Origin: Clostridia bacterium
GTDB taxonomy: Bacteria > Bacillota > Clostridia > Christensenellales > CAG-1252
DNA length: 64,000 nucleotides
Reading direction: 5' to 3'
NCBI GenBank assembly: GCA_024685775.1
Contig: JAIKVL010000004.1
Coordinates: forward strand, 1-64,000
Made by a program: the position numbers and the translations under genes. The notes beneath the pieces are model-generated. The model worked only from the letters and a program-made list of their open reading frames with translations. It was not told the origin of the DNA and did no database searches. This document shows, one piece after another, positions 1 through 64,000 of this stretch. Each line of letters starts with the position of its first letter. The first letter of the stretch is position 1.

Positions 1-11
1 CGTATCTTCTT

Positions 12-69
12 AACGTTTCGCCGACCACCGAGTGCTACACTCCTCCCCTCCCCGACGCTCTTCCGATCT
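12..69 (+). other. Illumina P5/TruSeq adapter remnant (assembly artefact)
   Basis: Aligned without gaps to the 58-nt TruSeq universal (P5) adapter recalled from general knowledge, this stretch matches at 48 of 58 positions. The matches include the uninterrupted blocks CGACCACCGA and CGACGCTCTTCCGATCT, the latter at the insert-proximal 3' end. The ten mismatches look like low-quality base calls. Bases 1-11 before it are of unknown origin. True genomic sequence therefore most likely begins at base 70, and the window start is a contig edge. Confidence 0.93.
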
Positions 70-194
70 TCCTCGCGATCGCGTCTCCCCTGCCAAGTTA
101 GCTCTGCTTTGCAGAGCTTCTTTTTTTTACTCGCGATTCTCCACAGGGCCCGTGTCTTCTTCGAATCCACCTTACATGTGACGTTCGCTCTCGT
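70..194. repeat. Direct repeat copy 1 (~125 bp)
   Basis: Near-identical to bases 231-356, 161 bp further on. The copies differ by a few substitutions and a 1-bp length change around the T-run. Each contains a perfect hairpin (AGCTCTGC, loop TTT, GCAGAGCT) followed by T8, then a shared tail ending ACGTTCGCTCTCGT. The plus frame across both copies is open but repeats the same peptide twice and has no ribosome site, so it is not called a gene. No other copy was found in the window. Confidence 0.85.
100..128 (+). terminator. Hairpin plus T8 in repeat copy 1
   Basis: An 8-bp perfect stem with a TTT loop, then TC and eight T. The form is that of a plus-strand intrinsic terminator, but no plus-strand gene lies upstream in the window, so it may simply be part of the repeat unit. 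Confidence 0.45.
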
Positions 195-230
195 GAGCAA
201 GCTCCCTCCACTCACTATTCCGTCGCAGGC

Positions 231-356
231 TCCTCGCGATCGCGTCTCCCCTGCCAAGTTAGCTCTGCTTTGCAGAGCTTCTTTTTTTTCTTACGCGATT
301 CTCCACAGGGCTCGTGTCTTCTTCGAATCCACCTTGCATGTGACGTTCGCTCTCGT
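231..356. repeat. Direct repeat copy 2 (~126 bp)
   Basis: Second copy of the unit at 70-194, with the same hairpin at 261-279. The 36 bp between the copies (195-230) is unique. Bases 357-476, between this copy and rny, hold no gene. The only structure there is the stem at 432-463. Confidence 0.85.
261..289 (+). terminator. Hairpin plus T8 in repeat copy 2
   Basis: The same perfect 8-bp stem with TTT loop and T-run as at 100-128, here followed by C and TTACGC. It is oriented as a plus-strand terminator with no recognisable upstream gene. Confidence 0.45.
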
Positions 357-431
357 TAAAAGGCGTTTCCCTTCAAGCGGATCAAGCGATCGGATCACGC
401 TCAAATAGGTGGTCATAAGAAACGGATGCGC

Positions 432-463
432 GCGGGCAGCTAAGCAATCTTGAAGCCGCCCGC
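432..463 (-). terminator. Weak stem-loop after rny
   Basis: On the minus strand GCGGGCGGC pairs with GCTGCCCGC (one G-U pair) around a 14-nt loop, just past the rny stop. There is no T-run after it, so it may be only a 3'-end stabiliser or a weak terminator of the ftsK-recA-rny transcript. Confidence 0.3.
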
Positions 464-476
464 GGATCGGATCCTC

Positions 477-2072
477 TTATTTCGCGTATTCGACGCTTCT
501 GAGTTCGCGGATCACGCTGACTTTGATTTGCCCCGGATATTCGAGTTCGTTTTCAAGCTTCTTCGCGATCTCTTTCGCGATGAAGTAGGTCTTCGTGTCG
601 TCCACCTTTTCGGGTTTGACCATAACGCGGATCTCACGTCCCGCTTGGATCGCGAAGGACTGCTCGACGCCGTCGAACGAGTTGGCGATCTTTTCGATGC
701 TTTCGAGACGCTTGACGTAATTTTCAAGCGATTCGCGTCTCGCGCCCGGTCTCGCGCCGCTGATCGCGTCCGCCGCTTGAACGATGACGGCTTCGACCGT
801 CTTCGCTTCCACGTCGCCGTGGTGCGCTTCGATCGCGTGGATCACCGCTTCGCTTTCTTTGAATTTCTTCGCGAGTTCGACGCCGATCGCGACGTGCGTT
901 CCTTCGATCTCGTGGTCGACCGCTTTACCGATATCGTGTAATAGTCCCGCTCTCTTCGCGACCTTTACGTCCGCGCCGATCTCGGCGGCGAGGATGCCCG
1001 CGAGGTGAGAAACTTCGATCGAGTGTTTAAGTACGTTCTGTCCGTAACTCGTCCTGAATTTCAGTCTTCCGAGGATCTTGACGAGTTCGGGATGCAATCC
1101 GTAAACCGCGACGTCGAACGCGGCTTCTTCGCCCGCGTCTTTCATTTGGTTGTCGATCTCGTTTTTGACCTTTTCGACGGTCTCTTCGATACGAGCGGGA
1201 TGGATCCTTCCGTCGCTCATCAATCTTTCGAGCGCGACGCGACCGATTTCACGGCGCACGGGATCGAACGCGGAGATCGTGACGACGTCCGGCGTGTCGT
1301 CGATAATGACGTCGACGCCCGTCGCGTTTTCGAACGCGCGGATGTTTCGACCGACGCGACCGATGATCCTGCCTTTCATTTCATCATTCGGAAGCGGGAC
1401 GACGGAGACCGCGATCTCCGAAGCGTGATCGGTCGCGCAGCGTTGCACCGCCATAGAGACGATCTCTTTCGCTTTTTGTTCCGCGCCTTCCTTCGCTTCC
1501 GCTTCGATTTCCTTCGCAAGTTGGACGGCGTCGCGCTTTGCGTCTTCAAGCATATCGTCCATCAAAACTTTCTTCGCTTCGTCGCGCGACATTCCCGAGA
1601 CTTTTTCAAGTTCTTGGATCATGCGGTTATGCGATTCCGCGACTTCGTTCTCCTTGCGGACGATATCCTGCTCGCGGACGTTCAACGCCTGCTTTGCGTC
1701 TTCCACGTCGCTGAGCCTCTTATCGAGCGCGTCCTCTTTGCGCGTAAGGGATTCTTCCCTCGAAGCGATGCGCTGTTCGAGCCTTTGCACTTCGGCGCGG
1801 CGCTCGCGCATTTCCTTATCGAGATCCGAGCGCATTCTGTGCTGCTCCTCTTTCGCCTCGATCAAGGCTTCTTTCCGCAAAGATTTGGCTTCTTGTTTGC
1901 TTTCCTCCAAAATTTTCGCTGCTTCCGCTTTTGCGTTGCCTACTTTCTTTTCGACTAACATTTTATAAAGGAAATACCCGAGCGCGCCGCCGATCCCCAA
2001 AGAGACCAAAGCGACGACTGCGTATAATATCCCTATAACCGCGGAAGAAACGCCGAGAAAAATATCACTCAT
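477..2072 (-). CDS. rny: Ribonuclease Y
   Basis: Membrane-anchored endoribonuclease that starts mRNA decay in Firmicutes. The 531 residues show the family layout: an N-terminal transmembrane anchor (about 10-38), a long charged coiled coil (about 42-205), a KH domain around 234-290, and an HD hydrolase domain with the metal motif LLHDIGK (H379, D380). The KH signature reads [12 protein letters not shown], with Val240 where the family normally has Glu (GREGRNIR). The start is set by AGGAGG 7 nt upstream of the ATG. It is the last gene of the M16-ftsK-rimO-pgsA-cinA-recA-rny run, 47 bp after recA, matching the recA-rny pairing in Bacillus and Clostridium. Confidence 0.97.
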
Positions 2073-2119
2073 TATTCGTTCCTCCTAAATTTATTTTAAG
2101 CGGTTTCCCGCTTATGACC

Positions 2120-3163
2120 TTATTTATTTTCGGCAGAGCCGAGTTTTTCCTTAACTTTCGCTTCGATATCCGCGTAAAGTTCGGGATTGGATTTCAAAAG
2201 GGCGATGACTTTATCTCTGCCCTGTCCGATCTTTTCATCGTTATAGCTGATCCAAGATCCGCTCTTTTGAAGGATGCCCATTTCGATCGCAAGATCGATC
2301 AAGCTGCCTTCCTTGGAAATGCCCTGCCCGAAGATGATCTCGAATTCCGCCGTACGAAACGGAGGCGCGAGCTTATTCTTAACGACTTTGACGGTGGTTT
2401 TGTTACCGACCGCGACGCCGCCGTCTTTCAGGACGTCCTTTTTACGAACGTCCAAACGGACGCTGGAATAAAATTTAAGAGCCTTGCCGCCCGGCGTGGT
2501 CTCGGGATTGCCGAACATAACGCCGACCTTCTCGCGCAATTGGTTGATGAAGATCACGCAAGTCTTGCTCTTATTGATGACCGCGGTCAATTTGCGAAGC
2601 GCTTTGGACATAAGCCTTGCCTGCGAACCGACCGTAAGCTGCTCCATATCGCCCTCGATCTCCGCTTTCGGAGTCAGCGCCGCGACGCTATCCACGACGA
2701 CGATATCGACCGCGTTACTGCGGACGAGATAGTCGGCGATATCCAGAGCCTGCTCGCCGTTATCCGGTTGCGAAATATAAAGATCCTGCGTGTTGACGCC
2801 GAGTTTTTTCGCGTATTCCGGATCGAGTGCGTGCTCTGCGTCGATAAACGCCGCCGTACCGCCGAGTTTTTGCGCTTCCGCGACGACGTGCAACGAGACG
2901 GTGGTTTTACCGCTGGATTCGGGTCCGTAGATCTCGACGATTCTTCCGCGAGGAAGTCCGCCGATGCCGAGCGCGTGGTCGAGCGCCAAACATCCGGTCG
3001 GGATTACGTCCACTTTGACGTTATATCCGTCGCCGAGTTTCATAATGGAGCCTTTGCCGTGCACTTTTTCGATCTGTTGGATCGCTTGTTCAAGTGCTTT
3101 CCTCTTTTCTTCGAGCCTTTTTTCGTCCAAGGCTTCTCCGCTCACTTTGACTTTTTCTTCCAT
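2120..3163 (-). CDS. recA: Recombinase RecA
   Basis: ATP-dependent strand-exchange protein for homologous recombination and SOS induction. The 347 residues are normal length. Walker A is GPESSGKT at 80-87, and the family landmarks [20 protein letters not shown] and the L1/L2 regions are intact. The ATG follows an AGGAG ribosome site. No palindrome of the Firmicutes LexA-box type (CGAAC...GTTCG) is visible in the 52 bp between cinA and recA, so SOS control, if any, must act further upstream or differently. That spacer has a small GC hairpin and an AT-rich stretch before the ribosome site. Confidence 0.99.
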
Positions 3164-3215
3164 TTTGTTTCTCCTGTTTTTTATTTATACGAAGTAGCGC
3201 GCTTCCGCGCGGGAT

Positions 3216-3926
3216 CTACTCAATAACCATTGTATCGAAATCGTTCGGCTTGACGATCTTTTTCCATAAAAGGAAAAGCGCCGCGTTCGCCGCCGAATTT
3301 CTGATCTCGCTTCGGTCGCCTTCGAACAGGCATTCCGTAGCCGAGACTCCGTTCTCATCCGCCACGCCGATATAGGTCAGCCCGACGGGTTTTTCTTTCG
3401 TTCCTCCCGAAGGTCCCGCGATCCCCGTCGTGGAAACCGCGAAGTCCGCGCCCGCCGCGATCAGACCTTGCGCCATTTGCTTCGCCACGTCCGACGAGAC
3501 GGCTCCGTGCGCGCGGATCGAAAACTCGTTTACGCCCAAACGGTTGATCTTGGATTCGTTCGCGTAGGTTACGAGCCCCTCGATCAAGACTTCGCTTGCG
3601 CCCGGGATCGAGACGAGGCGATCGGTCACAAGCCCGCCCGTCAGACTTTCCGCGACGGAAAGCTTTTTCCCGTAAAGCGCGAGGCGATCCAAGACGGCTT
3701 CCGCGATCGTGATATCCTCGTCCGCATAAATCGCCCCTTTCAAAGCGTTATAGACGAACGAATAGCATTCGACTTCTTTTACCTCTTCGCAGACGATCTC
3801 GATCTTCGCGTCGAGGCAGGAAGCGACGACGACGAGAGATTTCGCGGCGGAAAGCGAAGCGAGCTTTTCTTTTATGCCCTCCTCGTCATATCCGAAGGCT
3901 TTGAAAACGAGAGTCTTTTCGCTCAT
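3216..3926 (-). CDS. cinA: CinA-like protein lacking the MoaB-like domain (KH-like part plus PncC amidohydrolase)
   Basis: The C-terminal ~155 residues are a complete CinA/PncC nicotinamide-nucleotide amidohydrolase domain, with AESLTGGLV, GASEVLIEGLVTYANESK and the STTGIAGPSGGT loop. It probably deamidates NMN for NAD recycling. The first ~75 residues resemble the small KH-like linker domain of full CinA. The ~170-residue N-terminal MoaB/COG1058 domain (ADP-ribose pyrophosphatase part) is absent, so at 236 aa the protein is about half the usual CinA. The gene overlaps pgsA by 4 nt (ATGA) and precedes recA, the normal cinA site, so this looks like domain loss rather than a separate pncC. Confidence 0.88.
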   Translation of the reverse strand: MSEKTLVFKAFGYDEEGIKEKLASLSAAKSLVVVASCLDAKIEIVCEEVKEVECYSFVYNALKGAIYADEDITIAEAVLDRLALYGKKLSVAESLTGGLVTDRLVSIPGASEVLIEGLVTYANESKINRLGVNEFSIRAHGAVSSDVAKQMAQGLIAAGADFAVSTTGIAGPSGGTKEKPVGLTYIGVADENGVSATECLFEGDRSEIRNSAANAALFLLWKKIVKPNDFDTMVIE

Positions 3927-4480
3927 TTCGCCGCGCCGTCCGAGAAAATATGTTTGTTTTTAACGACATAATTGACGCCGGAGATCACCGTAAAGAGGAC
4001 CGCCAAAGCGAAAATCACGTTTCCGACGATTTTAACGGATATATGGAAATATCCGATCATCATAACGGGCAGGGAAACGTTCAGCAAGATCGTTTTGAGT
4101 TTCCCGAGTTTATCCGCGGCAAGGATCGCGCCTTTATGCGCCGACATCGTTCGGAACGCGCCGATCAGGATCTCGCGCCCGACGACGATCATCGAAAGGA
4201 TCACGCCGCAAGGATAAAAGAACATCATACCGCCCGCCGCTTCCATGATCATAACGAAGCAAGCGAGGATCTTATCCGCGATCGGATCGAGGACTTTTCC
4301 GAGCGCGGTCACTTCGTTTCTCTTTCGCGCGAGATGCCCGTCCACCATATCGGTCGCCGCCGCAAGACAAAAGACGATCGCCGCCGCAAGATAATGCAGC
4401 GGGAAAGAAACGTAAAACAGCGCAACGATCACGGGCACTGCAAAGATTCTCGATAAAGTTATCTTCGTGGGTAAATTCAC
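3923..4480 (-). CDS. pgsA: CDP-diacylglycerol-glycerol-3-phosphate 3-phosphatidyltransferase
   Basis: Membrane enzyme making phosphatidylglycerophosphate, the first committed step to phosphatidylglycerol and cardiolipin. The 185-residue protein has the full CDP-alcohol phosphotransferase signature: D47-G48, A51-R52, G61, D65, D69 in DG-x2-AR-x8-G-x3-D-x3-D spacing. It has hydrophobic membrane segments on both sides. It overlaps rimO and cinA by 4 nt each, so translation is likely coupled. The position between ftsK/rimO and cinA-recA is standard for Firmicutes. Confidence 0.96.
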   Translation of the reverse strand: MNLPTKITLSRIFAVPVIVALFYVSFPLHYLAAAIVFCLAAATDMVDGHLARKRNEVTALGKVLDPIADKILACFVMIMEAAGGMMFFYPCGVILSMIVVGREILIGAFRTMSAHKGAILAADKLGKLKTILLNVSLPVMMIGYFHISVKIVGNVIFALAVLFTVISGVNYVVKNKHIFSDGAAK

Positions 4481-5802
4481 TCTTTTCCCTCCGTTACTTT
4501 TCCGTACAGATCGAGTTTCTTGACTTTCTCGATCTTTACCGCATACGTTTCGCCGATCTCGACGGGGAACTCGGATGAAAAGAATACTTTTCCGTCCACG
4601 TCCGGCATCGCGCGATCGGTATGCCCGAAAAACGCTTGTTTGTCATAATCGATCCCGTCGTAGACGACGAGAATCGTTTCGCCGATCTTGCTTTCGGCTT
4701 TTTCTCTTTGGATCGCGCTTTGGATCGCGCGAACGACGGACAGCCTTCTCGCCTTTTTCTTTTGCGGGATCTGCCCTTTCATTTTCGCGGCGGGCGTACC
4801 TTCTTCCTTCGAATAGGCGAAGAACCCGACGTTATCGAGTTTTTCCTCGCGCAGAAACGCGCATAACTCCTCGAATTCCTCTTCCGTTTCGCCCGGGAAG
4901 CCGACCATAAAGGTCGAGCGGATCGAGATCCCGCTCTTTTTGGAGCGGATATAAGCGATCTTTTCTTTTAAGGACGCGAGCGTATCTTTGCGATTCATTC
5001 GCTTCAAGACGGCGTCGGAAGCGTGTTGCATCGGCATATCTATGTACTTCGCGATCTTCTTCTCTTCATCGATCAAATCAATGAGTTCGTTCGACGCCGC
5101 GTCCGGGTAGCAATACAGAAGACGGATGCGTTCGACGGGTAGCTCGATCAATTTCCGAAGAAGGGAAACGAGGTTTTCTCCCTGCGGGAGATCCTGCCCG
5201 TATCTCGTCACGTCCTGCGCGACGAGGATGATTTCCCTTACGCCTTGATCGATCAAACCTTTCGCTTGGGCGAGGACGTTTTCCGAGGACTCGCTTCGAT
5301 AGGCGCCGCGAATGGACGGGATCGCGCAAAACGTGCAATGATTGTTGCACCCTTCCGCGATCTTCAAATACGCGTAGTGATACGGCGTCGTAACGATCCT
5401 TCTTTCGCTCGCTTTCGGGAGCGATCCGTCCTTTTCCAAAATCACGCGTTCGCCTTTTTCCACGCGCTCGATGACCTCTCCGATCCTTTCGTAGCAGGTG
5501 TTCGGGACGAAGGCGTTCGCTTCGGTCAAGCCGTCTTCCCCGGAGATCTCTTTGAGATAACGCATCGGAAGGCACCCTGCCAAAACGATATAGCGGACGT
5601 TGCCGTGCGCTTTGGCTTCCCAAACCGCTTCGAGGCTTTCCTTGACCGCGCTTTGGAGAAAGGCGCAGGAATTAACGATCACGAGATCCGCTTCGTTGAT
5701 ATCGTTTACGAGTTCGTGCCCCGCACCCATAACGAAGCCGAGAAGGTTTTCGGTATCGACGCGGTTTTTATCGCAACCGAGGGAGATCGCACCTACTTTC
5801 AT
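4477..5802 (-). CDS. rimO: Ribosomal protein S12 methylthiotransferase RimO
   Basis: Radical-SAM methylthiotransferase that modifies the conserved aspartate of ribosomal protein S12. The 441 residues include the N-terminal UPF0004 domain with three Fe-S cysteines (C10, C46, C77), the radical-SAM motif CNNHCTFC (C152, C156, C159), and a C-terminal TRAM domain. MKVGAISLGCDKNRVD at the N-terminus and IPSIRGAYRS after the cluster favour RimO over the tRNA enzyme MiaB. It overlaps ftsK and pgsA by 4 nt on either side. Confidence 0.96.
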   Translation of the reverse strand: MKVGAISLGCDKNRVDTENLLGFVMGAGHELVNDINEADLVIVNSCAFLQSAVKESLEAVWEAKAHGNVRYIVLAGCLPMRYLKEISGEDGLTEANAFVPNTCYERIGEVIERVEKGERVILEKDGSLPKASERRIVTTPYHYAYLKIAEGCNNHCTFCAIPSIRGAYRSESSENVLAQAKGLIDQGVREIILVAQDVTRYGQDLPQGENLVSLLRKLIELPVERIRLLYCYPDAASNELIDLIDEEKKIAKYIDMPMQHASDAVLKRMNRKDTLASLKEKIAYIRSKKSGISIRSTFMVGFPGETEEEFEELCAFLREEKLDNVGFFAYSKEEGTPAAKMKGQIPQKKKARRLSVVRAIQSAIQREKAESKIGETILVVYDGIDYDKQAFFGHTDRAMPDVDGKVFFSSEFPVEIGETYAVKIEKVKKLDLYGKVTEGKE

Positions 5803-8800
5803 TGCGCTTCCCCTCCTTGGATCCCGTCGTCCCCGTAGAGTTCGTAATACTCCTCGCGGGTGATCAAGACGGCGCGCGGCTTATTGCTGGCGTCCGTTGG
5901 ACCGATATAGCCCTTTTCTTCCATTTGATCCACGATCCTCGCGGCTCTCGAATACCCGATGCGGAAGACCCTTTGCAGTTTGGAAATCGAGGCTTGTCCG
6001 AGATCGATCACGGAAAGAAGCGCGTCCGCAAACAAGGGGTCGTCACCGCTGCCGGGATCGCTCGACACGTTCAAAGCGGACGCGTCCTGATCGGCGGCTT
6101 TTTCCGCTTGGATCACTTTTTCGGCGTTCGCGTCGAAACGGCAATCGTTATGCTCTTTGATAAATTCGACGATGTTCAGAACCTCGGAATCGAGGAACGG
6201 ACCTTGCAGGCGGATCGGTTCGCCGCCGTCCGACGGGCAATACAGCATATCGCCGTGACCGAAGAGCGCCTCCGCGCCGCCGCGATCGAGAATCGTCCTC
6301 GAATCGTTGACCGAAGTGACCTTGAACGCGATTCGGGTCGGGATATTATTTTTGATCGTTCCCGTAATGACGTCCACGGACGGGCGCTGCGTCGCGATCA
6401 CGAGGTGGATGCCCGCCGCGCGCGCAAGAGCCATCAGCGACTGAATTTTATCTTCGACGTCCTTTTTGGCGCGCGTCATAAGCTCCGCCATTTCGTCGAT
6501 AATGATGACGATATAGTACATTCTCTTGCCGCCCGTCTTCTTTTGCTTGTCGTTATATTCGAAGATATTGCGGCAACTGCTTTCTTGGAACATATCGTAG
6601 CGGCGATACATTTCCGCGACCGCCCAATTCAAAGCGTTGATCGCCTTATTGACGTCCGTCACCGTGTTCGGCATGATCATATGCGGCATATTGTTATAGA
6701 CCGCAAGCTCGACTCTCTTCGGGTCGATCATGATAAAGCGGACGATCTCAGGCGAATAGTGATACATGATCGAGCAGATCATGACGTTCAAGCAGACGCT
6801 CTTACCGCTGCCCGTGGATCCCGCGACGAGAAGGTGCGGCATTTTCAAGAGATCGCCGTAAACGGGTTTACCCGAGACGTCCACGCCGATCGCGAAGAAC
6901 AGTTTATTCTCTTTCAGGAATTCGGGCGAATTGATGAGAGAGCGAAGTCCGATCGTAGCCGTCGTCTTATTCGGGACTTCGATACCGACGGCGTCATAAC
7001 CGGGAACGGACGGAATAATGCGGATATCCTTCTTTTCGAGCATCAATTTACGCTTGATATCCTTATCGAGCGGCGTAATCTTATTGACGGAAATGCTCGC
7101 GGGAAGGGTCACTGCGTACTGCGTAAACGTCGGTCCCGTCTTGTGATCGACGATCTCGGAAGAAATGTTAAAGGCCGCAAGCGCTTGCACAAGCCTTTCG
7201 CCCATTTCTTCGACGCCCTCTTCATCCGTCAGCGGAGGATACTCCGTCAACATACTGACGGGCGGCGGGGTGTACGGACGAGGGGGCAACTCTTCTTCCG
7301 CGCTCTCGATCGTGGTTTGTTCCGCTTTCTTCGGCGGGATATAGCTCGGGACGGCGGGCGCGGGATTTACGGCGCTTTCCTGCCGCTTTGCTTCGGTGTA
7401 ATGCGTGCCGCCGATATCCGAACGCGGCTTTCTCTTGCGCGCGGTCTCTTCTTCGCTTTCGGGCTGAGGTGCGGGCGCGGCGAAGGTCGGGCGGGAATAC
7501 GCCTTCTGGTTCTCTCTCTTTACTTCCGTCGGCGCGGGCGCGGCGTGATACTCCTGCTCGACGGGTTTGCGATACGAGGATTCGTCCGCCGTCATCGTCG
7601 GGCGGGCAAAAGGCTCGGGCTTTTTCTCTTCAACCGCGGGCTCCGTCTTCGCTTCCGCGGATTTCGAGATCGGCGCGGGCTCTTCGATCGGACGCTTTAC
7701 GATCGTTTCGATCGGCTTCTCTTCGATCTTTTCAACAGGCTTCGGTTCTGACGAACGCGAAAGCTCGGGTTCCGCAGTTTTTTCGGGCTCCGCGGAGATG
7801 ATCGGCACGATCGGTTCGATCGGTTCAACGGGTCTGACGGGTTCCGCGGGGCGTTGCGGCTCCGTGAAACGCGGAGTTTCCTCTTTCGGTTTATCGAAAC
7901 GCATCGCATCTTGCTTATACTCGAATTTCGGTTCTTTCGGGAAGACGAAACGCAACCGATCGGGCGCGGAGTCGGAAGGCGTCGGATCCGCTATCGGCCG
8001 TGGAGATTCTTTTGTCGGGATCTCCTTTTCGGGAGCGGAAGTCGGCTGCTCGCCGATAAAGGCTTCGCGGCGCGGCGCGGAAGATGTCTTTCCGTTCAAG
8101 CGATCGAGATCGGAAACGTCCGAAATGATATCCGCGGAATTATGCGCCGGTTTTCTCTTTTTAACGTCGCTGACGAGGGGCGAACCGAACGAGTTCTTTT
8201 TCGGAGCGTCGGGCTTTTTCTCGTCATAAGCAGAAACGCGGGAGGAAGGATACTCGGGTTCTTCGGGAAGACGCGACGACGTTCTCTCCTCTTTGCCCGA
8301 AACACTCTCGGACTCGCTTACTTTATCTTCCGCATAGCGGCGCATAAAGAGCGGCAATTCGCCTCTGCTCTCCGCGCGGAAAGAATCCTCTCGAGAAGAA
8401 GACCTCGGATAACGATCCGCCGACTGTTCCCATCCGCCCTCTTCGTCGTCGAAATCGAAATCGACGGCGCGATCGGTCGCACGACCGTAGCTTCGATCCG
8501 AACGATCGAAATCGGCGTAGGGATTATAGCGATCGGGATTGGACGCAGGGATCGTTCCGCCTGCGGAAGCGGCGAACGGTCTGTCGTCGTTTACGTTATA
8601 AACTTCGAAATTCGCGACCTTTTTATCGAAAAATCTTCTTTGTTTCAAAACGGCGGCGTCTTTTTCACCCGCGCGGACTTTATCCACGAAAAGGCGAAGT
8701 TCCGTCTCCTCTTTTTGCGTTTTGCCGCCCTTTTTTTTCGGCGCGCGCTTTTCGGAAGGCGCGTCCTCGCGGGCGGTCGATCTCATAAAGGGCAAAAGCG

Positions 8801-9278
8801 CGAAGAACAAGACGATGAAGAACAGCGCGGAAACGACGATCGCGGAATACTTACCCATCAGGGACAAAAGCGGGAACGAGAGGATACCGCCGATCACGCC
8901 GCCCGAGGTTTTGAGTCCGGCGCCGTAACAAGCGGAAAGATAGCCTTTATAAGAGACGGGATCGAGCGCGTAATAAAGCTTATACGAGGTCACGATCTGC
9001 GCGTACAAAAGGAGCAGGACGGTAAGCGCCGCAATAAACGCGACGACGCGACCTTTCCCCTTTCTCTTGACGAAGCCGAATCCCTTAATAATCGCAAGGG
9101 CCGCCGCGACGACGACGACCGCATAGGAAGCGAAACCGAAAGCGCCCGTCAAGAAGCGTTTGATCGCGTTGCCGAGACCGCCGAGCAAACCGACGAGCGA
9201 AAGAGCCAAGAAAAGAAGAAACGCGGAAACCGCGACGAGCTTCGTCTTATTCGATTTTTTTCTCGAACGACCGTTCAT
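5799..9278 (-). CDS. ftsK: DNA translocase FtsK/SpoIIIE
   Basis: Septum-bound DNA pump that clears the chromosome terminus at division and, in spore formers, moves the chromosome into the forespore. From the start used here it is 1159 aa. It has 4-5 N-terminal membrane segments (first ~150 residues), a ~500-residue linker rich in Pro, Glu, Ser and Arg, a RecA-like motor with Walker A GSTGSGKS and Walker B VIIIDEMAELM, and a C-terminal winged-helix gamma domain. An ATG lies 15 nt further up at 9293, overlapping the M16 stop as ATGA, but the codons after it form AGGAGG 6 nt before the ATG at 9278, so 9278 is preferred. A GGAGG 10 nt before 9293 keeps the longer form possible. Confidence 0.95.
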   Translation of the reverse strand: MNGRSRKKSNKTKLVAVSAFLLFLALSLVGLLGGLGNAIKRFLTGAFGFASYAVVVVAAALAIIKGFGFVKRKGKGRVVAFIAALTVLLLLYAQIVTSYKLYYALDPVSYKGYLSACYGAGLKTSGGVIGGILSFPLLSLMGKYSAIVVSALFFIVLFFALLPFMRSTAREDAPSEKRAPKKKGGKTQKEETELRLFVDKVRAGEKDAAVLKQRRFFDKKVANFEVYNVNDDRPFAASAGGTIPASNPDRYNPYADFDRSDRSYGRATDRAVDFDFDDEEGGWEQSADRYPRSSSREDSFRAESRGELPLFMRRYAEDKVSESESVSGKEERTSSRLPEEPEYPSSRVSAYDEKKPDAPKKNSFGSPLVSDVKKRKPAHNSADIISDVSDLDRLNGKTSSAPRREAFIGEQPTSAPEKEIPTKESPRPIADPTPSDSAPDRLRFVFPKEPKFEYKQDAMRFDKPKEETPRFTEPQRPAEPVRPVEPIEPIVPIISAEPEKTAEPELSRSSEPKPVEKIEEKPIETIVKRPIEEPAPISKSAEAKTEPAVEEKKPEPFARPTMTADESSYRKPVEQEYHAAPAPTEVKRENQKAYSRPTFAAPAPQPESEEETARKRKPRSDIGGTHYTEAKRQESAVNPAPAVPSYIPPKKAEQTTIESAEEELPPRPYTPPPVSMLTEYPPLTDEEGVEEMGERLVQALAAFNISSEIVDHKTGPTFTQYAVTLPASISVNKITPLDKDIKRKLMLEKKDIRIIPSVPGYDAVGIEVPNKTTATIGLRSLINSPEFLKENKLFFAIGVDVSGKPVYGDLLKMPHLLVAGSTGSGKSVCLNVMICSIMYHYSPEIVRFIMIDPKRVELAVYNNMPHMIMPNTVTDVNKAINALNWAVAEMYRRYDMFQESSCRNIFEYNDKQKKTGGKRMYYIVIIIDEMAELMTRAKKDVEDKIQSLMALARAAGIHLVIATQRPSVDVITGTIKNNIPTRIAFKVTSVNDSRTILDRGGAEALFGHGDMLYCPSDGGEPIRLQGPFLDSEVLNIVEFIKEHNDCRFDANAEKVIQAEKAADQDASALNVSSDPGSGDDPLFADALLSVIDLGQASISKLQRVFRIGYSRAARIVDQMEEKGYIGPTDASNKPRAVLITREEYYELYGDDGIQGGEAQ

Positions 9279-9289
9279 TTCTTCCCTCC

Positions 9290-10543
9290 TCATTTAATCA
9301 TTTCCTCCAAATCGAACGAAGGCTTCCTGCCGACGTAGCCGACGCCTGCGCGCGCGAAGTCGAACACGCGGGGCAAAAGCCCGTTCACGTCCGAAAGCGA
9401 AACGGCTTCGACTTCCGATAAACTCTTATCGATGGAATACGGTTCGTTTTTGAACAGCGCGCATTTCGCCATCGCGCGAAGGACGTTCAGACACCGCTCC
9501 TCGCCCATCACCAAAGAACCGCGGACTTGCTGCTTCGCGCGGAAAAACTCTTCTTCGTCGATCCCCGAAAGGATCGCGTCCGACAAGCATTTCCGAACGC
9601 CGTCCGCCGCTTTGCGGAGCTTCTTGGGGTTCGTCCCGAAGTACAAACAAAACGCGCCCGCGTCTTCATAGAGCGAAGGGAACGTGTAGACCGAATAGAC
9701 CAACCCCTGCTTTTCGCGGATCTCCTGAAAAAGCCTGCTGCTCATACCACCGCCGAGCGCGGTGCTCAAAATCGCGAGAGACGGGACTTCTTTCGAGACG
9801 TAAGAAAAAGACGGGAAGGCAAAGGTAACGTTCGCCTGCTCGACGTCCTTGATCGCGCTTTCGATCTTGCCGCCGACGCCGATCGGCATGGGGCGCGCAT
9901 CGTGCGCTTCTTTTCTCGAAGGAAAATCAAAATATTTATAAACGAGTTCGATCGCCCTCTCGCGGGAAATATTGCCGCAAACGGCGACCACGATATTCTC
10001 CGAAACGTAATGCTCGGCGACAAAAGAACGGACGTCGTCCGCCGTAAAACTTTTAACGTTCTCCGCGGGTCCGAGGATCGGGCGCGCGAGAGGATCTTCT
10101 CCCCAAAACGCCTTGGCGCATTTTTCCTGCGAGAGATCGTCCGGCGTATCTTCGACCATACTGATCTCTTCGAGAATTACGCCGCGCTCTTTTTCAAGCT
10201 CTTCCGCAGGGAAAACCGAATGCAAAAGGATATCGGAAAGAACGTCCGCGCAAGCGTCCACCGTGTCGTCGATACACTGAAAATAATATGCGGTCATCTC
10301 TTTCGAGGTAAAAGCGTTCACGTTTGCGCCGAGAGCATCCGTCTCCGAAACGATTTGAAACGCGGAGCGACGCTCCGTCCCCTTAAACATAACGTGCTCG
10401 GTAAAATGCGCAATCCCGTTCTTTTCGAGGATCTCGTCTCTGCTACCTGTTTTTACGAACACGCCGACCGACACAGAGTGCACGTACGGGATATTCATAT
10501 ATGCAAGGCGTAAACCGCCGTTCAAGCCTATAATTTCACTCAT
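9290..10543 (-). CDS. M16 family zinc metalloprotease (MlpA/YmxG-like)
   Basis: The 417 residues carry the inverted zinc motif HFTEH (H46, E49, H50) and the downstream EEISMVEDTPDD region that supplies the third ligand, so the active half of an M16 peptidase is complete. A second M16 domain with the family GGGMSSRLFQEIREKQGLVYSV segment follows. The order with YlxY, pnp and rpsO matches Bacillus mlpA/ymxG, whose substrate is not well defined. No Shine-Dalgarno sequence precedes the ATG, and a strong promoter sits almost on it. The start aligns with the usual family N-terminus, so it is not a mis-set start. First gene of the ftsK-recA-rny run. Confidence 0.92.
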   Translation of the reverse strand: MSEIIGLNGGLRLAYMNIPYVHSVSVGVFVKTGSRDEILEKNGIAHFTEHVMFKGTERRSAFQIVSETDALGANVNAFTSKEMTAYYFQCIDDTVDACADVLSDILLHSVFPAEELEKERGVILEEISMVEDTPDDLSQEKCAKAFWGEDPLARPILGPAENVKSFTADDVRSFVAEHYVSENIVVAVCGNISRERAIELVYKYFDFPSRKEAHDARPMPIGVGGKIESAIKDVEQANVTFAFPSFSYVSKEVPSLAILSTALGGGMSSRLFQEIREKQGLVYSVYTFPSLYEDAGAFCLYFGTNPKKLRKAADGVRKCLSDAILSGIDEEEFFRAKQQVRGSLVMGEERCLNVLRAMAKCALFKNEPYSIDKSLSEVEAVSLSDVNGLLPRVFDFARAGVGYVGRKPSFDLEEMIK

Positions 10544-10551
10544 ACGATATA

Positions 10552-10580
10552 ATTATACATAAAATAAATACTTATGTAAA
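10552..10580 (-). promoter_or_regulatory. Sigma-A promoter of the M16-ftsK operon (leaderless-type)
   Basis: Minus strand: TTTACA at 10580-10575, 17-bp spacer, TATAAT at 10557-10552. The start codon begins at 10543, so a start site 6-8 nt past the -10 falls at or within 1-3 nt of the ATG. No ribosome site is present, so the transcript is predicted leaderless. Confidence 0.8.
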
Positions 10581-10632
10581 GAGTGCAAATAAAATTTTTA
10601 ATAGAATTAAAAAGGCGCGCATACAGTATAGT

Positions 10633-11376
10633 ATGAAAAGAGTATCGACCGACCCGAATCAAGTCAAACCGCTTCGCCGAAAAACCGCGGATATCCTTTC
10701 CGCTTGCGCCGTTTTTCTGACGATCTCCGCCCTGCTTCTCGCGACCGTTTTCGCGTCGCCCACGAGAAAAGAAACCGTCAAAGCAAGCGGATTCGCGATC
10801 TATAAAGGAACCACGAACGAGAATAAAGCCGCGATGATGTTCAACGTCTACGAAAAATCGGAAAACGTTTTGAAAATTCTGGAAATTCTTCGGAATTATT
10901 CGGCAAAAGCAACCTTTTTTATCGGCGGGATCTGGGCGGAGAAAAATGCGGAAACATTGCTTGAAATCTCCGTCTCCGGAAATGAACTCGGTTGCCACGG
11001 CTATCTGCACCGCGACCACTCGAAAATGACCGTCGAACAGAATAAAGAAGAAATCGTGCTTTGCACGAGACTTGTAAAAAACGTAACGGGCGTTTCGATC
11101 AAGCTTTTCGCCCCGCCTTCGGGCGCATACGGAGCAGCCACCGAGGAAGCCTGCAAAGCGCTCGGGCAAAAGCTCATTTTATGGACGAAAGACACGATCG
11201 ACTGGCGGGATAAAGACGAAGATCTCCTCGTTCGACGCGCCACGAAAAAGATCGAAAAAGGCGACCTCATTCTGATGCATCCGAAAGATCAAACGATCGC
11301 CGCCCTGCCTCGCATCATCGAAGCCTACAAAGCCGCCGGCTTCGACCTCGTCACCGTCAGCGAAGCACTGAGTTGA
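10633..11376 (+). CDS. YlxY-like polysaccharide deacetylase-family protein, degenerate catalytic motif
   Basis: The 247-residue protein has an N-terminal signal anchor (about 20-42) and a NodB-type fold. Motif 1, normally TFDDG, reads MFNVYEKSE here (N71), so the metal and base aspartates are missing. Motif 2 keeps H122 and H126 (HGYLH), and motif 3 is LFAPPSGAYG. This pattern, and the position between pnp and the M16 gene, match the sporulation-associated YlxY group of Bacillus, whose members also lack the Asp pair, so it is probably not an active deacetylase. Unlike in Bacillus it is inverted, on the plus strand. No ribosome site is visible. A TATAGT sequence abuts the ATG but has no good -35 partner. 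Confidence 0.82.
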   Translation: MKRVSTDPNQVKPLRRKTADILSACAVFLTISALLLATVFASPTRKETVKASGFAIYKGTTNENKAAMMFNVYEKSENVLKILEILRNYSAKATFFIGGIWAEKNAETLLEISVSGNELGCHGYLHRDHSKMTVEQNKEEIVLCTRLVKNVTGVSIKLFAPPSGAYGAATEEACKALGQKLILWTKDTIDWRDKDEDLLVRRATKKIEKGDLILMHPKDQTIAALPRIIEAYKAAGFDLVTVSEALS

Positions 11377-11405
11377 ATGCAAAAATTACATAATATTTCA
11401 AAATT

Positions 11406-11837
11406 TTAATATTCTGTTGGATCTAAGACGGACATCATTTTTTTGTAGTTTTTTGTCTTTACTTTCGCATAACAAAGAAAAATGTCGATAATCAAAAAAA
11501 CATTATAACCGAACATCCCGATTAAAGTGCAAAATTGAATCCAAACCGGATCCAAAAACAAAGCCACAAGAAATACAAGCAAAAATATGATTGGGATAAA
11601 AAGCAATTTTATAATACCGAGCGCAATATCACTTATAAAGAATCGGTCAACGCCAGCCCACCCTAAAAATATCGAAAGCAACAATACGGTTGACGGATTT
11701 TTTAAGGACGTTTGCAACAGTTTTTCGTAACATTCGTCATCAGCACGATTCAACGCTTCCTTGAAATACAACACTTTATCTTTCGGAATCAACGAGAGAT
11801 TCGACAGCAATACATCTTGCGCCTTTTTTTCTTCCAT
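11406..11837 (-). CDS. TM2-domain membrane protein
   Basis: The 143-residue protein has a polar N-terminal ~45 residues, then a TM2 domain (KNPSTVLLLSIFLGWAGVDRFF with the DRF hallmark, followed by GIIKLL) and further hydrophobic segments to about 125, ending in a short basic/polar tail. TM2 proteins have no single known function. The start has AAGGAG 5 nt before the ATG and a perfect consensus promoter. The gene is visibly more AT-rich than its neighbours and sits with the divergent HTH gene between ylxY and pnp, which are adjacent in Bacillus, so the pair looks inserted. It is convergent with ylxY, 29 bp away, and no terminator is visible between them. Confidence 0.85.
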   Translation of the reverse strand: MEEKKAQDVLLSNLSLIPKDKVLYFKEALNRADDECYEKLLQTSLKNPSTVLLLSIFLGWAGVDRFFISDIALGIIKLLFIPIIFLLVFLVALFLDPVWIQFCTLIGMFGYNVFLIIDIFLCYAKVKTKNYKKMMSVLDPTEY

Positions 11838-11868
11838 AAAAGCTCCTTTTCATCGATAATTCATTTCC

Positions 11869-11882
11869 ACATTATATAATGT
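11869..11882. promoter_or_regulatory. Operator O1 (palindrome) over the TM2 -10
   Basis: The perfect 14-bp palindrome ACATTATATAATGT contains the whole -10 hexamer of the TM2-gene promoter (11871-11876). The same half-site ACATTAT/ATAATGT recurs at 11915-11937. Binding here would block transcription of the TM2 gene. The likely binder, by inference, is the divergent HTH protein. Confidence 0.65.
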
Positions 11883-11899
11883 ATAAGTCTATATGTCAA
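11871..11899 (-). promoter_or_regulatory. Consensus sigma-A promoter of the TM2 gene
   Basis: Minus strand: TTGACA at 11899-11894, exact 17-bp spacer, TATAAT at 11876-11871, all perfect consensus. The predicted start near 11864 gives a ~27-nt leader with an AAGGAG ribosome site. Confidence 0.88.
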
Positions 11900-11914
11900 T
11901 ACTTTTGAAAAAAT

Positions 11915-11937
11915 ATAATGTGTACATTATCTAATGC
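11915..11937. promoter_or_regulatory. Operators O2/O3 before the HTH gene
   Basis: ATAATGT-GT-ACATTAT (11915-11930) is an inverted repeat of the O1 half-sites with a 2-nt spacer. Its right half starts a second near-copy of O1, ACATTATCTAATGC (11924-11937, 12 of 14 matches). These lie between a TTGAAA (11905) and the GGAGG of the HTH gene, the expected place for autorepression. Confidence 0.6.
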
Positions 11938-11947
11938 GGAGGAAGTT

Positions 11948-12151
11948 ATGACGCTTCGTATTCTCGAAATCCTTTCCGAAAAAGGAAAAACAAAGTATTG
12001 GCTCTACAATCAACTCGGTTTAAGCTATCAAAATTTCAACAATATCGTGAATAACAAAACGACGGGGATCAAGTTCGAAAATTTGAAAGCGATCTGCGAT
12101 ATTCTCGAATGCACTCCGAACGATTTATTCGTCGAGTATCATAACGCATAG
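11948..12151 (+). CDS. Small Xre/Cro-type HTH transcriptional regulator
   Basis: The 67 residues are a single Cro/CI-type helix-turn-helix, with TKYWLYNQLGLSYQNFNNIV as the turn and recognition helices, then IKFENLKAICDILECTPNDL, very typical of the compact YozG-like family. An upstream in-frame ATG at 11918 is rejected because GGAGG lies 5 nt before the ATG at 11948. There is no sensor domain, so it probably acts as a simple repressor. It is divergent from the TM2 gene across a 110-bp region with three related palindromic sites, implying control of both genes. Confidence 0.88.
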   Translation: MTLRILEILSEKGKTKYWLYNQLGLSYQNFNNIVNNKTTGIKFENLKAICDILECTPNDLFVEYHNA

Positions 12152-12180
12152 CCATTACCAAACGCAAACGATCCGATACA

Positions 12181-12212
12181 AAAAGAGGCAAGTCTTGCAA
12201 CCTGCCTCTTTT
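12181..12212. terminator. Bidirectional intrinsic terminator
   Basis: AAAAGAGGCA and TGCCTCTTTT form a perfect 10-bp stem around a 12-nt loop, with T-runs on both strands. It ends the HTH gene on the plus strand and pnp on the minus strand. Confidence 0.9.
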
Positions 12213-12236
12213 TTTCATTATTTTCGAATACTCGGA

Positions 12237-14333
12237 TTATTCCGCCTTTTCGAGGATCTCCATCAAGCGAAGATCGATTCTCTTTTTGTCATCGATCTTG
12301 ATGACTTTGACGCGGACGAGGTCACCGATATTGACGACGTCTTCGACCTTTTCCACTCTCTCGGAAGAGAGCTTGCTGATATGGATCATACCGTCCTTAC
12401 CGGGAGCGATCTCGACGAACGCGCCGATCGGGATGATGCGCGCGACTCTGCCTTCGTAGACGTCGCCCTTCTCGGGATCCTTGCAGATCGCGTCGATGAT
12501 CTTCTTCGCTTTATCCGCGCTTGCGCTGTCCGGGCTGGCGATGAAGACGACGTTATCGTCGCTGATGTCGATCTTTACGCCGGTCTCTTCGATGATCTTA
12601 TTGATCGTCTTGCCGCCGCTGCCGATGACTTCGCGAACCTTATCGGGATCGATGGAGAAGGAAATGATCTTCGGAGCATACTTGGAAAGTTCTTTGCGCG
12701 GTTCGGGGAGAACGGCGAGCATCTTTCCGAGAATGAACTCTCTGCCCTCTTTCGCTTGCGCGAGCGCGGTGCGGAGGATCTGCTCGTCGATACCTTTGAT
12801 CTTGATATCCATTTGGATCGCGGTGATACCTTCGCGGGTACCTGCAACTTTGAAGTCCATATCGCCGAGGAAGTCTTCCAAACCTTGGATATCGCTCATA
12901 ACGGCGACTTTGCCGCTCGCGACGTCTTTAATAAGACCCATCGCGATACCTGCGACCGGAGCTTTGATCGGAACACCCGCGTCCATAAGAGCGAGGGTGC
13001 TGCCGCAGATACTTGCCTGCGAGGTGGAGCCGTTGGAGCTCAGGATCTCGGAAACCGTGCGGATCGCATAGGGGAAATCCTGCTCGCTCGGGAGGACGGG
13101 TTCGAGAGCCCTTTCCGCGAGAGCGCCGTGGCCGATCTCACGTCTGCCCGGGCTTTTGAGCTGCTTCGCTTCGCCCGTGGAGTACGGCGGCATATTGTAA
13201 TGGTGCATATATCTCTTGAAGACGTCGTCATCCAAGCTTTCGAGTTTTTGCGCTTCGCTGATCGTGCCGAGGGTACAAGTCGTCAAAGCCTGCGTCGAAC
13301 CGCGGGTAAAGACACCCGTTCCGTGGACGCGGGGCATTACGCCGACTTCGCACCAAATCGGGCGAATCTCTTTAAGGGATCTGCCGTCCGGACGAACGCC
13401 GTCGTTGATGATCTTCGCACGGACTTTTTCCTTTTTGAGGGCGTACATCGCGTCGAACACTTCCCTCTTGCAGCCGGGGAAGATATCGGCGAAATGCTCT
13501 TGCACTTCTTTATCAAGCTCGTCTTCGACGGCTTGTCTTTCATATCTGTCGAAGTGAGAAAGGACGGCGTCCATCTTCTCGGAAGCGTACTCGCGAACCG
13601 CCTTGGAGATCTCCTCGGGGACGGTGTACATATCGACTTTCGTCGTCTTCGGCTTGCCGCAATCCGCTTGGATGCTCTCGATGAACGCGACGATCTTTTT
13701 GATCTCTTCGTGACCGAACAGGATCGCGCCGAGCATTTCTTCTTCGGTGATCTCGCTCGCGCCCGCTTCGACCATCATGATCGCGTCCTTCGTTCCGGAC
13801 AAAGAAAGGTGCAAACGGCTCTTTTCTCTCTCTGCGGAATTCGGGTTGATGATATACTTTCCGTCCACGTATCCGACGACGACGGAGCCGGTCGGCCCGC
13901 CCCACGGAATATCGGAGATCGAAAGAGCGATCGAGCTGCCGAGCATCGCATAGACCTCGGGCGGGATATCGGTGTCCACGCTCATCGCGGTGCAGACGAC
14001 CGCGACGTCGTTAAACAAGCCCTTCGGGAACAAAGGACGGATCGGTCTGTCGATCAAACGGCTGACGAGGATCGCCTTGTCGGAAGGACGGCCTTCTCTC
14101 TTCTTGAAGCCGCCGGGGATCTTGCCCACGGCGTACATCTTTTCTTCGAAGTCAACGCCGAGAGGGAAAAAGTCGATCCCGTCGCGCGGGGCTGCCGCCA
14201 TCGTTACGTTGGTAAGAACGGCGGTGTCGCCGCATCTTACGAGGCAGGAGCCGTTCGCCTGCTCGCAGTACGCGCCGACTTCTACGCTGACTTCTCTGCC
14301 TCCGATTTGAGTTTTGTAAATTTTTCTTTCCAT
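12237..14333 (-). CDS. pnp: Polyribonucleotide nucleotidyltransferase (PNPase)
   Basis: 3'-to-5' phosphorolytic exoribonuclease and RNA-tailing enzyme. The 698 residues comprise two RNase PH domains (N-terminal MERKIYKTQIGGREVSVEVG, second domain with GSGSTQ-like and DMDFKVAGTREGITAIQMD), a KH domain (VIGSGGKTINKIIEETGVKI) and a C-terminal S1 domain (GDVYEGRVARIIPIGAFVEI). The open frame runs 19 codons further up to 14390, but the ATG at 14333 has GGAGG 4 nt before it and begins at the family's normal N-terminus. It sits downstream of rpsO, the conserved rpsO-pnp pair, with a hairpin-rich spacer. Confidence 0.97.
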   Translation of the reverse strand: MERKIYKTQIGGREVSVEVGAYCEQANGSCLVRCGDTAVLTNVTMAAAPRDGIDFFPLGVDFEEKMYAVGKIPGGFKKREGRPSDKAILVSRLIDRPIRPLFPKGLFNDVAVVCTAMSVDTDIPPEVYAMLGSSIALSISDIPWGGPTGSVVVGYVDGKYIINPNSAEREKSRLHLSLSGTKDAIMMVEAGASEITEEEMLGAILFGHEEIKKIVAFIESIQADCGKPKTTKVDMYTVPEEISKAVREYASEKMDAVLSHFDRYERQAVEDELDKEVQEHFADIFPGCKREVFDAMYALKKEKVRAKIINDGVRPDGRSLKEIRPIWCEVGVMPRVHGTGVFTRGSTQALTTCTLGTISEAQKLESLDDDVFKRYMHHYNMPPYSTGEAKQLKSPGRREIGHGALAERALEPVLPSEQDFPYAIRTVSEILSSNGSTSQASICGSTLALMDAGVPIKAPVAGIAMGLIKDVASGKVAVMSDIQGLEDFLGDMDFKVAGTREGITAIQMDIKIKGIDEQILRTALAQAKEGREFILGKMLAVLPEPRKELSKYAPKIISFSIDPDKVREVIGSGGKTINKIIEETGVKIDISDDNVVFIASPDSASADKAKKIIDAICKDPEKGDVYEGRVARIIPIGAFVEIAPGKDGMIHISKLSSERVEKVEDVVNIGDLVRVKVIKIDDKKRIDLRLMEILEKAE

Positions 14334-14388
14334 AATACCTCCATGATGAGTGAGACCGTCTCTGGAATCACCCCGTTTTTCTTTCATC

Positions 14389-14449
14389 AAAGCGAAGTCG
14401 CTTCCCTTCGCTTTTTTTCAAATAAGAGCAGGTTGCCCCGCTCTTATTT
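14389..14449 (-). promoter_or_regulatory. Two stem-loops in the rpsO-pnp spacer
   Basis: On the minus strand, just after the rpsO stop, AAATAAGAGC pairs perfectly with GCTCTTATTT (14420-14449, 10 bp). AAAGCGAAG then pairs with CTTCGCTTT (14389-14414, 9 bp). Neither has a long T-run on the minus strand, so partial termination or RNase processing between rpsO and pnp, as known in other bacteria, is the likeliest role. Confidence 0.6.
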
Positions 14450-14461
14450 CAGGCGCAAGTC

Positions 14462-14716
14462 TTACTTTCTGAGACCGAGCGCCGCGATCAATTCTCTGTA
14501 ACGATTGATATCTTTATTCTTCAAATAGGTGAGGAGCTTCTTTCTCGTCCCGACCATTTCGAGCAAACCGCGGCGACCGTGGTTATCTTTCTTATGGACG
14601 GCGAGGTGCGCGTTCAACGCTTCGATCCTCGCGGTAAGAAGAGCGATTTGGACTTCGGGAGAACCGGTATCGCCTTCGCTGCGTGCGTACTTTGCAATGA
14701 TTTCGCTTTTTTCCAT
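14462..14716 (-). CDS. rpsO: 30S ribosomal protein S15
   Basis: The 84 residues are a full-length S15, which binds the central domain of 16S rRNA and helps form bridge B4 with 23S rRNA. Landmarks are [32 protein letters not shown] and the end [15 protein letters not shown] precedes the ATG by 8 nt. The ~120-nt upstream region contains AT-rich promoter-like sequence and a GC-rich stem (CTCG/CGAG) that could be the target for S15 autoregulation, an inference from other species. It is paired with pnp downstream. Confidence 0.98.
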
Positions 14717-14804
14717 TATAAATACCTCCGATGGAATGATAGATTCGCCGCGGGCGCAGTATGGCGTAAGCGACTCGCCGAACCGAGCGCGCGGTATATA
14801 TATA

Positions 14805-14833
14805 ATATTACATTACGAAAACAAATAAGTAAA
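14805..14833 (-). promoter_or_regulatory. Possible promoter of rpsO-pnp
   Basis: Minus strand: TTTACT at 14833-14828, 17-bp spacer, TAATAT at 14810-14805 (4 of 6 consensus). The surrounding TATATATATA makes the exact -10 uncertain. It directly follows the hemZ stop. Confidence 0.42.
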
Positions 14834-14837
14834 GCGA

Positions 14838-16235
14838 TTAGTCCTTGAAAAAATCGATTTTTTTCGCGAGGATCTCGTCGATGCGTTCGAGATAGCCCTT
14901 GATGTCCTTTACTTCCGCGAGACGCTTGATCAGCCCGTCGCCGAAAATGCGCTTGGAGATCGCGCCCGCGCCGGACGCGTAGACGTCGTGCGTCTCTTCC
15001 ATAATATCGACGTTATATTTACAGATCTTGCCTTTTTTCGCGTATCCGACGTTTTCGAGCCGCCCCGTCGTGTTCTTCTGACGATACATATAGTATGGAG
15101 AATAACCGGCTTTTTCAAGCGTGTTCATCGCGTAGGAAGACATCCTTTCGGCGTCCGTATCGCTGAAATTATCGTACTTTTTCTCCGCGAAAATACTGCC
15201 GCGCTTGATCGAAAGCGAATGAACGGTGATATTCTCGGGGGCAAGGTCGATCGCCTGATCGAGCGAATAGCGGAAATCTTCGAAAGACTCGCCGGGAAGC
15301 ATCGTTATGAAATCCATATTGACGTCGAACGAACCTCCGTCGCGGACGATTCCATACGCCCGATAAATGTCTTCCACCGTATGACGGCGACCGATGAGGT
15401 CCAAGGTTTCCTGCTTGAAAGTCTGCGGATTGACCGAAACGCGCGTAACGCCGCGCGCCGCCATGACCGCGACTTTTTCGGGAGTCAGGGTCTCGGGTCT
15501 GCCCGCCTCGACGGTAAATTCTTCCCCTTTCGCGTCGATCGCCGCGAGGACGCGATCCAAAAGCTCGGGAGAAAGCGAAGTCGGAGTCCCACCGCCGACG
15601 TAGATCGCGCGGCGCTTTCTCTTCGGCACGGCAGAAAGGATATCGCGGATCAACGCGTCGACGTAAAGCGGCAAATTCCCTTTTTTCGGATTGATGACTT
15701 CGGAAAGAAAGCTGCAATAATGACAGCGGCTCGGGCAAAACGGAATATTGACGAAGAAATCGTATTGATCCGTTTCCTCGCCGTAGATCCCCTTTTGCGT
15801 CTCGACGATGGTTTTGACGAGGCGCGCCTTTTCTTCCGACACGCGGAAGAAAGTTTTCAGCTCTTCCTCGGGATCCTTTTTCTCCTCGATGAGTTCGTAA
15901 TAAAGTTTGGTCGGGCGGATCCCGGTCAGCGATCCGTAGGACAGATCCCTTTTCAAGATCGAGGAAAGAAAATCGTAAAAATCGCGCTTCAAAAACCGTT
16001 TGAGTTGCCGCTTCAAAAGCAGCGGAGAAAGGTTTTCTTCCAAATCGTACTTTCGCGAAACGTTCGGATAATTTTTGCATTTTATGACGGTTTCCGCGAC
16101 ACGTCCGGACGCGGTCACGTCGGCGAAGATCTTTTCCCCTTCGGGAGTGAGCGCGGCAAAAGGCTCGAAGGCGCGGACGACGTCTTCGAGTTCGTGAGCG
16201 TAAGTTTCGCCGCTCGTTTCGATCGAAATTTTCAT
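14838..16235 (-). CDS. hemZ: Radical-SAM coproporphyrinogen dehydrogenase-like protein HemZ
   Basis: The 465 residues carry the HemN-type cluster motif IPFCPSRCHYCSF and the substrate/SAM motifs YVGGGTPTSL and SVNPQTF, with a long N-terminal extension typical of HemZ rather than HemN/HemW. It may oxidise coproporphyrinogen III without oxygen, but no other heme gene is in the window, so the physiological substrate is open. The frame extends to 16400, but the ATG at 16235 overlaps the preceding stop as ATGA and starts at the family N-terminus. Last gene of recJ-MBL-hemZ. Confidence 0.88.
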   Translation of the reverse strand: MKISIETSGETYAHELEDVVRAFEPFAALTPEGEKIFADVTASGRVAETVIKCKNYPNVSRKYDLEENLSPLLLKRQLKRFLKRDFYDFLSSILKRDLSYGSLTGIRPTKLYYELIEEKKDPEEELKTFFRVSEEKARLVKTIVETQKGIYGEETDQYDFFVNIPFCPSRCHYCSFLSEVINPKKGNLPLYVDALIRDILSAVPKRKRRAIYVGGGTPTSLSPELLDRVLAAIDAKGEEFTVEAGRPETLTPEKVAVMAARGVTRVSVNPQTFKQETLDLIGRRHTVEDIYRAYGIVRDGGSFDVNMDFITMLPGESFEDFRYSLDQAIDLAPENITVHSLSIKRGSIFAEKKYDNFSDTDAERMSSYAMNTLEKAGYSPYYMYRQKNTTGRLENVGYAKKGKICKYNVDIMEETHDVYASGAGAISKRIFGDGLIKRLAEVKDIKGYLERIDEILAKKIDFFKD

Positions 16236-16894
16236 AACAGATCCAAGATCGGGTTGCATACTTTTTCCGTTCCTATTTTCGTGTCGGGCGCCGCCTCGAA
16301 GACGCCGGGGGCGATCTCTTTTTCGGGAAAGCCGTTCGAGTGACCGCAATAGACGGGGGTTTCGTCCGGCAGTTCGAAAAGCTCGTTCGCGATCGAGCAT
16401 AGCAGATCCTGCTCGTCCCCCGTCGGGAAATTCACGTTACCGTATGACAGGCAAAAGAGCGTGTCGCCGGAGTACAGATTCCCTTCGATCAAATAGCAGA
16501 CGCCGCCCGCGGTGTGTCCGGGCGTTTCGATGACTTCGATCGAAAACGGAAGCAAAACGAGTGGGTTTTCCCCGCTCCACAAGCAAACGTCCGAAACTAT
16601 TTCAAAAGAGAACCCGAGCGCGAGCGCAAGATTCGCCCTGCCGTTCAGCAGGTCTTTTTCCTTTTCGGAGATCCAAATCGGGACGCCCGCTTTTCGAAGT
16701 CCCGCCGCGCCGAGCGCGTGATCCGCGTGACCGTGCGTCAGGATCGCCGCGACGATCTCCCCTCCGAGCGCATTCGCCGCCGAAAAGATCCGCTCCGAAG
16801 AAGCGCCGGGGTCGATCACGAGGATCTTTCCCTCTTTTTCGAGGAGAAAGGTGTTTTCTCCGAGATATTCGCCGATCAGTTTATACGTTTTCAT
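16232..16894 (-). CDS. MBL-fold metallo-hydrolase (glyoxalase II-like)
   Basis: A 220-residue metallo-beta-lactamase fold with the zinc motif THGHADH (H54, H56, D58, H59), TPGHTAGGVCY, a GDTLF aspartate and a C-terminal YCGHSNGF histidine, so both metal sites look complete. This group includes hydroxyacylglutathione hydrolase-like proteins, YqgX in Bacillus, whose substrate in organisms without glutathione is uncertain. It overlaps recJ by 14 nt and hemZ by 4 nt. No signal peptide is present, so it is cytoplasmic. Confidence 0.88.
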   Translation of the reverse strand: MKTYKLIGEYLGENTFLLEKEGKILVIDPGASSERIFSAANALGGEIVAAILTHGHADHALGAAGLRKAGVPIWISEKEKDLLNGRANLALALGFSFEIVSDVCLWSGENPLVLLPFSIEVIETPGHTAGGVCYLIEGNLYSGDTLFCLSYGNVNFPTGDEQDLLCSIANELFELPDETPVYCGHSNGFPEKEIAPGVFEAAPDTKIGTEKVCNPILDLL

Positions 16895-19208
16895 TTTTGC
16901 TTTTAAGCGCGCAAATGCGCCTGTACAAGAGAGAATCCGAGGGTTCTCTGAATTCCTGCGGAGAGAGCGCGAAGCCCTGCCCGATCTTCAAAGAGCCGCT
17001 TTCGTAAAGCGCGTAAAACTTCGCGAGAAACGCCGCCGCGGAAGACGCGGTTTTGGAAGCGAGTTCGATCGGGGACGCCGCCGCGTTTCCGGAGAAAACG
17101 AATCGACGGATCGCTCCGTATGCGACGAAAAGAGAATCTCTCGAAAAATCGATCGAAGCGAAGATTTGCTTAAAGGGATAATTATCCGTAACGACGTAGA
17201 TCTCCGCATTCGAAATTTTGCTTAAATGAGAAATATAGCCCTTCGTCAGCGGCGTATCGAGCAAGACGACGCGACGATACGCGCAAAGATCGAAGTCAGG
17301 CGCGATCACGAGCGCGTTCGCGGGTTCGCCGTGCGGCTGCGCGTAAGAAACGGGGAGTTTTTTCTCTCCGAGCGAATTCTGAAACGAGGAAACCGTAGCG
17401 GAAGAAAACGCGATAAACAACGTACAAAAATCGTCGTCGTAAAAAGCGTCCTTCGCTTCCTTAAAGGAAATCGGCGTAAACTCGCAAGGGGCTTCCGCAT
17501 ACAGATTGGAGCGAAGGTAGCGATTATAGGCGTAAAGATCCGAGCCGATCTCATATCCCGTCGGAACGACGGAACAGACCTTCATTTGGACGGTTTCTTT
17601 ATTCTTATAGACGTTCTTTCCGCATTTCGCGATCAGATCGTATCGCACACCCGCGGAGACGCCTTCCGAGAGATACGGTACGCCGAATGCGACGAGCTCC
17701 GCGCTCTTATTCAGCGCGGCTTTCGCATGCGCGGGGTTACTCATCGGAGAAAGCGCGCAAGACGCAGACGAGATTCGGAACGTCGGTTTCGGGTTGCCTT
17801 CGCCCGTCGGTTCCAAAAGATTGAGTTCGTCCGCAAAAGCGACCGTTATTTCTTCCGAAGCGATCTCATACGATGCCTCCGCCTTCTCTTCGAACGCGGA
17901 ATTCGGATAAGTCTCGTCGATATAAGCGTCCATCAATCGTCGCGCTTCGAGCGCGTTTTCGGGCTTTACGGAAAGCCCCGCCGCGGCTTTGTGACCGCCG
18001 AATCCTTCGAGGACGCTTTCCGCGCTTTTCAAAATCTTATAGATGTCGATCCCTTCGGGCGAACGCGCGCTCCCCTTCAAGATATCCTCTCCCCCGAGAA
18101 TCACGGTCGGGCGATGAAAGCGCTTGCTGATCTTACCCGCGATCAGTCCGATCACGCCGATATTCCAAGATTCGTTATAAAGGAAGATCAATTTATGCGT
18201 CGCGAGATCGACGTCTTTCAAAAGGTCGTAGGCTTCTTTGAGTTCCTGCGCTTCGAGAGACCTGCGAAGCTCGTTTTGCACTTTCAGTTTTTCCACGAGA
18301 CCTTCGAGCTCTATGTATTCATCCGAGATAAAGAGCCGAACGACCTCTTTCGCGTCGGATATACGTCCGATCGCGTTAATGCGCGGCGCAAGCGTAAAAC
18401 TTACGTCGGTGGCGGTCAGCTCGGATTTGAAATCGCAGGATTCGATGAGCATCCGAAGCCCTTTATTCAAACTTGCGCGCGAATTGATCTTTTTCAGCCC
18501 GAGATACGCGATCGTTCGGTTTTCCCGCGTCAACGGGACGACGTCCGCGATCGTCGCGATCGCGGCGAAATCGACGTACTTCATCGCGTCGTCCAAGCCG
18601 CCGAGCGCCTGAACGATCTTAAACGCGACGCCCGCTCCGCAGAGATCCGCGGCGGGACTCTCAGGCGTCAGTTTGGGGTTCAAAAGAATCGCATTCGGGA
18701 GGACGTCGGGAAGCGTGTGGTGATCGGTCACGATGAGATCGATCGCGAGATCTTCGGAAAGGTACTCCGCTTCTTTTACGGAAGAGGTGCCGCAATCCAC
18801 CGTTATGATCAGATCGGGGAAATAGGTTTCGGCAATTTCTTCAAGGGCTTCGACGTTAAGTCCATAACCGTTTTCAAAGCGATTCGGGATATAGTATTCA
18901 ACGTCCGCGCCGATCGAAGAAAGATACCCTGAAAGGATGGAAGTCGCCATGATCCCGTCGCAGTCGTAATCGCCGTAGACGACGATCTTTTCCTTCCCCG
19001 CGATCGCTTCACGGATTCGCGCGACGACCTCTTTCATTCCCGCGAGAGAAAAAGGATCGGTCAGATCATCCGCCGAAGGATGCAAGAAGGTCTTCGCGGC
19101 ATTTGCGGTTTCGATCCCGCGCGACAAAAGAATATCGGCAAAAAGCGGCGAAACGCCGAGTTCCGCCGAGAACGCTTTAACCTTATCCATTGAACCAGAA
19201 ATCGTCAT
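16881..19208 (-). CDS. recJ: Single-stranded-DNA-specific exonuclease RecJ
   Basis: 5'-to-3' exonuclease for recombination and mismatch/base-excision repair. The 775 residues include the DHH domain with the metal sites YGDYDCDG (D80, D82, D84) and TDHH (162-164), the DHHA1 motif GFGGHKAAAG, an OB-type part and the long C-terminal region seen in Firmicutes. The start could be the first ATG (19208) or the sixth codon after it (19190). Neither has a convincing ribosome site. The 5' end lies only 8 nt after the T-run of the secF terminator, with no promoter visible between, so expression probably depends on read-through or an internal promoter in secF. Confidence 0.95.
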   Translation of the reverse strand: MTISGSMDKVKAFSAELGVSPLFADILLSRGIETANAAKTFLHPSADDLTDPFSLAGMKEVVARIREAIAGKEKIVVYGDYDCDGIMATSILSGYLSSIGADVEYYIPNRFENGYGLNVEALEEIAETYFPDLIITVDCGTSSVKEAEYLSEDLAIDLIVTDHHTLPDVLPNAILLNPKLTPESPAADLCGAGVAFKIVQALGGLDDAMKYVDFAAIATIADVVPLTRENRTIAYLGLKKINSRASLNKGLRMLIESCDFKSELTATDVSFTLAPRINAIGRISDAKEVVRLFISDEYIELEGLVEKLKVQNELRRSLEAQELKEAYDLLKDVDLATHKLIFLYNESWNIGVIGLIAGKISKRFHRPTVILGGEDILKGSARSPEGIDIYKILKSAESVLEGFGGHKAAAGLSVKPENALEARRLMDAYIDETYPNSAFEEKAEASYEIASEEITVAFADELNLLEPTGEGNPKPTFRISSASCALSPMSNPAHAKAALNKSAELVAFGVPYLSEGVSAGVRYDLIAKCGKNVYKNKETVQMKVCSVVPTGYEIGSDLYAYNRYLRSNLYAEAPCEFTPISFKEAKDAFYDDDFCTLFIAFSSATVSSFQNSLGEKKLPVSYAQPHGEPANALVIAPDFDLCAYRRVVLLDTPLTKGYISHLSKISNAEIYVVTDNYPFKQIFASIDFSRDSLFVAYGAIRRFVFSGNAAASPIELASKTASSAAAFLAKFYALYESGSLKIGQGFALSPQEFREPSDSLLYRRICALKSKNENV

Positions 19209-19216
19209 TTTCTTTG

Positions 19217-19242
19217 AAAAAGGGGCGAACGCCTCGCCCCTT
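19217..19242 (-). terminator. Intrinsic terminator after secF
   Basis: Minus strand AAGGGGCGA/TCGCCCCTT, 9-bp stem with a 5-nt loop, followed by TTT. It lies 10 nt after the secF stop and 8 nt before the recJ start. Confidence 0.85.
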
Positions 19243-19252
19243 GTTTACTCTA

Positions 19253-20344
19253 TTACGCGTTGTTACGCTTTCTCTGACTGAGGACGTCGGACAACTCATC
19301 CTTTTGCTTTTTGGAAGGTTTGTCATACGTCACGGTGTTGAGCTTCTTATTCTTGTGATCGATGATCGCGCGGCGGATCATAACGTAGATCGTAGGCGCG
19401 AGGATCAACGAAGAATAGGTACCGCCGATCAAACCGAACATAATCGGCCAAGCGAACTGCTTTAAGCTCGTCACGCCGAAAATACCGAGAAGAAGGACCG
19501 GGATCATCGTCGTCAACGAAGAAACGGCGGAACGGGTAAAGGTGGAGTTGACCGCCTCTTCCGTGTACTGTTCGAGGGGGACTTTGCCGACCTTCGGCGC
19601 AAGGCGCATATTCTCACGCAAACGGTCGAACACGACGATCGTGTTGTTGATCGAGTACGCGACGATCGTAATGACCGCGGCGACGTAAGTCGTGTTGACT
19701 TCGATATGGAAGATGATCGTAAACGCGACCATCATCACGACGTCGTGAATCAAAGCGCAAAGCGCGGAGAGTCCGCTCCAAAGCTCGAAACGGATCGCGA
19801 TATAGACGAGCATGACCGCAAAGATAACGACGAGAGAAATAATCGCTTTCTTCAAAAGGTCTTTCGCCGAAGACGCGCTGATGGATTCGAGAGAAATATC
19901 GTCCGCAGTAATGTTATTATACTTTTCGGCGATCGAATCTTTGAGTTTTTGGTTGGACTCTTCGATATCCGACGCGCTGTTTTGATATTTCAAAAGCACC
20001 GCCGCATCCGCTCCGTTTCCGCTCTTTTGGATATAGCTGACGTTAAATCCCTGATCTTCGATCATTTTGCGGAAATCTTTGCTGTAAGTGTCATACGCCG
20101 CTTGATCGTCAAGCTCATTTCCGACGGTTACGGTCATAACCGTGCCGCCCGTGAAGTCGATACCGAGATTCATTCCGTTCTCGACGTCCTTACCGACGAC
20201 GGAAAAGATCGAAAAGACGATGACTGCGACGAGGACGATGACGAGGGGGATCGCAAACCAAATGCGATACTTCGGCAGGAAGTGGACGTTATACGAACTG
20301 AGGTCTATTTTTCTGATACTGAAACTCTTGTTGCCCTTAGTCAT
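19253..20344 (-). CDS. secF: Protein translocase subunit SecF
   Basis: Membrane partner of SecD that uses the proton gradient to help proteins leave the SecYEG channel. The 363 residues begin with a SecF-type first membrane segment, then GIDFTGGTVMTV (the SecF G-F-D-F-x-G-G motif), a periplasmic-side domain, and five C-terminal membrane segments including YSINNTIVVFDRLRENMR, diagnostic of SecF. It overlaps the secD end by 8 nt. Separate secD and secF genes, rather than a fused secDF, are the clostridial arrangement. Confidence 0.96.
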   Translation of the reverse strand: MTKGNKSFSIRKIDLSSYNVHFLPKYRIWFAIPLVIVLVAVIVFSIFSVVGKDVENGMNLGIDFTGGTVMTVTVGNELDDQAAYDTYSKDFRKMIEDQGFNVSYIQKSGNGADAAVLLKYQNSASDIEESNQKLKDSIAEKYNNITADDISLESISASSAKDLLKKAIISLVVIFAVMLVYIAIRFELWSGLSALCALIHDVVMMVAFTIIFHIEVNTTYVAAVITIVAYSINNTIVVFDRLRENMRLAPKVGKVPLEQYTEEAVNSTFTRSAVSSLTTMIPVLLLGIFGVTSLKQFAWPIMFGLIGGTYSSLILAPTIYVMIRRAIIDHKNKKLNTVTYDKPSKKQKDELSDVLSQRKRNNA

Positions 20345-21740
20345 TTTCGCCGACCTCCTCCAAAGAAGTCAACTCGGCGGAATCACCGTTTCCGGACTCT
20401 TCTTTGTTTTTATTATACAAGTTGTAAAGCTTCGGATTCTCTCTGTTGAACGCGAGAAAACTGCTGACGAGAAGCCTCGTTACGACGAGCGCGGTAAAGA
20501 TACTGATGATGATACCGATCGCAAGCGTAAGCGCGAAGCTCTTGATGCTCGAAGTGCCGAGGAGGTACATTACCAAGCAACCGAGAAGGGTCGTAATGTT
20601 ACCGTCCATAATCGCGGAGATGGATTTCCGGAAGCCGGAGCGAACCGCCGTCTGAATCGAGATCTCACCCGTTCCGGAGCGATATTCGTCCTTGATACGG
20701 GAGAAGATAATGACGTTCGCGTCGACAGCCATACCGATACTGATCAGTACGCCCGCGATACCGGAAAGCGTAAGCTGGACCCACGGGAAGACCGAAAGAA
20801 TGAAGATGTAGGTGATGATGTAGTAGACAAGCGCGAGACCGGAAGCTACGCCGAGGAGCCTGTAAAGCACGACCAAAAGCAAGATGATGATTCCGATCGC
20901 GATCGCGCCGATGATCAAACTCGTGGAGAGAGCGTTCACGCCGAGGGTCGCGGAGATCTCACGGCTTTCGACGAGCTTTAACTCGACGTCGAAAGCACCC
21001 GCGAGAAGTTTGGTCGCCATTTCGCTCGCCGCCGTGTAGCTCGAAGCCCATTCGGCGCTCGTAATGATCGCGCTGCCGTTCGTAATGACGCTGTTGACCG
21101 TCGGACCCATAACCCATTCGCCGTTGATCCAAACGTTCAACGCTTTGCCGTTGAGTTCGGTCGTCGCTTTTGCGAAACGATCGGTGCCGTAGCTGTCGAA
21201 CTTGATCGCGACGACGTAGTTATTATCGTTATCAACGCTGACGTACGCGTCTTCGAGGTTTTTACCCGTGACCCACAAGCCTTCGTCCGTAAGCTCTTCA
21301 TCCTTCCCTTCCGAACGGAATTCGAGGCTGGACGGCGTGCCGATCAAATTGAAAAGGGTTTCGGGATCGGACACGTCCGGAACTTCGACCCTGATGCGCT
21401 CGTCGCCGACTTTGCTGACGGACGCTTCGGTATAGCCTTTGTCATAGAGCATCTTGGAAAGCTGCTCGACCGTCCCGTCCATACGAGAGCTCAGGTTCTT
21501 CGTGTCGGAAGAATTGGCTTCGAAAACGGCGTAGACGCCGCCTTTCATATCCAGACCCAAGCTGATCGTCTTGGGGTAAGCGATATAGTCCCAAACTCCG
21601 AGCTCGCCGTTATCGAGGGAGACGAACGCGAAAACCGCTCCCGCGGCGATCAAGATCCCGATCACGATGAAAACGGCGATCGCCTTTCCCTTCGTCATCT
21701 TGGGACCGGAGTTCATTTCTTTCGGTATGTTCCTGTTCAC
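20337..21740 (-). CDS. secD: Protein translocase subunit SecD
   Basis: The 467 residues have the N-terminal membrane segment, GLDMKGGVYAVFE (SecD motif), an extracytoplasmic P1-like domain, and a C-terminal block of membrane helices with GMAVDANVIIFSRIKDEYRSG, the proton-relay/RND signature. It is shorter than the E. coli protein because the P1 region is reduced, as usual in Firmicutes. AGGAGG precedes the ATG, and a consensus-like promoter lies ~40 bp upstream, overlapping the end of scfB. It forms a two-gene unit with secF. Confidence 0.96.
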   Translation of the reverse strand: MNRNIPKEMNSGPKMTKGKAIAVFIVIGILIAAGAVFAFVSLDNGELGVWDYIAYPKTISLGLDMKGGVYAVFEANSSDTKNLSSRMDGTVEQLSKMLYDKGYTEASVSKVGDERIRVEVPDVSDPETLFNLIGTPSSLEFRSEGKDEELTDEGLWVTGKNLEDAYVSVDNDNNYVVAIKFDSYGTDRFAKATTELNGKALNVWINGEWVMGPTVNSVITNGSAIITSAEWASSYTAASEMATKLLAGAFDVELKLVESREISATLGVNALSTSLIIGAIAIGIIILLLVVLYRLLGVASGLALVYYIITYIFILSVFPWVQLTLSGIAGVLISIGMAVDANVIIFSRIKDEYRSGTGEISIQTAVRSGFRKSISAIMDGNITTLLGCLVMYLLGTSSIKSFALTLAIGIIISIFTALVVTRLLVSSFLAFNRENPKLYNLYNKNKEESGNGDSAELTSLEEVGEND

Positions 21741-21778
21741 AAGTAGAGCCTCCTAAAATATCAGAGTAACAATTATTT

Positions 21779-21807
21779 ATTATATAAATAACTTAACTGT
21801 AAGTCAA
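21779..21807 (-). promoter_or_regulatory. Sigma-A promoter of secD-secF
   Basis: Minus strand: TTGACT at 21807-21802, 17-bp spacer, TATAAT at 21784-21779. The -35 overlaps the scfB stop codon. The transcription start is predicted near 21772, giving a ~30-nt leader with AGGAGG. Confidence 0.82.
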
Positions 21808-23171
21808 TGCTTTTCACGCATTTTTTTCTCGACCGCATAGATGCCGAGAGAGCATTCGAGACGCTTTTTCATCATTTCGCATCCCGCGCCGTAAGGCGTC
21901 ATAAGATCTTTTTCGTAATAATGCGAAGCGGCAACGCAACCGCCGCTGCAATAATACTTGGCGAAACAGTTCTCGCATTTTTTCTTGTTATTTACGGTAA
22001 TTTCCGCAAAAGTTTGCTGCAAAGAAGGATCGAATTCTCCCGTCAGGACGTTCCCGATCTTATAACCCTCTTCCCCTACGAACTGATGGCAGGGATAGAT
22101 ATCTCCGATCGGAGAAACGGCAAGATACCCGCAACCGGCGGAGCAACCCGAAAGCCTCTTCATAATGCAGGGGCCTTCCTCCATATCGATCATAAAATGG
22201 AAGAAGTTGAACCATTTGCCCGAAGAGCGGCGGTCGATATAGGCTTCGGCGAGTTTATCATACTCCTTCAAAACCGCGCCGACTTTATCCGCGGTGATCG
22301 CCATCGGATTATCCTCGGGAAGGACGACCGGTTCGACGGAAATTTGGTCGAAGCCCGCGTCCGCCAAAGCGAGGACGTCGGAAGCAAAATCGAGATTGTA
22401 CGCCGTAAAGGTCCCGCGGATATAATAGCGTTTGTCTCCGCGAACCGCGCGGAATTTCTTTGCGTTGCTCAGGATCAAAGGATATGCGTCCGCCCCGTTT
22501 CTCGTCTGACGCACGCGATTATGCACGCATTCGCGCCCGTCTATACTGATGACGACGTTATCCATCTCCCGATTGAGATATTCGATATTCTCGTCGTTCA
22601 ACAAAAGCGCGTTCGTCGTCATCGTAAAAGAAAACTCTTTCCCGACTTCCGCGGCGCGGCGCCTTCCGTACTCGACCGTGTGTTTGACGACGCCCATATT
22701 CATCAAGGGTTCGCCGCCGAAAAAGTCGATTTCGAGATTATGGCGCGATCCGCTTTTCGCGAGAAGAAGCTCGACCGCGGCTTCCGCGACTTCTTTCGTC
22801 ATATAATCGCGCGCGGTATTATACGTCCCCTCTTTCGCGAAACAATACTTACACTTCAAGTTGCAATCGTGGCAAACGTGCAGGCAAAGCGCTTTTACGA
22901 CGTAAGATTTTTTATAAGGGAACGTTTCGTCCTTCCCGAGAAGACCTTGGGATTCGAGCTCCGCAGCTTCGGAAAGGATCTCGGAAACGGTCGCTTCGGG
23001 TAACGCGGAAAAGTCCGCAAGTTCCTGCGGACTTAACTCTTCGTATTTGTTTTTCAAAACGAGATACGCGCTGCGATCTACCGAATGCAAACTGTTGCTG
23101 AACGGATGGTAGATCAAATAAAAAGTTTCTCCTTTATAAATAAAGGGGAAACAATGTGTGATTAGCCTCAT
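21804..23171 (-). CDS. scfB: SCIFF peptide maturase (radical SAM/SPASM)
   Basis: Makes thioether cross-links between cysteines and partner residues of the SCIFF peptide. The 455 residues have an N-terminal peptide-recognition region (about 1-90), the radical-SAM motif CNLKCKYC (C103, C107, C110), and a C-terminal SPASM region rich in cysteines (SGCSAGCGYL, YPCHQF, CENCFAKYYCSGGC, GAGC) for two auxiliary Fe-S clusters. The precursor gene lies 6 bp upstream. The ribosome site is weak, so translation may be coupled to scfA. The placement yajC-TIGR04086-scfA-scfB-secDF is characteristic of Clostridia. Confidence 0.96.
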   Translation of the reverse strand: MRLITHCFPFIYKGETFYLIYHPFSNSLHSVDRSAYLVLKNKYEELSPQELADFSALPEATVSEILSEAAELESQGLLGKDETFPYKKSYVVKALCLHVCHDCNLKCKYCFAKEGTYNTARDYMTKEVAEAAVELLLAKSGSRHNLEIDFFGGEPLMNMGVVKHTVEYGRRRAAEVGKEFSFTMTTNALLLNDENIEYLNREMDNVVISIDGRECVHNRVRQTRNGADAYPLILSNAKKFRAVRGDKRYYIRGTFTAYNLDFASDVLALADAGFDQISVEPVVLPEDNPMAITADKVGAVLKEYDKLAEAYIDRRSSGKWFNFFHFMIDMEEGPCIMKRLSGCSAGCGYLAVSPIGDIYPCHQFVGEEGYKIGNVLTGEFDPSLQQTFAEITVNNKKKCENCFAKYYCSGGCVAASHYYEKDLMTPYGAGCEMMKKRLECSLGIYAVEKKMREKH

Positions 23172-23177
23172 TGAAAA

Positions 23178-23348
23178 TCAAAGTTGCTCTTTCTTTTCGA
23201 CCGTGTTGATCCTTTCTTCCTGCTTGCAGGTTTGGTTGCCGACGGTGCAGCTCGTCTTGCAGGCGGATTGGCAACTGGATTGGCATTCGCCGCATCCGAT
23301 AACGGAGGACTTTCTTTCGGTTTTTGCGATCGTGCTGATATGCTTCAT
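23178..23348 (-). CDS. scfA: SCIFF ribosomally synthesised peptide precursor
   Basis: Encodes 56 residues beginning MKHISTIAKT with six cysteines at 19, 22, 26, 30, 34 and 41. The core GCGECQSSCQSACKTSC is nearly invariant across Clostridia. Beyond the last cysteine there is a 15-residue charged tail (KQEERINTVEKKEQL), longer than the usual ~45-residue SCIFF. GGAG lies 7 nt before the ATG, and a promoter and a small 5'-leader hairpin (23365-23380) precede it. The mature product's role is unknown, and no dedicated protease or exporter gene is adjacent. Confidence 0.96.
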   Translation of the reverse strand: MKHISTIAKTERKSSVIGCGECQSSCQSACKTSCTVGNQTCKQEERINTVEKKEQL

Positions 23349-23395
23349 AATGATCTCCTTGACTCGGCGGATTCCCGCCGTTTTATTCTGAGAAA

Positions 23396-23425
23396 ATTAT
23401 AGCATAAAAAACCGTTTTATATCAA
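23396..23425 (-). promoter_or_regulatory. Sigma-A promoter of scfA-scfB
   Basis: Minus strand: TTGATA at 23425-23420, 18-bp spacer, TATAAT at 23401-23396. The -35 overlaps the stop codon of the upstream gene. The leader carries a perfect CGGCGG/CCGCCG stem with a 4-nt loop ahead of the ribosome site. Confidence 0.78.
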
Positions 23426-23817
23426 GCGATTTTCGCGCTCTTTTTAACGTTCACGACAAGGATCCCGCAAACGACGCCGACCGCCGCGCCCGTTACGAAG
23501 TCGAGCGGCGAAAGGTTTTTCCAAGAAAGGCTTCCGGAAATCAGCGAAAAGACAAGGAAGGAAAAGACGACGTACAACACGCCCGCGATCAATCCTTTGA
23601 GCCAGCCCGCCGAGCCGCCCTTTTTGAATCCGACGAACGCGCCGATCAAGACGCTGACGATCTTGATTCCCTGATTGACGTAAGCGATCCCCTTTTCCCC
23701 GATATCGGTCGATTTGACGATCAAAGCGAAAATCAAAACGAAGATCATCGAGCACAGGATCGCGACAACGACCGTTTTAACGATATCCAAAACCCATCTG
23801 ACTGCACTTTTTTCCAT
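23422..23817 (-). CDS. TIGR04086-type membrane protein
   Basis: The 131-residue protein has four predicted membrane segments (about 10-30, 44-62, 72-92, 104-122) and no recognisable catalytic motif. It fits the clostridial TIGR04086 family, recognised mainly by its constant neighbourhood of yajC and the SCIFF genes. Function is unknown. A GTG two codons upstream could be read as a start, but it overlaps the GGAGG that serves the ATG at 23817, so the ATG is used. It follows the yajC terminator closely, and no clear promoter of its own is visible. Confidence 0.8.
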   Translation of the reverse strand: MEKSAVRWVLDIVKTVVVAILCSMIFVLIFALIVKSTDIGEKGIAYVNQGIKIVSVLIGAFVGFKKGGSAGWLKGLIAGVLYVVFSFLVFSLISGSLSWKNLSPLDFVTGAAVGVVCGILVVNVKKSAKIA

Positions 23818-23862
23818 AAGCACCTCCGATAATTCATACGCGTCGGGCTACGGATTTATGAA

Positions 23863-23895
23863 TAAAAAAAAGAAGCGCGTCGTAAAACGGCGCGC
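23863..23895 (-). terminator. Intrinsic terminator after yajC
   Basis: Minus strand stem GCGCGcCG/CGaCGCGC with one mismatch and a TTTTA loop, followed by TTC and eight T. It separates yajC from the TIGR04086 gene. Confidence 0.8.
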
Positions 23896-23923
23896 GGTCT
23901 TTCTTTTTCGAAATACGGAGCAA

Positions 23924-24334
23924 TCAGATCGAATCGTCCTCTTTCTTATCGTCGTTCGCTTCGGTCGCGTCCGCGGTGTTTTCCGCATCGACGTCGCCTT
24001 CGGCGGGTTTCTCGACTTGGTTGCCCGCGGTTTGCGGAGCATCGAGGTTCAAGCCGATGCCTTCGCGATTGATGACGATGATAACGGGAGTGCCCTTCGC
24101 GCCGATGTCGACTTCGATGGTGTTATCCGTGTTGATCGCGACGACGGTTCCGACGAGCCTGCCGATCGTCATGATACGCGTTCCGACTTTGATCGCGTTT
24201 TGCATTTCCTGATACTCTTTCTGCTTCTTCTTTTGCGGGATAATGGAAATCGCCATCATACCGACGAAAAGGACGAGAAGCACAACGATCATAATCCAAT
24301 TTCCTGGGTTTGCAGCTGCAATAATTCCGGTCAT
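23924..24334 (-). CDS. yajC: Preprotein translocase subunit YajC
   Basis: Small SecDF-associated membrane protein. The 136 residues have one N-terminal membrane segment (about 13-33), the conserved PQKKKQKEYQEMQNAIKVGTRIMT region, a beta-rich domain (VGTVVAINTDNTIEVDIG) and an unusually acidic, low-complexity C-terminal ~35 residues (many E, D, A). The ATG has AGGAG 7 nt upstream. It is transcribed from its own promoter and separated from secDF by the SCIFF cluster, whereas in many bacteria yajC lies directly next to secDF. Confidence 0.93.
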   Translation of the reverse strand: MTGIIAAANPGNWIMIVVLLVLFVGMMAISIIPQKKKQKEYQEMQNAIKVGTRIMTIGRLVGTVVAINTDNTIEVDIGAKGTPVIIVINREGIGLNLDAPQTAGNQVEKPAEGDVDAENTADATEANDDKKEDDSI

Positions 24335-24364
24335 AGTTTATCTCCTTTAACAGATACTGGTAAA

Positions 24365-24393
24365 ATTATACACTACGCAAGCGCATTTAACAA
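24365..24393 (-). promoter_or_regulatory. Sigma-A promoter of yajC
   Basis: Minus strand: TTGTTA at 24393-24388, 17-bp spacer, TATAAT at 24370-24365. The predicted start is ~24358 with a 24-nt leader. The remaining ~65 bp to tgt holds only a weak GGTCG/CGACC hairpin. Confidence 0.72.
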
Positions 24394-24459
24394 GCATATT
24401 TTCGAAAAATACCGAATTCCGCTCGTTCCGCCGCCCCGATTTCGGTCGAATTTTCCGAC

Positions 24460-25599
<1,140 letters not shown>

Positions 25600-26622
25600 T
25601 TATAAGATCAAGCACGCGTCGCCGAAGCTGAAAAAGCGATAGCGTTCGTCCACCGCGTGTTTATACGCCGCAAGCGCCGCTTCTCTCCCCATAAATGCGG
25701 AAACGAGCATCAAAAGCGTGCTTTCGGGCAAATGGAAATTCGTGATCAGGCAATCGACGATCTTAAATTCGTAGGGCGGATAAATGAAAATATGCGTGTT
25801 TCCGCTTCCCGCCGCTACGACGCCTTTTTCGACCGCCGCCGATTCGAGCGTCCGAACGGACGTCGTTCCGACCGAAAAGACCCGCCTGCCTTCCCTTTTC
25901 GCGGCGTTGATCTCTTTCGCCGCTTCTTCGGAGATCTCGTAATACTCCTCGTGCATTTTATGATCTTCGATATTCTCCGCTTTGACCGGGCGGAAGGTGG
26001 ATAACCCGACGTGGAGCAGGATCTCGACGATCTTTACGCCCTTCGCACGGATCTTTTCGAGAAGTTCCTTCGTAAAATGAAGCCCCGCCGTCGGCGCCGC
26101 AGCCGATCCGTCGATCTTGCTGTACACCGTCTGATATTTGCTTCCATCTTCGAGTTTTTCTTTGATATACGGCGGGAGAGGCATCGCCCCGACCCTCGCG
26201 AGAATATCTTCGAAAACTCCGTCGAAACGGAACTCGACGACCCTTTCGCCCTCGTCGCCGCGATCGGTCACGACGGCGGACAGTTCGGAAGAGAATTCGA
26301 CTTCCGAGCCGATCTGCAATTTTTTACCCGGGCGAACCAAACATTTCCAATGGGTGTAATCGACGCGCTTCAACAGAAGGAATTCGACTTCGCCCGTGCA
26401 TCCCTTTCGATGCCCGAGAAGACGGGCGGGAATCACCTTGGTGTTATTGACGACGAGGACGTCGCCCGCTTTCAGGTAGTCGATCACGTCGTAAAAATGC
26501 TTATCGGAAAGTTCTCCCGTCTTGCGGTCGATCACCAGCAAACGGGAAGAATCACGCGGCTCCGTGGGGTGCTGCGCGATGAGTTCTTCGGGTAGATCGT
26601 AATAAAAGTCACGCGTTTTCAT
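25600..26622 (-). CDS. queA: S-adenosylmethionine:tRNA ribosyltransferase-isomerase
   Basis: Adds the cyclopentene-diol precursor (epoxyqueuosine) to preQ1-modified tRNA using SAM. The 340 residues begin [19 protein letters not shown] and contain [30 protein letters not shown] and [18 protein letters not shown], all diagnostic. The start overlaps the ruvB end by 14 nt, so translation is probably coupled. It sits in the ruvC-ruvA-ruvB-queA-tgt order common in Firmicutes. Confidence 0.97.
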
Positions 26623-27712
26623 CTTTATTCACGGAATTCGGGTCGACGCTTTCCAAATAAGATTCTTTGGAAGGCGGTACTTTGAAGCCCAAGTGCTTAT
26701 ATGCTGCGGACAGGCAAACTCTTCCGCGCGGCGTGCGCGCGATAAAGCCGAGTTGCATCAGGTAGGGTTCGTAGACGTCCTCGATCGTGGATGCGTCTTC
26801 GCCGATCGTTGCGGAAAGCGTTTCGAGCCCGACGGGACCGCCGTTATGCTTTTTGATGATCGTCGTCAGGATCTCGCGGTCGACGCCGTCCAATCCGAGC
26901 GCGTCGATCTCCAAAAGATCGAGGCTCCTTTTTGCCGTTTGATGGGTAATGACGCTCTCGTTTTGATACTCGGAAAAATCGCGAACGCGCTTCAAAAGGC
27001 GGTTTGCGATACGCGGCGTTCCGCGCGAACGGCTCGCGATCTCGATCGCTGCTTCTTTTTCGATCCCGATTTCGAGAAGACGCGCGCTGCGCGTCACGAT
27101 CTTCGCGAGATCCTCGGGCTTATAAAGCTCCAAGCGACACATTACGCCGAAACGATCGCGAAGCGGCGCGGTCAACATCCCCGCGCGAGTCGTCGCTCCG
27201 ATCAAGGTAAACCGTTTCAAGGGGAGACGGATGCTTTTCGCGCTCGGCCCCTTCCCCACGACGAAATCGAGAACGTAATCCTCCATTGCGGGATACAGGA
27301 TCTCTTCGACAGCGTGAGACAGGCGATGGATCTCATCGATAAAAAGGACGTCGCCTTCATAAAGATTCGTCAGCATCGCGGCAAGATCCGCGGCTTTTTC
27401 GATCGCGGGACCGGACGTGACTTTGATCTGCGAATTCATTTCGTTCGCGATGATATGCGCAAGCGTCGTCTTGCCGAGTCCCGGAGGACCGTACAAAAGG
27501 ACGTGATCGAGCGCTTCTCCGCGCTTTTTGGCGGAATGGATAAAGACGGACAAGTTGGCTTTCACCTTTTCTTGTCCGACGTACTCCGACATCGTTTTCG
27601 GACGGAGAGTATTTTCGATCTCTTCGTCTTCCTCTTCGCGGTCGTTCGCGACGATTCGGTCGCCCGTTAAAGCGGCGCTCGTTATAAAGCTGTCGTCGTT
27701 TTCAAACATCAT
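26609..27712 (-). CDS. ruvB: Holliday junction branch-migration helicase RuvB
   Basis: AAA+ motor that drives Holliday junction migration with RuvA. The 367 residues contain Walker [10 protein letters not shown] (from G75), Walker [10 protein letters not shown], sensor 1 (GATTRAGML), arginine finger region (LRDRFG) and a C-terminal winged helix ([17 protein letters not shown]). The first ~35 residues are an acidic extension ([10 protein letters not shown]) longer than in E. coli. The start overlaps the ruvA stop by 4 nt. Confidence 0.97.
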
Positions 27713-28311
27713 TTATCCAACCTTTTGAGAACGTTCATTACGAGTTCGTTTACGTTTTTCGCGTTTTTCCTCTCTCCCGCCACCATCGAATAGGCTTCCG
27801 AGCGATTGACGCCGAGCGTCGTCAGAACTTCGAGCGCTTCCTCGATCATCGAATCGTTTTCGGGAACGGAAGCGAACGGAGAATCCGCAAACGCCATTCG
27901 TAAGCCGTCTTCTCCGATATTCTCTTTGAGCTCGACGACGATCCTTTCCGCGGTCTTTTTGCCGATGCCTTTGACTTTGGACAACGATTTCGTGTCGCCT
28001 GAGACGATTGCCGCCGCAAGGGTCGAAAGCGGCGCGGAAGATAAAATCCCGATCGCCATTTTCGGTCCGACGCCGGAAACGGTGATGAGGCGCAAAAACA
28101 TTCTTTTTTCGTCGAGAGAGGAAAACCCGAATAAACTCATATCGTCTTCGCGGACGGAAAGATAGAGGTAAAGCTTGACGGTCTCGCCCGCTTTGCCGCA
28201 TTTCGCGACGGTGAAATTCGAGACGTTGATCTGATATCCGATCCCACCCGCTTCGACGACGATGAATCCGTCGCCGTAACTATCCACTTTTCCGACGATA
28301 TAAGCGTACAT
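27709..28311 (-). CDS. ruvA: Holliday junction DNA-binding protein RuvA
   Basis: Tetrameric junction-binding partner of RuvB. The 200 residues have the N-terminal OB fold ([30 protein letters not shown]), a double helix-hairpin-helix ([15 protein letters not shown] and [17 protein letters not shown]), and a C-terminal UBA-like domain that contacts RuvB ([17 protein letters not shown]). The gap to ruvC is 2 bp, and it overlaps ruvB by 4 nt. Confidence 0.97.
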
Positions 28312-28313
28312 AA

Positions 28314-28805
28314 CTATATTCCGAACAAAGAACCGAATCGGTTCGTCTGCGCATGCGTCAACGCGACGGCAAGCGCGTCCGCGGCGTCATCCGGCTTGGG
28401 GATCGCTTGTAAGCGAAGGGTCTGCCGAACGACTTCCTGCATCTGCTTTTTATCCGCGCCGCCCCAACCCGTGATCGCTTGTTTGATCTGATTCGGCGTG
28501 TACTCGAAAAGTTTATCCGAATATTCGATCGCGGTCATTAGGATCACGCCGCGCGCTTCCGCGACGGGAATACCCGTCGTCTTGTTATTGGAGAAGAACA
28601 GCTCTTCGACGGCGATCTCGTCCGGCTTATAGCGGTCGAAAAGCGTCAAAAGACCCTTATGGATCATTTGCAGTCGAAGGGGCGTTCTGAGCCCGGCGGG
28701 CGTGTTGATCACACCGTAATCCAAGGCTTTTACGCGACCTTTCACGCTTTCCACGACGCCGTAACCGACGATCGCGAGCCCGGGATCGATCCCGAGAATG
28801 ATCAC
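28314..28805 (-). CDS. ruvC: Holliday junction resolvase RuvC
   Basis: Mg-dependent endonuclease that cuts Holliday junctions symmetrically. The 163 residues keep the RNase H-like catalytic acids: IDPG near the N-terminus, VEELFFSNNKTT (Glu), and the C-terminal PDDAADALAVALTH pair. Presence of RuvC is typical of Clostridia, whereas Bacillus uses RecU. The start overlaps proA by 4 nt. Confidence 0.96.
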   Translation of the reverse strand: MIILGIDPGLAIVGYGVVESVKGRVKALDYGVINTPAGLRTPLRLQMIHKGLLTLFDRYKPDEIAVEELFFSNNKTTGIPVAEARGVILMTAIEYSDKLFEYTPNQIKQAITGWGGADKKQMQEVVRQTLRLQAIPKPDDAADALAVALTHAQTNRFGSLFGI

Positions 28806-30046
28806 TTACGCACCTGACCTTCGCCGACGACGACGTACTTTTCGCTCGTCAGTTGCTTTAATCCGAGAGGTCCGCGCGCGTGCAATTTCTGCGTGCTGAT
28901 CGCCATTTCCGCGCCGAAGCCGAATTCGAAGCCGTCCGTAAAGCGGGTACTCGCATTGACGTACACCGCCGCGGAATCGACGCCGACTTGAAACGCTTCG
29001 ATCGCTTCCGTGCTGTTTGAAAGGATCGCGTCGCTGTGGTGCGTTCCGTACTTATTGATCCTCTCGATCGCTTCTTTATAGCCGCTGACGACTTTAACGG
29101 AAAGGGTCAAACCGAGATGCTCGGTGTAATAATCCTCTTCCGTCGCGAGTTCGGCAAGCGGATAGATGCGGCAAGTCTCGTTGCACCCGAGGATTTTGAC
29201 GCCCTGTTTGGAAAGCCTGTCGAGGCTCTTGGTCAAGAAAGGAGCGGCGATCGCTCTGTCCACGATGAGTTGCTCCGTCGCGTTACAGACGGAAGGACGA
29301 CTGACTTTCGCGTTGAAAAGGACGTTATCCGCCATTTTGAGATCCGCGGTCTTTTCGACGTAGGTGTGGCAGTTTCCGCCCGCGGATGCGATCACGGGAA
29401 CCGTCGCGTTCTCCATAACGAATTTTTTAAGACCTTCGCCGCCTCTCGGGATCACGACGTCTACGGTCGCGCTCTGCTTCAACAGTTCCGCCGTGGCTTC
29501 GCGCTCGGGTTCGGGGATGAATTGGATGACGTTCGCGTCGTAACCGCCTTTGATCAAAGCGTTCTTCATCGCGTTGAAGATCGCGAGATTGGAATTGATC
29601 GCGTCTTTACTGCCGCGGAGAACGACCGCGTTTCCGCTTTTGATCGCAAGCGCGACCGCGTCGCAAGTGACGTTCGGACGAGCTTCGTAGATGATCGCGA
29701 CGACGCCGAGCGGCGCGCGAACTTTGGAGATCTTCAAGCCGTTCGGAAGCGTCCATTTATCCGTCACTTCGCCGACGGGATCGGGAAGATCCGCGACCGC
29801 TTGCACGCCATCGACCATTTGGCGAATGCGGGACTTATAAAGAGTAAGCCTGTCGATCAAGGTTTCTTCTTTTCCGTTTTCTTTCGCGATAAAGAGATCG
29901 TCGCTGTTCGCTTCGAGGATCGCGTCCGTCTCGTCGGAGATCCCGCTTGCCATCGCGAGAAGCATCGCGTTCTTCTCGGCGGACGACAGAGTCGCAAGGC
30001 GATACGCCGCTTCTTTGGCAAGCGCGCAAGTTTCCGCTACGCTCAT
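28802..30046 (-). CDS. proA: Gamma-glutamyl phosphate reductase
   Basis: NADPH-dependent reductase that makes glutamate-5-semialdehyde for proline. The 414-residue aldehyde-dehydrogenase-type protein has APLGVVAIIYEARPNVTCDA, GNAVVLRGSKDAINSN, VIPRGGEGLKKFVMENATVPVI, and the catalytic cysteine region KVSRPSVCNATEQLIVD. No proB (glutamate 5-kinase) is adjacent. Instead the gene lies between yebC (2 bp away) and ruvC (4-nt overlap), inside a DNA-repair and RNA-modification run, so it is probably co-expressed there without a pathway link. Confidence 0.96.
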   Translation of the reverse strand: MSVAETCALAKEAAYRLATLSSAEKNAMLLAMASGISDETDAILEANSDDLFIAKENGKEETLIDRLTLYKSRIRQMVDGVQAVADLPDPVGEVTDKWTLPNGLKISKVRAPLGVVAIIYEARPNVTCDAVALAIKSGNAVVLRGSKDAINSNLAIFNAMKNALIKGGYDANVIQFIPEPEREATAELLKQSATVDVVIPRGGEGLKKFVMENATVPVIASAGGNCHTYVEKTADLKMADNVLFNAKVSRPSVCNATEQLIVDRAIAAPFLTKSLDRLSKQGVKILGCNETCRIYPLAELATEEDYYTEHLGLTLSVKVVSGYKEAIERINKYGTHHSDAILSNSTEAIEAFQVGVDSAAVYVNASTRFTDGFEFGFGAEMAISTQKLHARGPLGLKQLTSEKYVVVGEGQVRK

Positions 30047-30048
30047 TC

Positions 30049-30789
30049 TTATTCCTCCTCTTCTTCTTCGGGCAAGATCGCGTTATGGAAGACGTTTTGC
30101 ACGTCGTCGTTCTCCTCGAGCCTGTCGATAAGATTCAAAATCTTCGTCGTCGACGCCTCGTCCGGCGTAACGTAATTTTCGGGGACCATTTCGAGACCGC
30201 TCGAAAGGATCTTCAAGCCTTGTTTTTCGAGATTCTCACGAACGGCGGTGTAATTTTGCGGAAGGGTATAAACCTCGAAAACTCCATCGTCGCTTTGGAC
30301 GTCGTCCGCGCCGGCGTCGAGCGCGAGGAGCATAAAGTCGTCCTCTTCGAGTCCGTCGCCGTCGATCACGATCACGCCCTTTTTGTTAAACATATAAGAG
30401 ACGCAACCCGTGCTGCCGAGGTTTCCGCCAAATTTATCAAACGCGCAGCGAACGTCGCCCGCGGTTCTGTTCTTATTGTCGGTCAGGGTCTCGACGATGA
30501 CCGCGACGCCACCCGCCGCGTATCCTTCGTAGGTAATCTCCTCGTAGTTCACGCTGCCGAGCTCGCCCGAAGCCTTTTTGATGCTGCGGAAGATGTTATC
30601 GTTCGGCATATTCGCCGCTTTCGCTTTCGCGATAACGTCGCGCAAACGAGAGTTACTGTCGGGGTTGGGGCCGCCCTGTTTGACCGCGATCGCAAGCTCT
30701 CTGCCGATCTTGGTAAAGACGTTCGCCCTTGCCGCATCGCCCTTCGCTTTCTTGTTTTTGATGTTTGCCCATTTGCTGTGTCCGGACAT
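30049..30789 (-). CDS. yebC: YebC/PmpR family protein
   Basis: The 246 residues start [22 protein letters not shown], the unmistakable family N-terminus, and contain [17 protein letters not shown] and the conserved acidic C-terminal region. YebC proteins were annotated as transcription regulators. Members are also reported to act at the ribosome on difficult proline sequences. Neighbouring ruvC in this run is the common genomic setting. GGAGG lies a few nt upstream of the ATG. The C-terminus is a run of glutamates. Confidence 0.95.
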
Positions 30790-30804
30790 ATTCGCCTCCT
30801 ACGT

Positions 30805-31560
30805 TTACCGTTTATTTTTTCCGAGAACGTACATCGCCACGCCCGCGCTGACGGCGGCGTTAAGCGACTCCATATTCTCCATTGGGATCGAGATTTTTCT
30901 TCCCGCGCTTTTGATCTCGGGGCTGACGCCGTGCGCCTCGTTGCCGACGATCAAAGCGATCTTCCTTTCGGGTCGGAACGAAAAAATATCCTCTCCGCCC
31001 ATATCAAGAACTATTATATCATATAAACTTATATTTTTACTACACAAAAATGACCGTTTGTCGCAAAAAATCGGCTCGATCTTGAAAATCGCGCTCATGC
31101 TTGCGCGAACCGCCTTCGGAGAATAGGGATCGGCGGCGTTCAAAAAGACCGCTTGCTTATAGCCTGCGGCGACCGCCGTCCGAAGAATCGCGCCGACGTT
31201 ACCCGCGTCCGAGACGCCGTCCAAAACGATTGCTTTTTCCGCGGAAAGCTCGGATATATCGAGAGATTTCGGGATCCTTACGATCGCCGCGACTCCGATC
31301 GGCGTGACGGTCGACGAGATCCTGTCGAACAGTGAATCGGACAAGACGACTCTCTCGCAGTCGAACCGAGAAGTAAGCGGCTCGAATTCTTCCGCCTTGC
31401 TTTCTTTTACGAACATAAAAAGGACGTCCGCATCTTGCGGAATATCCTTAACGAGGTTCGCGCCTTCCGCGAGATAACACCCGTTTTCTTTCCTCCCCTT
31501 CGCGCTTTCGAGCGCGCGGAAAAGTTTGACTTTTTCGTTCGATATTGCGGTAACGATCAT
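30805..31560 (-). CDS. SpoU/TrmH-family RNA 2'-O-methyltransferase
   Basis: The 251 residues have an N-terminal substrate-binding region (SNEKVKLFRALESAKGRKENGCYLAEGANL) and the knotted SPOUT domain: motif 1 LDGVSDAGNVGAILRTAVAAG, motif 2 LIVGNEAHGVSPEI, motif 3 MENMESLNAAVSAGVAMY. It resembles Bacillus YsgA, which also lies downstream of rplT. The exact rRNA or tRNA target cannot be read from sequence. The ATG lies only ~5 nt after the T-run of the rplT terminator with a poor ribosome site (GAAG), so this gene and the yebC-proA-ruv run behind it must be reached by read-through or a hidden promoter. Confidence 0.92.
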   Translation of the reverse strand: MIVTAISNEKVKLFRALESAKGRKENGCYLAEGANLVKDIPQDADVLFMFVKESKAEEFEPLTSRFDCERVVLSDSLFDRISSTVTPIGVAAIVRIPKSLDISELSAEKAIVLDGVSDAGNVGAILRTAVAAGYKQAVFLNAADPYSPKAVRASMSAIFKIEPIFCDKRSFLCSKNISLYDIIVLDMGGEDIFSFRPERKIALIVGNEAHGVSPEIKSAGRKISIPMENMESLNAAVSAGVAMYVLGKNKR

Positions 31561-31565
31561 TCTTC

Positions 31566-31599
31566 AAAAAAAATGCTTTCGGCGAACCGAAAGCATTTT
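31566..31599 (-). terminator. Strong intrinsic terminator after rplT
   Basis: Minus strand: a perfect 13-bp stem (AAAATGCTTTCGG/CCGAAAGCATTTT) closed by a TTCG tetraloop, followed by four further T. It lies 7 bp after the rplT stop and 5 bp before the next start codon. Confidence 0.95.
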
Positions 31600-31606
31600 C
31601 AAGTTA

Positions 31607-31957
31607 TCAAAGCGCCGCTTTCGCTTTCTCGCAAAGCGCGGTAAAGGTCGCCGCGTCGTTGACCGCGAGGTCGGCGAGCACTTTGCGGTTCAGATTGATC
31701 TCGCTCTTTTTAAGACCGTTCATAAACCTGCTGTAACTCAAACCGTTCATTCTCGCCGCCGCGTTGATACGCGCGATCCAGATTTGACGGAAATCTCTCT
31801 TCTTGTCCTTCCTGCCGACATAAGCGTACATTTGGGACTTCATCACCGCTTCGCGGGATACTCTGTAAAGTTTGCTCTTCGCGCCGCGATAGCCTTTCGC
31901 GAGCTTAAAGATCTTTCTGCGTTTTTTTACTGCGTTAACCGCTCTTTTGATTCTCAT
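31607..31957 (-). CDS. rplT: 50S ribosomal protein L20
   Basis: The 116 residues are a full-length L20: [40 protein letters not shown] and [17 protein letters not shown]20 is an early 23S assembly protein and, in Firmicutes, the known repressor of its own infC-rpmI-rplT operon through a leader RNA, which fits the attenuator seen before infC. It is followed by a strong terminator. Confidence 0.99.
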
Positions 31958-31975
31958 AATCTCTTACCTCCCGGG

Positions 31976-32170
31976 TTACTTTTGGATCATCGTCCTGATG
32001 GTTTTGGCTTGCGTCTCGGAAACATAGCCGCCCGCTCTCAAACCGCGCTTTCTCTTGGTCTCTTTCTTGGTAAGAATATGGTTTTTACCCTGTTTGCTTC
32101 TCTTGATCAATCCGTTTTTGGTTACGCGAAATCTTTTTCCTGCACCGCTGTGCGACTTTTGTTTTGGCAT
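31976..32170 (-). CDS. rpmI: 50S ribosomal protein L35
   Basis: The 64 residues, highly basic, begin MPKQKSHSGAGKRFRVTKNG and include KNHILTKKETKRKRGLR, standard for L35. GGAGG lies upstream of the ATG (gap to infC 19 bp, to rplT 18 bp). Middle gene of the infC operon. Confidence 0.98.
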   Translation of the reverse strand: MPKQKSHSGAGKRFRVTKNGLIKRSKQGKNHILTKKETKRKRGLRAGGYVSETQAKTIRTMIQK

Positions 32171-32189
32171 TTTGCCTACCTCCGATAGT

Positions 32190-32699
32190 TTATTTTTTCA
32201 CAGGCGCGAGCTGCATACGGATCGTGTTTCCTTCGATCACGGGGGGCTGCTCCATAACTGCGCCTTGTAATTTTTCAAAGAATTGGTCCATCACTTTCAT
32301 TCCGAGTTCCGGACGCTTGTTTTGCCTTCCGCGCATACGGATCACGACGCGGACTTTATCTCCGCCCGCGATAAACTCGTTCGCGCGCTTGGCTTTTACG
32401 TTAATATCGCCGACGTCGATCACGATACTGAGCTGTATCTCTTTGAGCTTGACGATTTTTTGATTCTTTTTTGCCTCTTTTTCTTTTTTGATGGAGTCGA
32501 AACGGAATTTGTCGTAATCCATCAATTTGCAGATCGGCGGATTCGACTGCGGCGCGATCTTTACGAGATCGAGCCCCTGCTCGTCGGCGACTTTTTGCGC
32601 GTCATACGCGCTCATAACGCCTAAGTTCTTTCCTTCCGCGTCGATCACGGTAACTTGCCTATCACGAATTTGCTCGTTAATTTGGTAGTCTTTTATAAT
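32190..32699 (-). CDS. infC: Translation initiation factor IF-3 (AUU start)
   Basis: Binds the 30S subunit, keeps subunits apart and checks the start codon. The 169 residues comprise the N-terminal domain (IIKDYQINEQIRDRQVTVIDAEG, NPPICKLMDYDKFRFD), a lysine-rich linker helix, and the C-terminal domain (KEIQLSIVIDVGDINVKAKRANEFI, VRVVIRMRGRQ). No ATG/GTG/TTG gives the conserved N-terminus. The frame begins at ATT (32699-32697), 5 nt after GGAGG, with ATA as second codon. infC with AUU is well known (E. coli, Bacillus) and allows IF-3 to repress its own translation. A GTG at 32648 would remove 17 conserved residues. Confidence 0.95.
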   Translation of the reverse strand: MIKDYQINEQIRDRQVTVIDAEGKNLGVMSAYDAQKVADEQGLDLVKIAPQSNPPICKLMDYDKFRFDSIKKEKEAKKNQKIVKLKEIQLSIVIDVGDINVKAKRANEFIAGGDKVRVVIRMRGRQNKRPELGMKVMDQFFEKLQGAVMEQPPVIEGNTIRMQLAPVKK

Positions 32700-32711
32700 T
32701 TTTTCCTCCCG

Positions 32712-32742
32712 AAAAAGAAAATTGGGCAGTAAAACTGCCCAA
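32712..32742 (-). promoter_or_regulatory. Attenuator terminator in the infC leader
   Basis: Within the ~105-nt leader, TTGGGCAG/CTGCCCAA forms an 8-bp stem with a TTTTA loop, followed by TTTTCTTTTT, then the infC ribosome site. Upstream in the leader AATATC/GATATT makes a stem with a GAGA loop. The arrangement is that of a ribosomal-protein (L20-type) attenuation leader. The binding site itself was not verified. Confidence 0.75.
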
Positions 32743-32811
32743 AATATCTCTCGATATTAAGAAACCCTTTACAACTCCTGCTTGGGTGAGAAACAGTTCT
32801 ACTTCGCTATA

Positions 32812-32840
32812 ATAGTATCACCTCGGCAAAAAGCCGTCAA
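32812..32840 (-). promoter_or_regulatory. Sigma-A promoter of infC-rpmI-rplT
   Basis: Minus strand: TTGACG at 32840-32835, 17-bp spacer containing a CGGC/GCCG mini-palindrome partner, TACTAT at 32817-32812. The predicted start is near 32805. The promoter begins 13 bp after the thrS stop. Confidence 0.8.
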
Positions 32841-32852
32841 GCGATTTTTCTC

Positions 32853-34787
32853 TTATTTTATAATTTTCTCGCGGACGTCTTTCGAGAGGCGCGCGGCGAA
32901 TTCGTCGAGCGTCATCGAACCGAGATCGCCTTCCGAGCGATGGCGAACGCTGACTTTATTCTCTTCTTTCTCTTTATCGCCGATGATCAGCATATACGGG
33001 ACTTTGGCAAGCTGCGCTTCGCGGATCTTGTAGCCGACCTTCTCGCTTCTCGTGTCCGCGTCTGCGCGGAATCCCATCTCGCCGAGTTTCGCCGCGATCT
33101 CGTTCGCTTCGGGCGCGGTGCGATCGGTCAGGCTGATGACGGTGACCTGCGTGGGCGCGATCCAAGCGGGGAACGCTCCGGCGTACTTCTCGATCAACAT
33201 CGCGAGGGTGCGCTCGTAGCAACCGATACTGCTGCGGTGGATGATATACGGCGTTTGTTTTACACCGTTTTCGTCGACGTAGGTCATTTCAAAGCGAGAC
33301 GCCGACGCGAAGTCGATCTGGATCGTAATGATCGTGTCCTCTTTTCCGTAGACGTTCTTCGCCTGCACGTCGAGTTTCGGACCGTAGAACGCGGCTTCGC
33401 CGATCGCTTCGACGTAATCGAGACCGAGGCGATCCAAGATGCCTTTCATCAAAGTCTCCGTTCTCTCCCATTCCGCGGGATTGTCGATATATTTATCGGT
33501 ATCCTTCGGATCCCATTTGCTGAAACGGAAGGTGACCGCGTCGCGCAGTCCGAGGCAATTTAAGAAGTAGTAAGAAAGATCCAAGCATCTCTTGAACTCG
33601 CTTTCGATCTGCTCGGGCGAACAAACGATATGTCCGTCCGAAAGCGTAAATTGTCTGACGCGGATCAAGCCGTGCATTTCGCCCGACGCTTCGTTTCTGA
33701 AAAGGGTCGCGGTTTCGGCATAGCGGCAAGGAAGATCGCGGTAGCTCTTGATCCCGTTTTTATAGATCTGATATTGGAACGGGCAAGTCATCGGGCGAAG
33801 CGCCAAGACTTCGTCGTCCTTCTCTTCGTCGCCGATCACGAACATTTTATCCCTGTAATGATCCCAGTGACCGGAGATCTTATAAAGATCGTTCTTCGCC
33901 ATCGCGGGAGTCTTGGTCAACATAAAGCCGCGACGCTCTTCCTCGTCCTCGACGAAGCGTTGCAGGATCTGCAACATTTTCGCGCCCTTCGGCATCAACA
34001 GAGGAAGCCCCTGCCCGATCTTTTCTTCGGTCATAAAGATCCCGAGATCGCGACCGAGCTTATTATGGTCGCGCTTTTTCGCCTCTTCGAGACGGGTCAG
34101 GTACTCGTCCAAAGCGGACTTTTTATCGAACGCGACGCCGTAAATACGGGTCAACATCTTATTCTTTGCGTCACCGCGCCAATACGCGCCGGTGATGCTC
34201 GTCAGTTTAATGGCTTTCAAGACGCCCGTGCTTTTGAGGTGAGGTCCGACGCACATATCGACGAAATCGCCTTGATGATAAAAACTGATCTCCGCGCCCT
34301 TCGGAAGCTCCGCGATCATTTCGAGCTTATACGGTTCGTCCAGCTTGCGCATAAGCGCGTTCGCGCTCTTTCTCGGCAAAACTTCGCGCGTGATCGGGAG
34401 ATTCGCTTTGATGATGCGCTGCATCTCCTCTTCGATCTTCGCGAGATCGTCCATCGTGGGCGGGGTGATATATTCGATATCGTAATAGAATCCGGTATCG
34501 ATCGCCGGGCCGATCGCAAGTTTCGCGGTCGGATAAATGCTCTTGATCGCCTGCGCCATAACGTGCGCCGCGGTGTGGTTGTAAATATGCTTGCCCTCTT
34601 GATCTTTGAAGGTCAGGATCTGGACTTCGGAATCGTTTTCGACGAGATAACTCAGATCGACCGGAGTCCCGTTCACTTTTCCCGCGAGTGCGGCGCGGTG
34701 AAGCCCTTCGCCGATATCCGCCGCGATTTGATCGACGGTCACGGGCGCATCGTATTCCTTAACGGTATCTCTCAAATAAATCTTCAT
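32853..34787 (-). CDS. thrS: Threonyl-tRNA synthetase
   Basis: The 644 residues comprise the N-terminal TGS domain (MKIYLRDTVKEYDAPVTVDQ), the editing domain with HTAAH (H71, H75) and a further zinc/editing Cys-His pair (VDMCVGPHLKSTG), the class II catalytic core (MTCPFQYQIYKNGIKSYRDLP, RNEASGEMHGLIRVRQFT) and the C-terminal anticodon-binding domain. An in-frame ATG 10 codons upstream (34817) is rejected because GGAGG lies 5 nt before the ATG at 34787. Controlled by the T-box leader upstream. Confidence 0.98.
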   Translation of the reverse strand: MKIYLRDTVKEYDAPVTVDQIAADIGEGLHRAALAGKVNGTPVDLSYLVENDSEVQILTFKDQEGKHIYNHTAAHVMAQAIKSIYPTAKLAIGPAIDTGFYYDIEYITPPTMDDLAKIEEEMQRIIKANLPITREVLPRKSANALMRKLDEPYKLEMIAELPKGAEISFYHQGDFVDMCVGPHLKSTGVLKAIKLTSITGAYWRGDAKNKMLTRIYGVAFDKKSALDEYLTRLEEAKKRDHNKLGRDLGIFMTEEKIGQGLPLLMPKGAKMLQILQRFVEDEEERRGFMLTKTPAMAKNDLYKISGHWDHYRDKMFVIGDEEKDDEVLALRPMTCPFQYQIYKNGIKSYRDLPCRYAETATLFRNEASGEMHGLIRVRQFTLSDGHIVCSPEQIESEFKRCLDLSYYFLNCLGLRDAVTFRFSKWDPKDTDKYIDNPAEWERTETLMKGILDRLGLDYVEAIGEAAFYGPKLDVQAKNVYGKEDTIITIQIDFASASRFEMTYVDENGVKQTPYIIHRSSIGCYERTLAMLIEKYAGAFPAWIAPTQVTVISLTDRTAPEANEIAAKLGEMGFRADADTRSEKVGYKIREAQLAKVPYMLIIGDKEKEENKVSVRHRSEGDLGSMTLDEFAARLSKDVREKIIK

Positions 34788-34827
34788 AGTATCCTCCTCT
34801 TTTGATCTATCGACCAAACGTAATTAC

Positions 34828-35010
34828 AAAATAAAAACGCCCCTATGCCTTCAAGCATAAGGACGACAAAGCCGCGGTTCCACCTTATTTGAGCGAATGA
34901 TCGCTCCCCTTTATATTCGAATGTTTCAAATAGCGGTGGTACCAACAGGCGGCAAATGCTTCGCTCTCAGCAAACGCGAAACTCTCTGGGAAATGCTTAT
35001 GCCCGCTGAC
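34828..35010 (-). promoter_or_regulatory. T-box leader (riboswitch) of thrS
   Basis: Reading leftward: the stem I element CAGAGAG (34981-34988 region) with a TTCGC/GCGAA distal hairpin and GCTGA loop; a candidate specifier ACC (Thr) followed by A in GGTACCACCGC (about 34932-34942); the conserved T-box GGTGGAACCGCG at 34884-34873; then a terminator in which CGTCCTTATGC pairs with GCATAGGGGCG (11 bp, two G-U) before TTTTTATTTT (34828-34865). Uncharged tRNA-Thr should stabilise the antiterminator. The specifier assignment is tentative. Stem I starts within ~40 nt of the tRNA-Leu 3' end. Confidence 0.9.
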
Positions 35011-35024
35011 GTGTCCGCCACGGC

Positions 35025-35111
35025 TGGTGCCGAAGGCGGGACTCGAACCCGCACGGAGTTGCCCCCGAGGGATTTTAAGTCCCTTGCGTCTGCCATTCCG
35101 CCACTTCGGCA
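35025..35111 (-). tRNA. tRNA-Leu (anticodon TAA)
   Basis: 87 nt including encoded CCA. The acceptor TGCCGAA pairs with TTCGGCA. The anticodon loop CTTAAAA gives TAA, there is a long variable arm (class II), and the T-loop is GGTTCGAGTCC. It reads UUA/UUG codons. It is 5 bp after tRNA-Cys and directly before the thrS T-box leader. Confidence 0.97.
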
Positions 35112-35116
35112 ACTAT

Positions 35117-35191
<75 letters not shown>

Positions 35192-35268
35192 ATAACGCTA
35201 TATTATATATGATTCGCTCGCGTACGATGCGACATATATTCACAATTTGAAGCAGCAACGACTGCTGC

Positions 35269-35340
35269 CGCGCGGTTGCTATCGCAACCGAATCCCATCT
35301 TTTGGGGATAATGCGAAAAGCAATTTGGAGCGGGAGACGG
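35269..35340. repeat. 72-bp duplicate of the tRNA-Gly 3' end and flank
   Basis: Matches 35405-35476 at 69 of 72 positions (three transitions), 136 bp away. It contains 15 nt of the tRNA-Gly 3' end (35326-35340), then two hairpins read leftward: ATCCC/GGGAT and GGTTGC/GCAACC with a GAYA loop. The rest of the tRNA is missing, so this is a truncated copy. Confidence 0.85.
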
Positions 35341-35404
35341 TGTGCCCGATCAAGTCGGGAACCTCCGCGTTGCTCCGGTGCGGCCCCTGCGGGTCTCGCG
35401 CTAT

Positions 35405-35476
35405 CGCGCGGTTGCTGTCGCAACCGAATCCCGTCTTTTAGGGATAATGCGAAAAGCAATTTGGAGCGGGAGACGG
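35405..35476. repeat. 72-bp unit covering the tRNA-Gly 3' end and flank
   Basis: Partner of 35269-35340. Bases 35462-35476 are the true tRNA-Gly 3' end. The 64 bp between the two units has more short palindromes (GCGCGATAGCGCG-type), and 35192-35268 is AT-rich with a GCAGCA/TGCTGC stem. No gene is seen anywhere in 35192-35461. Confidence 0.85.
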
Positions 35477-35536
35477 GATTCGGACCCGCGACATTTGCCT
35501 TGGCAAGGCAACGCTCTACCACTGAGCCACTCCCGC
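35462..35536 (-). tRNA. tRNA-Gly (anticodon GCC)
   Basis: 75 nt with encoded CCA and U discriminator. The acceptor GCGGGAG pairs with CTCCCGC, the anticodon stem TTGCC/GGCAA encloses the loop TTGCCAA, and the T-arm is CGGG TCCGAAT CCCG. First gene of the Gly-Cys-Leu-(T-box)-thrS run, with its own promoter 15 bp upstream. Confidence 0.97.
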
Positions 35537-35550
35537 GAAGTTGCTCTATT

Positions 35551-35579
35551 ACTATACCAAATACCATTTGGATTTGCAA
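35551..35579 (-). promoter_or_regulatory. Sigma-A promoter of the tRNA cluster
   Basis: Minus strand: TTGCAA at 35579-35574, 17-bp spacer, TATAGT at 35556-35551. The predicted start (~35544) is 8 nt before the tRNA-Gly 5' end. It lies just after the fakA stop. Confidence 0.75.
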
Positions 35580-35598
35580 CCGTTTTTACAAAAAAAGT

Positions 35599-37236
35599 TT
35601 ACTCAGCCGCCAAAATATAGAAGGAGTGCGGTTGGTCCCCTTTATAAGTAATGACTTCGAGATCCGGATAATCTTCTGCAAGACGATCCACGACGGCGTT
35701 AACGTCCTCTTCCGTAACGCCTTCGCCCGAATAGAGATTCAAGACGTCCATCTCGTCCATTCCCATTTTCTTGACAAGCGCGGAAACGACGTCGATCGCG
35801 CTGTCGCCTTTCGTCAGGATCTTTTTATCCGAAAGCCCGATGATATCGCCCTCTTTCAGAGAAAGCCCGTCCATTTTCGTGCTTCGGACCGCGGTCGTGA
35901 CCTGCGCGCATTTGACGGATTCGAAGGCTTCTTTCATCGCCGCGACGTTCTCTTCCGTCGAAGCGTTTTGATCGAAAGCGATCGCGGCGGCGATCCCGGC
36001 GGCGACGCTCTTCGTCGGTAAAACGACGCAATGGCGGCTCGCCATTTCCATCGCTTTTTCGGCGGCGAGAATAATATTACTGTTATTCGGAAGGACGATG
36101 ACGCTATCTGCGTTTACGCGGTTGATCGCAGACAAGATCTCGTTTACGCTCGGGTTCATCGTCTGCCCGCCTTCGACGATCACGTCCACCAAAAGATCCT
36201 TAAAGATCTGTTTGATGCCAGCGCCCGCACAAACCGCGACCATACCGATCGGCTTTTTATTCTTTTCCATTTCCGCTTTGATCTTGCGGTTTTGTTCGAG
36301 CATATTCTCGATCTTGACGCGATCGAGTTCGCCGAGGTCGAGCGCGTACTGCAAGGCGCGACCGGGGTTATTCGTGTGGACGTGGACTTTGACGAGTTCG
36401 AGATCGCCGATACAGATCAAACTGTTACCCAAACGGGCAAGTTTGTCGCGGAGTTTGTCGATATCGGACTCCGTGGCTCTCGGGCGAATGTTTTTCACGA
36501 AAAACTCGGTACAATAGGCAAATTCGATATCGTCCAGATCGTGAACGTCCGCGGCGAAGCCCGCGTCGAATTCGTCCGCGGCGACCTTGACCGCGACCTT
36601 CGGAATTTCCTTTCCTTCGATGACGAGGGTCAAGCCTTCGAGGACGCGCATAAGTCCCATGCCGCCCGCGTCCACGACGCCGGCTTTTTTCAGGACGGGA
36701 AGCATATTCGGAGTCTCCGCGAGGATTGCGTTGCCCTTTTCGAGGAGTTTCCGCATCATCGTCTCGAAACAGGCGTTTCTTCCGGACGCCCACTTTTCGG
36801 ATTCTTCGGCGACGACGCGAATAACGGTAAGGATGGTTCCTTCCTTCGGTTTATTCACTGCGCCGTAAGCGACTTTCGCACCCTGCTGCAAAGCCTTCGA
36901 AAAATTCTTCAAAGACAAGAGCCCCGCCGTTTCTCCCGTAACGTCCGAAATACCCTTAAAGATCTGAGTAAGGATAACGCCGCTGTTTCCTCTCGCGCCG
37001 CGAAGCGCGCCGATAGAAAGCGCCGAGGAAAATTTCTCCCAAGAGAGTTCTTCTTCTTTGATTGCTTGGATCTCGCGCGCGGCGCTCGCCGCCGTCGCGC
37101 ACATATTGGTGCCGGTGTCTCCGTCCGGAACGGGGAAAACGTTATGCGCGTTTATCTCCTGCTCGTAGACCGCGAGATTCTGGCAAGCTCCCGATATCAT
37201 ATCGCGAAGCATTTTAACGTCGATACTTTTTATCAT
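35599..37236 (-). CDS. fakA: Fatty acid kinase catalytic subunit (DAK2-domain, YloV)
   Basis: The 545 residues have an N-terminal DAK2 kinase domain (NVFPVPDGDTGTNMCAT with metal-binding Asp residues, GARGNSGVILTQ, VDAGGMGLMRVLEG) and a C-terminal FakA/DegV-interacting domain. With a FakB protein it phosphorylates exogenous fatty acids. No fakB (DegV) gene is in the window. It follows yloU by 8 bp, the conserved yloU-yloV pair. No clear intrinsic terminator lies between it and the tRNA promoter. Confidence 0.93.
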   Translation of the reverse strand: MIKSIDVKMLRDMISGACQNLAVYEQEINAHNVFPVPDGDTGTNMCATAASAAREIQAIKEEELSWEKFSSALSIGALRGARGNSGVILTQIFKGISDVTGETAGLLSLKNFSKALQQGAKVAYGAVNKPKEGTILTVIRVVAEESEKWASGRNACFETMMRKLLEKGNAILAETPNMLPVLKKAGVVDAGGMGLMRVLEGLTLVIEGKEIPKVAVKVAADEFDAGFAADVHDLDDIEFAYCTEFFVKNIRPRATESDIDKLRDKLARLGNSLICIGDLELVKVHVHTNNPGRALQYALDLGELDRVKIENMLEQNRKIKAEMEKNKKPIGMVAVCAGAGIKQIFKDLLVDVIVEGGQTMNPSVNEILSAINRVNADSVIVLPNNSNIILAAEKAMEMASRHCVVLPTKSVAAGIAAAIAFDQNASTEENVAAMKEAFESVKCAQVTTAVRSTKMDGLSLKEGDIIGLSDKKILTKGDSAIDVVSALVKKMGMDEMDVLNLYSGEGVTEEDVNAVVDRLAEDYPDLEVITYKGDQPHSFYILAAE

Positions 37237-37244
37237 ATATACTC

Positions 37245-37595
37245 CTAAACCTTAATGCCGACGACGTTTACGTTCACCTGCATCACGCGCATTCCCGTAA
37301 ACGCCTCGACGGAATAGGTCACGACCGAGCGAAGAGATTCGGTGACCGCGTCAACGAGCACCCCCTGCTTCAAAATCACGAAAACGTCGATAAAGATCTT
37401 ATTATCGACGGTCGTAACGCGTATTCCTTTGGTGTTGCCGTTTTGTTTGAATAAAGAAGCGAGAGAATCGGTAAATCTTCTCGAAACGAGCTCGACCACG
37501 CCGTAACATTCCGAGGCGGCGCGACAAGCGCACATTGCCACGGCTTCGTCCGACACGGTGATTTTGCCGTATTTGTTGGAAGTCTTTACAGCCAT
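37245..37595 (-). CDS. Asp23/Gls24 family envelope protein (YloU)
   Basis: The 116 residues are an Asp23-family domain: GKITVSDEAVAMCACRAASECYGVVEL, KGIRVTTVDNKIFIDVFVILKQGV and FTGMRVMQVNVNVVGI. Such proteins are linked to envelope stress and lipid metabolism. The pairing with fakA is conserved. The open frame extends to 37664, but the ATG at 37595 is preceded by GGAGAG and starts at the family's MAVKT-like N-terminus. Divergent from rpmB. Confidence 0.92.
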   Translation of the reverse strand: MAVKTSNKYGKITVSDEAVAMCACRAASECYGVVELVSRRFTDSLASLFKQNGNTKGIRVTTVDNKIFIDVFVILKQGVLVDAVTESLRSVVTYSVEAFTGMRVMQVNVNVVGIKV

Positions 37596-37623
37596 ATCTC
37601 TCTCCGTAAAAAATTCTATATAT

Positions 37624-37653
37624 ATGATACTATTATTATTTACTCCTTTGCAA
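37624..37653 (-). promoter_or_regulatory. Probable promoter of yloU-fakA
   Basis: Minus strand: TTGCAA at 37653-37648, 18-bp spacer, TATCAT at 37629-37624 (5 of 6 consensus). The predicted start is ~37617. Confidence 0.6.
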
Positions 37654-37680
37654 GTAATTTTCAAAATTACTTAAAATCTG

Positions 37681-37709
37681 TTGCCAAGCGTAAAATTTCG
37701 TGCTATATT
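37681..37709 (+). promoter_or_regulatory. Sigma-A promoter of rpmB
   Basis: Plus strand: TTGCCA at 37681-37686, 17-bp spacer, TATATT at 37704-37709. The predicted start is ~37716 with a ~60-nt leader before GGGAGGT and the ATG. Confidence 0.75.
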
Positions 37710-37777
37710 TAATAAGTCGCGTTTTGGAGAGATCCATTTCGCCGTCAGTGAGAATCGTTACGGGAGGTAATGGATAT

Positions 37778-37975
37778 ATGTCGAGAGTTTGCAGCGTATG
37801 CGGAAAAAGTAAAATGAGCGGAAACACGGTGAGCCACAGCAACCGTAAAGCACCGACCCATTGGAACGCGAACATTCAAAAGGTCTCCGTCGTCGATGAG
37901 AACGGCACGGTTTCCAAGAAGTACGTCTGCACGAGATGCCTGAGAAACGGCGCCGTGCAAAGAAAGGCGAACTAA
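37778..37975 (+). CDS. rpmB: 50S ribosomal protein L28
   Basis: The 65 residues start MSRVCSVCGKSKMSGNTVSHS and end VCTRCLRNGAVQRKAN. The two CxxC pairs make this the zinc-binding (C+) form. Upstream in-frame methionines are rejected because GGGAGGT lies 10 nt before the ATG at 37778 and L28 begins there. One of only three plus-strand genes. It is divergent from yloU and convergent with spoVM, the conserved Firmicutes arrangement at this locus. Confidence 0.97.
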   Translation: MSRVCSVCGKSKMSGNTVSHSNRKAPTHWNANIQKVSVVDENGTVSKKYVCTRCLRNGAVQRKAN

Positions 37976-37985
37976 CCTTTTCGTT

Positions 37986-38020
37986 AAAAAAGATCCTCGG
38001 GTTTCGAGGATCTTTTTTTT
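37986..38020. terminator. Terminator between rpmB and spoVM (bidirectional)
   Basis: AAAAAAGATCCTCG and CGAGGATCTTTTTT form a long stem with a short loop, followed by T-runs on the plus strand and A/T tracts on both sides. It ends rpmB and probably the yicC-to-spoVM transcript. Confidence 0.9.
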
Positions 38021-38040
38021 ATTTTTTCGAACGCTTCGCC

Positions 38041-38124
38041 CTACTTTCGCGCGCGTTTCTTTCCGCAAAACAGCCGCAAGACCGCTTTCAAAAAAGACGG
38101 CGGATTTACGCAAACCATTTTCAA
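38041..38124 (-). CDS. spoVM: Stage V sporulation protein M (tiny membrane-curvature peptide)
   Basis: Encodes 27 residues, MKMVCVNPPSFLKAVLRLFCGKKRARK by translation from TTG (split here as MKMVCVNPPSFLKA and VLRLFCGKKRARK). AAGGAGG lies 7 nt before the TTG. The next ATG is two codons on. Bacillus SpoVM is a 26-residue amphipathic helix that marks the forespore surface and recruits the coat protein SpoIVA. Shared positions here are Pro9, Phe11-Leu12, Arg17, Gly21 and a basic end. The site between thiN and rpmB is exactly that of spoVM in Bacillus. No other product fits the 114-bp space. Confidence 0.85.
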   Translation of the reverse strand: MKMVCVNPPSFLKAVLRLFCGKKRARK

Positions 38125-38136
38125 AGCCACACCTCC

Positions 38137-38736
38137 TTATCCGAATTTATGATAAAGCAGTGCGCTTCCCTCCTTTACGCTGACGAACACCGAGTTTTCC
38201 GTGCATTCGTTGGACAATCCGAGCGTGTCGCTTTTGGTCAGGACGGCACCGTCCGCAGGGTATTTGAGCCCTTTCGCCTTTATTATATGCACGGTTTCCG
38301 AAAAAGGTACGATCGATAAAACGTCTCCCGCTGCCACGTCCAAAAACAAATTCCCGTCGAGATAGTAAAGATCGAAATCGTCTCCGCGAAGGACGGCGGT
38401 CGCGCCGAGATCGCGGGCGAGTTTCAAAAGGTGAAGATTATAAAGCGAATGGTCGGGTCTGCCGCCCCATCCGCCGTAAATATCGATAAAGAAATAATTC
38501 CGCAGGATCGCCTCGCGGATCGCGAGTTCCCCATCCGAAAAATCCTTTTCGGCTTGAACGGTCAAGACGCCTATATCCTTCGGGACGAAGCCGAGACTGT
38601 CCATATCCCCGACGACGAGATCGGGGCGGATCTTGTTTTCGAGAGCGCGAAGATAGCCTTCGTCCGCGGCGATCACGAAATCCGAGGGCAGCATCCGTTT
38701 GAATTTTTGCGACAGGACGATCGCCGCTTTTTTCAT
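38137..38736 (-). CDS. thiN: Thiamine pyrophosphokinase
   Basis: Converts thiamine to thiamine diphosphate. The 199 residues show AADEGYLRALENKIRPDLVVGDMDS, the metal motif EKDFSDGELAI, and the substrate loop GGWGGRPDHSLYNLHLL. The usual GGxGGRxDH is intact. The start overlaps rpe by 4 nt. The order rpe-thiN-spoVM is as in Bacillus. Confidence 0.96.
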   Translation of the reverse strand: MKKAAIVLSQKFKRMLPSDFVIAADEGYLRALENKIRPDLVVGDMDSLGFVPKDIGVLTVQAEKDFSDGELAIREAILRNYFFIDIYGGWGGRPDHSLYNLHLLKLARDLGATAVLRGDDFDLYYLDGNLFLDVAAGDVLSIVPFSETVHIIKAKGLKYPADGAVLTKSDTLGLSNECTENSVFVSVKEGSALLYHKFG

Positions 38737-39383
38737 CCGCGCATCACCTTGATCGCGGCGACCTTATCATCCGCTTTGAAGGTCGCGCTTCCGGCGACGA
38801 GGACGGTGATCCCGAGATCGCGGAATTTCGCGGCGTTGCCGAGCGTTACGCCGCCGTCCAGTTCCAAAAGGATATCGCGCCCGCTCTTTTTGATCTCTTC
38901 GGCGAGGACTTTGATATTCTCATCCACGGTTTCGATATAAGACTGACCGCCGAATCCCGGGAAAACTCCCATCAGGACGATCATATCGACGAGATCCATA
39001 TAGTCTTTCACAAGCGAAAAATCCTTGTCGGGATTGACGACGAGCCCGCATTTCACGCCCTTATTTTTGATTTTCAAAAGCGTCTCTCTCGGATTCTTCG
39101 ACGCTTCCGGATGGAAGGTCACGAAATCCGCGCCCGCGTCGCAAAAGCGTTCGACGTACAATTCGGGTTCGACGATCATCAAATGCACGTCGAGCGGCAA
39201 ATTCGTGTGCGGACGGATCGCTTTGATCATCGGCATCCCGAACGTGATATTCGGGACGAATCTTCCGTCCATAACGTCGCAGTGGACGAGATCCGCTCCC
39301 CACTTTTCGACGTTTTCCACCGTCTCGCCCATATTCGCGAAATCACCCGACAAAATCGACGGAGCAACTTTAACAGAACTCAT
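38733..39383 (-). CDS. rpe: Ribulose-phosphate 3-epimerase
   Basis: Interconverts ribulose-5-P and xylulose-5-P. The 216-residue TIM barrel has VAPSILSGDFANM, HCDVMDGRFVPNITFGMP, LDVHLMIVEP, TFHPEAS and ELDGGVTLGNA, so the metal/acid-base Asp and His residues are present. The phosphate-side loop reads MGVFPGFGGQ, where MSVNPGFGGQ is usual. The frame is open to 39434, but the ATG at 39383 begins at the family N-terminus with a purine-rich GGGGG site upstream. It lies 14 bp after rlmN. The prpC-prkC-rsgA genes found here in Bacillus are absent. Confidence 0.96.
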   Translation of the reverse strand: MSSVKVAPSILSGDFANMGETVENVEKWGADLVHCDVMDGRFVPNITFGMPMIKAIRPHTNLPLDVHLMIVEPELYVERFCDAGADFVTFHPEASKNPRETLLKIKNKGVKCGLVVNPDKDFSLVKDYMDLVDMIVLMGVFPGFGGQSYIETVDENIKVLAEEIKKSGRDILLELDGGVTLGNAAKFRDLGITVLVAGSATFKADDKVAAIKVMRG

Positions 39384-39397
39384 ACTCTTTTCCCCCT

Positions 39398-40438
39398 CTA
39401 TTCCTGTTGATATTTTGCGCGAAGCTGTCCGCACGCGCCTTCGATATCCGCGCCCATCGTTCGGCGAACCGTGGCTTCCACGCCGCCCTTTTCGAGAAGA
39501 CCCTGAAAACGATACGCGTCTTTACGGCTCGTCCCTTCGAGACCCCTCTCTTTAACGAAGTTCAAAACGATCAAATTCACGATACACGGAAACCCTTTTA
39601 CTTTTTCGATCAACGCGGCGGCGTCCTTCTCGCCGTCGTTGACGCCCTTTATCAGGGAATACTCGAAGACGACGCGCCGTTTGGTCTTCTCGAACCAGCG
39701 TTTTGCCGCGGCGATCACGTCAGAAACGCCGTATCTTTTATTGATCGGCATAATGGACGAACGGACTTCGTCCCGCGCGGCGTGCAGAGAAAAGGTCATC
39801 GTCACGGGGATATCTTCTTCGATGAAACGGTCGAATTTCTCCAAGAGTCCGCACGTCGAAAGCGAGATATTCCGATAGCTGACGTTCAGCCCTTTTTCGG
39901 CGTTTACGAGGCGAAGGAATTTTACGACGTTGTCATAGTTATCCAAGGGTTCCCCGCTCCCCATTAAGACGATATTCGTGATCTTCCGATTTTTGAGATC
40001 GCCGCCGTCGAACGCGTTTGCGAGGATGACCTCGCCGAGGATCTCGCCCGCGGACAGGTTTCGTTTGAGTCCGTTTAGCCCCGACGCGCAAAACGCGCAA
40101 TTCATTCGACAACCGACCTGCGTAGAAACGCAAAGCGTGTTTCCGTACTTATAGCGCATCAAAACGCCTTCGACCATATCGCCGTCCCACAAAGAAAACA
40201 GAAACTTTACGGTATCGTCGATCTCGGAGCGAAAAGAACGGAATATCTTCATTCCGGTCGAGACGAAACCTTCGCTCGAAAGTTTTTGCTTCAAAGCCGC
40301 GGAGATCGTCGAAATATCCTCGGGCTCTTTACCCTGCTGAACGCCGAGATAGATCTGCTCCGCGCGGAAAGGTTTTTCTCCGAGCGAAAGCATCGTTTCT
40401 TTTAACTCATCAAGCGTAAGATCGGCAAGCAGTTTCAT
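39398..40438 (-). CDS. rlmN: Dual-specificity RNA methyltransferase RlmN
   Basis: Radical-SAM enzyme adding C2-methyl to A2503 of 23S rRNA and A37 of some tRNAs. The 346 residues have the cluster motif CRMNCAFC, STQVGCRMNC, LMGSGEPLDNYDNVVKFLRL, and a C-terminal VEATVRRTMGADIEGACGQL carrying the second conserved cysteine. It overlaps rsmB by 4 nt. Confidence 0.97.
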   Translation of the reverse strand: MKLLADLTLDELKETMLSLGEKPFRAEQIYLGVQQGKEPEDISTISAALKQKLSSEGFVSTGMKIFRSFRSEIDDTVKFLFSLWDGDMVEGVLMRYKYGNTLCVSTQVGCRMNCAFCASGLNGLKRNLSAGEILGEVILANAFDGGDLKNRKITNIVLMGSGEPLDNYDNVVKFLRLVNAEKGLNVSYRNISLSTCGLLEKFDRFIEEDIPVTMTFSLHAARDEVRSSIMPINKRYGVSDVIAAAKRWFEKTKRRVVFEYSLIKGVNDGEKDAAALIEKVKGFPCIVNLIVLNFVKERGLEGTSRKDAYRFQGLLEKGGVEATVRRTMGADIEGACGQLRAKYQQE

Positions 40439-41661
40439 TTCTTCTCCAAAACGGCGAAATAGAATCCTTCGCCGCCCTTTTCATTGATCTCGGTGTATTT
40501 CTCGTTTTTCAGCGCGAACGCGGCGTTTTCCGCGAGAAACGCGCGAACGTTCTCTCCGCACTCGGACGGAAGATCGGAGCAAGTCGAATAGACGAGTTTA
40601 CCCCCCGCGGAAACGTAACGCGAAACGTTTTCGAGGAGCGCACGCTGCAAACGCGCGAGCGCGTCCACGTCGGATTCCGTCTTAAACAAGACGACGTCCG
40701 GATTCGAAGGAAGCGTCCCGAAGCCCGAGCAAGGCGCGTCCAAAAGAACGAGCGAAAACGCGCCTTCGAACGCGGGACAAAATTCCGTCTGATCCCGAAC
40801 CTCCGCGCGAACGTTTTTAACGTTCATTCTTTCCGCGTATTTTTTTATCAATTCCACGCGATGCGGATAAAGGTCGGTCGCCGTGACCGTCCCTTTGATC
40901 CGCTCCGCGAGATAGACGCTTTTTCCCCCGGGCGCGGCGCAACAATCGAGCGCGTCGCCGCTAACGGGGAGCGCGGCTTCGCAGATCTCCGCGCTGCCAA
41001 GGCTCATCGCCGTCGCTTTTCCTTCCTCGAAAAGATCGGAAAGCGCGCCGACCGATCGGATCAAAAAGCCGTAGGCCGTCTCTTCAAAAGCGATTCCTTT
41101 TGCTTGAAGCGCGGCGCGAAGGTTCCCTTTTCCGAAGGAAACGGAAGCGCGAACGTGCGTCGCGGAAGTTCCTTTCGCAAAAAGGAGCTCCCTTGCCTTT
41201 TCTTCTCCGAGTTCTCGAATATATCGCTTTACGAGCCAAACGGGGCGATTGCTTTCCGCGGAGAGCCTTTCGAGCTTCCCTTCCGGAATAAGGTCGACAC
41301 CCTCTGCGGCGTACTTTCGGAGAACGGCGTTCAAAAAGCCTTTGACGCCGCTTTTTCCGACCGTGCAAGCCGTCTTGACGATTTCGTCCACCGCGGCGAA
41401 CGCGGGAACGTCGTCCATATATTTGATCGCGTACATTCCCATTTTGAGAAGAACGGCGACCGACGTTTTCGGAGCTTTCGAAACGAGGCGGGAGATCTGA
41501 TAATCAAAAAGATAGGTATGCTCGATGACGCCGTAGGTCAAGCGCAGGCTTCCTTTGGACGCGGATAGCGCCGCGCCTTGCTTTTTGACCGCTTCTCCGA
41601 CGAACGCTTTTCGGACGAAAACGTCCGTCAGCGCGCCGTACGCCTCGACGAGCCCTCTCAT
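40435..41661 (-). CDS. rsmB: 16S rRNA (cytosine-967-C5)-methyltransferase RsmB
   Basis: The 408 residues have an N-terminal NusB-like RNA-binding domain and a C-terminal Rossmann methyltransferase: SAM loop ALDCCAAPGGKSVYLAERI, motif IV LLDAPCSGFGTLPSNPDV with one catalytic cysteine, and motif VI VYSTCSDLPSECGENV with the second. It lies 1 bp after fmt and overlaps rlmN by 4 nt, as in the fmt-rsmB-rlmN order of Bacillus. Confidence 0.95.
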   Translation of the reverse strand: MRGLVEAYGALTDVFVRKAFVGEAVKKQGAALSASKGSLRLTYGVIEHTYLFDYQISRLVSKAPKTSVAVLLKMGMYAIKYMDDVPAFAAVDEIVKTACTVGKSGVKGFLNAVLRKYAAEGVDLIPEGKLERLSAESNRPVWLVKRYIRELGEEKARELLFAKGTSATHVRASVSFGKGNLRAALQAKGIAFEETAYGFLIRSVGALSDLFEEGKATAMSLGSAEICEAALPVSGDALDCCAAPGGKSVYLAERIKGTVTATDLYPHRVELIKKYAERMNVKNVRAEVRDQTEFCPAFEGAFSLVLLDAPCSGFGTLPSNPDVVLFKTESDVDALARLQRALLENVSRYVSAGGKLVYSTCSDLPSECGENVRAFLAENAAFALKNEKYTEINEKGGEGFYFAVLEKK

Positions 41662-41662
41662 A

Positions 41663-42577
41663 TTATCGGATTTCCTTATTCAAAAGATCGGCGTGACCGA
41701 TCAAATATTCGCGTCCCGACATCCTTTTCTTTCCCTCTTTTTGGATCGAACGAAGGCGGATCGCTCCGTCCGCGAGATTCAGAACGGGATCGCCGTCCGA
41801 CGCGTAAAAAGTTCCTTCTCTTCCGCGCTTTTCCGCCGCCGAAGCGGAATAGATCTTGATCCTTTCACCGTCGACGAAGACGTATGCCACGGGCCACGGA
41901 TCGTACGCGCGAATCTTCAAAAGCGCGTTTTTCGCATTCTCGGTCTTTTCGATCACCGCGTCCGTTTTGCGGATCATTTTGCAAAAAGTCGCTTGGGAAT
42001 GATCCTGCGGGGTATAGACCGCCTCGCCCTTTTCCACGAGGTCGAGCGCTTCGACGATCGCCGCCGCCCCGATCTCCGCGATCTTATCGAAAAGCGTTCC
42101 CGCGGTATCTTCGTCCGAGATCGGAATCTCTTTTTTCAAAAGGACGTCGCCCGCGTCCACTTCGAGCGCCGTCTTCATGATCGTTACGCCCGTAACGCTG
42201 TCGTCGTTCAAAAGGCAAGACTGGATCGGGCTCGATCCGCGATACAAAGGAAGAAGCGAACCGTGGACGTTCAGCGTCCCGAATTTCGGAATATCGAGGA
42301 TCTCCTGAGAGAGGATCTGCCCAAACGCCGCCGTCACCATCACGTCGGGCGCGAGCGAACGGACGAGTTCGACGCCTTCTTTCCGAAGACTGTTGAATTG
42401 ATAGACTTTAAGCCCGAGTTTTTCCGCTTCGACCTTGACGGGCGGCGGAGTCATCACGCGGCGATTTCCCTCTTTATCGGGTTGCGTGATCACGGCGAGG
42501 ATCTCGTGCGCGGACGAAGCGATCGCGCGAAGCGAAGGAATCGCAAAATCGGGAGTTCCGAGAAACAAAACTTTCAT
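41663..42577 (-). CDS. fmt: Methionyl-tRNA formyltransferase
   Basis: Formylates initiator Met-tRNA. The 304 residues have an N-terminal hydrolase-type domain (VLFLGTPDFAIPSLRAI, the loop GTLNVHGSLLPLYRGSSPIQ with catalytic Asn and His, EVDAGDVLLKKEI) and a C-terminal OB-like tRNA-binding domain (FYASDGDPVLNLADGAIRL). Adjacent to def (1 bp), the deformylase that reverses the modification on new proteins. Confidence 0.96.
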   Translation of the reverse strand: MKVLFLGTPDFAIPSLRAIASSAHEILAVITQPDKEGNRRVMTPPPVKVEAEKLGLKVYQFNSLRKEGVELVRSLAPDVMVTAAFGQILSQEILDIPKFGTLNVHGSLLPLYRGSSPIQSCLLNDDSVTGVTIMKTALEVDAGDVLLKKEIPISDEDTAGTLFDKIAEIGAAAIVEALDLVEKGEAVYTPQDHSQATFCKMIRKTDAVIEKTENAKNALLKIRAYDPWPVAYVFVDGERIKIYSASAAEKRGREGTFYASDGDPVLNLADGAIRLRSIQKEGKKRMSGREYLIGHADLLNKEIR

Positions 42578-42578
42578 A

Positions 42579-43049
42579 CTATTTCTTTTTTACTTTGACT
42601 TCTTTGTCGTAAAAGAGGACGCCGGACAGGTGATCGATCTCGTGAGACGCGACGACGGCGTTGAAATCCGTAAACGTGCGCTCGATCTTTTCTCCTTTTC
42701 TGTTTTGAAATTTGACCGTAACGCTTTTCGGGCGTTGGACGTCGCACCGCTTTCCGGGAACGGACAGGCACCCTTCCGCGCCGATCTGCTTTCCGCTTTT
42801 TTTGACGATCGAAGGATTGATCATTTCGAGGATCTCTCTTTCTTCGGGGTCCTCGGTTTCCATTTCGCAGATCACGGCTTGGCGCAAAATGCCGACTTGG
42901 GGAGCGGCGATGCCGACGCCGTCCGCCGCGCGCATCGTTTCCAGCATATCGTCCAAAAGAGCGAACAATTTCGAGTCGAAAGAGTCGACGGGTCTTGATT
43001 TTTTGCGGAGCAAAGGTTCTCCGTCTTTTACGATATCTCTGATAGCCAT
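42579..43049 (-). CDS. def: Peptide deformylase
   Basis: Removes the formyl group from new proteins. The 156 residues have the three motifs GVGIAAPQVGI, EGCLSVPG (metal Cys) and HEIDHLSGV (HExxH). The sequence is of the short type 1 form. It lies 12 bp after priA with AGGAGG upstream of the ATG. Confidence 0.97.
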   Translation of the reverse strand: MAIRDIVKDGEPLLRKKSRPVDSFDSKLFALLDDMLETMRAADGVGIAAPQVGILRQAVICEMETEDPEEREILEMINPSIVKKSGKQIGAEGCLSVPGKRCDVQRPKSVTVKFQNRKGEKIERTFTDFNAVVASHEIDHLSGVLFYDKEVKVKKK

Positions 43050-43061
43050 TTTATCCTCCTG

Positions 43062-45257
43062 TCAGTTCATATTCTGCGGATTGATCTCGACGAACACTTG
43101 CGCGCCTTTCTTCTCCTCCGCATTGACGATCTCATAGATCTTTTTCAAAGTCACGTCTTCCCTTTCGCGCGTCAGACGCATCAAAATCTGATAGCGATAT
43201 TTATTTTCGATCCGCTTGACCGGCGATTTCATACCCGCGACCGCCACGAAATCCGACGGGGTCTCCTTTTGATACGCGCGAATCTTGGCGAGCATCGATT
43301 TCGTCAGTTCGAGCGCGCGCTCTTCGCTTTCGCTGACGACGAGGACGCGAACGATCTTCGTAAACGGCGGAAACGCCGTTACCTCGCGGATATTGATTTC
43401 CTTTTTGTAAAAGGACGGATAGTCGTTATCGCGGGAATACGCGAAAACGTAATGCCGCGGAGAATAAGTTTGCAGGATCACGAGACCTTCTTTATCCGCC
43501 CTGCCTGCTCTTCCGCTCATCTGCGTGACGAGCTGAAACGTCCGTTCCGCGCTGTGATAATCCTCGTAATAGAGGCTCATATCCGCGTCCAAAATGCCGA
43601 CGAGCGTAACGTTCGGAAAATCGTGACCTTTTACGATCATTTGCGTCCCGACGAGAATATCCGCTTCGCCCATACGAAACGCGGAAAGGATCTCGTCGTA
43701 GCTTCCTTTCTTCCGCGTGGTGTCGCGATCCATTCTAAGAATGCGGACGCCGGGAAAACGCTGTTTCAAGATCTCCGCGACTTTCTCCGTCCCGACTCTG
43801 CCGAGCCTCATATCGCTTTCTCCGCAAAAAGGACACTTTTCGGGAACGGGATAAGGCTTCCCGCAGTAATGACATTTTAAGAGGTTATCCTCTTTATGCC
43901 AAGTCAACGAAACGTCGCAATCGTCGCACTTTATAACCTTTCCGCATTTCTTGCAGATCATAAAGGACGCAAACCCGCGGCGATTGATAAAGATCATGCT
44001 TTGATTCTTTTGTTCGAGCGAGCGACCGATCTCCTCTTCGAGTCGGGCGGACAGGATCGAATTATTCCCGCTTCGGATCTCGCCGCACATATCGACGATC
44101 TCGACTTTGGGCATTTTCGTGTTATGCACGCGATTTTTCAAAGGGATCAATCCGATCTTTCCCTCAATCGCGCTTCGATAGGTTTCGAGCGACGGCGTCG
44201 CGCTGCCGAGGACGAGCTTCGCGTCGTTGAATCCCCTGCGGAATCGCGCGACCTCGTGAGTAACGTAACGCGGGTTGCCTTCGCTGATATAGCTGCCGTC
44301 GTGCTCTTCGTCGATAATGATGATCCCGACGTTTTTCAAAGGAGCGAAGACCGCGGAGCGCGCGCCGACCGCGATCACGGCTTCTCCGCGAAGCAAACGG
44401 AGCCATTCGTCGTAACGTTCGCCGTCCGAAAGTCCGCTGTGTAAGACCGCGACTTTATCGCCGAAACGAGCGCGGAATCGACCCATCATTTGCGGCGTCA
44501 GAGAAATTTCCGGGACGAGCATAATCGCGGTTTTACCCGCTGCGATGACTTCGCCGATACAAGCGAGATAGATCTCGGTCTTCCCGCTTCCCGTAACGCC
44601 GAAAAGAAGGTTTTCGCTTTGCTTGCCGCGCATAATGGTCTCGACCGCTTTCTTCTGCTCTTCGGTGAGTTCGACTCTTTTATCGGGCATCGGATTTACA
44701 CGGGGCGCGCGGCGACGCGTTACGTCCTTGACCGAGACGAGCCCTTTTTCCGCAAGCGCGGAGATCGCGGAAAACCCGAATTTTTCGCCGAGGATCGCCG
44801 CCCATTCTCCACTTTGCCCGATCTCCGCTACGATCGCTCTTTGATTGACGGCGTTCGGTTTCAACTTCGAAAGCGCGATCTCCTCGGTCACGCCTTCGGA
44901 CAGCGTCACGAAATGGCGCTTGATCTCGCGCACCCGCCCGCCCCGCATCATCGCGGGAATAAAGAGGCGCAACACGTCCACCAAGCGAAGGTTGTTCTTT
45001 TCGCTCATCTCCCACATTAAAGAGATCATCTCGGGTAGGACCGCCGTAAAATCGTCCAATTTGGAAAGAATGGGTTTTAATTCGTGAGAACAATCGCTTG
45101 TTTCTTTCAAGCGAACGATAAAACCTTCGGTTTTTTGCCTTCCGAAGGGAACTTTGACCCGATCACCCGCGGAAACGGGCATATCGTTCGGGACGGAATA
45201 ATCGAAGATCCGATCGATCTCGCTCGTGGAAATATCCACGATGACTTCCGCGATCAT
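43062..45257 (-). CDS. priA: Primosomal replication-restart helicase PriA
   Basis: Reloads the replisome at stalled forks. The 731 residues have an N-terminal DNA-binding domain, Walker A FGVTGSGKTEIY, DEEH box IIIDEEHDGSY, zinc-binding cysteines (CKKCGKVIKCDDCDVS, CHYCGKPYPVPEKCPFCG) within the helicase, and a C-terminal domain. It overlaps coaBC by 4 nt and precedes def-fmt as in most Firmicutes. Confidence 0.97.
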   Translation of the reverse strand: MIAEVIVDISTSEIDRIFDYSVPNDMPVSAGDRVKVPFGRQKTEGFIVRLKETSDCSHELKPILSKLDDFTAVLPEMISLMWEMSEKNNLRLVDVLRLFIPAMMRGGRVREIKRHFVTLSEGVTEEIALSKLKPNAVNQRAIVAEIGQSGEWAAILGEKFGFSAISALAEKGLVSVKDVTRRRAPRVNPMPDKRVELTEEQKKAVETIMRGKQSENLLFGVTGSGKTEIYLACIGEVIAAGKTAIMLVPEISLTPQMMGRFRARFGDKVAVLHSGLSDGERYDEWLRLLRGEAVIAVGARSAVFAPLKNVGIIIIDEEHDGSYISEGNPRYVTHEVARFRRGFNDAKLVLGSATPSLETYRSAIEGKIGLIPLKNRVHNTKMPKVEIVDMCGEIRSGNNSILSARLEEEIGRSLEQKNQSMIFINRRGFASFMICKKCGKVIKCDDCDVSLTWHKEDNLLKCHYCGKPYPVPEKCPFCGESDMRLGRVGTEKVAEILKQRFPGVRILRMDRDTTRKKGSYDEILSAFRMGEADILVGTQMIVKGHDFPNVTLVGILDADMSLYYEDYHSAERTFQLVTQMSGRAGRADKEGLVILQTYSPRHYVFAYSRDNDYPSFYKKEINIREVTAFPPFTKIVRVLVVSESEERALELTKSMLAKIRAYQKETPSDFVAVAGMKSPVKRIENKYRYQILMRLTREREDVTLKKIYEIVNAEEKKGAQVFVEINPQNMN

Positions 45258-46435
45258 ACGGTCTTTAACCGATCGAGGATCACGTCCGCGACGGCGATCT
45301 TCGGCATCTTTTCATAGGGCGTTACTTCGCCCGTTTTCTCAATGATCGTCACGATATTCGTGTCGGTATTGAAGCCCGCGCCCTCTTTCGTTACGTCGTT
45401 CGCGACGACGAGATCCGCGTTCTTTTTCAACAATTTGCCGCGCGCGTTTTCAAGAAGGTTTTCGGTCTCCGCGCTGAAAATCGCGAGTTTGGTTTCGGGC
45501 TTTTTGATCCGACCGACTTCTTTGGCGATGTCGGGGGTCTTTTTGAGCTTCAAAACGAGTTCGTCCGATTTTACTTTATTTTCAAAGGTCTCGCACGGCG
45601 CGTAATCCGCGGGAGCCGCCGCCATAACGACGAAATCCGCGTCCTTCACCCGCTCGGTGACCGCGCGAAACATATCTTCGGTAGAAGAGACGTAGACGAC
45701 GTCTTTGACGTTATCGGGAATCTTCGCTTTAATGCTTCCCGCTATCAGAGTTACGTCCGCGCCGCGATCCGCAAACCGCTCCGCGATCGCGATGCCCATT
45801 TTCCCGCTGCTGTGGTTGGAAAGGAAACGAACGCCGTCGATATTTTCCACCGTCGCGCCTGCGGTAACGATCGCCTTTTTGCCAAGAAAATCGAGATTCA
45901 AGTCCAAAACTTCGCGAACCTTTTCCGCGATCTCATCCGGCTCGACCATTTTACCGACGCCGACGTCCCCGCAGGCAAGCCTGCCCGACACGGGAGAAAG
46001 GACGATCGCGCCCTTTTCTTTAACGGCGGCTAAGTTTTCCTGAAAAACCGCGTCCTCATACATCGCCGTATTCATCGCGGGGCAAAGGATCTTCGGAGCC
46101 TTGGACGCGAGATAGGTCGTCGTCAGCATATCGTCGCAAACGCCGTGCGCGATCTTTCCGATGAAATTCGCGGTCGCGGGAGCTATGACGACGACTTCCG
46201 AGCTTTTGGCAAGAGAAACGTGCTCCACTTCCCACTCGCGGTCGCGGCGAAACATATTCGCGGTCACGGGGTTTTTGGAGAGCGTCTCAAAGGTCAGCGG
46301 CGTTACGAACTCCTTCGCGTGGTCGGTCATGAGGACGTGAACGTCGCAGCCCATTTTCACAAGCGCGCTGACGAGGTAGGCAGATTTATAGGCGGCGATC
46401 CCGCCCGTTACGCCCACGAGGACTTTCTTTTTCAT
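45254..46435 (-). CDS. coaBC: Bifunctional phosphopantothenoylcysteine decarboxylase/synthetase
   Basis: Two steps of coenzyme A synthesis. The 393 residues have the CoaC flavodomain first (VLVGVTGGIAAYKSAYL, PAMNTAMYEDAVF, ACGDVGVGKM with active-site Cys) and the CoaB synthetase second (TAGATVENIDGVRFLSNHSSGKMG, MAAAPADYAP). The frame is open to 46585, but the ATG at 46435 overlaps the rpoZ stop as TAATG and starts at the family N-terminus, so reinitiation after rpoZ is likely. Confidence 0.96.
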   Translation of the reverse strand: MKKKVLVGVTGGIAAYKSAYLVSALVKMGCDVHVLMTDHAKEFVTPLTFETLSKNPVTANMFRRDREWEVEHVSLAKSSEVVVIAPATANFIGKIAHGVCDDMLTTTYLASKAPKILCPAMNTAMYEDAVFQENLAAVKEKGAIVLSPVSGRLACGDVGVGKMVEPDEIAEKVREVLDLNLDFLGKKAIVTAGATVENIDGVRFLSNHSSGKMGIAIAERFADRGADVTLIAGSIKAKIPDNVKDVVYVSSTEDMFRAVTERVKDADFVVMAAAPADYAPCETFENKVKSDELVLKLKKTPDIAKEVGRIKKPETKLAIFSAETENLLENARGKLLKKNADLVVANDVTKEGAGFNTDTNIVTIIEKTGEVTPYEKMPKIAVADVILDRLKTV

Positions 46436-46629
46436 TACTCTCTCGTGATGATAATTTTTCCTTCGTAGATCTCTTTCGCGGCGACGGAGATCGGCTTTTG
46501 CTTGGTCGCGACGAGCATATCGCCTTCCTGCTGCAAAAGTTGTCTCGCTCTCTTCGCCACGCCGCAGACGAGCATATAGCGGCATTCGGTCTTTTTGATA
46601 AGCTTATCAATAGGCGGGTCGATCATCAT
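46435..46629 (-). CDS. rpoZ: RNA polymerase omega subunit
   Basis: The 64 residues start MMIDPPIDKLIKKTECRYML and include VAKRARQLL and the KPISVAAKEIYEGKI segment, all standard for omega, which helps assemble the polymerase. A TTG further up (46647) overlaps the GGGAGG ribosome site and is rejected. Two adjacent ATG codons (46629, 46626) are possible starts. Between gmk (4 bp) and coaBC (1-nt overlap), the conserved gmk-rpoZ-coaBC order. Confidence 0.93.
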   Translation of the reverse strand: MMIDPPIDKLIKKTECRYMLVCGVAKRARQLLQQEGDMLVATKQKPISVAAKEIYEGKIIITRE

Positions 46630-46633
46630 AGTT

Positions 46634-47242
46634 TCAGTTCCTCCCAAAATAATTCTTTTTTACGTTCGCGAGGGAATCTTTCAGCCCCTCCGCGAGAATA
46701 ATGCTTTTTACTTTTTCCACGGCGTCTTCCAAGACGTCGTTCACGACGAAGTACTCGTAGCCATCCGCTTGGTCGAATTCCCGCTCGACTTCGGATTGAC
46801 GGCGGGCGATCTCTTCGGGCGTCTCGCTTCCTCTGCCGACGATGCGACCGGTCAACGCTTCCAAAGACGGCGGTAAAACGTAGATCAAAACGGCTTCGGG
46901 GATCCTCTCTTTTACGTTCTTTCCGCCTTGCATCTCGATTTCGAGGATGACGTTCTTTCCGTCCGAAAGCACCCGTTCGACTTCGGAGAACAACGTCCCG
47001 TAACGATGAGTGAATTTATCCACCGTTTCGAGAAACAGCCCGTCTTTCACCATTTTGTCGAATTCTTCGTTCGTCTTGTAATAGTAATGCACTCCGTCGA
47101 TCTCGCCCGGGCGGGGCTTCCTCGTCGTCGCGGAAACGGTCGTAGCCGCGAGATAGGGATACTTTTCCATCAAAACGCGGCAGATCGTCCCTTTCCCGAC
47201 GCCCGACGGACCGGATATGACAAACACTTTTCCCTGCTTCAT
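46634..47242 (-). CDS. gmk: Guanylate kinase
   Basis: Phosphorylates GMP to GDP. The 202 residues have the P-loop ISGPSGVGKGTIC, the GMP-binding TTRKPRPGEIDGVHYYY, EIEMQGGKNVKE and YVLPPSLEALTGRIVGRG. Standard length. It lies 3 bp after yicC. The remA gene that separates yicC and gmk in Bacillus is absent. Confidence 0.97.
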   Translation of the reverse strand: MKQGKVFVISGPSGVGKGTICRVLMEKYPYLAATTVSATTRKPRPGEIDGVHYYYKTNEEFDKMVKDGLFLETVDKFTHRYGTLFSEVERVLSDGKNVILEIEMQGGKNVKERIPEAVLIYVLPPSLEALTGRIVGRGSETPEEIARRQSEVEREFDQADGYEYFVVNDVLEDAVEKVKSIILAEGLKDSLANVKKNYFGRN

Positions 47243-47245
47243 CGC

Positions 47246-48118
47246 TTACTCCAAATTCTGAATTTGTTCGCGGATCTTTTCGATCTCGCATTTCAAAAGA
47301 ACGACGTTCTCCTGAATCTCCGAATCGTTCGCCTTCGAGCCGATCGTGTTTGCTTCGCGATTGAGTTCCTGCGTCAAAAAGTCGAGCTTTCTCCCCGCGG
47401 AAGGTTCGTCCCTGAGGATCTTGCGATAATGGTCTATATGCGCGTACAGTCTTGCGAGCTCTTCGTCGATCGCGACCTTATCGGCAAACAGCGCGATCTC
47501 GGTCAAAAGCCTGTTTTCATCGTACGGAGCGCCGGCGAGCGCGTCCGAAACGGTCTTTTTCAAGCGAACTTTGTATTCTTCCGTCACCATCGGAGCGCGA
47601 TCCTTGATCAGCCCCGTCAAACGCTCGACTTCGGCAAGCTTGGACAAGATGTCTTCCGTGATCGCTTTTCCTTCCTCAGCGCGCATTTTGACCAGAGAGT
47701 CGAGCGCGCGATCGGTCGCTTCGCGGACGAGAAAGAGGATCTCCTCTTCGGGCGCGTCCTTCGGGGTTTCTTCGACGACGCCCTGAACGCGAAGCAAAGA
47801 AGACGCGGTAGAGTCGTCCTTCACGCCGAACTTTTCGCTGAGTCTGCGGCTCATTTCGAGATATTCCGCGGCGACGGTTTCGTTCAAAGAAAGAGAGGCG
47901 GCGTCCTCGGGGGCGCGATAGGTCGTAAACACGTCGACGTGACCGCGCGCAATTCGGGAAGCGATCGCCTTCTTCATCGCGTCTTCGGCAAAAATCAAAG
48001 CGCGCGGAAGTTTAACGGCGAGATCCAAAAAACGGTGATTTACGCTTTTCAGCTCCACCGTCAAAGAGCGCCCGTTGCGCTCCGCTTCGCCTTTTCCGTA
48101 GCCCGTCATGCTGTTCAT
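47246..48118 (-). CDS. yicC: YicC-family endoribonuclease (YloC)
   Basis: The 290 residues start MNSMTGYGKGEAERNGRSLTVELKSVNHRFLD by family pattern (quoted in parts: MNSMTGYGKGEAE, ELKSVNHRFLD) and end with the C-terminal DUF1732-type region IGSKANDSEIQENVVLLKCE, IEKIREQIQNLE. The family is reported to cleave RNA. The frame is open to 48151, but GAGGAG lies 5 nt before the ATG at 48118. First gene of the long yicC-to-spoVM run and preceded by a promoter. Confidence 0.93.
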   Translation of the reverse strand: MNSMTGYGKGEAERNGRSLTVELKSVNHRFLDLAVKLPRALIFAEDAMKKAIASRIARGHVDVFTTYRAPEDAASLSLNETVAAEYLEMSRRLSEKFGVKDDSTASSLLRVQGVVEETPKDAPEEEILFLVREATDRALDSLVKMRAEEGKAITEDILSKLAEVERLTGLIKDRAPMVTEEYKVRLKKTVSDALAGAPYDENRLLTEIALFADKVAIDEELARLYAHIDHYRKILRDEPSAGRKLDFLTQELNREANTIGSKANDSEIQENVVLLKCEIEKIREQIQNLE

Positions 48119-48168
48119 ACTTTCTCCTCGGCGCGACAAGCGCGCCCGCAAAGTTATTTATTTACAAT

Positions 48169-48198
48169 AATATAGCATATTTGAGGCTGAAAATACAA
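48169..48198 (-). promoter_or_regulatory. Probable promoter of the yicC-gmk-...-spoVM run
   Basis: Minus strand: TTGTAT at 48198-48193, 18-bp spacer, TATATT at 48174-48169. The leader holds a GGCGCG/CGCGCC hairpin (48130-48146) just before the ribosome site. A weak GGGAA/TTCCC stem at 48206-48220 may end the ligA transcript. The rest of the 164-bp gap holds no gene. Confidence 0.6.
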
Positions 48199-48282
48199 GC
48201 GAAATGGGAATTTATTTCCCAAGTTTCACTCTTTATGAAAAATAAACGCGTTTTAACGAAAATTTTCGAAAATCTTCGGAAG

Positions 48283-50223
48283 TTATTCGGAAAGCAGGCG
48301 CAGGAATTCTTCTTCGCCGATGATCTCCAAACCGAGTTTTTGCGCTTTTTGAAGTTTACTGCCCGCGTCCTCTCCCGCGACGACGAGGTTCACCGCCTTC
48401 GAAACGGTGTCGGAGATCTTGCCTCCGCGCTTTTTGATCTCCTCTTGCGCGGCGGAACGCTTATAGCTCGAAAGGACGCCCGTTATGACGACAGTCTTTC
48501 CCGAAAACACTCCCTCTCCATTTTCCTCCTCTTTGAAGACGATTCCTTTGGAAAGAAGGCTGTCGATCCTGCGGAGATTCTCTTCGGAGTGGAAGAAATC
48601 GACGATATTGCTTGCCGTGATCAGCCCGAAATCCTCGACGTTGACAAGGTCTTCCACGGTCGCCTTTTTGAGAGCGTCGACGGTGCCGAAGGTTTCTTCG
48701 AGGACTTTCGCCGCCTTCTTCCCGACGCCGGGGACGCCGAGCGCGGTTAGGAAACGAGCAAGCGTCGTTTCTTTGCTTTTTTGTATGGAACGAACGATAT
48801 TTTCGGCTTTTTTCTCTTTGAACCCTTCGAGCGACAAAAGATCTTCCGCCGTCAGATCGTAAAGCTCGTCCACGTCTTTCAGACCGAATTCTTCATAGAA
48901 CTGCTCGATCGTCTTTTCCGAAAGACCGTCGATATCCATCGCGTCTTTGGAACAAAAATGCTCGATCTGCGATATGATGCGAGGCGCGCAGTTTTCTTTA
49001 TTGGAGCAATAAAGGAAGAAACCGTTTTCGATGACGGGCGCGCCGCAAACGGGGCAAACCGTAGGCTTTTCGACTTCTCTTGCGCCCGGAAGCTCTTCCG
49101 CGACGCCCATAATCTCGGGGATCACGTCGCCCGAACGACGGACGAGCACGCGATCGCCGATGCGGATCTTTTTACGCTTGATCTCGGAAAGGTTGGAAAG
49201 TGTCGCGCGGGAAACCGTCGCGCCGCCGATATCGACGGGATCGAGAAGCGCGAGGGGGTTGAGTTTTCCCGTTCGGGAGACCTGCCAAAGGACGTCTTTC
49301 AAAAGGGTCGTTTTCTCTTCCGCTTTGAATTTATACGCAAGCGCCCAACGCGGAAATTTCTCGGTAAATCCGAGCGTTTCACGCAAAGCGAAATCATTCG
49401 CCTTAAAGACCATACCGTCGATCAAAAAGTCCAAATGCGGGCGGGAAACTTCGGCTTCCGCGAGAAGTTTTTCCACCTCGGAATAGTCGGAAACGACCTT
49501 GAAATACTCGCCGACGTTGAACCCCTGCTCTCTTAAAAATTCGTGCACCTGCGCTTGATTTTCAAACGTAATGCCGCGGTGATATCCGACGTTATACGCA
49601 AAGAAAGAAAGATTACGCGCGCGCGTTTCGTCCACGTCCAAATTGCGGATCGCGCCCGCCACGCCGTTTCTCGCGTTTTTAAGCGGGGTCTTCGCGGTTT
49701 CATTGTATTTTTCGAGAGAAGAAAGAGGCATCAAGCCCTCTCCCTGAACGTCGATCTCGCCTTGAAACGGGATCGTCTGCGGAACGTTTGCGATCGTCTT
49801 GACCTGCTCGGTCACGACTTCGCCCGTCACGCCGTCGCCGCGAGTCGCCGCGCGAACGAGAACGCCGTTTTCATAGCTGATATTCAAAGTCAGACCGTCG
49901 TACTTATATTCGAGGGTAACGGGGACGGCTTCCCCGCCTTTCGAGATCTTTCCGAGCCATTCTTCCACGCCCTCCACGGTTTTGGATTTATCCAAACTGT
50001 ACAGACGCTCTTTGTGTCGGACCTGCTCGAATCCTTCGTTCGTCTTACCGCCTACGCGTTTCGTGGGAGAATCGGGAAGGACGATGCCGCTGAAAGCTTC
50101 GAGCGACAAAAGTTCGTCGTATAAAGCGTCGTACTCCGCATCGGAAACGGTCGGATCGTCTTTTTCGTAATACTCTTTCGCATACTTGTTCAAGAGCTTT
50201 ACGAGCTCTTCCATTCTACCCAT
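48283..50223 (-). CDS. ligA: NAD-dependent DNA ligase
   Basis: Seals nicks in replication and repair. The 646 residues have domain Ia (YYEKDDPTVSDAEYDALYDEL), the adenylation lysine in LEYKYDGLTLNISYENG (KYDG where K-[IVLM]-DG is common), OB fold, a four-Cys zinc finger (CPVCGAPV...YCSNKENC), helix-hairpin-helix repeats and a C-terminal BRCT domain (GVFSGKTVVITGVLSSYKRS). Slightly short (usually ~670) with no domain missing. AGGAGG precedes the ATG. It lies 9 bp after pcrA, the conserved pcrA-ligA pair. Confidence 0.97.
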   Translation of the reverse strand: MGRMEELVKLLNKYAKEYYEKDDPTVSDAEYDALYDELLSLEAFSGIVLPDSPTKRVGGKTNEGFEQVRHKERLYSLDKSKTVEGVEEWLGKISKGGEAVPVTLEYKYDGLTLNISYENGVLVRAATRGDGVTGEVVTEQVKTIANVPQTIPFQGEIDVQGEGLMPLSSLEKYNETAKTPLKNARNGVAGAIRNLDVDETRARNLSFFAYNVGYHRGITFENQAQVHEFLREQGFNVGEYFKVVSDYSEVEKLLAEAEVSRPHLDFLIDGMVFKANDFALRETLGFTEKFPRWALAYKFKAEEKTTLLKDVLWQVSRTGKLNPLALLDPVDIGGATVSRATLSNLSEIKRKKIRIGDRVLVRRSGDVIPEIMGVAEELPGAREVEKPTVCPVCGAPVIENGFFLYCSNKENCAPRIISQIEHFCSKDAMDIDGLSEKTIEQFYEEFGLKDVDELYDLTAEDLLSLEGFKEKKAENIVRSIQKSKETTLARFLTALGVPGVGKKAAKVLEETFGTVDALKKATVEDLVNVEDFGLITASNIVDFFHSEENLRRIDSLLSKGIVFKEEENGEGVFSGKTVVITGVLSSYKRSAAQEEIKKRGGKISDTVSKAVNLVVAGEDAGSKLQKAQKLGLEIIGEEEFLRLLSE

Positions 50224-50232
50224 ATTACCCTC

Positions 50233-52422
50233 CTACGCCTTTTGCAAAGGCGCGATCTTCATATTGAATTGCTTGATCCCGAGCCCGTCGAACGCAATGC
50301 TCGCGTTGTCGCCGTTGATTTGAATGATGCGACCCACGCCGTAACGGGGATGCTTGACTTTATCGCCGAGTTTGAACGCGGAACCGCCCGAAGAATGGGG
50401 CGCGGGCGAAGCGCCTCCGACGACCGAGCGAACGTACTTATTGACGTCGGTAAGGACGCGCTGCGGCTCTTTCGGCGCGGAATTGCTCTGAAAGACCGGC
50501 ACGGAAAGCGGTTTTTTATCGGGATAGATCTTGGATTCGACTTCGTCCACGAAGCGACTGCGATGATTATACTGCGTGGCGCCGTACATAAAACGCTCTT
50601 TCGCTCCGGTCAGATACAGGCGTTTGCGCGCGCGCGTCATCGCGACGTACATGACCCGCCTCTCCTCTTCGATCTCTTTTTGACTTTTGCTTCTTGCCTG
50701 CGACGGGAAGACGTTTTCTTCGAGACCCGTTACGAAGACGGTGTCGAATTCCAGCCCTTTGACCGAGTGTACGGTCGAGATCGTCACGAATTCGTCGGTC
50801 TGGATATCGTCCGTGTCGGACAGCAAGACGACGGATTGCAAATACTCTTCGAGCGTCGCGCCTTCATTGTCTTTCGCGAATTCCTCGATGCCTTCGAGGA
50901 GCTGGTTGACGTTTTCTCTGCGACCGACGTCTTCTTCCTTATCTCCCGCAAATTCGATGAAAAAGCCCGCTTCTTCGACGACGAATCGAGCGTACTCTTT
51001 CAAGCTCATTTGATCGCGCTCCGCGAGGAGTTTGAAGTAGAGATCGTTAAACGCTTTGAGTTTTTGGATATTCTTCGGGCTCATTCCGAAAGACGCCATA
51101 TCGCCGAACAGGACGTCGGACACGTTCACTCCGTTCACCGACGCGACGTAGACGAGTTCTTCGGTGACCGATTCTCCGATCTTGCGCTTCGGCGTGTTGA
51201 TAATACGCAAAAACGCGTCGTTATCGCGGGGATTGACGATCGCGCGGTAGTACGCGAGAACGTCCTTAACTTCTTTTCTGTCGAAGAATTTGAAGCCGCC
51301 GTACACTTTATACGGAATGTTGTAAAGGCGCATTCTTTCTTCGAATTTACGCGAAAGCGCGTTCAAACGAACGAGAATCGCGAATTCCTTCGGAGATTGA
51401 TTTTTCGAGCGGATCAGCGAGGCGATCTGCCCGACGACGTACTCCGCTTCCTGCCTGTCGTCCGCCGCGTTATAGATCTCCACGCGGACGCCTGGATCGG
51501 CTTCCGTCCAAAGTTTCTTATCGAAACGCCCTTTGTTATTCTCGATCAAGGCGTTCGCCGCACGCAAAATATTCGGCGTGCTACGGTAATTCTGTTCGAG
51601 TTTGACGACTTCGGCTTCGGGGAAATCCTTCTTGAAATCGAGAATATTCGAGATATCCGCGCCGCGCCATCCGTAGATGCTTTGATCCTCGTCGCCGACG
51701 GCGAAAAGATTGCCGTGTTTTTTCGCGAGCATCGAGGCGATCTTATACTGCAAACGGCTCGTGTCTTGGTATTCGTCGATATGGATGTACAGAAAACGAT
51801 TCGCGTATTTTTCGAGAACTTCGGGGAAATCGCTGAAAAGTTGATAGGTTTTTACGAGAAGATCGTCGTAGTCCATCGCGTTCGCCGCTTTGAGCTCTTC
51901 CTCGTACGCCTCGTAGACGTCGCAAATCATACCCGCGTTAAAATCGCCGCACTCGTTTCGATATTCGTCCGGCGAAAGACAAAGAGATTTCGCGTTCGAA
52001 ATATGGCAGGCGACTTTGGACGAAAAATCCTTGATCTCGATATGCTTATTCGAAATGATGCGTTTCAAGACGCGATCCGAATCCTGATCGCTGTATATCG
52101 TAAAACTCTTGGTATATCCGAGTTTTTCGGCGTCTCCGCGCAAAATGCGGGCGCATAAAGAGTGGAAGGTCGAGACCCAAACGCCCGAGTTCTCCCCGAG
52201 CATTTTTTCGAGTCTTTCCTTCATCTCGTTCGTCGCTTTGTTCGTAAAGGTAATCGCGAGGATCCGATAGGCGGGGATCTTTTTTTCGTCGATCAAATAG
52301 GCGATACGATAGGTCAAAACCCTCGTCTTGCCGGAACCCGCTCCCGCGAGAACCAAAACCGCGCCTTCCGTGGCGCGAACCGCTTTTTGTTGCGCTTCGT
52401 TCAATACGCTGAAATCAATCAT
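50233..52422 (-). CDS. pcrA: ATP-dependent DNA helicase PcrA (UvrD/Rep family)
   Basis: 3'-to-5' superfamily 1A helicase for repair and clearing of RecA and stalled polymerase. The 729 residues carry motif I LAGAGSGKTRVLTYRIAYL, Ia (ITFTNKATNEMKERL), II (YIHIDEYQDTSRLQYK), III (AVGDEDQSIYGWRGA), IV (LEQNYRST), V (ISTVHSVKGLEFDTVFVTG) and VI (VAMTRARKRLYLTG). The C-terminal RNA-polymerase-interaction Tudor-like segment (KLGDKVKHPRYGVGRIIQINGD) is present. Located directly upstream of ligA. Confidence 0.97.
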   Translation of the reverse strand: MIDFSVLNEAQQKAVRATEGAVLVLAGAGSGKTRVLTYRIAYLIDEKKIPAYRILAITFTNKATNEMKERLEKMLGENSGVWVSTFHSLCARILRGDAEKLGYTKSFTIYSDQDSDRVLKRIISNKHIEIKDFSSKVACHISNAKSLCLSPDEYRNECGDFNAGMICDVYEAYEEELKAANAMDYDDLLVKTYQLFSDFPEVLEKYANRFLYIHIDEYQDTSRLQYKIASMLAKKHGNLFAVGDEDQSIYGWRGADISNILDFKKDFPEAEVVKLEQNYRSTPNILRAANALIENNKGRFDKKLWTEADPGVRVEIYNAADDRQEAEYVVGQIASLIRSKNQSPKEFAILVRLNALSRKFEERMRLYNIPYKVYGGFKFFDRKEVKDVLAYYRAIVNPRDNDAFLRIINTPKRKIGESVTEELVYVASVNGVNVSDVLFGDMASFGMSPKNIQKLKAFNDLYFKLLAERDQMSLKEYARFVVEEAGFFIEFAGDKEEDVGRRENVNQLLEGIEEFAKDNEGATLEEYLQSVVLLSDTDDIQTDEFVTISTVHSVKGLEFDTVFVTGLEENVFPSQARSKSQKEIEEERRVMYVAMTRARKRLYLTGAKERFMYGATQYNHRSRFVDEVESKIYPDKKPLSVPVFQSNSAPKEPQRVLTDVNKYVRSVVGGASPAPHSSGGSAFKLGDKVKHPRYGVGRIIQINGDNASIAFDGLGIKQFNMKIAPLQKA

Positions 52423-52469
52423 TTTTGCCTCTTACGTTTAGTATAGAAAAGCGCGCGCCCGAAAAAAGG

Positions 52470-53654
52470 TCATACGTCGCGCTTCGAATGTTCGAATTGT
52501 TTGAAAAGAGGAGAAAAGGAACGCAATCTTTCGACGGTTCGCGAAAGGACGTTTACCGCCTTTTCGACCTCTTCCTCGGTGTTTTCCGCTCCGAAAGAAA
52601 AGCGGAGGGACGAACGGGCGAGTTCTTCCGTCAGCCCCATTGCGATAAGGACGTGAGACGGATCGGCGCTGCCCGAGGAGCAAGCGCTGCCCGCAGAGGC
52701 CGCGATCCCCTCTCTGTCGAGGGACAAAAGGATCCCGTCGCCATCCGCATACTCAAAGCAAACGTTCGCATTATTCGGAAGTTTTTCATCTTCGGACGCA
52801 CCGTTCACGAAGACGAATGGGATCTCCTCTTTTACGCGTTTCATGAAGAGATCGCGAAGGGCGCGCACCTTTTCGGATCGGAAAGACAGTTCTTCCACGG
52901 CGAGTTCGATCGCCTTTCCGAACCCGACGACGGACGGGACGTTATACGTCCCCCCGCGCATCGAACGCTCCTGCTCGCCGCCCGTGATCAGTTTCCCGAG
53001 CCGAACGCCGCTTCGAACGAAGAGCGCGCCGATCCCTTTCGGTCCGTTGAATTTATGCGCCGAGATCGACATAAGATCGACCCCGAGCGCACGAACGTCG
53101 ACGGGAATCGCGCCGACCGCCTGCACGGCGTCCGTGTGCATAAGAATCCCCCTCTTTCTCGCTTCCGCGGCGATCTCCCGAACGGGTTCGATCGTCCCGA
53201 CTTCGTTATTCGCGAGCATAACGGAGACGAGAAAGGTATCCTCTCGGATCGAGGAAACGACCGCATCGACCGAAACTTTTCCCGTCTTATCGACGGGAAC
53301 GTAGGTCACTTCGAATCCTTGTTTTTCAAGTTCCGCAAGGGTATTCAAGACGGCGTGATGCTCGACGGCGGTCGTTACGACGTGCCCTTTTCCTTTTATG
53401 AGCGCCGCGCCGCGGATCGCCCAGTTATCCGATTCCGTTCCGCCGGAGGTGAAATAGATCTCGCTCTCCTTCGCTCCGATCGCGCGAGCGATCTTTGCGC
53501 GCGCTTCGTCCACCGCGGCGACCGCTTCTCTTCCGAGAAAATGGCGGCTGCTCGCATTGCCGAATCTATCTTTGAAATACGGCAACATCTCGGCGAGCGC
53601 TCGCTCGTCGAGAAAAGTCGTTGCCGCGTGATCGAAATAGATCGGATTATTCAT
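52470..53654 (-). CDS. Cysteine desulfurase (NifS/IscS family)
   Basis: PLP enzyme that moves sulfur from cysteine to acceptors for Fe-S clusters or tRNA thiolation. The 394 residues have IYFDHAATTFLDERAL, FTSGGTESDNWAIRG, the PLP lysine in SISAHKFNGPKGIGALF, and the mobile catalytic Cys loop SAGSACSSGSADPSHVL. No iscU, iscR, thiI or mnmA gene is adjacent, so the acceptor is unknown. It lies between glyA (31 bp) and pcrA (47 bp). The ribosome site is weak. Confidence 0.93.
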   Translation of the reverse strand: MNNPIYFDHAATTFLDERALAEMLPYFKDRFGNASSRHFLGREAVAAVDEARAKIARAIGAKESEIYFTSGGTESDNWAIRGAALIKGKGHVVTTAVEHHAVLNTLAELEKQGFEVTYVPVDKTGKVSVDAVVSSIREDTFLVSVMLANNEVGTIEPVREIAAEARKRGILMHTDAVQAVGAIPVDVRALGVDLMSISAHKFNGPKGIGALFVRSGVRLGKLITGGEQERSMRGGTYNVPSVVGFGKAIELAVEELSFRSEKVRALRDLFMKRVKEEIPFVFVNGASEDEKLPNNANVCFEYADGDGILLSLDREGIAASAGSACSSGSADPSHVLIAMGLTEELARSSLRFSFGAENTEEEVEKAVNVLSRTVERLRSFSPLFKQFEHSKRDV

Positions 53655-53685
53655 CGTTTTTCAAGCAATATCCGATAAAAACGAA

Positions 53686-54939
53686 TTAAAGGATATCGTT
53701 GACGTAAAGCGGAAATTTCTCGCAAAGTTCGATAACCGCTTTCTTTACTCTTTCGACCGCTTCCGCGCGATTCAAAATGATGTCGGTGATGAGATCCGCT
53801 ATGTAGACCGCTTCTTTTTCCTTCATACCGCGCGCGGTGATCGCCGGAGTCCCGATACGGACGCCGCTCGTTACAAAAGGTTTTTGCGTGTCGAACGGGA
53901 TCGCGTTCTTATTGACGGTGACGTGCGCTTCGTCGAGAAGGGTTTCAAGCTCCTTACCCGTCATATTCTTTCTCGTCAAATCGAGAAGCATCAAATGATT
54001 GTCCGTTCCGCCCGAAACGAGATCGACGCCGTTTTCGATAAAGCGCTCGCTCATCGCCTTCGCGTTCAGAATGATTTGGTGTTGATACGCCTTGAATTCG
54101 GGGGTAAGCGCCTCGCCGAAGGCAACGGCTTTCGCCGCGATGACGTGCATCAACGGTCCGCCTTGCGTTCCCGGGAAGATCGCCTTGTCGATCTTTTTCG
54201 CGATCTCTTCGTTATTCGTCATGATGACGCCGCCGCGCGGTCCGCGAAGGGTCTTATGCGTGGTCGTCGTAACGACGTCCGCGTACTTGACGGGATTTTC
54301 ATGCTCACCCGCCGCGACGAGACCCGCGATATGCGCCATATCGACCATAAGATACGCGCCGACTTCGTCCGCGATCTCACGGAACGCCTTGAAATCGATC
54401 GCGCGCGGATACGCCGAAGCGCCCGCAACGATGAGTTTGGGCTTGCACTCGTTCGCGATGCGGCGAAGCTCTTCGTAATCGATCCTACCGGTTTCTTTCT
54501 TTACGCCGTAGGGAACGATGTTATAGTTCTTACCCGACATATTGACGGGAGAACCGTGCGTAAGGTGACCGCCGTGCGCGAGGTTCATACCGAGGATCGT
54601 GTCACCGACGTTCAAAAGGGCGAAATAAACGGCAAGATTCGCGTTCGCGCCGCTATGGGGTTGAACGTTCGCAAAAGACGCGCCGAAGATCTTTTTGACG
54701 CGCTCGATCGCGAGCGTCTCGACCTCGTCCACGAATTGGCAACCGCCGTAATATCTCTTTCCGGGATATCCTTCGGCGTACTTATTCGTCAGATGGCTGC
54801 CCATCGCCGCCATAACGGCGGGCGTAACGATATTCTCGCTCGCGATGAGTTCGAGATTTTGTCTTTGGCGATTGAGCTCGCGCTCCATCGCGCCGAAAAC
54901 AGCTTCGTCTTGCTTCTTAACGGTTGATAAATCGATCAT
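53686..54939 (-). CDS. glyA: Serine hydroxymethyltransferase
   Basis: Converts serine plus tetrahydrofolate to glycine and methylene-THF. The 417 residues have [39 protein letters not shown] (family pattern; quoted in parts: [26 protein letters not shown]), the PLP lysine in [16 protein letters not shown], and [16 protein letters not shown]. The frame extends to 54981, but AAGGAG lies 6 nt before the ATG at 54939. The 90-bp spacer from trxA holds no gene or clear terminator, so read-through from trxA is possible. Confidence 0.97.
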
Positions 54940-55029
54940 ACTTTTCTCCTTTTGTTTTTGTTTTATTCGGGCGGATATCATTGCGCCGCCTCTCTCCCCC
55001 CGAAAGACGCGATGCGCCGTTTGGTTTCG

Positions 55030-55341
55030 CTATTTGATAAGTTCCTCGATGATTTTTTTCAATTCGTCAGCCGAGCGAACGCCGACGGTCTTATTCACAA
55101 CGGTTCCGTTTTTCATAAAAAGGAGCGTCGGGATCACGGAGATGTCATAGGAAACGGCAAGCCCTTCCTCTTCGTCCACGTTGACCGAACCGAATGCCAC
55201 TTTTCCCGCGTACTCTTCCGAAAGTTTCTCCACGACGGGCGAAAGCATTCGGCACGGACCGCACCAAGTCGCCCAAAAATCGAGGACCGCCGCGGGAGAC
55301 TGCAAAAACTCTTTTACGTTAGCTTCGTTTACTGCGTTCAT
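55030..55341 (-). CDS. trxA: Thioredoxin
   Basis: The 103 residues have the active site WATWCGPCRML and the cis-proline loop ISVIPTLLFMKNG, with all thioredoxin-fold landmarks. The cytoplasmic protein reduces disulfides in reductases. AGGAG lies 9 nt before the ATG. It follows the RseC-like gene, whose product carries a redox-type Cys cluster, by 48 bp containing an A/T-rich run. Confidence 0.96.
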   Translation of the reverse strand: MNAVNEANVKEFLQSPAAVLDFWATWCGPCRMLSPVVEKLSEEYAGKVAFGSVNVDEEEGLAVSYDISVIPTLLFMKNGTVVNKTVGVRSADELKKIIEELIK

Positions 55342-55389
55342 ACACTACTACTCCTTTTTTTTTTATATTTTAGACCGCCATTTCGCGGG

Positions 55390-55872
55390 CTATTCTTCGG
55401 TGGGATCCCCGTCGCCGTCGGAGGCGGAATCCGCAGGATCGGATGCGGGCTTATCGCTCTGCTCGTCCGACAGGATCGTAACGAGCTGCGGCGCGAACGT
55501 ACCTTTTTTCTTGATCATGCGATCGACGATGATCCCGATCGCGCAACCGATGACGAGCGCGACCGCGACGACGCCGAGCAGGACCAAATCGGAAAATTTG
55601 CGAAAGATCGCAAGCCCCGCGCCGACCAGCGCGACGGGGACGATATAGACGATAAACGCCGCGCGCAGGACGAAACGGTCGCTCATTTGGACGCCGACCC
55701 GATCGCCTTCTTTCGCGCCGAGCGTGTTTCTGACTTCGACGTAGACTTTCATCTTATCGCCGGACGCGGCGAGGCACATCTTGCACTTATCGCAAGCGGA
55801 GCGCCTGTCGAAGACGACTTTCGCCGTTTTCCTCTTTTCGTTTACGCTTTCAACGATCCCGACTTCGTACAT
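55390..55872 (-). CDS. RseC/MucC-family (SoxR-reducing system-like) membrane protein
   Basis: The 160-residue protein has an N-terminal cytoplasmic domain with the cysteine cluster SACDKCKMC (about 26-34), the family's presumed Fe-S or redox site, then two membrane segments (about 72-92 and 97-116), and a C-terminal tail of ~25 residues very rich in D, S, P and E. RseC-like proteins associate with the Rnf electron-transport complex in several bacteria, but no rnf gene is in the window. It sits 3 bp after aspS and upstream of trxA. Function here is an inference. Confidence 0.82.
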   Translation of the reverse strand: MYEVGIVESVNEKRKTAKVVFDRRSACDKCKMCLAASGDKMKVYVEVRNTLGAKEGDRVGVQMSDRFVLRAAFIVYIVPVALVGAGLAIFRKFSDLVLLGVVAVALVIGCAIGIIVDRMIKKKGTFAPQLVTILSDEQSDKPASDPADSASDGDGDPTEE

Positions 55873-55875
55873 TTT

Positions 55876-57654
55876 TTATTCCTTCAAAACGCCGATCGCA
55901 AGGTCGGTCAGTTGCTTCTCTTCTACGACGGACGGAGCGTCGCTCATCAAGCAGCAAGCGTTCTGCATCTTCGGGAACGCGATTACGTCCTTAATGCTTT
56001 CCGCGCCGGTCAAGAGCATAACGAGCCTGTCGAGACCGAAGGCAAGACCGCCGTGCGGGGGCGCGCCGTAGCGGAAGGCTTCGACGAAGAAGCCGAAACG
56101 ATTTACGATGTCCTCATCGGTAAATCCGAGCAAATTGAAGATCTTGCTCTGCATTTCGGGCGTATGGATACGGATCGAGCCGCCGCCCGCTTCCTCGCCG
56201 TTTATAACGAGGTCGTAGGCTTTGCTTCTGACTTTCAAAGGATCGGTGTCGAGAAGCGGGAGATCTTCATCCATCGCCGCGGTGAACGGGTGATGGATCG
56301 CGACGTAACGCTTTTCTTCCTCGCTGTATTCGAGAAGCGGGAATTCGGTGACCCAAAGGAAATCGAAAGTATTTTCGGGGATCAGGGAGAAATCCTTCGC
56401 GATCTTCAAGCGGAGCGCTCCGAGCGCGGCGGAGCAAACCGCGTAAGTATCCGCCACGAAGAAGAGGATATCGCCCTTTTCCGCACCGGCGGCGCGGAAA
56501 ATCTCGTCCATAACGCCTTCTTTCAGGAACTTCGCGAAAGTCGAGGTCACGCCCTCTTCTTTGATCGCCGCCCAAGCAAGACCTTTCGCTCCGTAATCTT
56601 TGACGAATTCACCGAGCTTGTCGATCTCTTTTCTCGTGTACTTTTGCGCGAGACCCTTCGCGTTGATGCATTTGACTTTATTCCCCGCGGCGACCGCGTT
56701 CTCGAAGACGGAAAAGCCGCATCCCTTTACAACGTCGGACAGATCCATGAGTTCGAGACCGAAACGGGTGTCGGGCTTATCCGATCCGAAACGATCCATC
56801 GCTTCCGCATAGGGCATACGGCGGAGCTTCTCGGGAAGTTTTACGCCGATCAGACGATCGAACACTTCGCGGATCAAGCCTTCCGCCACGCCCATTACGT
56901 CTTCGCAATCGGCGTAGCTCATTTCCATATCGATCTGCGTGAATTCGGGTTGGCGGTTCGCGCGAAGATCCTCGTCGCGGAAGCATTTCGCGATCTGATA
57001 GTAGCGATCGAATCCCGCGATCATCAAAAGCTGCTTATAGATCTGCGGGGACTGCGGAAGCGCGTAAAACTCGCCGTGATGCACGCGGCTCGGAACGAGA
57101 TAATCCCTCGCGCCTTCGGGCGTGGAACGACCGAGGCAAGGCGTGTCGATATCCAAAAAACCGAGCTTGTCCATATAGGAATGGACGAGGTGGCAAAGTT
57201 TGGAACGCATTTGGATATTGCTTTGCAAACTGCCGCGACGCAGATCGAGATAACGATATTTCAGCCTCGTGACCTCGCCGACCGCCGCGATCTCGGAGAT
57301 CACGAAGGGCGGAACGTCCGCTTCGGAAAGAATGTCGAGCTCCGACGCGGAGATCTCCACTTCGCCCGAAGGAAGCGCCTTATTGATATTCTTTTCGCCG
57401 CGACTGCGGACGACGCCTTTGACGGCGACGACGAATTCGTTCCTGAGTTTTTCGGCAAGCGCGAAGACTTCTTTTCCGCAAGCGGTCTCTTCAAACGAAA
57501 CTTGGACGATACCCGTGCGATCGCGCACGTCGGTAAAAATAATATTGCCGAGATTACGATATTTTCCGATAAAGCCCAAAACCGTTACGGTCTTACCGAT
57601 GTCGCTCGCGCGAAACTCCGCGCACATTTTGCTTCTTTGACTTAAAAAGTTCAT
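55876..57654 (-). CDS. aspS: Aspartyl-tRNA synthetase
   Basis: The 592 residues have the N-terminal OB fold (GFIGKYRNLGNIIFTDVRDRTGIVQVSF), class II motif 2 (YYQIAKCFRDEDLRANRQPEFTQIDMEMSY, quoted as CFRDEDLRANRQPEF), the bacterial GAD insertion, and motif 3 (GGLAFGLDRLVMLLTGAESI). This is the bacterial type. Whether it also charges tRNA-Asn cannot be settled here, as no gatCAB or asnS is in the window. It lies 1 bp after hisS, a conserved Firmicutes pair. Confidence 0.97.
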   Translation of the reverse strand: MNFLSQRSKMCAEFRASDIGKTVTVLGFIGKYRNLGNIIFTDVRDRTGIVQVSFEETACGKEVFALAEKLRNEFVVAVKGVVRSRGEKNINKALPSGEVEISASELDILSEADVPPFVISEIAAVGEVTRLKYRYLDLRRGSLQSNIQMRSKLCHLVHSYMDKLGFLDIDTPCLGRSTPEGARDYLVPSRVHHGEFYALPQSPQIYKQLLMIAGFDRYYQIAKCFRDEDLRANRQPEFTQIDMEMSYADCEDVMGVAEGLIREVFDRLIGVKLPEKLRRMPYAEAMDRFGSDKPDTRFGLELMDLSDVVKGCGFSVFENAVAAGNKVKCINAKGLAQKYTRKEIDKLGEFVKDYGAKGLAWAAIKEEGVTSTFAKFLKEGVMDEIFRAAGAEKGDILFFVADTYAVCSAALGALRLKIAKDFSLIPENTFDFLWVTEFPLLEYSEEEKRYVAIHHPFTAAMDEDLPLLDTDPLKVRSKAYDLVINGEEAGGGSIRIHTPEMQSKIFNLLGFTDEDIVNRFGFFVEAFRYGAPPHGGLAFGLDRLVMLLTGAESIKDVIAFPKMQNACCLMSDAPSVVEEKQLTDLAIGVLKE

Positions 57655-57655
57655 A

Positions 57656-58909
57656 TTACGCCTTCTTTTGAGATATATATTCCGCGAGTTTTTCGATCGC
57701 GGTTTCTTCCTCTTCTCCCGTTTTCATATTTTTGACTTTGACGACGCCTTTTTTGATCTCGTCTTCGCCGATCACGGCGCTGAATTTCGAGCCGAGCTTA
57801 TCCGAAAGCTTCATTTGCGCTTTCAGGCTTCTGCCCATAACGTCGCATTCGGCGGCGACGCCCTGCTTTCTGAGCGCGGAGGTGAGTTTGAACGCTTCGT
57901 CCGACGCGCCGATATTCGCGATAAAGACGTCCGGCGTGGGTTCATCGCCGAAGGACGCGCCGAGCGCGGTCATCGTCAGGATCAAACGCTCGATCCCCAT
58001 TCCGAATCCGACCGCGGGACACGGCTTTCCGCCGATCTCTTCGACGAGATTGTTATATCTGCCGCCGCCGCAAACCGTGGCTTTCGCTCCGATATTCCCC
58101 GCGACGAATTCGAAAACGGTCTTGGTGTAGTAATCGAGTCCGCGGACGATCTTATCGTCTTCCTCGAAGGGGATCTCGGAAAGCGTCAAGAGATTTTTGA
58201 CCTTTGCGTGATGCGCGCGGCAAGGCTCGCAGAGATAGGAAAGGACGGAAGGCGCGCCCGCCGCGACGGCGGCGCATTTCTCTTCCTTGCAGTCCAAAAT
58301 GCGGAGGGGGTTTTTATCCAACCTTTCTCTGCAAGTCGGGCAAAGATCGTCGATCCTCGACGCGAAATAGGCTTTGAGCGCTTTATTATATTCCTTGCGG
58401 CATTCCGGGCAACCGATGCTGTTGATGCGAAGTTCCAGCCCCGTGATCCCGAGACGGTCGAACAGCGTCTTCGCGATCAGCATAACTTCGACGTCCTGCT
58501 CCGGAGTGTCCGCGCCGTAGATCTCGACGCCGAATTGGTGATGCTCGCGAAGCCTGCCCGCCTGCGGCCTTTCATAACGGAAGACGGGAGTCTCGTAGTA
58601 CATTTTCAAGGGTTGCGGAAGGCTTGAAAGGTTGTTTTCGATAAAACTCCTGACGACGCCCGCCGTTCCCTCGGGTTTCAAGGTAACGCTTCTGCCGCCT
58701 TTATCGAGGAAAGTGTACATTTCCTTATTGACGATATCCGTCGTGTCGCCGACGCCGCGAAGGAAAAGCTCCGTATGCTCGAAGGTCGGGGTCGCGATCT
58801 TGCGAATATTGAAAAGACGCGTCACCGCGCGGATCTCCTCTTCGATCTTCGCCCACTTATAGCTTTCCTGAGGCAAAAGATCTTTCGTCCCTTTCATTAT
58901 GTTGATCAT
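57656..58909 (-). CDS. hisS: Histidyl-tRNA synthetase
   Basis: The 417 residues start INIMKGTKDLLPQESYKWAKIEE and contain motif 2 (PVFRYERPQAGRLREHHQFGVEIYG, quoted as RYERPQAGRLREHHQFG), the His A region FVAGNIGAKATVCGGGRYNNLVEEIGG (quoted as CGGGRYNNLVEEIGG) and a C-terminal anticodon-binding domain. The cysteine-rich insert (CPECRKEY, LCPTCRERL, LDCKEEKC) is normal for the Firmicutes form. GGAG is 7 nt before the ATG. It lies between hslU (12 bp) and aspS. Confidence 0.97.
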   Translation of the reverse strand: MINIMKGTKDLLPQESYKWAKIEEEIRAVTRLFNIRKIATPTFEHTELFLRGVGDTTDIVNKEMYTFLDKGGRSVTLKPEGTAGVVRSFIENNLSSLPQPLKMYYETPVFRYERPQAGRLREHHQFGVEIYGADTPEQDVEVMLIAKTLFDRLGITGLELRINSIGCPECRKEYNKALKAYFASRIDDLCPTCRERLDKNPLRILDCKEEKCAAVAAGAPSVLSYLCEPCRAHHAKVKNLLTLSEIPFEEDDKIVRGLDYYTKTVFEFVAGNIGAKATVCGGGRYNNLVEEIGGKPCPAVGFGMGIERLILTMTALGASFGDEPTPDVFIANIGASDEAFKLTSALRKQGVAAECDVMGRSLKAQMKLSDKLGSKFSAVIGEDEIKKGVVKVKNMKTGEEEETAIEKLAEYISQKKA

Positions 58910-58921
58910 TTCTTTCGCTCC

Positions 58922-60244
58922 TTAAATGATATATCGTTTGAGATCGAGGTCGACGAGCTGTTTACCGAGATGCTTCTCGACGTAGGGAAGATCGACGACG
59001 ACTTCGACGGGCTCGCCGTTCGCTTCGTAAGAAACGTCGGACAAAAGCGCTTCGATCAGAGAATGCAGGCGACGCGCGCCGATATTCTCGCTGTTCGTGT
59101 TTTCGAGAGAGGCGAGTTCCGCGATCTTCTCGATGGCTTCCTTCGTAAATTTCAGATCGACGCCGTCCACTTTCAAGAGCGCGCTGTACATTTTGAGAAG
59201 CGCGTTCGACGGTTCGGTCAAAATGCGGACGAAATCCTCTTTCGTAAGGCTGTTGAGCTCGACGACGACGGGGAATCTGCCTTGCAGTTCGGGGATCAGA
59301 TCTTTAACTTCCGAAATATGGAAAGCGCCCGCCGCGATGAAGAGAATGAAGTCGGTGCGAATGCTGCCGTACTTCGTCGTCACAGTGGAACCTTCGACGA
59401 TCGGAAGGATATCCCTTTGCACGCCTTCGCGCGAAACGTCCGGACCGCCGCGGGAAGAACCCATACTCGAACCGGCGATCTTGTCGATCTCGTCGATAAA
59501 GATGATGCCTTCCTGCTCCGCGCGGCGGAGAGCCTCCGCGGCGACGCTGTCGGTATCGATGAGCTTATCGGATTCTTCGAGGATCAGCATCCTCATCGCG
59601 TCCTTGACGTACAGCTTGCGTTTTTTCTTATTCTTGCCGCCTCCGAATTGTTTGAAAATATCGCCGAGATTGATCTCCGCGCCCTGCCCGGTCTGCATCA
59701 TCTGCACGGGTTTTTGCGGCTCGGAAACTTCGATCTCGATCTGCATTTCGTCCAATTTCCCATCCGTAAGTTCTTCGGAAATCGCTTCGGAAAGCTGAGC
59801 TTCGGGAACGTCCGGCGAAAGCTCTTTGCGGATCGGCAAAATGACCTTTACGAGTTTTTGCACCGCCGCTTGGGTGGCGCGGGGTTTAAGCTCTTCGTAA
59901 CGCTCTTCCTTTACGAGGCGGATCGCGGCTTCCACGAGGTCGCGGACCATCGACTCGACGTCGCGCCCGACGTAACCGACTTCGGTAAACTTCGTGGCTT
60001 CGACTTTGACGAGCGGCGCTTTTACGAGCTTGGCGAGACGGCGGGCGATCTCGGTCTTACCGACGCCCGTCGGTCCTTTCATAATGATGTTTTTCGGGGT
60101 GATCTCTTCGCGAACGGCATCGTCCAGACGACTGCGTCTGTAACGGTTGCGAAGAGCGACGGCGACGCTTCTTTTCGCCTCGTCCTGCCCGATGATATAT
60201 TTATCGAGTTCCTGCACGATCTCTTTCGGGGTAAACAGTTCCAT
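58922..60244 (-). CDS. hslU: ATP-dependent protease ATPase subunit HslU (ClpY)
   Basis: AAA+ unfoldase feeding the HslV peptidase. The 440 residues have Walker A GPTGVGKTEIARRL, Walker B FIDEIDKIAG, the I-domain insertion (low-complexity MMQTGQGAEINLGDIFKQFG section) and the C-terminal VEKHLGKQLVDLDLKRYII tail that docks in HslV. The frame extends to 60286, but the ATG at 60244 (GGAGG upstream) overlaps the hslV stop by 1 nt (TGATG). Co-translated with hslV. Confidence 0.97.
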   Translation of the reverse strand: MELFTPKEIVQELDKYIIGQDEAKRSVAVALRNRYRRSRLDDAVREEITPKNIIMKGPTGVGKTEIARRLAKLVKAPLVKVEATKFTEVGYVGRDVESMVRDLVEAAIRLVKEERYEELKPRATQAAVQKLVKVILPIRKELSPDVPEAQLSEAISEELTDGKLDEMQIEIEVSEPQKPVQMMQTGQGAEINLGDIFKQFGGGKNKKKRKLYVKDAMRMLILEESDKLIDTDSVAAEALRRAEQEGIIFIDEIDKIAGSSMGSSRGGPDVSREGVQRDILPIVEGSTVTTKYGSIRTDFILFIAAGAFHISEVKDLIPELQGRFPVVVELNSLTKEDFVRILTEPSNALLKMYSALLKVDGVDLKFTKEAIEKIAELASLENTNSENIGARRLHSLIEALLSDVSYEANGEPVEVVVDLPYVEKHLGKQLVDLDLKRYII

Positions 60245-60777
60245 CACAGCACCTCCACCGTCAGATTCGAGTTCGTAAAGACGCAAAGCTCGGACGCGAT
60301 TTTCATCGCTTTCCGCGCGATCTCTTCCGCGCCCATACCCTCGATATCATATAAAGCGCGCGCCGCCGCGAGCGCGTAATTGCCGCCGCTTCCGATCGCG
60401 CAAACGCCCGAATCGGGATCGATGACTTCACCCGTCCCGGACAGCACCAACAGATTATCCTTATCCGCGGCGATCAGCATCGCTTGAAGCTGACGGGGCA
60501 TTTTATCGTTTCTCCAAAGCTCCGCGAGTTCGACCGCGCTGCGCATCAAATTTCCGCTGAATTTTTGCAACATTTTTTCGAACTTTTCACTCAAAGAAAA
60601 AGCGTCCGAAACGCTGCCCGCGAACCCGACGACGACCTTGCCGCCGTAGATCCTTTTGACCTTGACCGCGTTCGCCTTGAAGACGACGCTTTCGCCCATC
60701 GTGACCTGACCGTCGCCGGCGATCACGGTGACGCCGCCCTTTTTGACGGCGCAAATCGTGGTTCCCTTAAATTCCAT
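60244..60777 (-). CDS. hslV: ATP-dependent protease peptidase subunit HslV (ClpQ)
   Basis: Threonine peptidase of the HslUV complex. The 177 residues begin [15 protein letters not shown]. Removal of MEFKG would expose Thr6 as the N-terminal nucleophile. [40 protein letters not shown] and [21 protein letters not shown] are diagnostic. It lies 3 bp after trmFO and overlaps hslU by 1 nt. The order topA-trmFO-hslV-hslU is the Firmicutes one, with xerC and codY absent. Confidence 0.97.
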
Positions 60778-60780
60778 TTT

Positions 60781-62091
60781 TTACTCCTTTAACGCGCTTT
60801 CGAGAGAAAGAACGTATGCTTTTATATCGTTTGCCGAACGCTCGGCGTAAAAGGCTTTGCGCAAGGCTTTGTCTCGGATCCTTTTTTCGGGCGCGGGCAA
60901 GATCCCGAAGTTCGCGTTCATCGGCTGAAACGCCGCGTTTTCCGCGGAAATATAGCGAGAAAGCGCGCCCATAATCGTCGTCTCCGGAAGAGGCGAAAGA
61001 GCCTTTCCTTTGACGAACGCCGCCGCGGACAGCCCCGCGATCATCCCGCTCATCGCGCTTTCCATATAGCCTTCGACGCCCGAAAGCTGACCCGCGATCC
61101 AAAGCGCGTTCGCTTTTTTGACCTTGAAGAACCCGTCGAGGATCTTCGGGGCGTTGATGAAGGTGTTGCGATGCATCACGCCGTAACGGACGAACTCCGC
61201 TTTTTTTAAGGCGGGGATCAATCCGAAGACGCGCCTTTGCTCGGGGAAGGTCAGGCTGGTCTGAAACCCGACGAGGTTATATAGGTCGCCCGCCGCATTC
61301 TCCTTGCGAAGCTGCAAGACAGCATAGTACTTTTCCCCCGTCTCGGGATGGCGAAGTCCCACGGGGCGCAACGGTCCGAACCGCAGACAATCCTCTCCGC
61401 CTTTCGCCATGATCTCGATCGGCATACAGCCGTCGAAATACGCGCCGCCGACTTCCTGCTTCGCTTTTTCCGCAGAAATAAGCGCGGCGTAAAAGGCTTT
61501 GTACTCCTCTTTGTTCATCGGGGCGTTCAGATAGTCCTTATCCCCTTTTCCGTAACGCGAAGCGAAAAACGCGTGATCCATATCGACGCTTTCAGCCGTC
61601 ACGATCGGAGCCGCCGCGTCGAAGAAGGAAAGACCTTCTTCCCCCGTAAGTTCGAGGAGCGCGTCGGACATCGCTTTACTTGTCAAAGGTCCCGTCGCGA
61701 CGATGGTCGGAATCGAGAGATCGAGCGACCGGACTTCCTCGCGAACGAGGTGAAAACCCGCGTAGGACGAGAGGATCCTTTCGACTTCTTTCGAGAAGAT
61801 CTCGCGATCCACGCCGAGCGCGCCGCCGCAAGGAACTTTCGCCTTTTCCGCCGCGCGAAGGACGACGCTTCCGAACGCGCGCATCTCGGTTTTCAATGCG
61901 CCGCTCGCGGTATCCGCAAGGTCGCTTTTAAGACTGTTCGAGCAGACGAGTTCGGCAAGCCCGCCCGTCTTATGCGCGGGAGTTTGAACGTCGGGACGCA
62001 TTTCGAACATCTCGACTTCGACGCCCGCTTCGAGCAGGCGATACGCCGCTTCCGCGCCCGCCAAACCGCCGCCGACGACCCTTACTTTCAT
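60781..62091 (-). CDS. trmFO: tRNA (uracil-54-C5)-methyltransferase, folate-dependent TrmFO
   Basis: FAD enzyme that makes ribothymidine at U54 using methylene-THF. The 436 residues start with the dinucleotide-binding VVGGGLAGAEAAYRLLEAG and contain FEMRPDVQTPAHKTGGLAELVCSNSLKSD (quoted as ELVCSNSLKSD), VPCGGALGVDREIFS and QLSGVEGYMESAMSG. Methylene-THF would come from GlyA encoded in the same run. It overlaps topA by 4 nt. Confidence 0.97.
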   Translation of the reverse strand: MKVRVVGGGLAGAEAAYRLLEAGVEVEMFEMRPDVQTPAHKTGGLAELVCSNSLKSDLADTASGALKTEMRAFGSVVLRAAEKAKVPCGGALGVDREIFSKEVERILSSYAGFHLVREEVRSLDLSIPTIVATGPLTSKAMSDALLELTGEEGLSFFDAAAPIVTAESVDMDHAFFASRYGKGDKDYLNAPMNKEEYKAFYAALISAEKAKQEVGGAYFDGCMPIEIMAKGGEDCLRFGPLRPVGLRHPETGEKYYAVLQLRKENAAGDLYNLVGFQTSLTFPEQRRVFGLIPALKKAEFVRYGVMHRNTFINAPKILDGFFKVKKANALWIAGQLSGVEGYMESAMSGMIAGLSAAAFVKGKALSPLPETTIMGALSRYISAENAAFQPMNANFGILPAPEKRIRDKALRKAFYAERSANDIKAYVLSLESALKE

Positions 62092-64000
62092 TTTTCTTCA
62101 ACGTGTTTGCAGTTCGTGCAAACGTACTTGGTCGCCCCTTTCGAGCGTTTCACGATCATCGTCGATTTACACTCGGGGCAAAGATACGGCGCGGGAATAT
62201 CCCAACTCGCGAATTTGCAGGTCGGATAATCGCTGCACCCGTAAAAAGTCTTGCCCGCCTTGCTGCGCTTTTTCAAGACGTCCTTTCCGCAGATCGGGCA
62301 GGTCGCGACTTTTTCGCTTTCCATCGAGAGGATATTGCGGCAATTCGGGAAATTCGGGCAAGCGAGGAACTTGCCGAAACGCCCTTCTTTGATGACCATC
62401 ATCGCGCCGCATTTATCGCATTTTACGTCCGAAACCTCATATTCTTTCTTGACCGCGGTCCCGTCCTTGAACGCCTTTTTGACTTCGAGGATAAAGCCCG
62501 GATAGAACGCGCCGATGAGGTCCTGCCACTTGCGCCCTTCTTCGACTTCGTCGAGCTCTTTTTCCATCTTCGCGGTAAATTTCAGATCCATGATGTCGGG
62601 GAAGAATTTAACGATCGAATCGCAAACGGTCTCGCCGAGCGAGGTCGCTTTCAGGCTTTTCCCTTCCTTTTCGGTATAGGCGCGTTTCGCGAGGACGGCG
62701 AGGATTGAAGCGTAGGTGCTCGGTCTGCCGATCCCGTTTTCTTCCATCGCTTTGATCAAAGAACTTTCGGTGTAACGCTGCGGAGGTTTGGTGAATTTCT
62801 GCTCGTACTTCAACTCTTTGAGATCGAGCTTGTCACCCTCTTCGAGCGCGGGAAGAAGCGCGTTGTCTTCGCCCTCGTCCTCGTTTACGTGCGAACGGAA
62901 ATCTGCGTAAGCCGCAGTAAAACCGGGGAATTTCATCGTCCTGCCTTGAACTTTGAACCCGAATTTATGTTCGTCGCCCTCCGCGTTGATATGGACTTTC
63001 AGCGTGTCGTACTGCGCCGCCGCCATTTGGCTCGCGACGAAGCGATCGTAAATGAGTTTATACACCGCATATTGATTCTTCTGCAATTTGCTTTTCAACG
63101 ATTCCGGCGTGCGATCCAAGGAGATCGGGCGAATCGCTTCGTGCGCGTCCTGCGCTTGCTGTTTTACGGCAAATTTATTCGGAACTTTCGGATAATATTC
63201 CGCTCCGTAGGTATCCACGATATGGCGCTTTGCGGCGAAGACCGCGTCGTCCGCCACGCGGACCGAGTCGGTACGGATATAAGTAACGAGCGCGACGTGT
63301 CCCTCGCCCTCGATCTCACAGCCCTCGTAAAGCTGCTGCGCGATCTGCATGACTTGCGGCGCGCTCATCGAGAATTTCGTGGTCGCGTCCTGTTGCAGGG
63401 TGGACGTCGTAAACGGCGGCATCGGAGAAACCTTTTGAACGTTCTTTTTGACCTCGTCCACGACGTAAGGCTTCCCGTCGATCTTGGAAAGGAGTTTGTC
63501 GAGCGCTTCCTTGTTCGGGATCTTGAATTTCTTCCCGTCCACGTCGTAAAAGATCGCTTTGAAGGGCTTCTTCCCGTTGAAGAACGCGTGAAGCGTCCAG
63601 TACTCTTCGGGTTTGAAATCGCGGATCTCGCGCTCTCTGTCCACGACCATGCGAAGCGCGGCGGATTGGACTCTCCCCGCCGAAAGACCGCTCTTGATCT
63701 TCCTCGAAAGGACGGGAGAGATCTTGTAACCGACGATGCGGTCGAGGACGCGGCGCGCCTGTTGGGCGTCCACGAGCCTTTTATTGATCTTTCTCGGAGT
63801 TTCGAGCGCTTTCAAGACGGCTTTTTTCGAGATCTCGTTGAACTCGATGCGGATATCGTCGTCCGGCAGACCGAGAACGGTTTGCAAATGCCAGCTGATC
63901 GCCTCCCCTTCGCGGTCCGGGTCGGTCGCGAGATAGACTTGGTCGCTTTGTTTGACGGCGGTTTTGAGTTGAGAGATCGTCCGCTCTTTATCGGGCGAAA
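62088..64000 (-). CDS. topA: DNA topoisomerase I (5' end outside window)
   Basis: Type IA topoisomerase relaxing negative supercoils. About 637 codons are present, and the frame stays open to the right edge, so roughly the first 80-100 residues are missing. Visible parts are the Toprim acids ATDPDREGEAISWHL, the SGLSAGRVQSAALRMV block, the active-site tyrosine in TYIRTDSVRV, NGIGRPSTYASI, and three C-terminal zinc ribbons (CDKCGAMM...CPNFPNC, CPICGKDV...CSDYPTC, CPECKSTM...CTNCKH). The third is close to the C-terminus. Stop overlaps trmFO by 4 nt. Confidence 0.97.
   Translation of the reverse strand, partial: SPDKERTISQLKTAVKQSDQVYLATDPDREGEAISWHLQTVLGLPDDDIRIEFNEISKKAVLKALETPRKINKRLVDAQQARRVLDRIVGYKISPVLSRKIKSGLSAGRVQSAALRMVVDREREIRDFKPEEYWTLHAFFNGKKPFKAIFYDVDGKKFKIPNKEALDKLLSKIDGKPYVVDEVKKNVQKVSPMPPFTTSTLQQDATTKFSMSAPQVMQIAQQLYEGCEIEGEGHVALVTYIRTDSVRVADDAVFAAKRHIVDTYGAEYYPKVPNKFAVKQQAQDAHEAIRPISLDRTPESLKSKLQKNQYAVYKLIYDRFVASQMAAAQYDTLKVHINAEGDEHKFGFKVQGRTMKFPGFTAAYADFRSHVNEDEGEDNALLPALEEGDKLDLKELKYEQKFTKPPQRYTESSLIKAMEENGIGRPSTYASILAVLAKRAYTEKEGKSLKATSLGETVCDSIVKFFPDIMDLKFTAKMEKELDEVEEGRKWQDLIGAFYPGFILEVKKAFKDGTAVKKEYEVSDVKCDKCGAMMVIKEGRFGKFLACPNFPNCRNILSMESEKVATCPICGKDVLKKRSKAGKTFYGCSDYPTCKFASWDIPAPYLCPECKSTMIVKRSKGATKYVCTNCKHVEEK

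Follow-up and report, generated by a model that had tools for sequence, protein, structure and literature searches.

The question raised by the interval between thiN and rpmB in this MAG is whether a 27-codon open reading frame (ORF) found there encodes SpoVM, the textbook curvature-sensing peptide, and from which promoter such a gene would be expressed. The window considered here is the whole stretch of 64,000 nucleotides analysed, from contig JAIKVL010000004.1 of assembly GCA_024685775.1. The preferred reading, given a probability of about three in four on sequence comparisons, is that the ORF is the spoVM of an uncultured gut bacterium from a Christensenellales-like clostridial lineage, that its product would anchor SpoIVA, and that it would be expressed from a mother-cell promoter inside thiN that points to sigma-K.

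The ORF occupies 38041..38124 on the minus strand, from a TTG at 38124-38122 to a TAG stop at 38043-38041, with the product MKMVCVNPPSFLKAVLRLFCGKKRARK; an earlier note on this DNA, which had reported a 27-codon, TTG-started spoVM at these positions, gave no strand, and the plus strand across the interval translates as LLSRAFLSAK.... The full Shine-Dalgarno sequence AAGGAGG that it described is found at 38132..38138 (minus strand), 7 nt 5' of the TTG, and overlaps the TAA stop of thiN (38139-38137) by two bases. The same TTG-started peptide lies directly 3' of thiN in 12/12 same-genus genomes having thiN, and in all 12 GAGGT(G/A) follows the thiN stop immediately or at most 8 nt away. The TTG is taken as the true start because it stands at the same spot in 12/12 genus members and an alternative ATG at codon 3 is not universal, being absent from three of them (L006, L007, L009). 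TTG starts accompany a distance of only a few bases between the thiN stop and spoVM (genus g1 together with G015 and G019; L014, L015); in other members of the order the start codon is mostly ATG.

The slot between thiN and rpmB is as the earlier note described it. The thiN gene (thiamine pyrophosphokinase, 38137..38736; TIGR01378 at 114 bits, PF04263, PF04265) lies on the same minus strand as spoVM and is preceded by rpe (ribulose-phosphate 3-epimerase, 38733..39434, minus strand; PF00834 at 227.7 bits); rpmB (ribosomal protein L28, 37778..37975; TIGR00009 at 62.9 bits) is on the plus strand, convergent with spoVM. A hairpin at 37990..38014, AAGATCCTCG-GGTTT-CGAGGATCTT, seen by eye in the sequence, assigned to neither strand and bordered by A/T runs on both sides, is the predicted bidirectional terminator separating spoVM and rpmB. 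The gene order continues past rpmB with an asp23/yloU-like gene (37245..37595, minus strand; PF03780 at 84.8 bits), part of the conserved spoVM neighbourhood, and then a FakA-like gene; in relatives without thiN, spoVM remains behind rpe. Just downstream of the FakA-like gene, at 35025-35536 on the minus strand, are three tRNA genes (Leu, Cys, Gly) across which spurious ORFs had been listed. A contig search with ThiN gave no match, and one with SpoIVA gave 15 loci from 'Christensenella sp.' and rumen Clostridia MAGs.

The ORF is confirmed by its pattern of substitution as a real gene under purifying selection rather than a chance frame. In the comparison of the thiN-rpmB gap among relatives that had been proposed as a check, pN is lower than pS in 66/66 pairs of genus genomes, and pN/pS is 0.41 in frame, whereas shifting the frame gives 1.05 and 1.48. 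A profile (A1), made from an alignment of 22 peptides and searched in 101 relatives from the order, matches 60/101 genomes at E<=1e-3, against an expectation of about 0.1; nearly all of the matching loci are ORFs of 21-34 residues with a good ribosome site and start. One match, in G084, was rejected as a false positive, having neither start codon nor ribosome site. Selection in frame and this excess of matches together refute a chance ORF.

The peptide itself matches neither PF08183 nor NF033436, and Pfam, NCBIfam and PDB searches with it were also empty; the cut-off of the NCBI model SpoVM_broad (NF033436) is exceeded in 0/101 relatives, in keeping with the earlier expectation that the gene is likely unannotated. 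B. subtilis SpoVM, used as a control, passes the PF08183 and NF033436 searches, and a sequence from G030, MRFYCIKLPRFVGAVIRFVLGK, is intermediate toward the Bacillus form and matches SpoVM_broad at 1.9e-6. Galperin et al. had left open the existence of distant SpoVMs in those clostridia for which searches came back empty (PMC3533761). An order-wide divergent SpoVM is missed by the NCBI model in 101/101 genomes, a gap that a 65-sequence alignment (A2) can repair.

Pro9 is invariant in these very short peptides (about 21-30 aa), both in the order (64/64) and in the outgroup (45/45). The residues by which the earlier note recognized SpoVM (Pro9, Phe11-Leu12, Arg17 and Gly21) are present. Residues critical in B. 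subtilis SpoVM include Lys2, Ile6 and Ile15 (PMC5607322) as well as Arg17; at the key sites the peptide carries K2, V6 and V15 (conservative hydrophobics) and R17, and among order members I/F/V/L occupy position 6 in 64/64 and R/K position 17 in 60/64. The amphipathic helix suggested for inspection is borne out by a helical moment after Pro9 of 0.60, above 98.6% of shuffles (B. subtilis SpoVM, 0.51). The peptide also travels with SpoIVA: the profile matches in 56/84 SpoIVA-positive vs 4/17 SpoIVA-negative genomes (E<=1e-3, p=0.002), and the association is retained among genomes outside the profile (p=0.011). Of the four SpoIVA-negative genomes with the peptide, three have a completeness of 77% or less and one is split over 420 contigs. 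Identity as a divergent SpoVM orthologue is supported by these sequence features.

When the 64 SpoVMs of the order are compared with 45 from other clostridial orders, Cys5 is found in 60/64 vs 0/45, Val dominating in the latter; Pro8 is present in 10/45. Across these alignments Cys5 is a signature of the order, and Pro8-Pro9 is common in clostridial SpoVM; of the divergence at Val, Cys and Pro-Pro pointed out earlier, the cysteine thus retains its weight and the proline pair is not special. The gene shares with B. subtilis spoVM a product of 26-27 aa with Pro9, Phe11-Leu12, Arg17, Gly21, a basic residue 2 and hydrophobic residues 6 and 15, a thiN-side neighbourhood, and a SpoIVA in which the partner residue Gly486 is present; it differs in having Val/Cys/Val at 4-6, Pro8, a TTG start and no match to PF08183/NF033436. 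It differs further in its candidate promoter inside thiN with an AC-type -35, whereas B. subtilis spoVM is in the sigma-E set (PMC517825). The C. difficile gene is likewise clostridial, near rpmB, paired with SpoIVA and encodes Pro9; however, it is controlled by sigma-E behind CD25622 and is largely dispensable, whereas the promoter predicted here is sigma-K-like, and C. difficile SpoIVA has Asn in place of the Gly486 kept here (PMC5607322).

The remaining sporulation genes that the earlier note proposed to look for (spoIVA, spo0A and the genes of sigma-E/F/G/K) are all found, and neither their absence nor a lack of conservation of the peptide in relatives, which it had named as grounds for dropping spoVM, was observed. 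SpoIVA is full length (657 bits) and keeps Gly486, which in B. subtilis is partnered with residue 6 of SpoVM; Spo0A is above its cut-off at 238 bits; spoIIAA-spoIIAB-sigF, spoIIGA-sigE-sigG and sigK are in the genome, SigF, SigE, SigG and SigK being clear best matches that nevertheless fall short of the strict equivalog cut-offs. Also encoded is GPR, the protease that degrades SASPs (G000 C16:102606-103328). A search for alpha/beta SASPs (PF00269) was negative for this genome and for all 20 genomes of its family. Endospore capacity, which the earlier note took the peptide to imply, is likely from this gene content as far as Spo0A, the sigma factors, SpoIVA and GPR go; the case is incomplete because alpha/beta SASPs are absent despite them. 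The morphogenesis genes are kept, yet a classical spore core is not assertable, and what these genes build may be something other than a classical endospore. GPR without a PF00269 alpha/beta SASP is seen in 51 genomes of the order, the source genome included (G000 and 100 relatives); such genomes would have either a divergent SASP or some other substrate for GPR.

Within the genus, no site close to spoVM matched a sigma-E consensus from B. subtilis. A freer mother-cell -10 search upstream of spoVM, with which alone the site at -165 surfaced, gave sites of the CATAT(A/T)(A/C/T) type between -162 and -167, within thiN, in 12/12 genus genomes. The -10 box of the window, GCATATAAT at 38282..38290 (minus strand), lies 165 nt 5' of the spoVM start and forms the His-Ile-Ile codons of thiN; a -35 box of AC type, GTACC, is at 38306..38310 on the same strand, 16 nt from CATATAAT, and the whole element reads GTACC-16 nt-GCATATAAT. 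Within the genus the codon window of the element has a synonymous divergence of 0.128 vs a mean of 0.502, the lowest of all thiN windows; the GTA, CAT and ATA codons are identical in 12/12 genomes, as is GTACC. Over wider distances AC-N15-18-CATA occurs at the homologous codons in 21/33 spoVM-adjacent thiN genes vs 0/28 others at that place, and GCATATA occurs in frame in 26/33 thiN genes preceding spoVM (six families) vs 0/28 others there. All 26 use CAT and ATA at these codons, which elsewhere in the same genes account for 49% (CAT) and 36% (ATA). Since the motif is so distributed, ThiN His-Ile is kept almost only in ThiNs carrying the site. Boxes of this kind are found immediately 5' of spoVM in loci that have a separate gap upstream of the gene or that lack thiN.

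The thiN-internal element is promoter-like and, in the genes compared, present only when spoVM follows. In 20 outgroup genomes the promoter search gave 2 sigma-K-like sites vs 0.68 expected, and the thiN-embedded form therefore looks order-specific; stand-alone AC-type sites do exist in some other families. As far as the searched literature shows, a regulatory element within thiN has not been described. The candidate would represent a developmental promoter fixed in a housekeeping gene, recognisable from synonymous codons that do not vary and from amino acids of ThiN that are kept only where the site is.

In C. difficile sigma-E and sigma-K have a -10 in common, the -35 is ATA for sigma-E and AC (with -10 CATATAAT) for sigma-K, and the preference is set by Gln/Arg at sigma position 217 (PMC3789822). 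The SigE of this genome reads GISQSYISR and its SigK GISRSYISR, with Gln in SigE and Arg in SigK. The arrangement expected of a sigma-K site, a -10 CATANNNT with an AC -35, is found in the window as GTACC-16 nt-CATATAAT; C. difficile sigK P2 shares this -10 and an AC -35 about 16-17 nt upstream, and its SigK likewise has Arg at the discriminating position (PMC3789822), whereas the site predicted here lies within a housekeeping coding sequence, in front of spoVM. Among stand-alone spoVM promoters of 20 order genomes the -35 is AC in 16/20 and (A/C)TA in 0/20; for spoIVA in the same genomes it is AC-only in 0/19 and (A/C)TA-only in 13/19 (p=1.5e-8). The p-values are optimistic: presence of a CATA box was the condition for including the 20 promoters, the -35 spacing was not fixed before the data were inspected, and related genomes were compared. 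The spoIVA boxes are TCATA/GCATA/TTCTA/GAATA, sigma-E-like, and within the genus TCATA/GCATA/GAATATT before CGTATAAAT; the spoVM boxes are thus distinct from the sigma-E boxes of the same genomes. Genome-wide, the strict promoter pattern gave 5 matches vs 6 in a reversed control, no enrichment. From these boxes spoVM is probably transcribed from inside thiN, late, by sigma-K.

That spoVM is real and its embedded promoter an ordinary sigma-E site with an unusual -35, with timing as in B. subtilis and C. difficile, is the strongest competitor, though a fairly improbable one. It draws on the sigma-E dependence of spoVM in C. difficile (PMC5607322) and in B. subtilis (PMC517825), and on a -10 sequence common to sigma-E and sigma-K (PMC3789822); the -35 boxes of spoIVA and spoVM in the same genomes differ as described, and the residues that set the preference, Gln in SigE and Arg in SigK, are both conserved, which speaks against it. 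It is unlikely that the element is a vegetative sigma-A promoter and SpoVM constitutive. GCA precedes TATA without exception (26/26), down to a third-position G and the CAT codon, none of which sigma-A needs, even though GCATATAAT contains TATAAT; GTACC is a poor match to TTGACA, and CATAAACT, CATAATAT and CATATTTT are poor sigma-A boxes, although some stand-alone -35 boxes (TTCACA, GTGACA) come close to TTGACA and one genome-wide pattern match (L248) resembles a sigma-A promoter before a long ORF. The site is also tied to a sporulation gene.

Less probable again is the explanation in which structure of the ThiN protein or of the RNA, and no promoter, accounts for the conserved stretch, spoVM being expressed through translational coupling and read-through from rpe-thiN. 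The Shine-Dalgarno sequence does overlap the thiN stop, or lie within a few bases of it, throughout the genus, and the stretch has conserved VP(F/Y) and HI residues; however, VP...HI occurs almost only in ThiNs preceding spoVM, 28 others being without the motif there, the synonymous choices GTA, CAT and ATA are frozen, and the same kind of boxes are retained directly before spoVM where thiN is absent. A chance ORF or decaying remnant in a lineage that lost sporulation is very improbable: the absence of alpha/beta SASPs from the family would suit it, as would a gene-based predictor that called Christensenellales MAGs mostly non-sporulating (PMC12536801), but spoVM is under purifying selection in frame, SpoIVA, Spo0A, all four sporulation sigma factors and GPR are intact, and 13/17 genomes without SpoIVA are also without the peptide.

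Under the preferred reading, a SpoIVA-anchoring SpoVM expressed from inside thiN, the peptide would be made in the mother cell from an mRNA starting at GTACC-16 nt-GCATATAAT; the leader would measure about 150 nt, and the TTG start would be weak. By analogy with B. subtilis the peptide may form an amphipathic helix lying on the curved outer membrane of the forespore, where its residue 6 and SpoIVA Gly486 would anchor SpoIVA at the forespore. The AC-type -35 points to sigma-K rather than sigma-E; with a sigma-K-type -35, SpoVM would therefore be made after SpoIVA, securing or finishing the coat instead of recruiting SpoIVA first. Whether mother-cell expression of SpoVM has become late (sigma-K) instead of early (sigma-E) in this order, by way of a thiN-embedded promoter that constrains ThiN (His-Ile), is judged an even chance. 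If true, SpoVM would be a late clamp and not the first landmark that recruits SpoIVA, and the predicted timing of spoVM is a testable claim on the order in which SpoIVA and SpoVM act.

For UBA1242, sporulation genes have been called unexpected (PMC12306168). In family f28 (L129, L130 and L131, from G089, G046 and G069 respectively) a SpoVM-like peptide has an N-terminal extension and the core KIICIKAPKWMRP(L/F)LKPF(V/I)KK; it is encoded close behind spoIVA, not thiN, in genomes of 0.8-0.9 Mb that are near 100% complete and keep Spo0A and SpoIVA.
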